A stretch of DNA of 43,125 bases, taken from positions 1 to 43,125 of the forward strand of contig MAEO01000121.1 in the NCBI GenBank assembly GCA_001683985.1, given 5' to 3'. The notes beneath the pieces were generated by a model. That model did not search any database, was not told the DNA's origin, and saw only the letters and a list, made by a program, of their open reading frames with translations. This document shows positions 1 through 43,125 of this stretch, one piece after another. The translations under genes and the position numbers were made by a program. Source of the DNA: Smithella sp. M82. Lineage in GTDB: Bacteria > Desulfobacterota > Syntrophia > Syntrophales > Smithellaceae. Numbering within the stretch: the first letter of the stretch is position 1; every line of letters starts with the position of its first letter.

Positions 1-50
1 CTAAAGGGGGAAGTTCCCCTCTTGGGCAAAGAGGGGTTAGGGGAGATTTT
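1..50. repeat. Short palindromic intergenic repeat (window edge)
   Basis: A G-rich/C-rich stretch in which CCCCTCT and AGAGGGG can pair around a TTGGGCAA loop. The pairing continues loosely into flanking GGGGA/CCCCT tracts. No coding frame is evident. It resembles the dispersed palindromic repeats common between genes in Desulfobacterota genomes, but that family assignment is from memory. The left end is cut by the window. Confidence 0.5.
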
Positions 51-87
51 CATGCTCCTTTGTGACGGATACCGTCATGTGGGTTTC

Positions 88-223
88 ATACCATTTCTAA
101 ATCAAAGATGATATTGAAGCGGCAGTGAAACTCAAAGGATGAACTGTTCCGCAACAGCGGGACCAGTTAAAAAAACACGGCGCCCCGCATGTGCCGGGGT
201 TCCCTTCGATTTAGAATTGGTAT
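88..223. repeat. Inverted-repeat element with ATACCAWTTC termini
   Basis: The two 16-base ends, ATACCATTTCTAAATC and GATTTAGAATTGGTAT, are inverted copies with one mismatch. Between them lie about 105 bases with internal hairpins: CTGTT/AACAG around positions 148-161, and a GC-rich CCCCG...CGGGG pair near 183-199. The sequence AAAGATGATAT occurs just inside the left end and, inverted, just outside the right end. No ORF is carried. A second element with the same terminal motif lies at 30358-30423. The pair suggests a non-autonomous MITE-like or REP-like family (inference). Confidence 0.55.
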
Positions 224-262
224 CTTGATATCATCTTTTATCTTAAAAAGGAATAGCACATA

Positions 263-296
263 AAAAAAGCCCGGGAATTTATTCCCCCGGGCTTTT
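263..296 (-). terminator. Rho-independent terminator of the PIN-TRAM gene
   Basis: GCCCGGG (269-275) pairs with CCCGGGC (286-292) across a 10-base loop. On the minus strand the stem is followed by seven T residues, and on the plus strand by four. It lies 25 bases past the stop codon of the PIN-TRAM gene and probably ends the long minus-strand transcription unit. Confidence 0.85.
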
Positions 297-320
297 CACT
301 TCGATAAATAAAATAATTTT

Positions 321-1328
321 CTATTTCTTTTTGTCTGCTGTCTCTTTTAGTTCTGAAAAAATCATTCGGCCGGCAGTCGTCTGTAACACGCTGGTCACAA
401 TGACATCCACATTCATGTTGAGCATTTTCTGCCCGTTGTCTACAATGATCATTGTGCCGTCATCCAAATAACCTACCCCCTGTCCCGTTTCTTTACCTTC
501 CCTGATAATCTTCACGGTCATTTGTTCTCCAGGCAAGACAACGGGTTTCATGGCATTGGCTAATTCATTGACATTCAGAACACGAACACCCTGCAACTGT
601 GCTACTTTGTTTAAATTATAATCATTGGTTAAAAGTTTGGCGTTGAGTTGTTTGGCTAGAGCTACAAGCTTACCATCCACTCCTTTAATTTGGGGGAAAT
701 CCTGTTCGACTATTTCAATGTTGATATTTGAACTTTTTTGCATGTGATTCAGGACATCCAGCCCCCGTCGGCCACGCAATCTTTTCATCGAATCGGAAGA
801 ATCCGCTAAAAATTGCAATTCATTCAAAACAAAACGTGGGACAATCAAATCACCTTCTATGAAGCCACTGTCGCAGATATCAGCTATTCTACCCTCAATA
901 ATTACACTGGTATCCAAAGCGCGATAATCATGACCAGTATTCGGTTGCGGATATAAAAAATTAAATTCTTCTATTTTCTTTGAACCAAGAAAAAGGCCGA
1001 GGTAACCGAATATTCCGGTTATCAACAAGTAAATCCAGGGTATTGCCTGCTGATTCTCCCTTATTTTACTAACGAAATTTAGTCCAAATCCGAATATCAA
1101 AGCAATCAACAGACCGATTATCATCCCCGCTACGCCACCGATAATTACCTTTAAAGATAATTTACGAATTTCTTTTTCAATTCCTATAACTGATAATGCT
1201 ATTAATAATCCAATTATAAAGCCGCCCGCTGATTTAATAATTAAAGTAGAATTGGATTCAGATGTATAATAAACAATAGCGCAGCCACTTATAGAACATG
1301 CCATAATTAAAATAATTCTAACAATCAA
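321..1328 (-). CDS. Membrane-anchored PIN and TRAM domain protein (YacL-like)
   Basis: Predicted membrane-bound PIN-domain nuclease with an RNA-binding TRAM domain. The N-terminal ~120 residues hold about four hydrophobic segments. A PIN domain follows, seen from 'ALDTSVIIEGRI' (first Asp) through 'LLTNDYNLNKVA' (acidic ND pair), and then a C-terminal TRAM domain around 'EGKETGQGVGYLDDGTMIIV'. About 335-338 residues is normal for the YacL family. An AGGAGGT Shine-Dalgarno at 1336-1342 sits 7 bases before a TTG at 1328. A GTG at 1337 overlaps that site, so TTG is the better start. It follows carD, a common pairing in related genomes (from memory). The RNA target is unknown. Confidence 0.85.
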   Translation of the reverse strand: MIVRIILIMACSISGCAIVYYTSESNSTLIIKSAGGFIIGLLIALSVIGIEKEIRKLSLKVIIGGVAGMIIGLLIALIFGFGLNFVSKIRENQQAIPWIYLLITGIFGYLGLFLGSKKIEEFNFLYPQPNTGHDYRALDTSVIIEGRIADICDSGFIEGDLIVPRFVLNELQFLADSSDSMKRLRGRRGLDVLNHMQKSSNINIEIVEQDFPQIKGVDGKLVALAKQLNAKLLTNDYNLNKVAQLQGVRVLNVNELANAMKPVVLPGEQMTVKIIREGKETGQGVGYLDDGTMIIVDNGQKMLNMNVDVIVTSVLQTTAGRMIFSELKETADKKK

Positions 1329-1509
1329 CCGCTTCACCTCCTTTCTACTGATATTGAAATATTTATTTCTAAATTAATCATGTATTTTAAAAATATTTTT
1401 TTAATAAAAAAATGGAGGCAACTCTTACGGTTTTCCTTTAATTAGAAAAGGTAATCTGCCCATTATTAAATTTTCAAAGAACTGTTTTTTAGGATTAAAT
1501 AAGCTGGTG

Positions 1510-1995
1510 TTATTGTACCGTAAAGATCATTTGCAGATTGTGTTCGACTTCTGATTCTTGCGCATTTGTAGCTACGGATATTTCTTTAACCAGCAAATTC
1601 ATTGCTGTATCCATCATTTTTCTTTCTCCGAAAGAAAGATTCTTATCACTTTTTAAGATAAACAAATCCCTTAAAACACCGGCAATTTCAAACACTGAAC
1701 CGGTTTTTATTCTTTCGAGGTATTCTTTATAGCGCTTATTCCATGTCTGTTTATCTATAGTAACGTCTTTATTGCGCAGGATTTCATATACTTTGGGTAT
1801 TTCCTTTTCTAAAATAATTTCACGTAATCCGACTGATTTAACACTCATCATCGGAATCATTATTTTCATTCCGTTACCCATTATTTTCATAACATAAAAA
1901 GGCTGTTTTTTACCCATTACTTCCCTGTTTTCGATAGCTTCAATCACTCCCACGCCATGAGCCGGGTATACAGCCAAATCGCCTACTTTAAACAT
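1510..1995 (-). CDS. carD: CarD/CdnL-family RNA polymerase-binding regulator
   Basis: CdnL/CarD proteins bind the RNA polymerase beta subunit through an N-terminal Tudor-like domain and stabilise open complexes at growth-related promoters. The family signature 'FKVGDLAVYPAHGVGVIE' opens the protein, and a helical C-terminal domain follows. Two starts are possible, an ATG at 2019 and one at 1995. A strong promoter (2031-2059) would begin transcription about five bases before the first ATG. The second ATG has a purine-rich AGGCGAAG upstream and begins at the usual family start, so 1995 is preferred (161 aa; 169 aa with the earlier ATG). It lies downstream of the tRNA pair but has its own promoter. 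Confidence 0.88.
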   Translation of the reverse strand: MFKVGDLAVYPAHGVGVIEAIENREVMGKKQPFYVMKIMGNGMKIMIPMMSVKSVGLREIILEKEIPKVYEILRNKDVTIDKQTWNKRYKEYLERIKTGSVFEIAGVLRDLFILKSDKNLSFGERKMMDTAMNLLVKEISVATNAQESEVEHNLQMIFTVQ

Positions 1996-2030
1996 TTTTT
2001 TCTTCGCCTGCTTTTCCATAATAAAAAAGT

Positions 2031-2059
2031 ATTATACCATTATTAAAACTATTAGTCAA
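2031..2059 (-). promoter_or_regulatory. Sigma-70 type promoter of carD
   Basis: On the minus strand, TTGACT (plus-strand AGTCAA, 2054-2059) and a perfect TATAAT (ATTATA, 2031-2036) are separated by exactly 17 bases. Predicted transcription begins near 2024. This is near-consensus spacing and sequence. Confidence 0.8.
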
Positions 2060-2165
2060 TAACCAATGCATACCATTTAACCAATCTGAAAATGAAAAGA
2101 ATAGTTTTTAAAGAAATGCTTTCATATTTTTTCATAACATACTGATTTATAAAAATTAATAAAAG

Positions 2166-2204
2166 AAAGAGGAGTTGCTTCCATGAAGAAGCAATCTCCT
2201 CTTT
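2166..2204 (-). terminator. Terminator after the tRNA-Gly/tRNA-Cys unit
   Basis: AAAGAGGAG plus TTGCTTC (2166-2181) pair with GAAGCAA plus CTCCTCTTT (2188-2204), giving a 16-bp stem with one bulged base and a 6-base loop. On the minus strand it is followed by CTTTTATT. It lies just downstream of tRNA-Cys and separates the tRNAs from carD. Confidence 0.8.
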
Positions 2205-2212
2205 ATTACTAT

Positions 2213-2288
2213 TGGAGGCGGCACCCGGACTTGAACCGGGGAATAACGGTTTTGCAGACCGCTGCCTTAGCCACTTGGCTATGCCGCC
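2213..2288 (-). tRNA. tRNA-Cys (GCA anticodon)
   Basis: Minus-strand cloverleaf: acceptor stem GGCGGCA/TGCCGCC, D-arm with AGCCAAGTGGCTAAGGC, anticodon loop TCTGCAAAA giving GCA, and T-arm GGTTCAAGTC. The discriminator is U, as expected for tRNA-Cys, and the terminal CCA is encoded at 2213-2215. It is 10 bases downstream of tRNA-Gly and co-transcribed with it. Confidence 0.95.
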
Positions 2289-2298
2289 TAAAATAAAA

Positions 2299-2373
2299 TG
2301 GAGCGGGCGAACGGATTTGAACCGTCGACGTCTACCTTGGCAAGGTAGCACTCTACCGCTGAGTTACGCCCGC
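2299..2373 (-). tRNA. tRNA-Gly (GCC anticodon)
   Basis: Minus-strand cloverleaf: acceptor GCGGGCG/CGCCCGC, anticodon stem CTACC/GGTAG with loop TTGCCAA giving GCC, T-loop GGTTCAAATCC, discriminator U and encoded CCA at 2299-2301. First gene of a two-tRNA transcript whose promoter lies at 2391-2418. Confidence 0.95.
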
Positions 2374-2390
2374 TCATTTAAACGGCGCTG

Positions 2391-2418
2391 AATATAACAA
2401 ATAGCTATCTATTGTCAA
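2391..2418 (-). promoter_or_regulatory. Promoter of the tRNA-Gly/tRNA-Cys unit
   Basis: On the minus strand, TTGACA (plus-strand TGTCAA, 2413-2418) and TATATT (AATATA, 2391-2396) are 16 bases apart. A GC-rich CAGCGCCG follows the -10, as is common for stable-RNA promoters. The tRNA begins about 18 bases downstream of the -10. Confidence 0.75.
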
Positions 2419-2496
2419 CAAAAATAATAATAAATTTAACAATAGATAACAGATCTTTATTATTTTTTCGTTAATTTTTCGTAAAAGTAAAAATTT

Positions 2497-3054
2497 TTAC
2501 TTTACAACGCTCTTGTACATCTTTATAAAATAATCCACTCCTGAATAAATTGTGAGGAACAACGCAATATAAAGGACTACCACTCCAACAACATGAGCAT
2601 TAATACCAAAAACCGAATAATGTATCATTAATGCGGTAACGGCTATAATTTGCGTCACAGTCTTCTGTTTCCCCAAAATGCTTGCCTGTATATAAATTCC
2701 TTCCGAAGAAGCAATACTTCTTATTACATCAACAATCAAATCACGGACAATCGTTACAGCAACTATCCACGCCGGAATACGACCGATGGGAATCATCAAA
2801 ATCATTGCCGAATTAACAATGATTTTATCGGCAATGGGATCGAGAAATTTCCCCATTGTGGTGATCATGTTATATTTTCTGGCAATATAACCGTCGAAAA
2901 AATCTGTGATGGACGCTACAACAAACAAGCCGGCTATAATCAAGCTCCAGAATTCTCCCGGATTAGAAAGCAGAATAAACAAAAAAGGAACTACACCGAT
3001 TCTCATCAATGTTATGGTGTTGGGCAAATTGAAAGTTTCGCGCCTTGAAATCAT
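2497..3054 (-). CDS. pgsA: CDP-diacylglycerol--glycerol-3-phosphate 3-phosphatidyltransferase
   Basis: Makes phosphatidylglycerol phosphate from CDP-diacylglycerol and glycerol-3-phosphate in the inner membrane, the committed step to phosphatidylglycerol and cardiolipin. The CDP-alcohol phosphotransferase motif DG-x2-AR-x8-G-x3-D-x3-D is complete at D54, G55, A58, R59, G68, D72 and D76. About five to six hydrophobic helices follow the N-terminal 'NLPNTITLMRI' typical of PgsA. At 185 aa it has the usual length. It follows the transaldolase-like gene by 35 bases and precedes the tRNA pair, probably the last protein gene of the arg-dap operon. Confidence 0.93.
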   Translation of the reverse strand: MISRRETFNLPNTITLMRIGVVPFLFILLSNPGEFWSLIIAGLFVVASITDFFDGYIARKYNMITTMGKFLDPIADKIIVNSAMILMIPIGRIPAWIVAVTIVRDLIVDVIRSIASSEGIYIQASILGKQKTVTQIIAVTALMIHYSVFGINAHVVGVVVLYIALFLTIYSGVDYFIKMYKSVVK

Positions 3055-3089
3055 TTTCTGATACTTTTTAAATAATTAGCCTAACTATA

Positions 3090-3737
3090 TTATTTTTGGG
3101 GCACCTTCTTCCAGTCTTCCAGAAAAGCTTCTATTCCTTTTTCCGTTAACGGATGCTTTACCAACTGGGCTATTACTTTGAAAGGAATCGTAGCTATATC
3201 CGCACCCATTAAAGCCGCATCTAAAACATGACGGGGATGACGTATACTGGCAACAATTACTTCCGTTTCGTAACAATAATTCTCGTAAATAGTAAGGATT
3301 TGATCAACTATTTCCATACCGTCATGAGTTATATCATCCAGACGGCCGACAAACGGGCTCACGTAACGCGCTCCCGCTTTGGCAGCCATTAATGCCTGAA
3401 GCGGGGAAAATATCAGGGTCTGATTCACATCAATGCCGGCATCGGCAAACATCCTTGTCGCCTTTAATCCTTCGGTTGATAAAGGAACTTTAATTACGAC
3501 ATTACTTCCCAGACGCGCCAGTTTTTTACCTTCGGCAAACATTGCTTTTGCTTCCTGACTTACGACCTCCAGACTTACCGGTCCTTTGACAATTTTCAAT
3601 ATATCTTTGACTACAGAGTCAAAATCTTTTTTTTCTTTGGCTATCAGCGATGGGTTGGTTGTAACTCCGTCTGCCATACCCAGAGCAATCCCTTCTTTGA
3701 TTTCTTCTATATTGGCAGTATCAATAAAAAATTTCAT
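3090..3737 (-). CDS. Transaldolase / fructose-6-phosphate aldolase family protein
   Basis: Small (215 aa) single-domain TIM-barrel aldolase of the TalC/FSA group. The family transfers dihydroxyacetone units or cleaves fructose-6-phosphate in the non-oxidative pentose phosphate pathway. The opening '[16 protein letters not shown]', the 'GVTTNPSL' strand, and the Schiff-base lysine K83 in 'VVIKVPLS' are present. A GGGAG ribosome site precedes the ATG. Whether it acts as true transaldolase or as FSA cannot be told from sequence. Given its place in a biosynthetic operon, pentose interconversion is the simpler reading. Confidence 0.9.
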
Positions 3738-3754
3738 AAATTCTCCCGTTGAGT

Positions 3755-4018
3755 TCAGTTATTTTTTTCTGCTTCGTATTTATCACTACATCGTTTACTG
3801 CAGAAGTAATAATCCCTGCCGGATATTTCTTTTTTGAAGGCCTGACTAATCGGAACATAAGTGTGACAAACAGGGTCTTCAACCAACTCTTCTCCTTTGC
3901 TCGATTCGGTTTTGTATTTATCATATTTATTTTCCAAAGGTCTTGATTGCCTGATGAAGCTGAATATCTTATACAGCAAATAAATCAATAAGAGAAACAA
4001 TATTAATCGGATAATCAT
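3755..4018 (-). CDS. Small membrane protein with a YHS/TRASH-like metal site (PP0621-like)
   Basis: 87 aa. Residues 1-18 form one hydrophobic helix, then comes a charged linker, then a C-terminal mini-domain with a Cys in '[10 protein letters not shown]' and two more in '[13 protein letters not shown]'. Spacing and the YFCS..C pattern match YHS/TRASH-type metal-binding modules and the small PP0621-like proteins, often found near folK or dapB in Deltaproteobacteria (from memory). Likely inner-membrane anchored. The metal and function are unknown. It is separated from folK by 22 bases and probably belongs to the same operon. Confidence 0.7.
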
Positions 4019-4040
4019 AGCATTCCTAAATAGTTTGATT

Positions 4041-4535
4041 TCAATTCCTGATTACTTTGATGATTTTATCATCAGTTAATCTTTCTTTCAGTCCGCGGAT
4101 AGAAATACAAAAAACAGGATGTATCAAATAAGATGTTAATTCGTCTAACGGCTCCAAAACAAAACGCCTTTTGTGTATTTCCGGATGCGGCACTTCCAAA
4201 TCAGTTTCCTGAATCAGGTCGTGACCATAAAAAAGAAGATCGAGATCTATAATCCTAGGACCGCCTTTCACTTCGCGCCTGCGTCCCATATCCTTTTCGA
4301 TGTTCTGCAATTCCTGTAACAACTTACGGGCAGAAAGTACCGTCCTGATTTCCGCTGCTGCATTTACAAAATAATTCTGATTTACAATACCTACCGGCTC
4401 CGTCTCATAAAAAGACGAAACCCTCGTTACCTCTATTCCCTTGCACGCGCCAAGATTTTCAACGGCATTCCGGCAGTTCTTTAAAGCATTGCCTAAATTA
4501 GAACCAATCCCGATGTAACATATTATACCGTTCAA
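4041..4535 (-). CDS. folK: 2-amino-4-hydroxy-6-hydroxymethyldihydropteridine pyrophosphokinase
   Basis: Transfers pyrophosphate from ATP to 6-hydroxymethyl-dihydropterin in folate synthesis. Family landmarks include 'YIGIGSNLG' at the N-terminus, 'VSSFYETEPVG', 'GRRREVKGGPRIIDLDLLFY' (pterin/ATP and Mg-binding DLD) and 'VPHPEIHKRRFVLEPL'. Length 164 aa is typical. The start is a TTG that overlaps the dapB stop as TTGA, implying translational coupling. It is embedded in the dap operon. Confidence 0.93.
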   Translation of the reverse strand: MNGIICYIGIGSNLGNALKNCRNAVENLGACKGIEVTRVSSFYETEPVGIVNQNYFVNAAAEIRTVLSARKLLQELQNIEKDMGRRREVKGGPRIIDLDLLFYGHDLIQETDLEVPHPEIHKRRFVLEPLDELTSYLIHPVFCISIRGLKERLTDDKIIKVIRN

Positions 4536-5362
4536 ATTTTCTTGCCTTTTGATTTTTTTTCCCTTAATCCTAAGACATCCTGCATATCATACAGGCCGTT
4601 TTTCTGATTCACAATCCATTGCGCTGCGCGAATCGCCCCCCTGGCAAAATTGTCACGATTATGAGCACGGTGAATAAACTCCAGTCTTTCTCCTGCTCCG
4701 CCAAAAATAACCGTATGATCACCGGCAATATCACCGGCGCGAATTGTTTGTATACCTATTTCTTTTTTTGTTCTCTCGCCAATCAGACCCCGGCGTGAAT
4801 AAACCAATGTTTCCTCAATATTACACCCGCGCTTTTCACATATAACTTTTGCCATTTGCAATGCCGTTCCACTGGGAGCGTCTTTTTTTAAATGATGGTG
4901 AGCCTCGACAATTTCAATATCGTAATCATCTTTGAGTATTTCTGCGCAGTACTCCAAAACTTTCAGCATCACATTCACGCCGACACTCATATTAGGACTT
5001 AATAAACAACGTGTGTTTTTTGCCAGTTTTTTAATTTCCCGCATTTCAGACTCGGTAAATCCGGTAGAGCCGATAACTATGGCACGATTTTTCTGGCGGG
5101 CTATCTTCAAATAATTAAGAGAAGATTCATGACTCGTAAAATCGATAACAACATCCGCCTGGTCAATACAATCAGCCAATTTATCGCAAGCTAAAACACC
5201 TGTTTCACCCAATCCCAGCCCCTGACCTATATCACAACCAATAATCGGATGGCCTGTAACTTCTACAGCTCCTACAACATTTATCCCCTCTGTAGCGGAA
5301 ATGAGACTTATTATCTTACCTCCCATTCTTCCACCGGCGCCTGTAACAACAGCTTTGACCAT
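4532..5362 (-). CDS. dapB: 4-hydroxy-tetrahydrodipicolinate reductase
   Basis: NAD(P)H-dependent second committed step of diaminopimelate/lysine synthesis, acting on the product of the adjacent dapA. The nucleotide-binding loop GAGGRMGG lies at residues 8-15. The catalytic segment 'EAHHHLKKDAPSGTA' contains H155/H156 and K160. The C-terminus carries a short lysine-rich tail ('REKKSKGKKI') just before the folK overlap. 276 aa is slightly longer than usual because of that tail. It is 42 bases downstream of dapA. Confidence 0.95.
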   Translation of the reverse strand: MVKAVVTGAGGRMGGKIISLISATEGINVVGAVEVTGHPIIGCDIGQGLGLGETGVLACDKLADCIDQADVVIDFTSHESSLNYLKIARQKNRAIVIGSTGFTESEMREIKKLAKNTRCLLSPNMSVGVNVMLKVLEYCAEILKDDYDIEIVEAHHHLKKDAPSGTALQMAKVICEKRGCNIEETLVYSRRGLIGERTKKEIGIQTIRAGDIAGDHTVIFGGAGERLEFIHRAHNRDNFARGAIRAAQWIVNQKNGLYDMQDVLGLREKKSKGKKI

Positions 5363-5404
5363 AATATTGTATCCTTCTTAATTTATTCTTTTACCGCCGT
5401 ATAA

Positions 5405-6277
5405 TTAAATCAAACCGTAATCGGTCATAGTTTTTTTCAATCTTTCAAAATTAGTTTCAGTCATTTTACAAAGCGGCAACCTGTATTCATACTCTATTTT
5501 ACCCATCAACGCCAGCGCCGCTTTAACCGGAATGGGATTGACTTCGACAAAAAGCATGTCAATCAACGCACTCATTTTGTAATGGAGAGCTTTAGCCTTT
5601 GCCCTGTCACCGGCTTCAAAGGCATCAATCAATGCCGCCATATCCACCGGAGCCACATTGGAGACAACAGAAATAACGCCTGCGCCGCCTATCGCCATTA
5701 ACGGCAGAGTAAGAATGTCGTCACCCGACAAAACGGCAAAATCTTTCCCGCAAAGATTTATAATATCGCTCATTTGTTTGATAGATCCTGATGCTTCTTT
5801 AATACCTGCTATATTTTTTATTTGTGCCAGTTTGGCAACCATTTCCGGCATGAGATTTACACCGGTTCGGCTCGGTATATTATAAGGAATTATTGGAATA
5901 GAAACATTTTCGGCTATAGTCTTAAAATGCTGATAAAGACCTTCCTGTGTGGGACGGTTATAATATGGACACACGATAAGCGCTCCATCGGCTCCCGCTT
6001 CATAGGCATGTTTGGTTAGACGCAGGGCTTCCGTCGTGCTGTTTGAGCCTGTGCCTGCAATAACGGGAACTCTTTTTCTCACGGCATCGACAGTAATTTC
6101 AATGACCCGGTCATGTTCCTCATGGGAAAGAGTTGCTGATTCTCCCGTAGTCCCACAGGGCACAATTGCATCCGTCCCGCTGGCAATTTGAAATTCGATG
6201 AGTTCACGTAAAGCTTTCTCATCAATCTGATTACTTTTAAAAGGTGTAACAATAGCGACCATTGCGCCCTTAAACAT
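5405..6277 (-). CDS. dapA: 4-hydroxy-tetrahydrodipicolinate synthase
   Basis: Condenses pyruvate with aspartate semialdehyde, the entry to the diaminopimelate pathway. TIM-barrel protein of 290 aa with the 'CGTTGE' loop (T43, T44), Y132 in 'PYNIPSRTG', and Schiff-base lysine K160 in 'GIKEASGS'. A strong AAGGAGG precedes the ATG. In Geobacter-like operons lysA and dapF lie between the arg genes and dapA (from memory). Here a lipoprotein gene abuts dapA directly and neither lysA nor dapF is in the window. Confidence 0.96.
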   Translation of the reverse strand: MFKGAMVAIVTPFKSNQIDEKALRELIEFQIASGTDAIVPCGTTGESATLSHEEHDRVIEITVDAVRKRVPVIAGTGSNSTTEALRLTKHAYEAGADGALIVCPYYNRPTQEGLYQHFKTIAENVSIPIIPYNIPSRTGVNLMPEMVAKLAQIKNIAGIKEASGSIKQMSDIINLCGKDFAVLSGDDILTLPLMAIGGAGVISVVSNVAPVDMAALIDAFEAGDRAKAKALHYKMSALIDMLFVEVNPIPVKAALALMGKIEYEYRLPLCKMTETNFERLKKTMTDYGLI

Positions 6278-6298
6278 AAAAGGCCTCCTTAACTTTCA

Positions 6299-6748
6299 TC
6301 ATTTTAATTTTATCTCTGCGGCCGAAACTTCCCGGCATTCATTATAATCATCACAAACCAATAAACGATAATTGTACGTTCTCCCTTTCGTGACCTTATT
6401 ATCGGTAAAACTGACCTTTATATATTCCTCATTGTCTTGTCTTATATTTCCCGGAGAAACCCTACCGATACGTTTGAATGTTCCGGAACATATTTTGCAT
6501 TCGTTTCCGGCGCCGCCCAACTCGCTCTTTTCTACGGCAATATAACTTATTTCCGAATTTTTACGATGATAATCCCAATTCAAAATGATGACGTTATCGG
6601 TTGAGTCGGCTTTAAAATTTCTAATAATTGGCGCATCGCCTTTTACAACCGATGGAATTACCGGATTTCCTTTTACACCGCAACCGGTCAAATTTGCAAA
6701 GACTGCCAGAAAGACTAATGAGCTATATTTTACGTATATCCTTTTCAA
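6299..6748 (-). CDS. Small lipoprotein, LptM/YifL-like N-terminus with fibronectin III-like body
   Basis: 149 aa. An N-terminal hydrophobic stretch ends in the lipobox-like 'LTGCGVKGNP', so lipidation at Cys23 is expected. 'GCGVKGNPVIP' resembles the GCGxKGxPxxP start of LptM/YifL-type lipoproteins found beside lysA or argH. The remainder ('IILNWDYHRKNSEISYIAVEKS...' to 'TYNYRLLVCDD') reads like a fibronectin type III beta-sandwich. The only suitable start is a TTG 26 bases inside the end of argH, suggesting coupling. Function unknown; LptM is linked to LPS-assembly protein LptD in E. coli, but that role cannot be transferred here. Confidence 0.75.
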   Translation of the reverse strand: MKRIYVKYSSLVFLAVFANLTGCGVKGNPVIPSVVKGDAPIIRNFKADSTDNVIILNWDYHRKNSEISYIAVEKSELGGAGNECKICSGTFKRIGRVSPGNIRQDNEEYIKVSFTDNKVTKGRTYNYRLLVCDDYNECREVSAAEIKLK

Positions 6749-8111
6749 AATCTTTTATCCTCTTTAATACGGCCTCAGTTGCCGTTCCTCCTGCGTGTTT
6801 GCGGGAATTAACAGCTTTATCCGGTGTGATTATATTCTTAATATCGTCAGCAAAACCCCTGTAAAATGTCTGAAATTCTTTTAACGTCAGGTTGTCTAAT
6901 CCTTTTTCATTTTTGAGACAATAAGAAACTATTTTCCCTGCAATCTCATGCGCACGGCGGAAAGGCATGCCTTTACCCACAAGATATTCGGCTATATCGG
7001 TCGCCGTGGAAAATCCTCCTTTTGCTGCCATAATCATTTTTGCAGCATTAAATTCACAGTGCTTAAGCATTTCCGTAAATATTGCCAGACAACTTTCTAC
7101 GGTATCAACGGCATCAAACAAAGGTTCCTTGTCTTCCTGCAAATCACGATTGTAAGTCATGGGCAATCCCTTTAATATTGTCATTATGGCAATAAGATCT
7201 CCGTAAACTCTGCCGGTTTTCCCCCTGATCAATTCCGCCACATCCGGATTTTTCTTTTGCGGCATTATGCTGCTGCCTGTAGTATAGGCATCCGATATTT
7301 CGACAAAACCGAATTCATCAGAAGACCATAAAACCAAATCTTCGCAAAAACGGCTGAGATGCATCATAATAAGAGAAGCTGCAAAAATAAATTCCGCGAT
7401 GAAGTCTCTGTCGGCAACCGTGTCCATACTGTTTTTGCTGACTTCAGGAAAATACAGTAATTTTGCCGTCCGATTCCGATCAATAGGCAACCCTGTACCG
7501 GCTAATGCCGCAGCGCCTAAAGGAAGAACATTAAGCCTTCCGAGACAGTCTTTCAGTCTTTGAATATCCCGACTAAACATTTCTCCGAATGCCAGAAAAT
7601 AATGCGAAAGCAAAACCGGCTGTGCTTTTTGCATATGAGTATAACCGGGCATAATAGTTTTAATTTCCCTTTTTGCCATTTCCAGTAAACGCAGTTGCAA
7701 AGAAGTTGTCAGCGCGGTTATTTTTTTAATTTCCGCCCGCAAATAAAGCCGAACATCCAGAACTATCTGATCGTTGCGGCTTCTTGCCGAATGAAGCTTA
7801 CCGCCCGTTTCACCTATGCGTTTAATCAGTTCTTTTTCGATAGCCATATGAATATCTTCATCGGCAGCCATGAATTTCAACTTGCCTTTTTCTATATCTT
7901 TCAAAATATCTTTCAAAGTCGAAACAATTTTCTTGGCCTCTTTTTGTGATATTATATTCTGTCCGGCAAGCATTGTTGCATGAGCTATAGAGCCTTCTAT
8001 ATCATAAGAATAAAGCCTCCGGTCATAATGAATTGATGAAGTAAATTTCTCTACATTGCCGGCCGTTGATTTCTGAAATCTTCCGCTCCAGGGTTTTTTG
8101 CCGGTTGTCAT
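6723..8111 (-). CDS. argH: Argininosuccinate lyase
   Basis: Last step of arginine synthesis: splits argininosuccinate into arginine and fumarate. The fumarase/ASL signature 'GSSIMPQKKNPD' (mobile catalytic-serine loop) and the N-terminal 'WSGRF' are both clear, and 'SARSRNDQ' is present. 462 aa is the normal length. It follows argG by 24 bases and overlaps the lipoprotein start. Confidence 0.96.
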   Translation of the reverse strand: MTTGKKPWSGRFQKSTAGNVEKFTSSIHYDRRLYSYDIEGSIAHATMLAGQNIISQKEAKKIVSTLKDILKDIEKGKLKFMAADEDIHMAIEKELIKRIGETGGKLHSARSRNDQIVLDVRLYLRAEIKKITALTTSLQLRLLEMAKREIKTIMPGYTHMQKAQPVLLSHYFLAFGEMFSRDIQRLKDCLGRLNVLPLGAAALAGTGLPIDRNRTAKLLYFPEVSKNSMDTVADRDFIAEFIFAASLIMMHLSRFCEDLVLWSSDEFGFVEISDAYTTGSSIMPQKKNPDVAELIRGKTGRVYGDLIAIMTILKGLPMTYNRDLQEDKEPLFDAVDTVESCLAIFTEMLKHCEFNAAKMIMAAKGGFSTATDIAEYLVGKGMPFRRAHEIAGKIVSYCLKNEKGLDNLTLKEFQTFYRGFADDIKNIITPDKAVNSRKHAGGTATEAVLKRIKDFEKDIRKI

Positions 8112-8135
8112 GCTGTTTCTCCGTTTGGATTAAAT

Positions 8136-9344
8136 TTATTTTTTCAAGATATTTTGAATTATCAAACGCAATCCGTTCAGTTTGATAAATCCTACAGCAT
8201 CCTTCTGATTGTAGACCTGATCTTTTTCAAAAGTTGCAAATGATTCGCTGTAAAGTGAATTAGGCGATTTTCTTCCGGCAACAATGCAATTCCCCTTATA
8301 CAATTTCATCCTTGCCGTCCCTGTTACATTTTCCTGAGTAGCATCTATATAAGTCTGGAGGGTCTTCATTTCGGGTGAATACCAGAAACCGTTATAGACA
8401 AGCTGGGCATATTTAGGTATCAGCGAATCGCGCATAAACATTACCTCGCGATCCATGGTGATTGATTCAACCGCCCGATGCGCAGCCCAAAGCACTGTTC
8501 CGCCTGGTGTCTCATAAACGCCTCTGGATTTCATTCCGACAAAACGATTTTCCACCATATCCACCCTTCCAATGCCGTTGGCTCCGGCAATCGCATTCAT
8601 ATAATCCATAAGTTTCGCCGGCGACATCTTTTTGCCGTTTACAGCTACAGGATTGCCCTTTTTAAATTCAATTTCCAGATAAGTAGGTTTATCCGGAGCC
8701 GCTTCAGGAGATTCAGTCAGCACAAACATGTCTTCCGGCGCTTCTGCCCAGGGATCTTCCAGAATTCCTCCTTCATGGGAAATATGTAACAGATTGCGAT
8801 CAGAGCTGTATGGTTTCGCTTTAGTCAGGGGAATGGGAATCTTATATTTTTTGGCATAATCGATCATTGATTCGCGTGAATCAAATGTCCATTTGTCGTC
8901 CTTCCATGCCGCAATAATTTTTATCGAAGGATTTAAAGCATAATATGTAAGCTCAAACCGTACCTGATCATTCCCTTTGCCCGTCGCCCCGTGCGATACC
9001 GCGTCAGCTTTTTCTTTTTTCGCTATTTCAATCTGCTTTTTGGCTATCAAAGGACGCGCCAGTGATGTGCCCAGAAGATATGTGCCCTCGTAAATCGCAT
9101 TGGCACGCAGCGCCGGAAATACGAAATCCCTCGCGAATTCTTCCTTCAAATCTTCTATATAAATTTTACCGGCTCCGGTATTAATCGCCTTTTTTTTCAG
9201 ACCGGTTAATTCCTCTTTCTGTCCCAAATCGGCGGCAAAACATATAACCTCACACTTGTAAGTTTCAATAAGCCAGCGCACAATTACGGATGTATCCAGT
9301 CCTCCCGAATACGCCAAAACAACTTTTTTAATTCCTTTCGACAA
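8136..9344 (-). CDS. argG: Argininosuccinate synthase
   Basis: ATP-dependent ligation of citrulline and aspartate. The PP-loop '[10 protein letters not shown]' near residue 11, '[14 protein letters not shown]' and the C-terminal '[13 protein letters not shown]' fit the family, and the length (402 aa) is normal. The start is a TTG (9342-9344) with GAGG seven bases upstream. 45 bases separate it from argF. Confidence 0.96.
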
Positions 9345-9389
9345 TCCTTGTCCTCCCTATCCCCGATAAACGGGCTGATTTCTAACCTG

Positions 9390-10298
9390 TTAAAGCAGTA
9401 TTTCCAGAATTGCCTTTTGCACATGCAGACGATTTTCCGCCTGATCGATCACGACAGATTGCGGACCGTCGATAACATCGGATGTTATTTCTTCTCCGCG
9501 ATGCGCCGGAAGACAATGCATGACGATTGCATCTTTCCTGGCTTCTTTCAAAAGTCTTTTATTTATCTGATAATTTTTGAATATTTTTTTTCTTTCTTCA
9601 TTTTCCGACTCCTGTCCCATACTAACCCATACATCGGTATATAAAACATCAGCATCTTTTGCAGCTTCCAACGGATCACGATAAAGAGAAATATCTTCTC
9701 TTGCCTCTTTTTTTCCTTTGGCCATAATTTTCCTGTCCGGATCGTAACCTTCGGGGCAGGCCAACGTCAGTTGAATCGGCAATCGAGCGGCGGCTTCAAT
9801 CCAGGTATTGGCTATGTTGTTGCCATCTCCGATATATGCGATCTTCAAACCATCATAAGATCCTTTCTTTTCTTTTATCGTAAACAGATCGCTTAGAATT
9901 TGACAGGGATGTAAAAGATCCGTCAATCCGTTAATCACAGGAATCGAAGCATAACGGGCGAAATCTTCAACACTTTTTTGAGAAAATGTCCTGATCATAA
10001 TCCCATTCAGATAACGTGACATCATCTGCGCCGAATCGGAAATAGTTTCGCCACGGCCTATCTGCGTATCACGTGAAGTTAAAAACAATGCAATTCCTCC
10101 CAACTGATACATGCCGACTTCAAAAGATATTCTTGTCCTCGTGGAAGATTTATCAAAAATCATCCCCAGAGTTTTTCCCTGGAGAGAATTATGGGGTTTG
10201 TCGTTCTTTAAATCTTTTTTAAGCTTTTTAGCTTTCGACCATATTTTTTCAAAATCAGCATCTTCCAGGTCGTAAATATTCAACAGATCTTTTTTCAT
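9390..10298 (-). CDS. argF: Ornithine carbamoyltransferase
   Basis: Makes citrulline from ornithine and carbamoyl phosphate. All three binding motifs are seen: 'STRTRISFEVG' (carbamoyl phosphate), 'HPCQILSD', and 'HCLPAHRGEE' with the ornithine-binding Cys. 302 aa is typical for the catabolic/anabolic trimeric enzyme; the biosynthetic operon supports an anabolic role. Its ATG overlaps the argD stop as ATGA. Confidence 0.96.
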   Translation of the reverse strand: MKKDLLNIYDLEDADFEKIWSKAKKLKKDLKNDKPHNSLQGKTLGMIFDKSSTRTRISFEVGMYQLGGIALFLTSRDTQIGRGETISDSAQMMSRYLNGIMIRTFSQKSVEDFARYASIPVINGLTDLLHPCQILSDLFTIKEKKGSYDGLKIAYIGDGNNIANTWIEAAARLPIQLTLACPEGYDPDRKIMAKGKKEAREDISLYRDPLEAAKDADVLYTDVWVSMGQESENEERKKIFKNYQINKRLLKEARKDAIVMHCLPAHRGEEITSDVIDGPQSVVIDQAENRLHVQKAILEILL

Positions 10299-11485
10299 TT
10301 ACCCTCCATCACTCTATCGAGCACTTCAATTGCCCGATCAACATCGCGGGTAGTAATAATCAATGGCGGCACGAATCGTAAAATTTTCCCTCCGGTGGAA
10401 TTGATCAGCAATCCCTGATGAAGACACTCATTGACAATATCGGCTGCTTCTATATCCAATTTTAAGGCCAGCATCAGTCCTCTGCCTCTCACTTCGGTAA
10501 TAATCTTGTATTTTTGCTGGAGCTTTTTTAATTGCAATAAAAAATATTCGCCGACTTTTCGACAATTTTCCAAGACGTTTTCCTGCAATATTGTTCTTAA
10601 AACAGCGATAGCCGCAACCATTGCCAAAGGATTGCCGCCAAAAGTGGATGCGTGATTGCCGGGAACAAACGCCTGGGCTATTTTATCCTTTGCCAGCATT
10701 GCTCCCACAGGTAAACCGTTACCCAAAGCTTTGGCCAGAGTCATTATATCCGGTTTTATTCCCGAATGCTCATAAGCGAATAATTTTCCTGTTCTGCCTA
10801 TGCCTGTCTGCACTTCGTCGAGAATCAACAAAATGCCGTGACGGTCGCAAATTTTTCTTACTTCAGCAAGATAATTTTCATCCGGGATATTGACGCCGCC
10901 TTCGCCCTGAATCGGTTCCAGCAATACCCCGCAAGTCTTGTCGGAAATTGCGTTCTCCAATGCTTTTAAGTCATTGAAAGGGACGTAAGTAAAACCAGCC
11001 GGCAGGGGCGCAAAACCGAACTGAAATTTTTCCTGTCCGGTCGCCGTAATTGTAGCAATTGTTCGGCCATGAAAGGAATCTTTCATCGTAATTAATTCGA
11101 ATCTTTCAGTTCCCATATTTTCATGGGCATATTTTCGAGCAAGTTTTATGGCCGCTTCATTTGCTTCCGCACCGCTGTTGCAGAAAAAAACCTTATCTGC
11201 AAAAGAATTTTCAACCAGCAATTCGGCCAATTGCGTCTGGGGCTGAGTGTAATATAAATTGGAAACATGTGTTAATTTATCCAACTGTTCTTTCACTGCA
11301 ACTACAACCTGAGGATGAGAATGTCCCAGAGAACAAACGGCAATCCCTGCCACAAAATCCAGATATTCACGCCCATTTATATCCCACAGTTTCGCGCCTG
11401 CTCCTTCAGTTATAACCACCGGAAAACGCTTATATGTATTCATTATATTCTCATTGGCTGCAGCCATTAATTCTTTTTCTTTCAT
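10295..11485 (-). CDS. argD: Acetylornithine aminotransferase
   Basis: PLP-dependent class III aminotransferase converting N-acetylglutamate semialdehyde to N-acetylornithine; members can also serve the lysine pathway (N-succinyl-DAP). 'FCNSGAEANEAAIKLAR' binds PLP phosphate, 'LILDEVQTGIGRTGK' contains the Asp that pairs with the PLP ring, and the Schiff-base lysine is in 'TLAKALGNGLP'. A TTG at 11500 is possible, but the ATG at 11485 has AAGGTG six bases upstream and is chosen (396 aa). It ends in the ATGA overlap with argF. Confidence 0.94.
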   Translation of the reverse strand: MKEKELMAAANENIMNTYKRFPVVITEGAGAKLWDINGREYLDFVAGIAVCSLGHSHPQVVVAVKEQLDKLTHVSNLYYTQPQTQLAELLVENSFADKVFFCNSGAEANEAAIKLARKYAHENMGTERFELITMKDSFHGRTIATITATGQEKFQFGFAPLPAGFTYVPFNDLKALENAISDKTCGVLLEPIQGEGGVNIPDENYLAEVRKICDRHGILLILDEVQTGIGRTGKLFAYEHSGIKPDIMTLAKALGNGLPVGAMLAKDKIAQAFVPGNHASTFGGNPLAMVAAIAVLRTILQENVLENCRKVGEYFLLQLKKLQQKYKIITEVRGRGLMLALKLDIEAADIVNECLHQGLLINSTGGKILRFVPPLIITTRDVDRAIEVLDRVMEGK

Positions 11486-11507
11486 TTCCTTCACCTTCAA
11501 TTAATCG

Positions 11508-11614
11508 CTAAGACTTCGTAAAAAGCTCCAGAGGCAAGGCGCTAAAGGCCTCCGGAATGCGCCGAACAAACTCAGCAGATACGCGAAGCCCGGCGCATGC
11601 CGGGGACTTTTTCC
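11508..11614. repeat. Palindromic intergenic element between argB and argD
   Basis: GACTTCGTAAAAAGCTCC near the left end and GGGGACTTTTTCCGAAGCC near the right end are imperfect inverted copies. Inside lies a GC-rich hairpin CCCGGC-GCAT-GCCGGG. The element fills almost the whole argB-argD gap inside an otherwise tightly packed operon. No ORF is present. It may be a REP/MITE insertion that co-transcribes as an RNA hairpin (inference). Confidence 0.6.
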
Positions 11615-11621
11615 GAAGCCG

Positions 11622-12512
11622 CTACAGAACTATTTCCGTACCTATTCCCTTATCGGTAAAAACCTCCAGCAACACTGCATGCTTTAAATGTCCGTCAATT
11701 ATGTGAGCCTTCTTCACTCCGCCTTTTAGAGCCTTCAGACAACATTTTATCTTGGGAAACATACCTCCAGCAACAGTTCCATTTTCAATTAATTTCAAAG
11801 CCTCTTTATTGTTCATTGTATTGATCAGTTTTTTATTTTTTCCCAAAACGCCGGACACATCGGTCAACAACAGGAGTTTTTCCGCCTGCAGGGCGGCGGC
11901 AATTTCTCCTGCTACGATATCCGCATTGATATTGTATGTTTCCCCGTTTTCACCGAGTCCTGTAGGAGCAATAATCGGTATAACATTATTTTGTGTAAGC
12001 GAAACAATCAACTGGGAATTAATACTTTTGACTTTTCCGACCAAACCTATATCTATAATTTCCGGCGGCGTGCTTTTAATCTTTTCCTCACTTAAATAAT
12101 ATTTTTCCGCCCGGATTAAATTACCATCCTTACCGCTCAATCCAACCGCATTTCCACCATGCCTGTTGATCAAACCGACAATTTCCTTATTTACCTTCCC
12201 TACCAGAACCATTTCCACAATGTTCATGGTTTCTTCATCGGTAACCCGCATACCCTGAACAAATTTTGATTCTTTACCAAGTTTCTTAAGCAATGTTCCT
12301 ATTTGAGGACCGCCACCGTGAACAATGACAGGATTAATACCGATATATTTCATCATAACCACATCCTGCGCAAACTTGTCTTTTAACTCATCATCAACCA
12401 TGGCATGTCCGCCATATTTAATAACAATCGTTTTGTTATAGAATCGTTTGATATAAGGCAAGGCTTCCAGCAGTATTTCGGCTCTTTCCATCGAATTTTT
12501 TATATTTTCCAT
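11622..12512 (-). CDS. argB: Acetylglutamate kinase
   Basis: Phosphorylates N-acetylglutamate, usually the feedback-controlled step of arginine synthesis. Amino-acid kinase fold: '[10 protein letters not shown]' at the N-terminus, '[10 protein letters not shown]', and '[21 protein letters not shown]' near the C-terminus. The N-terminal helix ('[19 protein letters not shown]') matches that used for ring-hexamer assembly in arginine-inhibited enzymes, so feedback inhibition is plausible. An ATG at 12512 with GGAG seven bases upstream is preferred over a TTG at 12524. Its ribosome site lies inside a partial duplication of the hslU 3' end. Confidence 0.95.
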
Positions 12513-12518
12513 TTTTAA

Positions 12519-12611
12519 CTCCAATTTACCTGCTTAAATCCTCATCTTGGAAAAAAGAAAAGCGCCTTTTTTCTCCAATTTATAGAATATACCTGCTTAA
12601 ATCCTCATCTT
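12519..12611. repeat. Partial tandem duplication of the hslU 3' end / argB leader
   Basis: The 21-base sequence ACCTGCTTAAATCCTCATCTT (minus strand: the last HslU codons) occurs at 12591-12611 inside hslU and again at 12528-12548 after it. CTCCAATTTA is likewise doubled (12519-12528 and 12573-12582). The downstream copy lacks nine bases that encode the HslU C-terminal YIL and supplies the GGAG ribosome site of argB. Between copies is a purine-rich stretch that can form a weak hairpin (12549-12575). Confidence 0.85.
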
Positions 12612-13974
12612 CAATTATCTCGTTTAGTTTTTCCTCTACCTGCCGGGCATCTATTATTATTTCTTTTTCCTTCATCTCCGGCGCTTCAAAAGAAATCTCA
12701 TCCAATAAAGTTTCCATAATTGTATACAATCTTCTGGCGCCGATATTTTCAGTTCGTTCATTAACCAATGTTGCTACCTCTGCAATGGCAGCTATCGCTT
12801 CATCCGTAAACGATAATTTCACGCCTTCTGTCGCCATCATTTCCGTGTACTGTTTGACCAGAGCATTATTGGGTTCGGTTAAAATACGGATAAATTCTTC
12901 TTTACCCAATGAATCAAGCTCGACTCGAATCGGAAAACGTCCCTGCAATTCCGGAATTAAATCAGATGGCTTGGAAGCGCTAAACGCACCTGCTGCGATA
13001 AAAAGTATGTGATCTGTTTTGACCATGCCATAGCGCGTATTCACGTTGGAACCTTCCACAATAGGCAGCAGATCTCTTTGCACACCTTCACGTGACACAT
13101 CAGGACCATGTGATGAATCGCTGCCGACAATCTTATCAATCTCGTCCAGGAAAACTATACCAGACTGTTCAACACGCTCCAGCGCTGTTTTGGTTACCTT
13201 GTCCATATCTATCAATTTCTGCGCTTCTTCTTCTTGCAGAATTTCCAGCGCTTCCGGTACTTTTACCGTTTTCATTTTCTTTTTTTGCGGAAATACGCTT
13301 CCCAGCATATCCCGGACATTGAGCCCCATGTCTTCCATTCCCGCCGCGGAAAATATTTCAATCATGGGACCGCTTCTGGTCTCGGTAACTTCCAGATCCA
13401 CTAATCGGTTATCAAGCTTTTTTTCTTTGAGCAAATGTCTTAATTTTTCCCGCGTAGCATCGGCCTTCTGTGCCTGATCTTCAGTCTGTTGATCCTTTTC
13501 ATGCAACTCAGTGGCATCAATCAGCATATCACTTACCATTTTTTCCTTAGGCCGCGGAGGAAGCAACAAATCCAGTAATTTTTCCTCGGCAATTTCCGCC
13601 GCTCTTGCCCTGACATTTTCCTGCTCTTCCGATTTAACCATATTAAGGGACAATTCCACCAAATCCCGGATCATTGATTCAACATCGCGTCCCACATACC
13701 CAACTTCCGTAAATTTTGACGCTTCCACTTTTAAAAAAGGAGAATTATCCAGTTTGGCCAATCTGCGGGCAATTTCTGTTTTTCCCACACCCGTAGGACC
13801 GATCATGATAATATTTTTTGGTGATATCTCATCAGCCAAATCTGCCGAGACATTCTGCCTGCGCCATCTGTTGCGCAGTGCAATTGCTACCGCCCTTTTG
13901 GCATCGGACTGGCCGATTATGTGACGATCTAACTTTTCCACTATTTCACGGGGCGTTAACCCTTTGCTTATCAT
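12580..13974 (-). CDS. hslU: HslUV protease ATPase subunit HslU
   Basis: AAA+ unfoldase that feeds substrates to the HslV peptidase in the cytoplasm. Walker A 'GPTGVGKTE' at residues 59-67, Walker B '[10 protein letters not shown]', and sensor-like 'GRFPIRVEL'. The C-terminal 'SRYIL', which inserts into HslV pockets, is intact. The family I-domain lies between about residues 110 and 240. 464 aa is typical. Eleven bases separate it from hslV. Confidence 0.96.
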
Positions 13975-13985
13975 AATTATTATTC

Positions 13986-14567
13986 CTACTCCTTAACTTT
14001 ATTCTTTTTTGTTTCCTTTGATACGCGTGAAGTGTCTTCAATTTCTTCCAGTGTTACATTATTATTCGTGTATATACAAATTTCAGCTGCTATTTTCATG
14101 GCTTCTTTTGCAATTTCCGATGATGATAAATTACTATGACGCAGAAGTGCACGAGCAGCAGCCTGTGCATAAGGCCCGCCCGACCCTATTGCCATAACAT
14201 CATCATCTGCTTCGATGACATCTCCGTTTCCGGAAATAATCAATGATTTATCCTTGTTTACGGCAATCATCAATGCCTCCAAATGTCGCAAAACCCGGTC
14301 TGTGCGCCAATCTTTCGTCAATTCTACAGCCGCCCTCAATAAATTGCCGTTATATTGCTCCAGTTTCTGATTAAACCGGTCAAATAAAGTGAATGCATCA
14401 GCCGTTGCCCCGGCAAAACCAACAATAACTTCATCATTGTAAAGACGGCGAACTTTTCGTGCGCCATGCTTCAATATTGTTGTGTCCAGAGTAACCTGAC
14501 CGTCACCAGCTACGGTTACCGTTCCGTTATGCCTGACCGCTAATATTGTGGTGCCTCTTATGTTCAT
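13986..14567 (-). CDS. hslV: HslUV protease peptidase subunit HslV
   Basis: Proteasome-like threonine peptidase. '[15 protein letters not shown]' shows the processed Thr nucleophile (Thr6 in the precursor) after a five-residue propeptide ending in Gly, as in many non-enteric HslV proteins. 'GDGQVTLD' and '[14 protein letters not shown]' are conserved, and 193 aa fits. A good AAGGAG site precedes the ATG. Order xerC-hslV-hslU is the classic codV/clpQ/clpY arrangement. Confidence 0.96.
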
Positions 14568-14656
14568 TTTTTCTCCTTTTAAAAATCAGGATGATGATTT
14601 TGCCATCGCAAATTATACATTACACTTCACTTGAACGGGATAAATTCGATTATGGC

Positions 14657-14684
14657 TTTTCCCTGCGGCTTCGCCCCGGGAAAA
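14657..14684. repeat. Short palindrome between hslV and xerC
   Basis: TTTTCCC (14657-14663) pairs with GGGAAAA (14678-14684), with an inner GGC-TTC-GCC hairpin. There is no T-run on the xerC (minus) side after it, so it looks more like a REP-type palindrome than a terminator. The rest of the 125-base gap shows nothing else clear. Confidence 0.5.
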
Positions 14685-14692
14685 ATCAAGTC

Positions 14693-15610
14693 TTATTTTT
14701 TTTTAGTTCTGGGGTGAGCTTTATCATAAACTTCCATCATGCGATTAATATTTACCGCCGTATATTTCTGCGTTGTCGAGAGACTTTCATGCCCCAACAA
14801 TTCCTGAATGGAACGCAAATCAGCTCCCGCATTTAAAAGATGTGTGGCGAAACTGTGTCTTAAAGCATGCGGACTGACTTTTCTTCCAATACCACTTTTA
14901 TTTGCCGTTTCATTAACTATCCGGGCAATGCTTCTCGCTGTTATTCTTTTACCACGAGAGTTTAGGAATAACGGTTTTTTTAAAATATCTCCATTTCGAC
15001 TTTTTCTTATTTCTTCGATTTTTTCCAAATATTCCCGAACGGCCTTTATGGCAGGACCGCCGACGGGAACTATTCTTTCCTTTTTTCCTTTGCCACGCAC
15101 CTTGAGCAACTTCTGGTTGAAATCAATATCCGCTAAATCCAGTCCTGCAACTTCACTCAATCGCAAGCCTGAAGAATAAAATAATTCCAGCATAGCGCTA
15201 TTACGCAAGCCTAAAACCGAATTTTCGTTTTTTGTTTCTAATAACTTAAAAATTTCATCAACCGATAAAAAAGTAGGCGTATACTTTTCTGTTTTCAATG
15301 TTCGTATCATTTCCGCCGGGTTATCTTGAATCTTGCCCGTTCGTAATCCATATTTATAAAAAGCTCTCAACGATGATATTTTACGGTTAACTGTTACTTT
15401 TTTTACTTTTTGCCGGTACAGACAGCTCAAATATTTCCGAATAACTTCCGACTCCACTTTAATTATTTCATCTTTATCTTTTACCATATTATTCTTATAT
15501 AAGAAGTCGGCAAAGTCTTGAACATCTGCAAGATAAGCTATTCGTGTGTGTGCGGAAACATTTCTCTCCACTTCCAGATAATTTTGAAAATCCTCTATTA
15601 TATTTCCCAT
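14693..15610 (-). CDS. xerC: Tyrosine recombinase XerC
   Basis: Resolves chromosome dimers at dif together with XerD. The N-terminal SAM-like core-binding domain spans residues 1-85. The catalytic set is complete: R150, K174, H248, R251, H274 and Y283 ('LGHESLSTTQKYT'). 305 aa is typical. Its place upstream of hslVU argues for the housekeeping recombinase rather than a phage or island integrase. Confidence 0.94.
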   Translation of the reverse strand: MGNIIEDFQNYLEVERNVSAHTRIAYLADVQDFADFLYKNNMVKDKDEIIKVESEVIRKYLSCLYRQKVKKVTVNRKISSLRAFYKYGLRTGKIQDNPAEMIRTLKTEKYTPTFLSVDEIFKLLETKNENSVLGLRNSAMLELFYSSGLRLSEVAGLDLADIDFNQKLLKVRGKGKKERIVPVGGPAIKAVREYLEKIEEIRKSRNGDILKKPLFLNSRGKRITARSIARIVNETANKSGIGRKVSPHALRHSFATHLLNAGADLRSIQELLGHESLSTTQKYTAVNINRMMEVYDKAHPRTKKK

Positions 15611-15639
15611 GATATATATACCGGCCAGTCACCAGGCAT

Positions 15640-15722
15640 GACGAATTATCCCACTCCTCTTCACTTCGGGGATAATTCGACTTACGCTTCGAGCTTCACT
15701 TCGTTCGCTCTCAGCTTGTCTC
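15640..15722. repeat. Palindromic repeat between xerC and the DUF151 gene
   Basis: CGAATTATCCC (15642-15652) and GGGATAATTCG (15669-15679) are perfect 11-base inverted copies around a 16-base loop. A second GAGC...GCTC palindrome built of CTTCG/CGTTCG steps follows to about 15718. It occupies the gap between two minus-strand genes without a T-run, consistent with a REP-like unit rather than a terminator. Confidence 0.6.
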
Positions 15723-15723
15723 A

Positions 15724-16224
15724 TTACATTTTATATTTACCGAAATCTTCTATCGAAAGATTCTCCAGAAATTCTTTTATTTTTTCTTCTTTTAATTGAT
15801 TCAAGTCGCCAAGTTTAACCATCAAATCGACACTGCGTGATTTTTCAATAACACTTTCCTCGACAAATATCGGCGCGTTTGCACGTAAAGCTATAGCAAT
15901 TGCATCACTGGGACGAGCATCAATCGAATAATTCCGCCCTTCTCTGCTCAAACAAATATTTGCAAAAAAAGTATTACCGCGAATATCCACAATTTCAACT
16001 CTGTCCACAGTCACCTCTAGAAACTTTAAACATTCGTTAAACAAGTCATGAGTCATGGGCCTTGGAAAAACAATTTTTTCCAATACTGTTGCAATCGCAC
16101 TGGCTTCAAACAATCCTATCCAGATCGGAATGGCTTTGCTCTCCTGTAAATTCTTCAAGATAACGATTGGTGTATTGGTGACAGGATCAATAGTCAATCC
16201 TGCAACCCTCATTTCAATCAACAC
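15724..16224 (-). CDS. Bifunctional nuclease family protein (DUF151)
   Basis: 166 aa. 'EMRVAGLTIDPVTNTPIVILKN' and 'RPMTHDLFNECLKFL' are diagnostic of the DUF151/BFN family, and 'SIDARPSDAIAIALRANAPIF' is its strongest block. A short acidic UVR-like C-terminal helix follows ('LKEEKIKEFLENLSIEDF'). Some members show DNase and RNase activity, but the bacterial role is unclear. AGGAGG lies six bases before a GTG at 16224; upstream TTG and ATG codons overlap that site and are less likely. The gene overlaps the miaB end by 11 bases. Confidence 0.9.
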   Translation of the reverse strand: MLIEMRVAGLTIDPVTNTPIVILKNLQESKAIPIWIGLFEASAIATVLEKIVFPRPMTHDLFNECLKFLEVTVDRVEIVDIRGNTFFANICLSREGRNYSIDARPSDAIAIALRANAPIFVEESVIEKSRSVDLMVKLGDLNQLKEEKIKEFLENLSIEDFGKYKM

Positions 16225-17557
16225 TTCCTGCCTCCTCATCAATCATTTTCCCTCTTAACGAATGTAAATAACCCTTTGATATTTTCACATCAACCAGTTT
16301 CCCTGTTAATTCCAACCCACCCTCGAAATTTACAATTTTCCAGGATCTGGTTCGTCCCATCAAATCATCTTTGGAATTTTTACTTCTTCTTTCAACCAAT
16401 ATTTCCTGTCTTGTATTTTCCAAAGCTATATTTTTATCCAGTGTATGCCTATCCTGCAACATCTGCAGCTGTTTGAGCCTTCTTAACTTCTCACATTCTT
16501 CTATTTTTCCTTCTAATTTTTGTGCTTCAGTTCCTTCTCTTTCAGAATACTTAAATGAAAATGTCGAATCAAACCTGATTTTTTTCATCATGTCAATGGT
16601 TTCTTGATAATCATCCTGTGTCTCACCGGGGAATCCGACGATAATATCCGAAGTAATGCTTATGTGCGGATTCAAATTACGTAAATGATCAACTTTTTTC
16701 ATATATTCTTCAACTGTATAACCTCTGTTCATTAATGCCAATATCTTGTTTGACCCGGACTGTACCGGCAGATGAATATGCTCGCATAACTTTTCTTCTT
16801 CAGTGAAGCATCTGATCAATTCGTCGGAAAGGTCGCGCGGGTGTGACGTAGTAAATCTGATCCGTTCAATGCCGGGAATTTTTCCTATTTTTTTTATCAG
16901 CGCTGCAAAACTCAATCCATTTCCAATGGTTTTGCCGTAAGAATTAACATTTTGGCCTAAAAGAATAACTTCTTTGATTCCCTGATCGGCAAGTTTTCTT
17001 ATCTCTTCGAGTATATCCTCCGACGGTCTGCCCGTCTCCGCGCCACGCAGATAAGGAACAACACAATACGCACAAAAATTATTGCATCCCTGCATAATAG
17101 TGACAAACGCGCTTACCTTGCCATTTTGCGGAGGAACAAAAACACCTATGGAGTTTACTGATTCATAAAAGTCAATTTCCGTAATTTTCTCTCTTTTCTC
17201 TTTGATTGCGGCAACTATCTGAGGTAAACGATCAATATTATGTGTGCCAAAAACAAAGTCCAGATGAGCAAAATTTTTATGAAATTTCTGTCCTATATGC
17301 TGAGCAAGACAACCGCCCACACCGATAATCAATTCCGGATTTTTTTTCTTTATTTTTACAAGTCTTCCTAATAGGCTGTAAGCCTTTTGAGCCGCTTTTT
17401 CCCTTATAGAACATGTATTAATAAGAATTAAATCGGCCAACATGATATTTTCGGTCAGCTTATAACCGCTATCTGCCAATAATGCCGCCATTTGTTCCGA
17501 ATCATGAACATTCATCTGGCAGCCAAATGTTTCAATATACAGGAGTGTATTTTTCAT
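16214..17557 (-). CDS. miaB: tRNA-2-methylthio-N6-dimethylallyladenosine synthase
   Basis: Radical-SAM methylthiotransferase acting on i6A37 of tRNAs reading U-starting codons. The N-terminal MTTase domain carries the auxiliary cluster cysteines C13, C49 and C83. The radical-SAM motif is C158-x3-C162-x2-C165 ('CNNFCAYC'), and a C-terminal TRAM domain follows ('VERRSKNSKDDLMGRTRSWK...LVDVKI'). 447 aa is typical, and the pattern is closer to MiaB than to RimO or MtaB. It is the first gene of the minus-strand cluster. Confidence 0.95.
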   Translation of the reverse strand: MKNTLLYIETFGCQMNVHDSEQMAALLADSGYKLTENIMLADLILINTCSIREKAAQKAYSLLGRLVKIKKKNPELIIGVGGCLAQHIGQKFHKNFAHLDFVFGTHNIDRLPQIVAAIKEKREKITEIDFYESVNSIGVFVPPQNGKVSAFVTIMQGCNNFCAYCVVPYLRGAETGRPSEDILEEIRKLADQGIKEVILLGQNVNSYGKTIGNGLSFAALIKKIGKIPGIERIRFTTSHPRDLSDELIRCFTEEEKLCEHIHLPVQSGSNKILALMNRGYTVEEYMKKVDHLRNLNPHISITSDIIVGFPGETQDDYQETIDMMKKIRFDSTFSFKYSEREGTEAQKLEGKIEECEKLRRLKQLQMLQDRHTLDKNIALENTRQEILVERRSKNSKDDLMGRTRSWKIVNFEGGLELTGKLVDVKISKGYLHSLRGKMIDEEAGSVD

Positions 17558-17926
17558 CTTTTCACCGCATTAATTAGCTAATAGCATTATTATTTTGACA
17601 AAAGTTCGTCAATAAGTTTTTTATTAAATTCTGAAATTAAAGAACCTGCGGATCAGCTTCTGACGCCAATACAACTACTCTCGAATTGTCTATTCCCAAT
17701 TTTAGAACAAATAACAAAGACCCTAAAATATTCTTTACATTATATTAATTTTGTATTATGAAACAACTATCATATAAAGAATTATATGTTAAAATAATAA
17801 AAAGTGTGGTTTAGTATAGCTGACGACAAAAGCATATTAGGGTTAACTGCAGAACGGATAATTAAAAATCCGTATAATTAACAATGATTATTTTGTTTCC
17901 TAAATGTCCTTAATTAAGGAGGAAAT
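17558..17926. other. Divergent intergenic region miaB / secreted-protein gene
   Basis: 369 bases with no convincing ORF, and very AT-rich from about 17700. It contains a perfect hairpin ACGGAT (17854-17859) / ATCCGT (17868-17873), 54 bases before the plus-strand start. AAGGAGG directly precedes the ATG at 17927. No riboswitch consensus is recognised. Promoter boxes for either gene are too ambiguous to call. Confidence 0.5.
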
Positions 17927-18472
17927 ATGAAGAAGATTTTAATATTAGCAGTTATCTCGGCAGCGCTTATGCTGCCACAGGTATCATTTGCCAATGCCAA
18001 AATTATTATTTCGGATGGTGATCTTGCCGCAATAACCGGTCAAGCTGGTGTTTCCATTGACATGAGTAAACGCTGGCCGTTAAGAAACGTCAGCAACCTG
18101 AGCATTATATGGGATGATGCCGATGATGACTTTTCCGGCTATACTGACCCAGGTTATTTTGGAACCACAGATTTTGCTATAAGTGGCGAAACAACAAAAT
18201 TTAATGGTTTCGTAACACTGGATATCACATACAATAACGGTGTTACAGTAGTAAAAGCTGCAACGCCGGAGATTATTATTGGCGGCGCTAGTGGTATGAA
18301 TGTTTCTGCCACAATACAACTGTCAGCAGACAGTAAACTTGCCAACGCACAGACTCTTGGAACCGCATACATAGGTGGCATCAAGGCTGATATTCCTCCC
18401 GGTGAAGTGACGGTATACGTTCGTCCTAATTCTTACGGCATAAGCGGCTCGGGACAATATTTTGCGCAGTAG
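17927..18472 (+). CDS. Secreted protein with N-terminal 'LAAITGQAGVSID' motif (DUF6160-like)
   Basis: 181 aa with a clear Sec signal peptide (K-K, hydrophobic core, 'VSFA' before 'NAK'). The mature N-terminus 'IISDGDLAAITGQAGVSID' resembles the 'L..VTGQAG' motif seen in DUF6160-type secreted proteins. The rest is rich in Thr, Gly and Ile with alternating beta-strand character and no cysteines. Likely exported to the periplasm or surface; function unknown. It is a lone plus-strand gene with a strong AAGGAGG site, between miaB and rsmA. Confidence 0.7.
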   Translation: MKKILILAVISAALMLPQVSFANAKIIISDGDLAAITGQAGVSIDMSKRWPLRNVSNLSIIWDDADDDFSGYTDPGYFGTTDFAISGETTKFNGFVTLDITYNNGVTVVKAATPEIIIGGASGMNVSATIQLSADSKLANAQTLGTAYIGGIKADIPPGEVTVYVRPNSYGISGSGQYFAQ

Positions 18473-18515
18473 CCACAACAAACAGAAAAGTCCGTGTGGG
18501 GTAATATATATCCTG

Positions 18516-19379
18516 TTATTTTATCAAAGGTTTTGTTTGCCCTTTAAACAGAATATTGCTCAAAGCGCCAAATTCTTTAACGGAAAGAGTTTCACTCCTT
18601 CGATGGCCATCAATTTCTTCCATTTCCAGTAATTCTTTTAAAAGTGACTCTGAAATATCTTCTATCAATCTTGATTTCTTTAAATTATTAATCAGCATTT
18701 TCCGGCGCTGCGCAAATGCGGCTCTGATCAATTTTATAAAGAAATCTTCATCTGTAAGTTCTACTAAAGGTTTCTCCCTGAAAAATCCCGTCATCACTGA
18801 TGATTCAACTTTGGGAATAGGATGAAAACAAACTGCCGGGATATCCAAAACTTTTTCTACCTTCGCAAACATTTGCAATATTACGGAAGGTATCCCATAA
18901 TCTTTACCTCCAGGGGTAGCAATAAGCCGCTGAACTACCTCTTTTTGCAACATTAACACAAAAGAATCTATAACCTTCCGGTAAGATATTAAATGAAACA
19001 GTAAAGAAGAAGAAATATTATACGGAACATTGCCAATAACCTTAATTTTCTGTTTTCCATTACGGGCAATAGCAGAAAAATCAAACTTTAAAATATCACC
19101 GTGGTGTATCTGCACATTATTATATTCCAGTAACCTGTCATTTAATACCTCAATTAATTTTTCATCTATTTCAACGGCAATAAGTTTTGATGCATTCTCA
19201 GCTAAATCTTGGGTTAAGACGCCAATCCCCGCTCCCACTTCCACAATAATATCATTTTTTGATACTTGTGATATTGAAAAAATTTTTCTTATTATATTCT
19301 GATCTACAAGAAATGATTGTCCCAACTTCTTACGCGGCTTAATAGCATAGCGATTGATTATTTCTTTAGGTGAATTCAT
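18516..19379 (-). CDS. rsmA: 16S rRNA (adenine1518/1519-N6) dimethyltransferase
   Basis: Dimethylates two adenines in the 3' hairpin of 16S rRNA during 30S maturation. 'KPRKKLGQSFLVDQNII' is the family start, the SAM loop is 'VEVGAGIGVLTQDL', and 'NVPYNISSSLLF' holds the catalytic NxPY. The C-terminal 'AFAQRRKMLINNL' is typical. 287 aa. It lies 37 bases downstream of tsaD and is likely co-transcribed. Confidence 0.95.
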   Translation of the reverse strand: MNSPKEIINRYAIKPRKKLGQSFLVDQNIIRKIFSISQVSKNDIIVEVGAGIGVLTQDLAENASKLIAVEIDEKLIEVLNDRLLEYNNVQIHHGDILKFDFSAIARNGKQKIKVIGNVPYNISSSLLFHLISYRKVIDSFVLMLQKEVVQRLIATPGGKDYGIPSVILQMFAKVEKVLDIPAVCFHPIPKVESSVMTGFFREKPLVELTDEDFFIKLIRAAFAQRRKMLINNLKKSRLIEDISESLLKELLEMEEIDGHRRSETLSVKEFGALSNILFKGQTKPLIK

Positions 19380-19416
19380 GACAATTTGTCTGACACAAAT
19401 TTATAAACAATAAATA

Positions 19417-20412
19417 TTATGCTAAAGGCCAACGGGATACTGCATTCAAACCCCATGTATCTCTTCTGCCGTCCTTTAACATAATTTCGCCGATGGACGC
19501 AATCATTGCCGCATTATCCGTGCATAATACAACCGGAGGAATGAACAACTCAATATTTCGTAAAGAGGTTTCTTTTGCGAATTTTTCACGCAGTCTGCTG
19601 TTGGCCGCTACTCCGCCGCATACAACTATACGACTGACATTGTTATCTTCCGCTGCTTTTATCGTTTTTTCCATAAGCACATCCACTATTGCTTCCTGAT
19701 AGCCGGCGGCTATATCTGGCAACTCTTCAGCGCTGAGATTCCGGTTAAGTTTTTTTAACATTGTTAAAAGGGAAGTTTTTAAACCACTAAAACTGAAATC
19801 TGTTGAATCTTTCATAGCCCTGGGGAAAGCAATTTTCTGCGGATTGCCGCTTTTAGCGATTTTGTCAATTACAACACCACCAGGGTAACCGAGATTAAGA
19901 AGATTGGCGCCTTTATCAAAAGCTTCTCCGGCAGCATCGTCACGAGTTTGGCCAAGTAGTTGAAAATTATGATAATTATTCACCAGATAAATATTGGTAT
20001 GCCCTCCGGAAACAACCAAAGCCACAAAAGGAAAAGATGGTACATTATCAGTTAGAAAAGCTGCGGCAATATGTCCTTCAATATGATTTACACCAACGAA
20101 AGGAATATCCAAAGCATAAGCAAGAGCTTTGGCTGTTGATAAACCGATCAGAAGAGATCCGACCAGGCCGGGACCGCGGGTTACAGCAATACCTTCTATC
20201 TCTTTAAGCGTGACGTTGGCATCATTCAATGCCTGCCCTAATACAACATATATAGCCTCAATGTGTTTACGAGAGGCAATTTCAGGAACAACACCGCCAT
20301 ATTGAGAATGAATTGCTATTTGTGAAGCAACAACATTGGAATATATCTTACTATTGTTAACTACCGCTGCTGCCGTTTCGTCACACGAAGATTCAATTCC
20401 AAGGACTAGCAT
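19417..20412 (-). CDS. tsaD: tRNA N6-adenosine threonylcarbamoyltransferase
   Basis: Catalytic subunit for t6A37 in ANN-decoding tRNAs, working with TsaB/TsaE and TsaC. ASKHA fold: 'LGIESSCDETAAAVV' phosphate loop, metal ligands in 'HIEGHIAAAFL', 'VVSGGHTNIYLV', and a C-terminal 'CTDNAAMIA' Asp. 331 aa is normal. It is divergent from nadB, with about 109 bases between the two starts. Confidence 0.95.
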   Translation of the reverse strand: MLVLGIESSCDETAAAVVNNSKIYSNVVASQIAIHSQYGGVVPEIASRKHIEAIYVVLGQALNDANVTLKEIEGIAVTRGPGLVGSLLIGLSTAKALAYALDIPFVGVNHIEGHIAAAFLTDNVPSFPFVALVVSGGHTNIYLVNNYHNFQLLGQTRDDAAGEAFDKGANLLNLGYPGGVVIDKIAKSGNPQKIAFPRAMKDSTDFSFSGLKTSLLTMLKKLNRNLSAEELPDIAAGYQEAIVDVLMEKTIKAAEDNNVSRIVVCGGVAANSRLREKFAKETSLRNIELFIPPVVLCTDNAAMIASIGEIMLKDGRRDTWGLNAVSRWPLA

Positions 20413-20521
20413 TATAAATCCTTTTTACATTTTCTCTTTGCTAAAAAAGATAAATCTCTATATAAAAGCAAATGTAATTTGTAAACAAACTTTTATCGAT
20501 GTAATTCAATCGGAGAACAAA

Positions 20522-22111
20522 ATGGAATTTAAAACAGATTTCTTAATTATAGGCAGCGGTATTGCCGGTTTAAGTCTGGCAATTAAAGTTTCAACCCTCG
20601 GTAGTGTTGCAATCGTCACAAAAAAGGAAAAATCAGAATCAAACACCAACTATGCTCAGGGCGGAATAGCCGCCGTTACGGATCAGGATGATAGTTTCGG
20701 GGAACACATCCATGATACTTTAATCTGCGGTGGCGGCCTGTGTAAAAAAGATGTCGTCGAATTTATCGTAAAAGAAGCTCCGGCTAGAATTCAGGAGCTT
20801 ATTGAATGGGGTGTGAATTTCACCAAATCGGCGGAAGATCCCGGCATTTACGATTTGGGACGCGAAGGAGGACATAGCCGCAGGCGCGTATTACACGCCA
20901 AAGACCTCACCGGCTACGAAATTGAGCGGGCTCTCAACGAAAAAGTTTCTCATTTAAAAAATGTTCAAATTTTTGAAAACCACATCGGCATCGATTTGAT
21001 TGTAAAAAAAGAAGGGGCAGCACAAGTCAAACGTTGTTTGGGAGCTTATGTCCTGGATATAGAGAAAAATGACGTTCATACTTATCGGGCAAAGTATACA
21101 ATATTATGCACAGGAGGTGCAGGAAAGGTTTATCTCATTACAACAAATCCCGATATTGCTACAGGAGACGGCCTGGCCATGGCTTACCGCGCAGGCGCAC
21201 AAATTGCGAACATGGAATTCATTCAGTTTCATCCCACATGTCTTTATCACCCTGATGCCAAATCTTTCCTGATTAGTGAGGCCGTGCGTGGTGAAGGAGG
21301 AATACTGAGATTAAAAAACGGGACAACTTTTATGGAGAAATATCACACAATGAAAAGCCTTGCGCCACGTGATGTCGTAGCTAAAGCAATCGACACGGAA
21401 ATCAAACAATCGGGAGATGAATATGTACTTCTCGACATCACTCACCGGGAACGTGACTTTATTATTAACCGCTTTCCCAACATTTATAACAAATGTCTCG
21501 AATTGGGCATCGATATAACCTGCGACCTGATACCTGTTGTTCCCGCCGCACATTATATCTGCGGCGGCATTGCCGTTGATCATTACGGAAGAACATCTAT
21601 TCCCCATCTTTTCGCCTGCGGCGAAGTATCGTGCACCGGATTGCACGGCGCCAACCGTCTGGCCAGCAATTCTTTACTGGAAGCGGTTGTTTACTCGCAT
21701 CGTATTTATACAGATATCTCACGAGACTATTTGAATACAACACAAAGCGACACTTTCATTGCTCCCTGGGATCCGAGCGGCGCCACGGAAAGCGATGACA
21801 GCGTAGTCGTTACACACAATTGGGATGAAATAAGAAGATGCATGTGGAATTACGTGGGCATTGTCAGATCAAACAAACGATTGGAAAGGGCCCAACGCAG
21901 AATCGACCTTATTCAGAAAGAAATCGATGAGTACTACTGGAATTTTAAAGTTACAAAAGATCTCATAGAATTACGCAACATTACAACCGTAGCCGGATTG
22001 ATAGTAAAAAGCGCTTTTCTAAGAAAAGAAAGTCGCGGTCTTCACTACAATATAGATTTCCCTGAAACAAGGGAAGAATTCAAAACAAACACGATTATTA
22101 CAAAGGAATAG
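20522..22111 (+). CDS. nadB: L-aspartate oxidase
   Basis: Flavoenzyme oxidising aspartate to iminoaspartate, the first step of de novo NAD synthesis; anaerobes use fumarate as acceptor. The start at 20522 gives 'MEFKTDFLIIGSGIAGLSLA' (FAD-binding GxGxxG) preceded by CGGAG. The frame is open further upstream, but that would add 62 atypical residues lying opposite tsaD. The NadB/FRD block 'NYAQGGIAAV', the 'HGANRLASNSLLEA' motif and the C-terminal helical bundle are all present. 529 aa fits. It converges on purB with only 11 bases between stops. Confidence 0.95.
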   Translation: MEFKTDFLIIGSGIAGLSLAIKVSTLGSVAIVTKKEKSESNTNYAQGGIAAVTDQDDSFGEHIHDTLICGGGLCKKDVVEFIVKEAPARIQELIEWGVNFTKSAEDPGIYDLGREGGHSRRRVLHAKDLTGYEIERALNEKVSHLKNVQIFENHIGIDLIVKKEGAAQVKRCLGAYVLDIEKNDVHTYRAKYTILCTGGAGKVYLITTNPDIATGDGLAMAYRAGAQIANMEFIQFHPTCLYHPDAKSFLISEAVRGEGGILRLKNGTTFMEKYHTMKSLAPRDVVAKAIDTEIKQSGDEYVLLDITHRERDFIINRFPNIYNKCLELGIDITCDLIPVVPAAHYICGGIAVDHYGRTSIPHLFACGEVSCTGLHGANRLASNSLLEAVVYSHRIYTDISRDYLNTTQSDTFIAPWDPSGATESDDSVVVTHNWDEIRRCMWNYVGIVRSNKRLERAQRRIDLIQKEIDEYYWNFKVTKDLIELRNITTVAGLIVKSAFLRKESRGLHYNIDFPETREEFKTNTIITKE

Positions 22112-22122
22112 TTATTCGGAAT

Positions 22123-23424
22123 TTATTTTTCATCTTTAAACACACGGTCAAAGATAAAATCCAGATTCTTCAGAAAATTTTTCACATCAAATATTGCCGT
22201 CAATTCTTTCTTCTTCAGATATTTAATGACTGTAGAATCTTTTTCCAGTAAATCTTTAAACTCCAAACCTTCCTTCCATGATTTCATTGCGTTGCGCTGC
22301 ACAACGGCATAAGCTTCTTCCCTTGTCGTTCCCTTTTCAATAAGCGCCATCAGAACCATCTGCGAAAAAATAACACCGTGAGTCATGTTCAGATTATAAA
22401 TCATTTTATCGGGATAGATTAAAAGTTTATCCATCATATTTGTAAATCTGTTCAGCATAAAATCAAGGACAATTGTAGCATCCGGTCCGATAACCCTTTC
22501 CACGGAAGAATGGCTGATGTCCCTTTCATGCCAGAGAGCAATGTCTTCCAAGGAAGCAACTGCATAGGAGCGCGCCAATCTTGCCAGACCGGAGATATTT
22601 TCCGACAAAACCGGATTGCGTTTATGCGGCATTGCTGAAGAACCTTTCTGCCCTTCCGAAAAATATTCTTCAGCCTCCCTGACCTCAGTTCTTTGTAAAA
22701 GCCTTATCTCCTGAGCAAACTTATCCATCGACGATGCAATAATAGCAAGTGTTGTAAAAAATTCAGCATGGCGGTCACGTTGAACAATCTGAGAAGAAAC
22801 CGACGCGGGCTTTAAACCGAGCTTACCGCAAACATATTCTTCCACAAAAGGATCGATAAAAGAAAATGTTCCGACAGCGCCTGATATTTTCCCATAGCTG
22901 ACGGATTCTTTGGCCCGGACAAGTCGCTGATGATTGCGTCGCATCTCCTCATACCACAAAGCCAACTTCAATCCAAAAGTAATAGGCTCTGCGTGGATTC
23001 CATGCGACCTGCCGATCATCAAAGTTTCTTTATGTTCGAAGGCTCTTCTCTTCAAAACAGCCAATAAATTATCAATGTCCTTCAATAATATTTCAGTTGC
23101 CTCTTTTAATTGAACAGCGAGAGAAGTATCCAGAACGTCTGATGAAGTCAAACCCATATGAATAAAACGTCCGTCTTCACCTACCTTTTCCGTCAGAGAC
23201 GTTAAGAAAGCAATCACATCATGTTTTGTAACCTTTTCAATTTCATCAATTCGTTCTACATTTATCGAGACTTTATTTTTAATATTTTTGAGCGCATTTG
23301 GGGGTATTTTGCCCAGCTTGGCCATGGCCTCACAGGCCAATATTTCCACATCAAGCCATTTTTGAAATTTGTTTTCCGGGATCCAAATCCTTGTCATTAC
23401 CTCTCTGGAATATCTTGGTATCAC
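22123..23424 (-). CDS. purB: Adenylosuccinate lyase
   Basis: Acts twice in purine synthesis, on SAICAR and on adenylosuccinate. Superfamily signature 'GSSAMPHKRNP', 'TSSDVLDTSLAVQL', and 'GRSHGIHAEPITFGLK' with the catalytic His. 433 aa matches the short Bacillus-type PurB. GTG start (23422-23424) with AGGAG six bases upstream. Confidence 0.95.
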   Translation of the reverse strand: MIPRYSREVMTRIWIPENKFQKWLDVEILACEAMAKLGKIPPNALKNIKNKVSINVERIDEIEKVTKHDVIAFLTSLTEKVGEDGRFIHMGLTSSDVLDTSLAVQLKEATEILLKDIDNLLAVLKRRAFEHKETLMIGRSHGIHAEPITFGLKLALWYEEMRRNHQRLVRAKESVSYGKISGAVGTFSFIDPFVEEYVCGKLGLKPASVSSQIVQRDRHAEFFTTLAIIASSMDKFAQEIRLLQRTEVREAEEYFSEGQKGSSAMPHKRNPVLSENISGLARLARSYAVASLEDIALWHERDISHSSVERVIGPDATIVLDFMLNRFTNMMDKLLIYPDKMIYNLNMTHGVIFSQMVLMALIEKGTTREEAYAVVQRNAMKSWKEGLEFKDLLEKDSTVIKYLKKKELTAIFDVKNFLKNLDFIFDRVFKDEK

Positions 23425-23521
23425 CTTTTTCTCCTTAAATAATATTTTACCTATACATTGAGGTTATTATTACTAATTCTACAAATCAGTCAAGAATTAA
23501 TATAAATAACTTTTTTATAAT

Positions 23522-23550
23522 TTGACAAATGAAACCAAAAAGCTTATTGT
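23522..23550 (+). promoter_or_regulatory. Promoter of the hemolysin III-like gene
   Basis: TTGACA (23522-23527) and TATTGT are 17 bases apart. Predicted transcription starts about 5-8 bases before the ATG at 23563, so the message would be nearly leaderless. Alternatively translation may start at the in-frame ATG at 23578. No Shine-Dalgarno is visible for either. Confidence 0.6.
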
Positions 23551-23562
23551 TCCGGGTCAATT

Positions 23563-24237
23563 ATGGAATACAAAATTATGTATAAATCACAAACCGGAGA
23601 AAATTACACTTTGGGGGAAGAAATATGCAATAGTGTAACGCATGGAATTGGCGCCTTAATCAGCATAAGCGGATTGGTTCTTTTAATCGTTTTCTCCGCC
23701 ATGTACGGTAATGTGAATCACATTGTAAGTTGCACAATTTTCGGAACTGCTCTTGTTCTCCTCTACACGGCTTCAACTCTTTATCATAGTTTAAAAAAAC
23801 CAAAGCTAAAACATATATTCAAGATATTTGATCATTCATGTATTTATGTCCTGATTGCCGGAACTTATACTCCTTTTCTTCTTGTAACTATAAGCGGAGC
23901 TGTGGGCTGGACTATGCTTATTATAGTCTGGTCTTTAGCCGTAGTCGGCATTTTATTTAAAATATTTTTTATTTATAGATTCAAGATTATATCAACTATC
24001 GCTTATATTTTAATGGGGTGGATAATTATCTTTGCCATTAAACCACTTTTTCATGCTTTGCCCGGCGGTGGTTTAGCTTTGTTGATTAGTGGCGGCTTGG
24101 CCTATACGTTCGGCACCATCTTTTATGCGTGGAATAGACTTCCGTTCAATCATGCAATCTGGCATTTGTTTGTTCTGGCGGGCAGCGTTTGTCATTTCTT
24201 CGCAGTCATGTTTTATGTCATCCCAACCGAAGTATAA
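23563..24237 (+). CDS. Hemolysin III / PAQR family seven-helix membrane protein
   Basis: 224 aa with seven hydrophobic segments. The three PAQR motifs are visible: 'NSVTHGIGALISI' (helix 1 His), 'STLYHSL...FKIFDHSCIYVLIAGTYTPF' (His and Asp), and 'HAIWHLFVLAGSVCHFFAV' (C-terminal His set). In the family these coordinate zinc at a putative amide-hydrolase site. Despite the name, haemolysis is not implied. It is a solitary gene with its own promoter. The first ATG (23563) could be replaced by 23578. Confidence 0.88.
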   Translation: MEYKIMYKSQTGENYTLGEEICNSVTHGIGALISISGLVLLIVFSAMYGNVNHIVSCTIFGTALVLLYTASTLYHSLKKPKLKHIFKIFDHSCIYVLIAGTYTPFLLVTISGAVGWTMLIIVWSLAVVGILFKIFFIYRFKIISTIAYILMGWIIIFAIKPLFHALPGGGLALLISGGLAYTFGTIFYAWNRLPFNHAIWHLFVLAGSVCHFFAVMFYVIPTEV

Positions 24238-24365
24238 TTAATAATTTAATTATATTCATATTTTAACCGAATGGTTTCATTATCAAATCATTCTTGAATT
24301 ATTATCCTTTAAATGCTACAAACGCCCTGTCATAAATGCACAAAGCAGTTAAAAAGGAGATGAAT

Positions 24366-26081
24366 ATGCAAAAAGCTTTTCGATATATATGCTATCCGGT
24401 GATTTTTATGCTGGCTTTTGCTGTCGGTCTATCTTGGGCAAAAGATACATACAAAGTAACCGTCTTGCCTTTTACAATAAACAGCGCAGAGAATATAGAT
24501 TATATAAAACAAGGAATAGAAGAAATGCTTGCTTCGCGCATTTCCGTTCCTGATAAAATTAACGTAACCAATAAGAACATTGTCAATGATGAAATCAAGA
24601 AATCCAAAATAAAAGAAATAACCGAATCTAATGTTTATTCTTTAGGAAAGAAACTAAATTCTGATTATGTTGTATGGGGAAGCATTACTAAAATCGGCAG
24701 CAGTATAAGCATTGATGGAAAACTCGTCGATATCCTCAATAATAAGTCTGACATCGGAATTTTTACGCAATCACAAACGCTTGACGATGTAATTCCTAAG
24801 ATTAACGATTTTTCCGAAAAGATTATTCAACGAATTCTTGGCGCTACTCCATCATCAAGTGCGCCTTCGGTTACCGTACCCCCTCCTGCAACTTCTCCTC
24901 AGGTACCTTCGGCATTGTCCCGTGAGTCCCAAATAATTGCAAAAATGAGAACCGATAGGAAAAAAGGAACATTAACTTCCGTAATTAATTCTGAATTTAT
25001 CAATGCGGCCGAACCTATTAATAGAAGAGATTTCTGGATGAGCCAGAAAATTTCTGCCGAATTCAAGGGAATGTCCATTGGAGACGTCAACAGCGACGGT
25101 ATAAATGAAATTGTCACTATTGATAGAAACAATGTCCATATATACCAAAAAGGTGAGAAAGAACTCAGATTGTTGCAGAAGATCAAAGGAAATTCATATA
25201 ATAATTATATATCCGTGGACGTTGCCGACATTAATCGAAATGGTATTCCCGAAATAATCATATCATCGTTGAACGACGCATTGCTGGATTCTTTTGTTCT
25301 GGAATTTAAAGATGGCAAATACGCGAAAATTGCTTCTGATATACGTTGGTTTTTACGCGTCATTAATACCGATTCCGGCATCCCCCTCCTTCTTGGCCAG
25401 GAATACGGCATGGATAAACCGTTTGATGCGCCCATTTTCGAAATGGTCTGGAGAGACGGCAAATATGTGGCAGAGCAGAAAATGAAAATACCTTTCGGGT
25501 TATCTATTTATGGATTGACTATTGACGACGTAGGCATCGGCGGCAGCGAAAAAATAATCGCCCTTGATGATTTGGATTATTTATACATTACTGAAAAAAC
25601 AACCAAATCTCTGGGGTGCCTTACCTCCATAGGCTTTACCAGTGATGAGCTTATTTGGAAAAGTGATGATGTATATGGCGGCAGCAATAATTACTTTGAA
25701 AATATTGAAAGAAAGTCCAGTCCTACTGACAGTGATAAGGAGAGATACGCCTATGCCAACTTGCGTATTCTGACGCTGGATACAAACAAGGATGGGAAAA
25801 AAGAAATTATTATCGTTAAAAACCTGTCTTCCAGCGGCCGTATCTTCAAAAAACTCAAGCTTTTTACTGCCAGCGAAATATACGATCTGGAATGGGATGG
25901 CATGGGCATGACGGAAAACTGGCGCACAAAGAAAATTAACGGTTGTGTGGTTGATTATTCTATTAAAGACATAGACAACGACGGAAAACAGGAAATAGTA
26001 TTGGCATTAGTCCAATCAACCGGAGTTTCTTTAAGCAACAGAAGTGTAATTGTTATATATAAAATGGATACTGCTCAATAG
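24366..26081 (+). CDS. Secreted FG-GAP/VCBS-repeat protein with TolB/FlgO-like N-terminal domain
   Basis: About 571 aa. Signal peptide up to 'GLSWA' before 'KDTYKV'. Residues ~20-165 form an alpha/beta domain ('YKVTVLPFTINSAENIDYIKQ...', '...LNSDYVVWGSITKIGSSISI') of the TolB-N/FlgO type. A Pro/Ser linker follows ('ATPSSSAPSVTVPPPATSPQ'), then a beta-propeller-like region with at least four FG-GAP calcium motifs ('DVNSDGINEI', 'DINRNGIPEI', 'DTNKDGKKEI', 'DIDNDGKQEI'). AAGGAG six bases before the ATG at 24366 decides the start over in-frame ATGs at 24336 and 24360. Likely periplasmic or outer-membrane associated; role unknown. Confidence 0.8.
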   Translation: MQKAFRYICYPVIFMLAFAVGLSWAKDTYKVTVLPFTINSAENIDYIKQGIEEMLASRISVPDKINVTNKNIVNDEIKKSKIKEITESNVYSLGKKLNSDYVVWGSITKIGSSISIDGKLVDILNNKSDIGIFTQSQTLDDVIPKINDFSEKIIQRILGATPSSSAPSVTVPPPATSPQVPSALSRESQIIAKMRTDRKKGTLTSVINSEFINAAEPINRRDFWMSQKISAEFKGMSIGDVNSDGINEIVTIDRNNVHIYQKGEKELRLLQKIKGNSYNNYISVDVADINRNGIPEIIISSLNDALLDSFVLEFKDGKYAKIASDIRWFLRVINTDSGIPLLLGQEYGMDKPFDAPIFEMVWRDGKYVAEQKMKIPFGLSIYGLTIDDVGIGGSEKIIALDDLDYLYITEKTTKSLGCLTSIGFTSDELIWKSDDVYGGSNNYFENIERKSSPTDSDKERYAYANLRILTLDTNKDGKKEIIIVKNLSSSGRIFKKLKLFTASEIYDLEWDGMGMTENWRTKKINGCVVDYSIKDIDNDGKQEIVLALVQSTGVSLSNRSVIVIYKMDTAQ

Positions 26082-26085
26082 GTCA

Positions 26086-26114
26086 TTGACAAAACTTTCA
26101 TACTTAGATATAGC
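26086..26114 (+). promoter_or_regulatory. Promoter of tRNA-Met
   Basis: TTGACA (26086-26091), 17-base spacer, TATAGC (26109-26114), followed by a GC-rich discriminator GTCCCCGC. The tRNA begins about 49 bases past the -10. GC-rich discriminators are typical of growth-rate-regulated stable-RNA promoters. Confidence 0.7.
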
Positions 26115-26162
26115 GTCCCCGCGGCGGATATCCACTTTTTATGATGTTTTTATTGCCACAAA

Positions 26163-26239
26163 GGCGGTGTAGCTCAGTTGGTCAGAGCATACGGCTCATA
26201 TCCGTAGTGTCCCTGGTTCAAATCCAGGCACCGCCACCA
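26163..26239 (+). tRNA. tRNA-Met (CAT anticodon)
   Basis: 77-base cloverleaf with acceptor GGCGGTG/CACCGCC, D-arm AGCTCAGTTGGTCAGAGC, anticodon stem ACGG/CCGT with loop CTCATAT, T-arm CTGGTTCAAATCCAG, discriminator A and encoded CCA. The standard G-C first pair excludes an initiator. CAT could also mark a lysidine-modified tRNA-Ile2, but the 'GTAGCTCAGTTGG...CTCATA' body resembles elongator tRNA-Met. Confidence 0.9.
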
Positions 26240-26296
26240 ATGATTATCATGCCGATCATCCCCCCCCTCCCCTTTCATCCGATATTTAGTATATTA

Positions 26297-26325
26297 TTGA
26301 CATACAGGAATATCAGGTTTATATT
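26297..26325 (+). promoter_or_regulatory. Promoter of the TPR protein gene
   Basis: TTGACA (26297-26302) and TATATT (26320-26325) with a 17-base spacer, 44 bases before the ATG at 26369. Confidence 0.7.
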
Positions 26326-26368
26326 ATTATAAAATAAGGGTGGACAAGGCAGGATAAATTAATTTTTT

Positions 26369-26968
26369 ATGTCGGATACAAAAGAAGAAAGTATATGTAA
26401 TGTAGTAGAAATGCGCAATGCTGAAGACTGGAGTACAAGAGGCATGAATGCCGATGCTGCCGGTAATTATACATTCGCTATTGATGCTCTCAGCAAATCA
26501 ATAGAACTGAATCCGGATGAGCCACTTACCTACTACAACAGGGGCATTGTTTACGATCGGATTGGTCTGTATGAGCTTGCCATTGAAGATTTCAATAAAG
26601 TCCTCGAAATGGAACCTCATGATGTTGATGCCTTTTACAACAGAGGGCGTACTTTTGTTAACCTTGGTCAGTATAGGAATGCCATTGAAGATTTCAACAA
26701 GGTAATATTCTTAGATCCTGAATATGCCGAAGCTTATAACAACAGAGGAGTCGTTTACGATTCTATGGGCCAGTATAAACGGGCTATCGAAGATTATAAT
26801 GAAGCCATTCGCCTGAAACCAAATCTTGCCAGCGCTTACTGTAACCGGGGTGGCGTTCATTTCAAGCAGGGCAACAATCGCCTCGGATGTATTGATGCGA
26901 AAATAGCCTTCGAATTGGGAGACCACGAATTGTTAGAATGGGCCAGAGCCAAAGGATTCCTGGTCTGA
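26369..26968 (+). CDS. Tetratricopeptide repeat protein
   Basis: 199 aa made almost entirely of about five TPR units, each with the W/Y..G..Y..A...Y..AI..P pattern (for example 'AYNNRGVVYDSMGQYKRAIEDYNEAIRLKP'; all units are 34 residues). There is no signal peptide or catalytic domain, so it is probably a cytoplasmic protein-interaction scaffold. An N-terminal leader of ~20 residues is acidic. No clear Shine-Dalgarno is seen. It may be co-transcribed with the hydrolase and Nudix genes downstream (24-base gap). Confidence 0.9.
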   Translation: MSDTKEESICNVVEMRNAEDWSTRGMNADAAGNYTFAIDALSKSIELNPDEPLTYYNRGIVYDRIGLYELAIEDFNKVLEMEPHDVDAFYNRGRTFVNLGQYRNAIEDFNKVIFLDPEYAEAYNNRGVVYDSMGQYKRAIEDYNEAIRLKPNLASAYCNRGGVHFKQGNNRLGCIDAKIAFELGDHELLEWARAKGFLV

Positions 26969-26992
26969 TGAATGACGAATATCCGATAAATA

Positions 26993-27967
26993 ATGAAGAA
27001 AAACTCTATTAAATCCGGCGACAAATTTAATCCTTCATTCTTTCTCAAAAATCCTCATCTACAATCCATCATGGCCAGTTCTAAACTGCGCGTACCTCTA
27101 GAAAACCATATGAAAAAAAAATCCCGTGAAGTAATAATCAGCGCTTCTGCAGGTTCCAGATTATTATCATTTCTTTCTCCTCATCCCGCATCCAAAGGAT
27201 TGATTATTCTTTTACACGGTTGGGAAGGTTCTTCTTCTTCGGCTTACATACTTTCATCCGGAGCATTTTTTTACAATCGGGGATTTTCCATTTGCCGGCT
27301 GAATTTGCGTGACCACGGAGATTCACATCATTTAAATGAGGGTCTTTTTCATGGCGCTTTGTTGCAGGAAACGTTTGATGCAGTCAATTATATATCCCAA
27401 AAACAAGACAAAATTCCCGTATATCTGATAGGTTTTTCTTTAGGGGGGAATTTTGCTTTGCGCATAGCCATGAAACACCGTCTCACACCGATTGTAAATC
27501 TAAAACATGTCTTTGCCATCAGTCCGCCGCTTGACCCTTATAAGTCTTCTTTGGCAATTGATCGGTATTTTTTTTATCGTAAATATTTCCTAAAAAAATG
27601 GAAGCAGTCTCTGATTAAAAAACAGCGGCTCTTTCCTGCAAAATATGATTTTAAAAAAATGTTAAAAGCCAAAACATGTATGGAATTGACTGAGGACATT
27701 ATGCCTTATTTCCCCGGTATGACTTCCTGCCGTGACTACTTTAATTTATATACATTGAAAAACGATTCTTTCCAAAATTTGAATATTCCCGTTAAAATAT
27801 TTATTGCAAAAGATGACCCGGTAATTCCATATGAAGACTACAGCAATTTGAAAGAAAATGAATTTTTTCAGATATCAAGACAAAAATTCGGCGGTCACTG
27901 CGGTTTTATCGACTTATTTCCTTCAAGATGCTGGTATAATCAAAAAATCGCAGAAATTATAAATTAA
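26993..27967 (+). CDS. YheT/EMB8-like alpha/beta hydrolase
   Basis: 324 aa. 'NPSFFLKNPHLQSIMAS' near the N-terminus is the YheT family hallmark (xxNPHLQT). The oxyanion region is 'LLHGWEGSSSSAY', the nucleophile elbow is 'GFSLGGNFALR', the Asp is in 'AKDDPVIP', and the His is in 'FGGHCGFID'. The full Ser-Asp-His triad is therefore present. Substrate is unknown; relatives are carboxylesterases of lipid-like substrates. Its stop codon is 15 bases before the Nudix start. The Shine-Dalgarno is weak. Confidence 0.85.
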   Translation: MKKNSIKSGDKFNPSFFLKNPHLQSIMASSKLRVPLENHMKKKSREVIISASAGSRLLSFLSPHPASKGLIILLHGWEGSSSSAYILSSGAFFYNRGFSICRLNLRDHGDSHHLNEGLFHGALLQETFDAVNYISQKQDKIPVYLIGFSLGGNFALRIAMKHRLTPIVNLKHVFAISPPLDPYKSSLAIDRYFFYRKYFLKKWKQSLIKKQRLFPAKYDFKKMLKAKTCMELTEDIMPYFPGMTSCRDYFNLYTLKNDSFQNLNIPVKIFIAKDDPVIPYEDYSNLKENEFFQISRQKFGGHCGFIDLFPSRCWYNQKIAEIIN

Positions 27968-27982
27968 TTGTTTAGGACATTT

Positions 27983-28819
27983 ATGGATTTATCTCTCTTT
28001 CATCAAAAAGACATCTTTCCACGTTTCGTCACTGATAAATTAGCTTCGGTTGCGGTTGATTATAAAGAAAAATACAATTCCAATAGAAAATCTAATCAAA
28101 CCGGCTCATTTTATCTTCAGGCCGGAGTAGTTTTGCTGCTCAATTATAAATCAGATATGGATAAGCCCCAATACGTTTTTCAACTGATAAAACGTTCGGA
28201 TAAGGTTTCCCAGGCCGGCGATATCGGCTGCCCGGGGGGAATGCTGCATCCGCGTTTGGATAACATTTTAAGCCGTTTTTTAAAATTAGGAAGAATTTCT
28301 TCCATGCAGGGTAAAAATTCCGTCAGCGCCCAAGGCAAAGACAAGGAAACAAGCTTTCTAATTCGTCTTTTTCTGACAACCGCCTTGAGAGAAGCGTGGG
28401 AAGAAGTAGGTTTAAATCCTTTTAACGTCATATTTCTTGGGGCCCTGCCCTCTCACTCCCTGACTTTATTTGCCAGAACTATTTTCCCTTTTGCTTGTGT
28501 CACGCCTAAACATTTTACATACAAACTAAACCCCGAAGTAGAAAAGGTTTTAGAAATTCCGCTGAGTTTTTTCTTCGATAGCGCCAATTACGCTACATTA
28601 AACATTAAGACATCTCAGAAAAATGATTCAGAATCTATGGAATATAAATGTATTGTTATTCCTGATGGCCGGGGAGGTGAAGATATTCTTTGGGGCGCTA
28701 CATTCAAGATAATTGATAATTTTCTGAGTATAATTTCCGATGGCAGTTTACCTGCCTTTGCCCCTTCCCGAAGAATTAATAGAGTTTTATCTACAAACTA
28801 CATGTCACGAAAAACTTGA
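27983..28819 (+). CDS. Nudix hydrolase with a long insertion in the Nudix box (NudL-like)
   Basis: 278 aa. The NudL/CoA-pyrophosphatase flank 'FQLIKRSDKVSQAGDIGCPGG' (PGG ends near residue 86) and the catalytic helix 'ALREAWEEVGL' (~134-144) are unmistakable. Between them, however, are about 47 residues instead of the usual ~16, so a ~30-residue Ser/Lys-rich insert interrupts the Nudix loop. The REAWEE metal ligands are intact. A plausible ATG at 27983 has AGGA upstream; a TTG at 27968 abuts the preceding stop. Likely cleaves a nucleoside diphosphate-X substrate, with CoA-type pyrophosphates the best guess. Confidence 0.75.
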   Translation: MDLSLFHQKDIFPRFVTDKLASVAVDYKEKYNSNRKSNQTGSFYLQAGVVLLLNYKSDMDKPQYVFQLIKRSDKVSQAGDIGCPGGMLHPRLDNILSRFLKLGRISSMQGKNSVSAQGKDKETSFLIRLFLTTALREAWEEVGLNPFNVIFLGALPSHSLTLFARTIFPFACVTPKHFTYKLNPEVEKVLEIPLSFFFDSANYATLNIKTSQKNDSESMEYKCIVIPDGRGGEDILWGATFKIIDNFLSIISDGSLPAFAPSRRINRVLSTNYMSRKT

Positions 28820-28863
28820 TTTTATATCTATCTCACGATTACGTGTAAGACAGCCTTATAAAG

Positions 28864-29361
28864 TTAAGATTCTTTCTCATCTTTCTGATTTTTCCTTGTC
28901 GGTATAGCAAACAAATCAAAAAGTGATTTAAATGTTGAAAGACCGGCTAAAGTCTTCGGAAAGTCTCCCGACTTCGCAGGATTCATTTTTGAGTAACTCT
29001 CGCCGTATTCAAGCCATTTTTTAAATTGCTCGTCAGCCATATTTCTGAACAAAAGATAAGTTTTGATTGTTTGTTCCATGTACTTCCCAAAGAAATCTGT
29101 CAGTACATTTTCACCGTACTGAATAATCAAGTGTAATAGAGGCGCTGGAAGCAGATATTTCTTCTTTCGCGCTTCTTCAAAAACAATTTGTGTTAGTATC
29201 GCTGAAGTGACATCTTCACCTGTTTTGGCATCCGTAACTTTAATTTGCCGTCCTTTTTTGATAACATCGGTTACATAATCAAGCGTTACATAGATACTTT
29301 TCTCCGTTTCATAAAGCCGGCGATTAGTGTATTTTTTTAGCAGAAGAACATTATCATTCAT
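28864..29361 (-). CDS. phaR: Polyhydroxyalkanoate synthesis repressor PhaR
   Basis: 165 aa. The N-terminal ~60 residues 'LLLKKYTNRRLYETEKSIYVTLD...VIKKGRQIKVTDAKTGEDVT' form the PHA accumulation-regulator DNA-binding domain, and the following 'ILTQIVFEE' block is the PHB-granule-sensing region. Known PhaR proteins bind phasin promoters and are titrated off DNA by nascent granules. It is divergent from two phasin genes, with palindromes in the shared 240-base gap (see 29518-29528), which supports direct control. Confidence 0.92.
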   Translation of the reverse strand: MNDNVLLLKKYTNRRLYETEKSIYVTLDYVTDVIKKGRQIKVTDAKTGEDVTSAILTQIVFEEARKKKYLLPAPLLHLIIQYGENVLTDFFGKYMEQTIKTYLLFRNMADEQFKKWLEYGESYSKMNPAKSGDFPKTLAGLSTFKSLFDLFAIPTRKNQKDEKES

Positions 29362-29403
29362 ACTTGCACCTCTTGTCTCTTTCTTACAATATTACTATAA
29401 TTC

Positions 29404-29412
29404 TTGCAACAT
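29404..29412. promoter_or_regulatory. Candidate PhaR half-site near phaR
   Basis: TTGCAACAT occurs here, 43 bases upstream of the phaR start, and again at 29523-29531 overlapping the palindrome before the phasin promoter. Two identical 9-mers in one short divergent region suggest a shared regulator, and autoregulation of phaR would fit the family. Confidence 0.45.
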
Positions 29413-29517
29413 AAAATATTCATTATTATGAAAATATAACCGCCTCGTAACTGCAATTATTTGTATTCATTGCATTATTACGTATTTCGCTGTCATAAAT
29501 CGGCTCCACAAAAAATA

Positions 29518-29528
29518 TTGCATTGCAA
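29518..29528. promoter_or_regulatory. Candidate PhaR operator upstream of phasin genes
   Basis: TTGCATTGCAA is a perfect palindrome around its central base. It lies 10 bases upstream of the -35 box of the phasin promoter, and its right half is shared with TTGCAACAT. Known PhaR sites in other bacteria are TGC-rich palindromes (from memory), so the match in style and place is good but unproven. Confidence 0.55.
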
Positions 29529-29538
29529 CATTTTTCTA

Positions 29539-29566
29539 TTGACAAACAAAAAATGCTGTTTATAAT
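29539..29566 (+). promoter_or_regulatory. Strong sigma-70 promoter of the phasin genes
   Basis: Perfect TTGACA (29539-29544) and perfect TATAAT (29561-29566) with a 16-base spacer. A GAGGAGGG ribosome site and the ATG at 29602 follow. A consensus promoter of this strength fits an abundant granule-coat protein held under repression. Confidence 0.85.
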
Positions 29567-29601
29567 ACAGATACAGAACAAAATACGAGAGGAGGGTATT
29601 T

Positions 29602-29922
29602 ATGGAAAACAAGAAAATTGCCAAGCAAATGGTAGATTTTAATAAGGCGGCATTCGAATCAGGTTATAACACCATATTTATGTTGCAGGAGCAATCAGCG
29701 AAAGCTCTTGATAACATGCTCCAACAAAACCCATGGCTTCCGGCGCAAACCAAGTCATTTATGAATGAATGGATGAACATTTATAAAAAAGTCATCAACA
29801 ATTTCAAAGAAGCTGTCGACCAGAATTATTCCAGGATGGAAGAATACATACAGAATTATTCCAGGATGGAAGAATACATAGCGTCAGAGGGTGAAACACC
29901 CAAAACAAAGACCAAAAAATAA
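29602..29922 (+). CDS. phaP: Phasin family protein (first of pair)
   Basis: 106 aa, largely amphipathic helix ('KIAKQMVDFNKAAFESGYNTIFML', 'FMNEWMNIYKKVINNFKEAVDQNYSRMEEYI'). It is a paralogue of the next gene across its whole length. Phasins coat PHA granules and control their size. The C-terminal region contains an exact duplication of the ten residues QNYSRMEEYI encoded by a perfect 30-base tandem repeat, then 'ASEGETPKTKTKK', a basic tail. Very strong promoter and ribosome site. Confidence 0.85.
   Translation: MENKKIAKQMVDFNKAAFESGYNTIFMLQEQSAKALDNMLQQNPWLPAQTKSFMNEWMNIYKKVINNFKEAVDQNYSRMEEYIQNYSRMEEYIASEGETPKTKTKK
29821..29880 (+). repeat. Perfect 30-base tandem duplication inside phaP
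   Basis: Positions 29821-29850 and 29851-29880 are identical base for base, in frame, each encoding QNYSRMEEYI. Complete identity, including third positions, points to a very recent or frequently renewed duplication. Confidence 0.97.
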
Positions 29923-29988
29923 ATAAATAAATAAAAAGCAGGGCATCATTAAGACAAACAATAAATAAAAAATAAAATGGAGGTAACT

Positions 29989-30249
29989 ATGGACCCTAAA
30001 CAAATTGCTAAACAAATGTTAGATTTTAACAAAGCAGCTTTTGATAATTCATTTGAGGCAATGTCCGTTATTCAGGATCAGGCCGAAAAAATGATTAACA
30101 CTATAATGGAACAGACAGCTTTTTTACCGGAGGAAGGCAAGAAAGCCGTTAACGACTGGATCAAAGCATGCAAAAAAGGCCGCGAGGACTTCAAGGCCGC
30201 AACCGATGAAAATTTCAAAAAAGTAGAAACCTTCTTCGCATCCAAGTAG
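29989..30249 (+). CDS. phaP: Phasin family protein (second of pair)
   Basis: 86 aa. 'PKQIAKQMLDFNKAAFDNSFEAM' aligns directly with the upstream phasin, and the C-terminal 'DFKAATDENFKKVETFFASK' aligns with the segment that is duplicated there. GGAGGT four bases before the ATG at 29989 decides the start over an in-frame ATG at 29977 that overlaps the ribosome site. It shares the promoter at 29539 and ends at a strong terminator. The 66-base gap between the two phasins is A-rich with no promoter. Confidence 0.85.
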   Translation: MDPKQIAKQMLDFNKAAFDNSFEAMSVIQDQAEKMINTIMEQTAFLPEEGKKAVNDWIKACKKGREDFKAATDENFKKVETFFASK

Positions 30250-30266
30250 AAAAATTTATTTCTTTT

Positions 30267-30302
30267 AAAAAAGCCGATGTTTTCAATCGCGTCGGCTTTT
30301 TT
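30267..30302. terminator. Bidirectional terminator between phasins and phaJ
   Basis: AAAAAAGCCGA pairs with TCGGCTTTTTT around a 14-base loop; both strands end in T-runs. It serves the plus-strand phasins and probably the minus-strand pha operon. Confidence 0.88.
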
Positions 30303-30357
30303 GTTAAGCTTAGTTTTTAAAATCGCATGAGTGCATGTCTCTGGCATGTCTTGATTT

Positions 30358-30423
30358 ATACCATTTCAATTTTAATCGGAAGCTGCACACATCCAACAGG
30401 ATAATTTATAATCGAATTGGTAT
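30358..30423. repeat. Second ATACCAWTTC inverted-repeat element
   Basis: ATACCATTTC (30358-30367) and GAATTGGTAT (30414-30423) are inverted with one mismatch, and the similarity continues several AT-rich bases inward. The right end abuts and overlaps the phaJ stop codon. The termini match those of the element at 88-223, though the interior differs and is shorter. It may be a shortened or decayed copy of the same family. Confidence 0.5.
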
Positions 30424-30854
30424 CATGCACCGGAGGTTTTCGGCGGACTGACAATTCCTTCCCCGGAAATTACCATGACACCATCCTGATTACTGCAGGT
30501 TGTTTTTAGCCGGACACGGTTTTTCTCTGCATTAATTTCGATAACTTCGACCCGACCGGTAATGGTGTCGCCCATATGCACCGGAGCAAGAAAATTCAAT
30601 TCCTGTTTTAAATAGATAGTTCCCGGACCGGGTAACTGATTGGCAATAACAGCTGAAATCAATCCTGCAGCAAGCATTCCGTGCGCGATGCGGGTTTTAA
30701 AAAAAGTGTTTTTCGCATATGCCTCATTAACGTGAGCCGGATTGAAATCACCGGTAATACCGGCATATAGATATATATCCGTCTCCGATATTGTTTTAGC
30801 AAATTCCGCCACGTCCCCTACCTGAAGTTTATCAATACTTTTTCCCGTAATCAC
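30423..30854 (-). CDS. phaJ: (R)-specific enoyl-CoA hydratase (MaoC-like, PhaJ)
   Basis: 143 aa hot-dog-fold hydratase. The hydratase-2 motif 'YAGITGDFNPAHVNEAYA' has the catalytic Asp36 and His41, at the same spacing as in characterised PhaJ proteins. It would convert trans-2-enoyl-CoA from beta-oxidation to (R)-3-hydroxyacyl-CoA, the monomer for PHA synthase. GTG start preceded by AGGAGGTGGGG. Last gene of the phaE-phaC-GAF-phaJ operon, 31 bases after the GAF gene. A generic MaoC role is possible, but the neighbours favour PhaJ. Confidence 0.88.
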   Translation of the reverse strand: MITGKSIDKLQVGDVAEFAKTISETDIYLYAGITGDFNPAHVNEAYAKNTFFKTRIAHGMLAAGLISAVIANQLPGPGTIYLKQELNFLAPVHMGDTITGRVEVIEINAEKNRVRLKTTCSNQDGVMVISGEGIVSPPKTSGA

Positions 30855-30885
30855 AAAAACCCCACCTCCTTATATCTTTCTGGTC

Positions 30886-31935
30886 TTAGAACCAACACTT
30901 GTATATATTATCTTTCAAATCCTTTATATCGTCCTGCATGGCCATATACAAACAGGCATTATTAATAGCCAACCCTCCCTGATAAGCTAAAACGGTCACC
31001 AGTAAAACTTCATCTTCAGTAAATTCTTTCTGCCTGCTGCTGTATATATTTAAAACCCCGATGACATTGTCCTTTGACCTAATGGGAACGTAAAGCATAG
31101 AAACAATGCCCTCTTCTTTTTTTTCCTTTTTGTACTGAATTCCATCATCTTCAAACACATTTTTAATATTTATCGTTTGCCCTTTTAAAGCTCTCCCAAT
31201 GTTTTTATCAGCCATAATCGGCCCTTTGTTGAGGTATTTATCGCTCAAACCGAAACTTGCAACCAGCTTTAGAGTGCGAGTCTTATCATCCAGCAATCTC
31301 ACTGAAGCGGCTTTAATACGCAAATCTTTTACAAGGTCTTCGGTCATCGCCTGCAAAATATTTTTGACATCAAGGCTTGCTGAGATGCTTGTGGCCAGTT
31401 TCAGGAATATTTTTGATTGATTGCGAAGCTGACGAATAAGGTTGGCAGTTTCAATCGCGGCGCCTCCCTGCTCGGCCAGAATAGACAAAAAATCAATTTC
31501 GTCTTTGGTAAATGTTCGTATATTTTTTGTATAGAGACTCAATATGCCCAGCATTTGTCCCTTAACAATCACCGGCACCGACAAAATCGATCCGATGCCT
31601 TCCTCTTTTTTCGCTTTATGATTCATCAAACGTTTGTCCGTTGTTGCATCACGAAAATACATATAGCCGTCTTTAAGCAATTGCGGACTGATTTTTACGG
31701 CATGAGCCGTTCCCGCATGGATATATTTTTCAGAGAGTCCAACCTGAACAACAGCAACATTGCGAATAAACTCCTGCGAGTCTTCTTCATTGAGAAAAAT
31801 GACAGCGGCCTTGGCTTTGAGAGTCTCTGCCGCCATAGTCACAATTAACTGAAGCATCTTATCCTGATCGTCCGTTTTGCCGAGCTCTCTGCTCAATCTT
31901 GTCAAACTTTTAAAATACTCTTTTTGAAATGACAT
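30886..31935 (-). CDS. Tandem GAF-domain protein within the pha operon
   Basis: 349 aa with two GAF domains, about residues 25-165 and 185-330 (each ends in the pattern 'SILSVPVIVKGQMLGILSLYT...FTKDEIDFLSILAEQGGAAI' / 'SMLYVPIRSKDNVIGVLNIYS...FTEDEVLLVTVLAYQGGLAI'). There is no kinase, HTH, GGDEF or phosphatase domain, so it would be a stand-alone sensor or adaptor binding a small ligand. Lying between phaC and phaJ with gaps of 53 and 31 bases, it is almost surely co-expressed with PHA synthesis. Ligand unknown. Confidence 0.85.
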   Translation of the reverse strand: MSFQKEYFKSLTRLSRELGKTDDQDKMLQLIVTMAAETLKAKAAVIFLNEEDSQEFIRNVAVVQVGLSEKYIHAGTAHAVKISPQLLKDGYMYFRDATTDKRLMNHKAKKEEGIGSILSVPVIVKGQMLGILSLYTKNIRTFTKDEIDFLSILAEQGGAAIETANLIRQLRNQSKIFLKLATSISASLDVKNILQAMTEDLVKDLRIKAASVRLLDDKTRTLKLVASFGLSDKYLNKGPIMADKNIGRALKGQTINIKNVFEDDGIQYKKEKKEEGIVSMLYVPIRSKDNVIGVLNIYSSRQKEFTEDEVLLVTVLAYQGGLAINNACLYMAMQDDIKDLKDNIYKCWF

Positions 31936-31988
31936 TTACTTTTCTACCTTTCTTGTCTGACTGGAGTAATTTCTTTACAAGCAATAGT

Positions 31989-33215
31989 TTATCTTTCCCG
32001 TAAAGCGCTTGAATTTAATGTAGAGCCGGCCCGGGAATCATCGGCATGACGGACACGTTTTACTTTTGACACACCGTTTTTAGCGGATTTTTTTCTGACA
32101 TCCGCTAATCTATTTTGCATAACAACATCCTCTTTATCGCGTTCTTTCAGCCACTGAACGATCTTCGGAGCAAATAATTTCTGAAACTTGGAACTCACGT
32201 AAATGCCGATATGACCGGTTTCCAGACAAACATCTTCCACATCCCTGCTGCCTATGGCTTTAGACAGCTGATTGCAGGCCTCAGGCGGAACCAGATGGTC
32301 GTATTTACCGAAAAAATTCAAAAGCGGCATGGTCAGCTTTTTCAGATCGACTCGACGGCCGCCAAGAAACATCTTGCTTTGAATAAGCAAATTCTTTTTA
32401 TAGCAATCTTCGATAAACTGGCGGAAAGTTTCTCCGGGAACATCAGGACTGTCGAAAATCCAACGCTCCATGCGGACAAAATTTTCCACAAAATCCTTGT
32501 TATCCATATTATTCATAAAACTTACATATTTATCGATCATCAGACGCGCCGGATTAAGCAATAAAAATCCCAGATTCATCAAATCTCCGGGAATATTGCC
32601 GAAAGTTTTAATCATTCGATCCACGTCGACGTCCTTCATCCAGACATGCAAAAGTCCTCTATCCGTGTCGAAACTTGACGGCGTAACTGTAGTAATCAGG
32701 TTCTTTATTTTATCCGGATGAAGTGCGGAGTACATGATGCTGAAAGTTCCACCCATACATATGCCCATAAGGTTAATCTTCGGAACATGATGTTTTTCAC
32801 GGATGAAATCGACAATATTATTCATATAACCATTGACATGATCGTCAATCGTAAGGAAGTGATCCTTACGTGTGGGATAGCCCCAGTCTATCATGTAAAG
32901 ATCAATGCCTCCCTCCAGAAACGTTTTGACAACGCTTCGGTCAGGCTGCAAATCCAGCATGGTTTCGCGGTTGATCAGCGCGTAAACCACCAGCAGTGGA
33001 ACCTTCAACTTATTTTCCGCGTTCTCGTTACGAAAATAATGTTTAACTTTGACACGGTCCTCCTCATACACTATCTCATAAGGAGTCGAGGCGATTTCAT
33101 AGTTGAGTTGTCCCTGTAAAATTTCGGATGCCTTGGTTACCCGCTTTTGCGCCTTTTCGGCGTCTTCGGCTATTTTTTCCAGAATCAGATCTAAAGGAAT
33201 TTTTGTCGAATCCAT
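31989..33215 (-). CDS. phaC: Class III polyhydroxyalkanoate synthase subunit PhaC
   Basis: 408 aa. Polymerises (R)-3-hydroxyacyl-CoA with PhaE on the granule surface. Lipase-like box 'GICMGG' with nucleophile C153, Asp306 in 'KYDHLVPPE' and His335 in 'TGHIG'. These positions are within a few residues of the characterised class III triad. Length exceeds the usual ~355-365 because of a basic C-terminal tail of ~45 residues ('RKKSAKNGVSKVKRVRH...'), which might bind DNA, granule or PhaE (inference). It follows phaE by 56 bases. Confidence 0.93.
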   Translation of the reverse strand: MDSTKIPLDLILEKIAEDAEKAQKRVTKASEILQGQLNYEIASTPYEIVYEEDRVKVKHYFRNENAENKLKVPLLVVYALINRETMLDLQPDRSVVKTFLEGGIDLYMIDWGYPTRKDHFLTIDDHVNGYMNNIVDFIREKHHVPKINLMGICMGGTFSIMYSALHPDKIKNLITTVTPSSFDTDRGLLHVWMKDVDVDRMIKTFGNIPGDLMNLGFLLLNPARLMIDKYVSFMNNMDNKDFVENFVRMERWIFDSPDVPGETFRQFIEDCYKKNLLIQSKMFLGGRRVDLKKLTMPLLNFFGKYDHLVPPEACNQLSKAIGSRDVEDVCLETGHIGIYVSSKFQKLFAPKIVQWLKERDKEDVVMQNRLADVRKKSAKNGVSKVKRVRHADDSRAGSTLNSSALRER

Positions 33216-33271
33216 AAGAAAATCTTCACCCCCAAAAAATCAAATTGTTCCCTTTAAAAATCAAGAATGTT

Positions 33272-34183
33272 TTACTTTATGACAGTCAGTGTGTTCGGCG
33301 AAATGTTGAACTGTTTTTCCAGTTCTTTCACCCTCTTCTTCAGGATATGGAATTCCTTGTATAGCTCTTCCATCTCCTTTTGCGTTACAACAGGCAACAT
33401 TTGCAGAAAATCTTCCAACATCCTGTTTCGGACAATGATAAAATCCTCCAGCGTATTGAGCGTCTGATGCAAAGTGTCGGTATATTCTTTGGACCTGAAT
33501 AGACTGATATAGTGGCCTTCCAGTATCTTTATCCATATCGCATAAAAATCTTTTGTCTCTTGGGGAAGATTCCCTTCTTCCGCCATTTGTTTTAGTCTTT
33601 CCTGAAAAACATTAAACGACTTTTCCAGCGGCAAATATAAAACAGAAAGAAATTCAGCCAGCATTGTTTCAAATATATTGTACTTATCCAGCATTTCGTT
33701 GAACCGTTCCTGATAAAAACGGGTCAGTCCCAGGGAAGGAATTTTAAAGTATGGTCTAAACTCTTTTTCATAAATATCGCTGAATGCTTTAAATATTTCC
33801 TGATCCGGATTCTCAAAATTATACGCTTCCGTGCATTTGCCGATCTTGCCTGCTTTTTCCACCAAATGATTTTGTATTTGCATGGCAGCTTCGAACCCGG
33901 ATTTCGCCATTTTCATAAGAATTTCCGGCATGGCAGCTAAAGAATTAGCCGCCGCCGATGCCGATTCCGGCTCACTCATCATCCGGGAGAAGGACTTAAG
34001 AAGGTTCAAATTTGTATCCAACTGCCGGGTGAAACGGCTTTGTCCCGCTGTTTGCGTCATTATGGACGTATCAGGGTTGGAAGGCAGCGCTTTAATCAGA
34101 TTTAACCACATATCCGCCGCTACCGTAAGCCACGGGAAAAAAGGGACTTCTTTTAACGGAAATTGTTTGTCTTCGTCAGCCAT
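33272..34183 (-). CDS. phaE: Class III PHA synthase subunit PhaE
   Basis: 303 aa, helical and non-catalytic, required for activity of class III PhaC. The N-terminal 'PFFPWLTVAADMWLNL', the central 'FSDIYEKEFRPYFKIPSLGLTRFYQERFNEMLDKYN' region (33-residue block), and the C-terminal coiled coil 'QKEMEELYKEFHILKKRVKELEKQ' are typical of PhaE. GAGGTGG upstream of the ATG at 34183 makes that start better than the ATG at 34195. First gene of the operon, divergent from the second synthase-like gene. Confidence 0.88.
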   Translation of the reverse strand: MADEDKQFPLKEVPFFPWLTVAADMWLNLIKALPSNPDTSIMTQTAGQSRFTRQLDTNLNLLKSFSRMMSEPESASAAANSLAAMPEILMKMAKSGFEAAMQIQNHLVEKAGKIGKCTEAYNFENPDQEIFKAFSDIYEKEFRPYFKIPSLGLTRFYQERFNEMLDKYNIFETMLAEFLSVLYLPLEKSFNVFQERLKQMAEEGNLPQETKDFYAIWIKILEGHYISLFRSKEYTDTLHQTLNTLEDFIIVRNRMLEDFLQMLPVVTQKEMEELYKEFHILKKRVKELEKQFNISPNTLTVIK

Positions 34184-34282
34184 TTTCCACCTCATGCTGA
34201 AAAAAAACTATTGAAGAAATTGTTGATTGAATGTTAAAATGTTAAAAAGAACCGTATTTATTTTTAATATAGATGTGCTTAT

Positions 34283-34316
34283 TTGTCAACGTATTTCAAT
34301 GCATATTAGTTGACAA
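34283..34316. promoter_or_regulatory. Inverted TTGTCAAC...GTTGACAA in the divergent phaE/synthase-2 gap
   Basis: TTGTCAAC (34283-34290) and GTTGACAA (34309-34316) are perfect inverted copies with an 18-base spacer. Each contains a TTGACA reading outward, as expected for back-to-back -35 boxes or an operator serving both genes. On the minus strand an AT-rich TAAAAA lies 17 bases downstream; a matching -10 on the plus strand is poor. Confidence 0.55.
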
Positions 34317-34352
34317 TTATTATGTTACGAAATCCAGGCAGGAGGTGAAAAA

Positions 34353-36239
34353 ATGTCCATTGAGAACAATACAAAAATAACACCGGATGAATTGATGCAG
34401 GTTTGTGGTTTTTCTCCGGCTGATAACACAGAAAATATTCCTACGTCGCTTCCATGGAAAAGCAAAATGGTTGGCCGGCAAATTAGAAGCTTGTTCGACT
34501 ATAAAAGAACTCTTGATTACATCAGTAAGGATTTATGGCTTTACGGACCATTCGCGGTCTCCGCGATGTGGCAAAGCGCAATACTTGATTCTACTATATT
34601 GCGGCAGGTAAAGGCCGGCGCCCGCCTTGCTGTCGGCGCTTCCAGAAATCCCGATGCTATTGCCGATATGAACGGCTGGATATACAAAAGCTACTCCCGC
34701 CTTCTTTATACCTTAACCGGTTTTTTTATCAAAGACGGGAAATTCAACCGGGAAAAAGCTCAAATGATTTGCACGACACCAAAGGGCAAAGAATACTTAA
34801 AAAACTACATGGATGAATTTGCCCAACTGGAATATCTATATAACAACGTTGGACTGACCCGGCTAAAAGCCATGAAAGAGCTTTTAAAGTGTCTGGTAGT
34901 TTTAATCACGGAGCAACCTTTCTCCGACGGCTATCTGCCTTTTGCCAAAAAAAATCAGGATGGCACACTGGCGACTTCTTTTGAACAATACCTTGCTGAA
35001 AACCGCACCCGTCTGGAAAATTTGTATGAAGCAAACGCATTCGACATTAAAGAATTTTCCGAAAGAGCAACTTTAGGGAAAATCGGCTGTTCCCATTACG
35101 AATGGGTGGAAGGATCATTAAACCACCGCGTCAGACTGCGTTACTACCCCCTTCCCGAAGGCATTAATGCAAACGGTAAAATTATCTATATGACAACTCC
35201 ACTCATCAATAAACCGGAGCTTTTCGACCTCGCTTCGGGAAAATCCGTAGTGGAAGCTCTGCTGAAAAAAGGCTACATCATTTACATGGTCGACCACGGC
35301 GATCCCGGGTGGGAAGAAACCGAACTGGGACTGGATTTTTACGGAAAAACAATTCCCGATCTATATCTGGATATAATCAAAAACAGGCATCCTCAGAATG
35401 AAATATACATCATGGCCTATTGCATGGGCGGCACGCTTATTCTTCCATACCTGGCCAGACGGGCGGAAGAACGTTTAGCCGCCGGACTTCCCATGGACAT
35501 AAAAAAAATAGCCCTGATGGCTTCACCGATGAAATTCGATGATGAAGACAGCGGACACAAGCCTATTCGTTCGCTCATCCGCCACGATTACGATCCTTAT
35601 CTGATGAAAGAACTCTTCGGCCCTGTAAATATTCCTCCGCAGATTATCGAAGCGGGTATGAATGAAATACAGCCCGGAGTACAGCATACGGTCGTTTTGG
35701 GTTTTTACGGACGCGCGGAAATAAAAGAATCAATTGCCGATTCGGCGCCGTTTCTTTACTGGCTGACACGCGGAACTAAATTTCCTATATCCGCTCACAT
35801 TCAGTGGATTCAAAACATATTCATCGGCAATCAGATTTATGAAGGAAAATATTGTCTTCCTTCCGGCAATCCTAAATTCGACGGCAAACCGGTTAACATG
35901 TCCGTACTGAAAAAAGCCGGGGTCAGAATATTTGATTATAAAGGTTCAAGAGATCCTATAGCGCCGCCCGGCTCCTGCGTTGCCGGCGAAACATGGGGGC
36001 AGGTAGCCGAAGGGAATGTTAAATTCACCGGCGCCGGCCTCAATCGAACCGTTGAGAAAAATATCGGACATATCTTTGTCGTCAGCCGCAAACTGCTTGC
36101 TGAATATCTCGGTTTGGTCGAAGAATTTTACAATGAACCTTCAGTCAGTCGGCCGGTTATAGTAAAAACAAAAGATAAAGCAAAACCTGGCGCTGCAAGG
36201 AATGTCGTAGATATTAAAAAAGTTCAGATGGAAAAATAA
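34353..36239 (+). CDS. Second, divergent PHA synthase-like alpha/beta hydrolase
   Basis: 628 aa, much longer than the class III PhaC and without a neighbouring PhaE on its strand. A helical N-terminal domain of ~240 residues precedes an alpha/beta core. The nucleophile elbow is 'MAYCMGGTL' with Cys357, but the first residue of the usual G-x-C-x-G-G box is Ala355. Asp534 ('GSRDPIAPP') and His573 ('NIGHIFVV') complete the triad, and 'VDHGDPGWEE' mirrors the PhaC 'IDWGYP' strand. A basic, Lys/Ala-rich tail ends the protein. GGAGGTG precedes the ATG. Likely a PHA synthase of class I-like size or a related acyltransferase/depolymerase. Confidence 0.8.
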   Translation: MSIENNTKITPDELMQVCGFSPADNTENIPTSLPWKSKMVGRQIRSLFDYKRTLDYISKDLWLYGPFAVSAMWQSAILDSTILRQVKAGARLAVGASRNPDAIADMNGWIYKSYSRLLYTLTGFFIKDGKFNREKAQMICTTPKGKEYLKNYMDEFAQLEYLYNNVGLTRLKAMKELLKCLVVLITEQPFSDGYLPFAKKNQDGTLATSFEQYLAENRTRLENLYEANAFDIKEFSERATLGKIGCSHYEWVEGSLNHRVRLRYYPLPEGINANGKIIYMTTPLINKPELFDLASGKSVVEALLKKGYIIYMVDHGDPGWEETELGLDFYGKTIPDLYLDIIKNRHPQNEIYIMAYCMGGTLILPYLARRAEERLAAGLPMDIKKIALMASPMKFDDEDSGHKPIRSLIRHDYDPYLMKELFGPVNIPPQIIEAGMNEIQPGVQHTVVLGFYGRAEIKESIADSAPFLYWLTRGTKFPISAHIQWIQNIFIGNQIYEGKYCLPSGNPKFDGKPVNMSVLKKAGVRIFDYKGSRDPIAPPGSCVAGETWGQVAEGNVKFTGAGLNRTVEKNIGHIFVVSRKLLAEYLGLVEEFYNEPSVSRPVIVKTKDKAKPGAARNVVDIKKVQMEK

Positions 36240-36259
36240 ACAACAATTCGGAGTCAATC

Positions 36260-36355
36260 ATGAAACCGGAAATTTTTTTAGAATACCTTGATGGCTTCAA
36301 AAAAGCATATCCGGAAAAATTTGTTTCGGAAGATGAAAATTTCAGTTTTCTGTAA
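36260..36355 (+). CDS. Possible 31-residue ORF downstream of the second synthase
   Basis: ATG with GGAG six bases upstream, followed by 31 codons ('MKPEIFLEYLDGFKKAYPEK...') and TAA. The peptide is amphipathic and acidic, unlike random out-of-frame sequence. It is directly followed by an orphan AAAGGAGG with no start codon at the right distance. It could be a genuine microprotein of the pha island, a leader peptide, or the stump of a lost gene. No homologue is recognised. Confidence 0.4.
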   Translation: MKPEIFLEYLDGFKKAYPEKFVSEDENFSFL

Positions 36356-36446
36356 AGGAGGATTTGACATAAAAAGAAAGGTTGACAGTGGAGTTTACGA
36401 ATTAACGCTTAAATTTAAAGCATAACCACAAAAGGAGTTTTTTTAA

Positions 36447-37787
36447 TTGTTCAATCCACTTGTATTTAGAGAATATGACGTCAGAGGCGTTGTGGATAAA
36501 GACTTTAATGAAGAATTTATTTTTAATCTTGGCCGGGCCATTGGAACGTATGCCGCAAAGAAAAGAATAAAGAACATGACCATCGGGCGTGATTGCCGTT
36601 TGAGCTCTGACGCTTACCATAATTTTTTAATTAAAGGACTTAACTCTGCCGGTATTAAAACAATTGATATCGGTCTTTGCGCAACGCCAATACTTTACTT
36701 CTCTATCCGTCATCTTAATGTCGGCGGAGGAGTAATGATTACCGGAAGCCATAATCCACCCGAATTTAACGGATTCAAGATTTGCGTCGGCCATGACACC
36801 ATTTATGGTGAACAAATTCAGGAATTAAGAAAAATCATGGAAAGCGGCAAATATTCCGCAGGAAGCGCTTCGTCACGAGCTCAGGATATTTCCACAGATT
36901 ATGAAAACTATCTTTTTGAACATATCAAAATCAACAAAAAGATTAAAGTCGCTGTGGATGGCGGTAATGGTGTTGGCGGACACTTTGCCCTTCCCCTCTT
37001 GCAGCGTTTCGGCTGTGAAATTATTCCCATTTATTGTGAACCTGACGGCCATTTTCCCAATCACTTTCCCGATCCTACCGTAGAAGAAAACTTAACGGAA
37101 CTGATTAAACTGGTCGTCAGCAAAAAAGCGGATTTGGGAATAGCATTCGACGGAGATGCCGACCGCCTCGGCGTAATCAGTGATAAAGGGGAAATAATCT
37201 GGGGAGATAAATTGCTGCTTCTTTTTGCCCGTCAAATTCTCAAAAACAAACCAAATGCCGCAATTATCGGTGAAGTAAAATGCTCGCAAATTTTATTTGA
37301 TGATATCATAAAACATTCCGGCAGAGCCATCATGTGGAAGGCCGGACATTCGTTGATCAAAGCAAAAATGAAAGAAGAAAAGGCTGTATTAGGCGGGGAA
37401 ATGAGCGGACATTTCTTTTTTGCCGACCGCTATTTCGGGTATGACGATGCAATTTACGCAGCCTTGCGGCTACTGGAAATTATTTCTCAGACAGATAAGA
37501 AAATAAGCGAATTATTCTCCGATGTTCCGAAAACCTATGCCACACCGGAAATAAGGGTTGATTGCGCCGACGATAAAAAATTCGAAATAGTAAAACGAAT
37601 CAAAAAACATTTTCAAAATACTCCCGGCATCGTTGAAATAGACGGGATACGTATTCCTTTTAAAGACGGCTGGGCTCTGGTGCGTTCTTCCAATACTCAA
37701 CCGGTAATTGTACTGCGTTTCGAAGCTGCATCGAAAGAGAGCCTGCAAAAAATCCGTGACGAGGTAGAGCCTCTGCTTAGAATTTAA
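36447..37787 (+). CDS. Phosphomannomutase/phosphoglucomutase
   Basis: 446 aa alpha-D-phosphohexomutase of the AlgC/ManB type, interconverting hexose 1- and 6-phosphates for GDP-mannose or glucose-based polysaccharides. The catalytic serine loop is 'TGSHNPPEFNG', the metal-binding loop 'FDGDADRLG', the sugar-binding loop 'GEMSGHFFF', and the phosphate-binding loop 'RSSNTQP'. The start is TTG preceded by AAAGGAG. Neighbouring cell-surface genes (WecA stump, Wzi) suggest an exopolysaccharide or LPS role. Confidence 0.92.
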   Translation: MFNPLVFREYDVRGVVDKDFNEEFIFNLGRAIGTYAAKKRIKNMTIGRDCRLSSDAYHNFLIKGLNSAGIKTIDIGLCATPILYFSIRHLNVGGGVMITGSHNPPEFNGFKICVGHDTIYGEQIQELRKIMESGKYSAGSASSRAQDISTDYENYLFEHIKINKKIKVAVDGGNGVGGHFALPLLQRFGCEIIPIYCEPDGHFPNHFPDPTVEENLTELIKLVVSKKADLGIAFDGDADRLGVISDKGEIIWGDKLLLLFARQILKNKPNAAIIGEVKCSQILFDDIIKHSGRAIMWKAGHSLIKAKMKEEKAVLGGEMSGHFFFADRYFGYDDAIYAALRLLEIISQTDKKISELFSDVPKTYATPEIRVDCADDKKFEIVKRIKKHFQNTPGIVEIDGIRIPFKDGWALVRSSNTQPVIVLRFEAASKESLQKIRDEVEPLLRI

Positions 37788-37983
37788 CAGCGGTTAATCC
37801 GGTGATTGCAAATGATAAAAAACAGCCAACCCGCCGATTCGCGGTATTGGTTTTGTGTGTATTTTGCGCTCTGTCGGGATATCCATCGCACCCATCTTTA
37901 ATTCCCAGAGCACGTACAGCAGGAGTTAAAAAAACCGAAAGAACCAGCGCAAATCCAAACAATAACACCAACGTCGTAATCAT
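37777..37983 (-). pseudogene. N-terminal remnant of a WecA/MraY-type glycosyl-1-phosphate transferase
   Basis: ATG at 37983 opens a 68-codon frame. Its first hydrophobic helix 'LVLLFGFALVLSVFLTP' and the following 'AVRALGIKDG' then 'HKTNTANRRVGCFLSFAI' parallel the start of polyprenyl-phosphate GlcNAc-1-P transferases (TPxVRxLAxxxGxxD...R..HK...PRxGG). The usual P-R-x-G-G is degraded (R-R-V-G-C). The frame then runs into the 3' end of the mutase gene and stops. The remaining ~250 residues with the catalytic DD motifs are absent. Confidence 0.55.
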
Positions 37984-38099
37984 ATCTTCACTTTCGCTAA
38001 TTACTTAAATCTTAGATATTAAAATTTTGTTTCCAACATCGACCCTTAAGCGTAGAACATTGAACTTATAACATAAAACGAACTACTTAGACCTTTTTA
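37984..38099. other. Gap between the glycosyltransferase remnant and the Wzi gene
   Basis: About 116 AT-rich bases downstream of the minus-strand Wzi gene. No hairpin with a T-run and no further ORF could be identified. Confidence 0.4.
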
Positions 38100-39653
38100 T
38101 CAAAAATAAATCGTTGCATCCAAGCCAATGAATTGGTTTCTTTCGCTATCATCAGCAATGTTATCGACATTATCTGTTTCCTCGTAAACATAGCGTAGAG
38201 TGACTTTGGAATTTGTATTAACCCGATAACCGATTTCTGCCAAATATTGATTTTTAAACTGCGAAGACACCTTGGTTTGAACCCCGCTTTCTTCCCGGTC
38301 AAAACCCAGTTTGTAGAATAACTTCTCAAAACCCTGAAACCATTCCAAATAAATGTCTTCCGCGTCGCTTCCAACATGATGCCCGAATACCCGGCCCTCA
38401 TAAGTCATCGGATAAGAAGCATGTTTATACCAGGCAAGAGGCACACTGTTTGGCGACAAATCAGCATACTCCCCACGAAAAACTGCACGCTCCAGATTAA
38501 ATGGTTTAAAAAACGCAAAACCGGCAACATAGGCTCTTCTGTCCGGTGGATTGCCTGTATCTTCTGCCCCTAACTCGCAGTACAGTTTTATGCCATCCGC
38601 AAGGAATATATATTTCTTGATATTGGGAATTGTCAAAGCAAAGTCAACGGCAAACTCCTGATTACTGTCCGTTTTTTCATTATCATGGTTTGTGTTGCTA
38701 TAAAGTGTGGTAATAATATCACTGACACTCATATCACGTCTTTCCGGACCGCCAAATTGCGCCAAATGAGACGCGCCCAACTCCAAATACCGATGTGGCT
38801 TAATACCCAACCGAAGTCCATACAGAAAAGGATTGGCCAATTCGGAGCCTTTGCGTTCATCGTTTAACTGAGTAAAAATCAGGTTAAATTGCACAGGCCC
38901 CAGATACGAAAAAATCCACGGCAAAACGACAGGTTCAGGATTGGATAATTTGATTAAATCAAAAGGATGAGCATTATTGGACATGAGCAGAGCGCCGTGA
39001 TAACCGGGACCCCACCACAGAGAATCCCTGCCCACCTCCAGTTCAAGGTTGAAGACAGTCAGCTTCGCATACCCCTTATGCAACCGCACATCAAACTCAC
39101 TGCCTTCGTTCTTATTGCCTGCGTTGCCAAAATATGCAAGTCGGGGCTCAATAGAAAAGGACAGCGCCTTCCCCAAACGTGCATTTGATTCAAGCTGAAT
39201 TATAGCATTGTGGCCGTCGCCGTATGGAATTCCTTCATTATTATAAATGGAATAAGCGCCATCCAGATATTTATAAGAAACGGAAGCGCTTTCCAGCGGT
39301 TTTAAGAACGTGTTTCTTACATTTTCATTATCCCGCGCCTCAGCGATTTCCGGGGCAAATAATTTTGCGTAATGCTCCTGAATATTTCTGCACGTCGAAG
39401 AAGGCTTTTCCATTGCCGCACATTTATCCAGCGCCGCGGCTATTTGTCTTCCGGCTTCACTTCTGGCTAATGGTTTGATTGATAAAAGTTGGCTTTCGAT
39501 AAGTCCTTCCGCCGCCCAGAATTCCATATCGCGGTAAAGATCATTCTCCAGTGAAACATTTGTCGATGAAGCCCCGTGAGCTAAAAAAAACGAATTATGA
39601 ATAAAAATAATCGCAAATACAATAATCACTGCAGGAATTAAATATATTTTCAT
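38100..39653 (-). CDS. Wzi-family capsule assembly outer-membrane protein
   Basis: 517 aa. Signal peptide of ~29 residues ('...FFLAHGAS'). A helical segment with 'LYRDMEFWAAEGLIESQLLSIKPLARSE' precedes a long beta-barrel region. Wzi-like features include 'LEVGRDSLWWGPGYHGALLMSNNAHP' and 'PWIFSYLGPVQFNLIFTQLN'. The protein ends in Phe ('...LDATIYF'), as expected for BAM-inserted barrels. Wzi anchors or organises group 1 capsule; here it may act in EPS or O-antigen display. It is isolated from any intact polysaccharide cluster. Confidence 0.82.
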   Translation of the reverse strand: MKIYLIPAVIIVFAIIFIHNSFFLAHGASSTNVSLENDLYRDMEFWAAEGLIESQLLSIKPLARSEAGRQIAAALDKCAAMEKPSSTCRNIQEHYAKLFAPEIAEARDNENVRNTFLKPLESASVSYKYLDGAYSIYNNEGIPYGDGHNAIIQLESNARLGKALSFSIEPRLAYFGNAGNKNEGSEFDVRLHKGYAKLTVFNLELEVGRDSLWWGPGYHGALLMSNNAHPFDLIKLSNPEPVVLPWIFSYLGPVQFNLIFTQLNDERKGSELANPFLYGLRLGIKPHRYLELGASHLAQFGGPERRDMSVSDIITTLYSNTNHDNEKTDSNQEFAVDFALTIPNIKKYIFLADGIKLYCELGAEDTGNPPDRRAYVAGFAFFKPFNLERAVFRGEYADLSPNSVPLAWYKHASYPMTYEGRVFGHHVGSDAEDIYLEWFQGFEKLFYKLGFDREESGVQTKVSSQFKNQYLAEIGYRVNTNSKVTLRYVYEETDNVDNIADDSERNQFIGLDATIYF

Positions 39654-39744
39654 CTTTTTCTCTCCACCCTTTAAGTTTAAGTGAGGACTCGTTCACCTTT
39701 TACCCCTCACGCGTTTTCAAAGGTACCGAATTATTGCTTTTTTC

Positions 39745-40522
39745 TCAAATCTCAACCTGTTGAATATATTCGGCAAAAAAAATGATTTTTTTGCTGTCGG
39801 ATGGTTGAAATAGAAACGGTTCTACGTCTTTGGCCAGCTCTTTCAGATTCAGACCTTTTAAATGTTTACGCACTTTCTTCTTCAAAGTCTGCGAATCAGC
39901 CAAACCGGCTTTTTGTTTCAGATAATCATAATTAGGTTTTGTTTTTTGCAGTAAAAATATTACAATCATAAATATCCCGGCCTTTAGCTCTCTTGCGATT
40001 AAGTAAAGCGTAAATTTTCTGCGCAAGCAGAATGTCCGACGGCGTTACGGCTATTTGTGTAAAAACATCAAATTTATTAAGAAACACTTTATCAGGTGTG
40101 TAAACAAAATCATGTGGTTCCGTGCCCACCTGGATCAAGATTTTTTCGTTTTTTAAATCAGACATGGCATTATCGAATAAAACTTGCGGCAGTTTTATAT
40201 AACAGCGAAAAGCGCTTTTAAAAACATTGCGAATTTCCACAATGTAACCTTCTCTTTGAAGGCCTTTCTGGATTTCCCCGGTCAGCAAAACAAAATCATT
40301 TTCACTGAATTTGAAATTATCAAAATCAAGATCTTCTGAAAAACGTGTATTTTCGTGGACTATACGCAATGCCGTCCCGCCAGGGAAAGACAGCTTTGGT
40401 GCAACTCGGGAATTGAAAATGATTTCCAGAATTTTGTATTGCAGATATTCGCGCATAATGTTTCTTTGGAAACCGCGCAGATGTTCAGGATAGCATTGCT
40501 CGATCTGCTTTATGTTAATCAT
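39745..40522 (-). pseudogene. AbiEii/AbiGii-type nucleotidyltransferase toxin, frameshifted
   Basis: The frame from ATG 40522 encodes the nucleotidyltransferase core 'FPGGTALRIVHENTRFSEDLDF' (GG...D-x-D metal site) and continues to 'KRAKGRDIYD'. It then hits a stop at 39932. The next frame carries the expected continuation 'VIFLLQKTKPNYDYLKQKAGL...' to 39745. One extra base between 39935 and 39968 explains both; a five-T run (minus strand of 39953-39957) is the likeliest site. The catalytic domain is intact but the C-terminal helices are out of frame. It overlaps the AbiEi-like antitoxin by 8 bases. Sequencing error cannot be excluded. Confidence 0.8.
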
Positions 40523-41132
40523 AATTTATATATTTTAGAAATTTGTTAAATCTCTTCTCGAGTCTTTTATTGCTAAAAGCAGCAAGATAATTTCGGAGTA
40601 TATCTTTATTCGTCTGTTCCTTGAATTCTTCACTGTTAAAACGTAACCCATCGAAATCTTCCGTCGTTCTTAGATTCGTATTTAAATAAAAATAATCCAG
40701 AATTGCCTTTTCCGGCTCTGCAATCTTAAAGTTTTGATTTCTATAGCTTATCAATTCGTAACCAAACACTAGTTGAGACTTAACGCGACGATAAATAAAT
40801 TCGCCAAAATCAGTTTTGAACCGATTTGTTTTTCGGGACGTTGCCGATGTAATACCATAAACAGCTTCCGGAATCAAAGTATAATAAGAAAGCGCCATTT
40901 CCAGCGACACATATGAAGGTGTATAAATTTTATTTGCAACCAGGAGAAGAACAGATTCATTGATTTCAAGACTGGAAAAAGCATAATGCCCTCTCCTGAC
41001 CATTTTTATGTAACCTTTCTTCTGCCACTCATTTAAACGGCGCAAATCAAACCTGTTATCAACTTTGCGAATATCGTTTAAATTAAACACAACGAAATCT
41101 TTTAATTTTTCTTTAAACTCCAAGAAATTCAT
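40515..41132 (-). CDS. AbiEi-like antitoxin / transcriptional regulator
   Basis: About 205 aa. An N-terminal winged-helix region ('LNDIRKVDNRFDLRRLNEWQKKGYIKMVRRGHYAFSS') is followed by the AbiEi C-terminal domain ('YTPSYVSLEMALSYYTLIPE', 'KAILDYFYLN'). In type IV AbiE systems AbiEi represses its own promoter and neutralises AbiEii without direct contact. ATG 41132 is preferred to a TTG at 41147, as it starts at the usual hydrophobic helix. Overlaps the toxin start by 8 bases. Candidate operators lie upstream. Confidence 0.82.
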   Translation of the reverse strand: MNFLEFKEKLKDFVVFNLNDIRKVDNRFDLRRLNEWQKKGYIKMVRRGHYAFSSLEINESVLLLVANKIYTPSYVSLEMALSYYTLIPEAVYGITSATSRKTNRFKTDFGEFIYRRVKSQLVFGYELISYRNQNFKIAEPEKAILDYFYLNTNLRTTEDFDGLRFNSEEFKEQTNKDILRNYLAAFSNKRLEKRFNKFLKYINYD

Positions 41133-41134
41133 AT

Positions 41135-41190
41135 AATATGTTTCCAAAATATGTGGATAATAACATATTACGGAATTATAATAACATATT
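41135..41190. promoter_or_regulatory. Repeated AACATATT motifs upstream of the AbiE module
   Basis: TAATAACATATT occurs twice (41158-41169 and 41179-41190), 21 bases apart, or two helical turns. AATATGTT (41135-41142), the inverse of AACATATT, overlaps the gene start. AbiEi proteins are known to bind inverted repeats at their own promoter, so these are natural operator candidates. Confidence 0.55.
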
Positions 41191-41195
41191 TAAAG

Positions 41196-41540
41196 TAGCT
41201 TTACGGATCGTTCAGGGAACAATCCCTACACGTTGAACCTAGCCGGAATGACGCCGGGCGTTAATGTAGGGCGCATTCCCCGAATGCGCCGCTTTACGGA
41301 TCGTTCAGGGAACAATCCCTACACGTTGAACCTAGCCGGAATGACGCCGCGCGTTAATGTAGGGCGCATTCCCCGAATGCGCCGCTTACGGATTGTTCAG
41401 GGAACAATCCCTACACCCAGCTTTACGGATCGTTCGGGGAACAATCCCTACACGTTGAACGCCGCTTTACGGATCGTTCAGGGAACAATCCCTACACGTT
41501 GAACCTAGCCGGAATGACGCCGGGCGTTAATGTTCATCTT
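41196..41540. repeat. Tandem array of two hairpin-type repeats
   Basis: Five copies of a 21-base hairpin of form GGATCGTTC-AGG-GAACAATCC start at 41205, 41298, 41390, 41427 and 41471. Two copies of GGCGCATTC-CCC-GAATGCGCC lie at 41270 and 41363. A CTAGCCGGAATGACGCC segment joins them. Most hairpins are bounded by TGTAGGG or CCCTACA, so a pair makes an inverted unit of ~59 bases. The main period is 92-93 bases, with two shortened periods (37 and 44). Another copy of both hairpins lies at 43049-43125. Confidence 0.92.
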
Positions 41541-41579
41541 TCCGAAGGCTATCCGCTAACCCTCTTACTACCCGCGGCA

Positions 41580-41726
41580 TCAGCTATACCCTTTTATAAT
41601 CGCTAAAAGCAGCCTGTCCCCTTTTCTGTCCCGCAAACTCTTTTCAACGTCGGTCTCCCCGAAGACGGTGTGTGCACTGAACATCGTAACGGCACACGCG
41701 AAAATACAAAGCACAAGTTTTTTCAT
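41580..41726 (-). pseudogene. Truncated secreted-protein gene ending in REP-like sequence
   Basis: ATG 41726, with AAGGA eight bases upstream, opens a 48-codon frame. Residues 1-23 look like a genuine signal peptide ('MKKLVLCIFACAVTMFSAHT'). After 'ETDVEKSL' the frame is encoded by GGGACAGAAAAGGGGACAGG, a sequence typical of REP/RAYT-associated repeats, and soon stops. The original gene was probably cut short by that repeat. Confidence 0.45.
41601..41633. repeat. RAYT/REP-type 'CCTGTCCCCTTTTCTGTCCC' repeat
   Basis: The doubled TGTCCC pattern with AAAAGCAGCC in front resembles the terminal repeats mobilised by REP-associated IS200-like transposases (from memory). It forms the 3' end of the truncated secreted ORF. 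No transposase is adjacent. Confidence 0.45.
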
Positions 41727-41756
41727 AATTGGTTCCTTTAATAATCCCTTTCTTCG

Positions 41757-41885
41757 TTATTTTCCTTCATTATTCCCAAGATAATCGACCAGGACTACCT
41801 CCAGGTCGCGTGTAAATGCCTCCAGTTCCTGACGAAACAATATATCTGAGACTATATATATCTGAGACCTTTGCAAAATGTGCTC
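41757..41885 (-). pseudogene. Possible C-terminal gene fragment upstream of the truncated secreted ORF
   Basis: An open minus-strand frame of ~42 codons ends at TAA 41757-41759. Its last part, 'FRQELEAFTRDLEVVLVD' then YLGNNEGK, has the composition of a real helical C-terminus. It ends 30 bases before the secreted ORF start, as in an operon. Upstream it dissolves into a doubled ATATATCTGAGAC (41840-41852, 41856-41868). No family recognised; weak evidence. Confidence 0.25.
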
Positions 41886-41889
41886 CTAA

Positions 41890-41941
41890 CGTCATTCTGG
41901 CCCCGTATCGCAGTACGGGGTAAACTCCAGCCGGAATCCAG
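41890..41941. repeat. Short palindromic repeat with CCCCGTA...TACGGGG hairpin
   Basis: CCCCGTA (41901-41907) pairs with TACGGGG (41914-41920) around TCGCAG. It is flanked by GTCATTCTGG and CCAGCCGGAATCCAG, a pattern typical of dispersed intergenic repeats in this kind of genome (from memory). No coding content. Confidence 0.55.
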
Positions 41942-41945
41942 AACT

Positions 41946-41969
41946 CTTTGAAATAACATTATTTCAAAG
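41946..41969. repeat. Perfect 11-base inverted repeat downstream of the second toxin
   Basis: CTTTGAAATAA (41946-41956) and TTATTTCAAAG (41959-41969) are exact inverses separated by CA. It lies 36 bases past the stop of the second AbiEii-like toxin gene. No T-run follows on the minus strand, so a terminator role is uncertain. Confidence 0.6.
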
Positions 41970-42004
41970 CAAGTGTGGGAAGGCAAAACGGAGGGAAGGT
42001 AAAA

Positions 42005-42631
42005 CTATAGTATCTCGGATAATCTTTTTACTTCATTTACGAAATACTCTTTAACTTCCTGCCAGTCACAGGCAGCTATCATATTGGGCATAGGTTCATT
42101 CTCAGCATCTTCAAAATAGCATACGCTTCGAAGAACATGATTTGTGTTAAATTGAACCCCCACGTATTTTATTGAAAGTTCCGGTATAAGCGCATCGATT
42201 GATTTAAATTCCCGGGCGATAAAAAACAGGTCAATGAAATCCTTTATGGATCCTCGTTGGAAAATTGCCACCATTTTCATCAGGGCGATATCATGTACAG
42301 AAGCCACATTGAGGCCATTCCACTCTATTAACGGATCCAATAACCTGTATGGATATTTAAAAAAACTTATACGTACGTCGTCAAGATTGCCGACAATAGT
42401 TCCCTTTCCCATCTCGTCAAGGCGAAGATTGCCTGCCATCCTCAGATGATCGACTATTGTCATTTCTTCTACTTCTGATTCAGTAAAGAAATCAAGGTCT
42501 ATCGAAGTTCGGTGACCCAGATGCAAGGCAAGAGCAGTACCACCTGCAAGATAATAAGTCCTTAGCCAGGGGCGGTTTTTGATCTTTTCTATTACCCTAT
42601 AGGTATCGGGGGAGATGGTTTCTGAAAACAA
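42005..42631 (-). CDS. AbiEii/AbiGii-like nucleotidyltransferase (second module)
   Basis: 208 aa. The DUF1814-type nucleotidyltransferase motif 'LAGGTALALHLGHRTSIDLDFF' (GG and D-x-D) sits near the N-terminus, and 'VHDIALMKMVAIFQRGSIKDFIDLFFI' corresponds to the conserved 'D..A.K..A...R...KD..D' block. The start is a TTG at 42631; its first 40 bases overlap the upstream partner. Relatives transfer nucleotides to tRNA or other acceptors and act as toxins. It is only distantly similar to the frameshifted toxin at 39745-40522. Confidence 0.8.
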   Translation of the reverse strand: MFSETISPDTYRVIEKIKNRPWLRTYYLAGGTALALHLGHRTSIDLDFFTESEVEEMTIVDHLRMAGNLRLDEMGKGTIVGNLDDVRISFFKYPYRLLDPLIEWNGLNVASVHDIALMKMVAIFQRGSIKDFIDLFFIAREFKSIDALIPELSIKYVGVQFNTNHVLRSVCYFEDAENEPMPNMIAACDWQEVKEYFVNEVKRLSEIL

Positions 42632-42912
42632 GACGTTTCTCTTTTCGAAATATCGAGTAATATTGTCCAGAGGTTCACCGTACGCGGAGAAAGCCTGCGA
42701 CTCGATTTTACAACACTTCTCATAGTTTCATCGCCAACAATTTTCCTCAAAAATCGGACGTCCTTCCACTGCCCGTACTCCAATACACGCTCGATTGTAT
42801 GCATCGGCCAATTAATAAGCTCATGACCTGTAAATGAAGTATCCCAGAAATAGACACGGAAACGGTCCGGCAGTAAGCTTTGAGATTTTATTTCTGATTT
42901 GGCATTAGTCAT
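42592..42912 (-). CDS. DUF6922-like small protein, putative antitoxin partner
   Basis: 106 aa. 'FRVYFWDTSFTGHELINWPMHTIERVLEYGQWKDVRFL' (whole block; key W, E, L, G residues) and 'VVKSSRRLSPRTVNLWTILLDI' match the small DUF6922-type proteins commonly encoded just before AbiEii-like toxins. No HTH is obvious. The last ~13 codons overlap the toxin gene in another frame, giving tight coupling. An antitoxin role is inferred from context only. Confidence 0.65.
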   Translation of the reverse strand: MTNAKSEIKSQSLLPDRFRVYFWDTSFTGHELINWPMHTIERVLEYGQWKDVRFLRKIVGDETMRSVVKSSRRLSPRTVNLWTILLDISKRETSCFQKPSPPIPIG

Positions 42913-42986
42913 GTTCCATTTTTATTAAATAAATGAACTATTGTCAATTGTTTTGAACTTCGAACCTCGGGGAAATTCTGGCGGGA

Positions 42987-43040
42987 AATTCTGGGGACAC
43001 GATACTGAATTCTACGAATTCAGGTCATGTCCCCAGAATT
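42987..43040. repeat. Nested perfect palindrome of the RAYT/REP 'GGGGACA' type
   Basis: Outer arms AATTCTGGGGACA (42987-42999) and TGTCCCCAGAATT (43028-43040) are exact inverses. Inner arms CTGAATTC (43005-43012) and GAATTCAG (43016-43023) are also exact. The CTGGGGACACGATACTGAATTC pattern is shared by many REP-associated IS200-like transposase ends (from memory). A partial extra AAATTCTGG lies at 42973-42981. No transposase is present. Confidence 0.8.
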
Positions 43041-43048
43041 CCGTCTTA

Positions 43049-43125
43049 ATGTAGGGCGCATTCCCCGAATGCGCCGCTTTACGGATTATTCAGGGAACAA
43101 TCCCTACACCTTTACTTTACGGATT
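43049..43125. repeat. Right-hand copy of the hairpin repeat array
   Basis: TGTAGGG, the GGCGCATTC/GAATGCGCC hairpin (43055-43075), then GGATTATTC-AGG-GAACAATCC (43083-43103) and CCCTACA, followed by the start of another ACTTTACGGATT unit cut by the window edge. Same units and order as 41196-41540. The second toxin module and gene fragments therefore lie between repeat copies. Confidence 0.9.

Follow-up and report, generated by a model that had tools for sequence, protein, structure and literature searches.

A polyhydroxyalkanoate granule island with a divergent PhaC-like enzyme in a Smithella-like genome

The stretch of DNA analysed here (the window, 43,125 nucleotides) belongs to a Smithella-like MAG and carries, at positions 28864-36239, an island comprising phaR, two phasins, phaJ, a double-GAF gene, a class III phaC, phaE and a gene for a 628-residue PhaC-like protein. 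The latter is divergent from phaE and has been given the working name LPC, for both gene and protein. Anaerobes that degrade propionate, fatty acids and alkanes in syntrophy live close to the thermodynamic limit, and can set carbon and electrons aside in a stored polymer. The question raised by this locus is what a second, unusual PhaC-like enzyme does beside a class III synthase, and whether it is a synthase at all. The analysis shows directly which genes and families are present, the predicted fold, how far the triad is conserved, the co-inheritance and where the operator lies; we infer all reactions and regulation.

Gene content and control of the island

All of the open reading frames of the initial annotation are present at their coordinates, with the following features:

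28864..29361, minus strand: phaR, PHA accumulation regulator, 165 aa (PF07879 86 bits; TIGR01848 96 bits, just under the 109 cut-off)
29404..29411, minus strand: TTGCAACA half-site just upstream of phaR (TGCAACA identical in 7/7 aligned loci)
29518..29528, plus strand: putative PhaR-type operator TTGCATTGCAA, ahead of the phasin promoter
29539..29566, plus strand: promoter of phasin 1, TTGACA-16-TATAAT (12/12; TTGACA kept in 7/7 aligned loci)
29602..29922, plus strand: phasin-like protein 1, 106 aa (family with 3/22 members matching PF09361)
29977..30249, plus strand: phasin-like protein 2, 90 aa (same family; 38% identity to phasin 1)
30423..30854, minus strand: phaJ-like (R)-enoyl-CoA hydratase, MaoC domain, 143 aa, GTG start (PF01575 85 bits)
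30886..31935, minus strand: double-GAF protein without output domain, 349 aa (PF13185, 115 bits, two stretches)
31989..33215, minus strand: phaC, class III PHA synthase catalytic subunit, 408 aa (TIGR01836 427 bits, cut-off 365)
33272..34195, minus strand: phaE, class III synthase subunit, 307 aa (PF09712 77 bits, cut-off 25.7)
34196..34352, no strand: divergent control region, 157 bp, between the phaE start (34195, minus) and the LPC start (34353, plus)
34353..36239, plus strand: LPC, 628-aa PhaC-like enzyme (helical N-terminal domain 1-240; alpha/beta core 243-597; C357, D534, H573)

Neighbourhoods of relatives have shown that the arrangement is kept across the genus and beyond and is therefore no product of chance; the conservation of the PHA genes as a set, named beforehand as a check, was thus borne out. 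Judged from its sequences, the island is a real, conserved gene set for making and coating polyhydroxyalkanoate (PHA) storage granules. Its sole unusual member is a further enzyme resembling a synthase, very divergent and co-inherited with the normal synthase. As to the view that class III PhaEC is usually the sole synthase in a locus, several phaC paralogues per genome are not rare in other organisms (PMC12863089); an adjacent divergent copy this different is nonetheless unusual.

By their family matches, the genes at 31989-34195 are recognised as a class III PHA synthase system (PhaE-PhaC, TIGR01836 / PF09712), with the phaE score against TIGR01834 (59 bits) lying under the cut-off of 155. 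PhaJ would convert enoyl-CoA intermediates to (R)-3-hydroxyacyl-CoA, PhaE-PhaC would polymerise the latter, and the two phasins would coat the PHA granule. The GAF gene that had been annotated as part of the operon does lie within the PhaE-PhaC-GAF-PhaJ set, and its homologues occur at PhaC loci in many families of the phylum; the protein is probably expressed together with PhaEC, as its sensor or its partner. The two phasin-like proteins are mutually homologous, and the islands of relatives carry pairs or triplets of them. The best match of the family to Phasin_2 (PF09361) has an E value of 2e-4; the two proteins from the window gave no confident Pfam match themselves, and a comparison of the phasin alignment with solved structures returned nothing convincing.

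The gene at 28864-29361 can be identified as the PhaR regulator from its PHB_acc_N domain and from the predicted operator at the phasin promoter. A TTGCA[AT]TGCAA sequence is found at an equal position before this promoter in six of the seven aligned loci, including the window, the seventh having TTGCACTGCAC. The operator sequence agrees with the published PhaR consensus, CTGCN3GCAG / YGCRNYGCR (PMC12542648). The TTGCN3GCAA pattern by itself is not rare, with 2 occurrences in the window against 1.4 expected, and the operator is called because its position is conserved. PhaR would act at the conserved TTGCAWTGCAA site to repress the phasin promoter until it is titrated off by PHA, and the half-site at phaR may serve in autoregulation. 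As in the PhaR-phasin control of Cupriavidus, Paracoccus and Sinorhizobium (PMC12542648), there is a PF07879 regulator and a YGCRNYGCR-type palindrome near the phasin -35; unlike in those systems, the predicted site of the island was found only in the phaR-phasin gap.

This distribution bears on the short control region that phaE and LPC had been proposed to share. The 157-bp divergent gap is there, but common control is doubtful, since the PhaR-type operator occurs only before the phasin promoter. A conserved operator of this type was sought in the phaE-LPC gap and found neither in the window nor in 10 of 11 relatives; the one TGCN3GCA in the remaining relative, at the LPC start, is not conserved, and a PhaR operator in this gap was rejected. 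Within the gap, TTGTCAA constitutes the phaE -35 on the minus strand and GGAGG precedes LPC at 34341-34345, and LPC would be expressed divergently from phaE.

Sequence, fold and phylogeny of LPC

LPC shows a weak but consistent similarity to PhaC. All 30 family members searched match the PHA synthase models (TIGR01836/01838/01839), the scores of LPC itself (77, 37 and 27 bits) lying below all three cut-offs (365, 623 and 855), while none of the 30 match TIGR01849, PF06850 or PF07167, and Pfam assigns LPC only to general alpha/beta hydrolase families. In profile comparisons, the LPC core was closest to class III (E 6e-36), followed by class I (1e-16) and a set of the PF06850 type (5e-13). The Cys357-Asp534-His573 triad is invariant in 32 of 32 members, and the PhaC-like lipase box Y-C-M-[GA]-G-[TS] is present in 31, the other one having I for Y. 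Most of the aligned PF06850-type sequences have C-Q-G-G-W at this box. The catalytic Asp is followed by Pro in 30 of the 32 members and by Val or Leu in two, whereas the aligned PhaCs have an Asp-His pair. Taken together, profiles and motif favour synthases over the known depolymerases as the kin of LPC.

The predicted model of LPC (pLDDT 80.8, pTM 0.79, with low confidence in the loop bearing H573) has PHA synthases as its best structural matches (Z 26-29), namely the solved class I PhaC structures of Aeromonas caviae, Cupriavidus necator and Chromobacterium, followed by acid/gastric lipases (Z about 23). With class I synthases (TIGR01838, PF07167) LPC shares a single chain of about 600 residues, in which a helical N-terminal part precedes an alpha/beta core; nevertheless, identity is 15% and the N-terminal domains have no profile match to each other, PhaC_N being absent from LPC by the PF07167 search of the 30 members. 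Against PhaE and against class I N-termini alike, residues 1-245 gave a profile probability of 0.1, and a fusion of PhaE and PhaC was rejected on these values. Folded alone, the N-terminal domain reached a pLDDT of 87, and searches of solved structures gave it no confident match (best E 3 with Foldseek, best Z 5.8 with VIA). LPC is thus modelled as a PhaC-type fold with a private helical N-terminal domain of about 240 residues, for which no match was found.

LPC proteins constitute a coherent, uncharacterised PhaC-like family, separate, deeply branching and 50-90% identical across Syntrophales, which lies far under the curated synthase cut-offs and is co-inherited with a class III synthase in this order. 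In the tree they form their own clade (support 100/100) beside PhaC classes I, III and IV, class II not having been sampled. The stem of this clade is very long, and the deep splits came out in another order once one long row was removed. The best trees separate LPC from the PF06850 depolymerases; however, the AU test did not reject joining both as one clade (p 0.23), and a placing of LPC on the synthase side (support 100/99), not upheld by this test, was dropped. The phylogeny that had been proposed as a check has accordingly placed LPC outside PhaC classes I, III and IV, and not clearly in a non-polymerising hydrolase family. In a search of largely open-access literature on Smithella or Syntrophus PHA synthases, no study of the LPC gene was found.

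Inheritance of LPC with the class III synthase

LPC adjoins phaE divergently in the loci of the genus, is mirrored or codirectional in other families, and is located away from phaEC in several genera. Among 155 Syntrophales genomes, 53 have both LPC and PhaC, 4 only LPC, 18 only PhaC and 80 neither, so that class III PhaC is present in 53 of the 57 LPC genomes; the P value of this co-occurrence ignores shared ancestry. Within the genus, 12 genomes have both and 5 have neither. PHA synthesis can do without LPC, given the 18 genomes that have PhaC and no LPC. LPC, PhaC and a clear PF06850 protein occur together in six relatives, two of which carry them within one island, and both a full LPC and PF06850 are missing from five genomes with PhaC. 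This pattern argues that LPC is no substitute for the depolymerase PhaZ; its role as a PhaZ replacement is unsupported by co-occurrence.

Possible roles of LPC

The reading preferred here, with a probability of roughly 0.55, is that of an ordinary class III PHA granule island accompanied by a lineage-specific PhaC-like acyltransferase. LPC would most likely be a Cys-Asp-His acyltransferase of the PhaC type acting on the same hydroxyacyl-CoA/PHA pool, as an accessory synthase or as a primer- or chain-transfer enzyme, with its private helical domain serving to bind a partner or the granule in place of PhaE or PhaC_N. It may tentatively be taken further, as an additional structural class of PHA synthase: a single-chain enzyme in which this domain stands in for PhaE/PhaC_N and which syntrophic anaerobes would retain alongside PhaEC, either for a second polymer or to determine how long the chains of the first are or which monomers they contain.

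One particular version of the preferred reading, that LPC is a second true synthase with another substrate range, yielding two polymers or a copolymer, is possible at a similarly tentative level. It finds support in the PhaC-type box, triad and predicted fold, and in Haloferax mediterranei, where phaC paralogues differ in monomer use (PMC12863089). There too, extra synthase-like genes occur besides the main PhaEC in one genome; unlike LPC in the island, they are located away from the main pha genes, and the one sampled carries a class III annotation and groups apart from LPC. The very long stem, the loss of the Asp-His pair and the lack of a detectable PhaC_N or PhaE-like domain speak against it, as does the near-constant company of PhaC, since making a second polymer independently would not require it. 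Of the second synthase initially annotated, the presence of a second PhaC-like enzyme stands and its identity as a synthase does not follow, in view of its own clade, the two missing PhaC features (PhaC_N and Asp-His) and the AU result.

It is rather unlikely that LPC opposes PhaEC as an intracellular PHA depolymerase or as an enzyme that mobilises PHA by thiolysis, which would make this an island for both synthesis and breakdown. Such an enzyme would suit the window's genome, in which no depolymerase was found by homology (no PF06850 apart from a PhaC cross-match, no PF10503 and nothing above the NF050089 cut-off). PhaC-related PF06850 proteins likewise combine an alpha/beta hydrolase fold with a Cys box, and the AU test does not reject LPC and PhaZ as one clade. 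Against this stand the CMGGT-like box of LPC in place of CQGGW, the absence of matches to depolymerase models among the 30 members, and the co-occurrence pattern; with no PF06850 or TIGR01849 match, depolymerase by homology was set aside as an assignment and retained only as a rival. That LPC is an unrelated lipase or thioesterase merely adjoining the island is improbable: its general Pfam assignments and its location away from phaEC in several genera would fit, but the genome-level association with PhaC is strong even where the genes are unlinked, presence and absence are joint within the genus, and the profile and fold matches are PhaC-specific.

Should LPC polymerise, it would add an enzyme class for bioplastics; should it degrade, it would give the window's genome an enzyme for mobilising PHA, which by homology this genome seems not to have.

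Family and fold of the long PhaC-like protein

28864-36239: PHA island, with phaR, two phasin-like genes, phaJ, a double-GAF gene, phaC, phaE and the LPC gene
34353-36239 (+): LPC, a 628-residue PhaC-like protein divergent from phaE

PHA synthase models were matched by 30/30 full-length LPC members, class III best, and none of the 30 matched depolymerase models or PhaC_N (PF07167). Profile comparison of the LPC core likewise ranked class III (6e-36) above class I (1e-16) and a PF06850-type set (5e-13). In structural comparison, the predicted AlphaFold2 fold (pLDDT 80.8) best matched PHA synthases (VIA Z 26-29), ahead of lipases of gastric and lysosomal type (Z about 23). The triad C357, D534 and H573 is invariant in 32/32 members, and the YCM[GA]G[TS] box (31/32) resembles that of PhaC and differs from the CQGGW box of PF06850-type relatives. 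Compared to PhaC, LPC has Asp-Pro (30/32) in place of Asp-His and carries a private helical domain (residues 1-240), for which neither profile nor structural comparison gave a match. LPC is a coherent, uncharacterised PhaC-like family with its own N-terminal domain. The idea of two polymers from the island is allowed as a hypothesis.

In the phylogeny called for by the initial annotation, LPC formed a single, fully supported clade on a long stem, apart from the three PhaC classes in the sample (I, III and IV). A first tree grouped LPC with synthases against PF06850 proteins (support 100/99). Dropping one very long row altered the deep order, placing LPC beside class I (41/0), and an AU test did not reject an LPC plus PF06850 grouping (p 0.23), so that any deep placement of LPC is tentative.

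Gene content and control of the island

Contig C74, which makes up the window, belongs to a 2.74-Mb genome in 235 contigs. Every gene initially listed is present, and family scans bore out a class III island with phaR, two phasin-like genes, a phaJ-like MaoC hydratase, a double-GAF gene, phaC and phaE; as a whole it is ordinary in kind. The phasin identity of the two small genes rests on family context: a Pfam scan gave no confident match for the window's copies, and Phasin_2 was matched by 3/22 relatives. Phasin 1 contains a perfect 30-bp tandem duplication (29821-29880, NYSRMEEYIQ-type unit x2) not present in aligned copies from relatives. Double-GAF homologues of similar length recur at PhaC loci in many families of the phylum, and within that phylum the protein therefore appears to partner class III PhaEC generally. 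Beyond phaJ, the window's genome encodes several SDR reductases that score under the cut-off for acetoacetyl-CoA reductase (236 bits at best, against 302), so a PhaB route of monomer supply may exist.

For LPC, the closest named record is locus L002 of a Smithella MAG (SDB_sulfate1; 90% identity), which places the organism in Syntrophales as a Smithella-like member. At L002 (9905-11800 and 2268-3617), an acetyl-CoA hydrolase/transferase-GNAT fusion comes after LPC and a gene for a BrkB-type membrane protein stands between phasin 2 and phaJ; neither is present in the window's island. On a Legionella anisa plasmid (L078), the genes after a class I-like PhaC of 590 aa encode enoyl-CoA hydratase/phosphate acetyltransferase, acetate kinase and FabI.

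The phasin 1 promoter in the window is a perfect TTGACA-16-TATAAT, and the palindrome TTGCATTGCAA lies 10 bp upstream. It occupies the same position at 6/7 aligned loci, window included, is slightly altered in the seventh (L016), and agrees with both published PhaR sites, CTGCN3GCAG and YGCRNYGCR (PMC12542648). The control region proposed to be shared by phaE and LPC is a divergent 157-bp gap, in which a search turned up no PhaR-type site in the window or relatives other than a single partial match that is not conserved. PhaR, by predicted binding, thus probably controls the phasins and perhaps phaR itself, not the divergent pair. PhaR-type palindromes also lie near the phasins at L093 and L094 (genomes G058 and G040).

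Distribution of LPC and the depolymerase alternative

With presence set at E < 1e-100 for LPC and E < 1e-60 for class III PhaC, 155 Syntrophales genomes divided into 53 with both, 4 with LPC only, 18 with PhaC only and 80 with neither (LPC in 57, PhaC in 71; Fisher P 5e-21, ignoring ancestry). In the window's own genus both genes are present in 12 genomes and both missing from 5, and full-length LPC occurs in 8/395 genomes evenly sampled across the phylum. The gene set proved to be retained within the genus (L002, L021, L112) and at loci L012 and L104; it is kept with LPC codirectional at L016, L093 and L094, and LPC is located away from phaEC in other genera. By distribution and linkage, then, LPC is an accessory in genomes that bear PhaEC and is dispensable for PhaEC.

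LPC could alternatively be an intracellular PHA depolymerase, a reading kept alive by the searches for a mobilising enzyme in the window's genome, where PF06850 gave only a cross-match to PhaC, PF10503 no match and NF050089 only matches below cut-off. However, six relatives carry LPC, PhaC and a clear PF06850 protein together, and five PhaC genomes carry neither full LPC nor PF06850; by this genomic distribution, LPC does not behave as a depolymerase replacement. In another family (L093, L094), the island holds a PF06850 depolymerase gene as well as LPC.

Some genomes have a second LPC copy, about 50% identical (L100:8664-10418, L101:9810-11846, also G531). In several Smithella genomes (L004, L007, L020), the genes downstream of LPC encode tandem TPR proteins of 525-660 aa whose N-terminal part is mannosyltransferase-like. 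The 100% complete genome G502 has LPC (53%) and no class III PhaC at E 1e-60, providing a natural test case for LPC without PhaEC.
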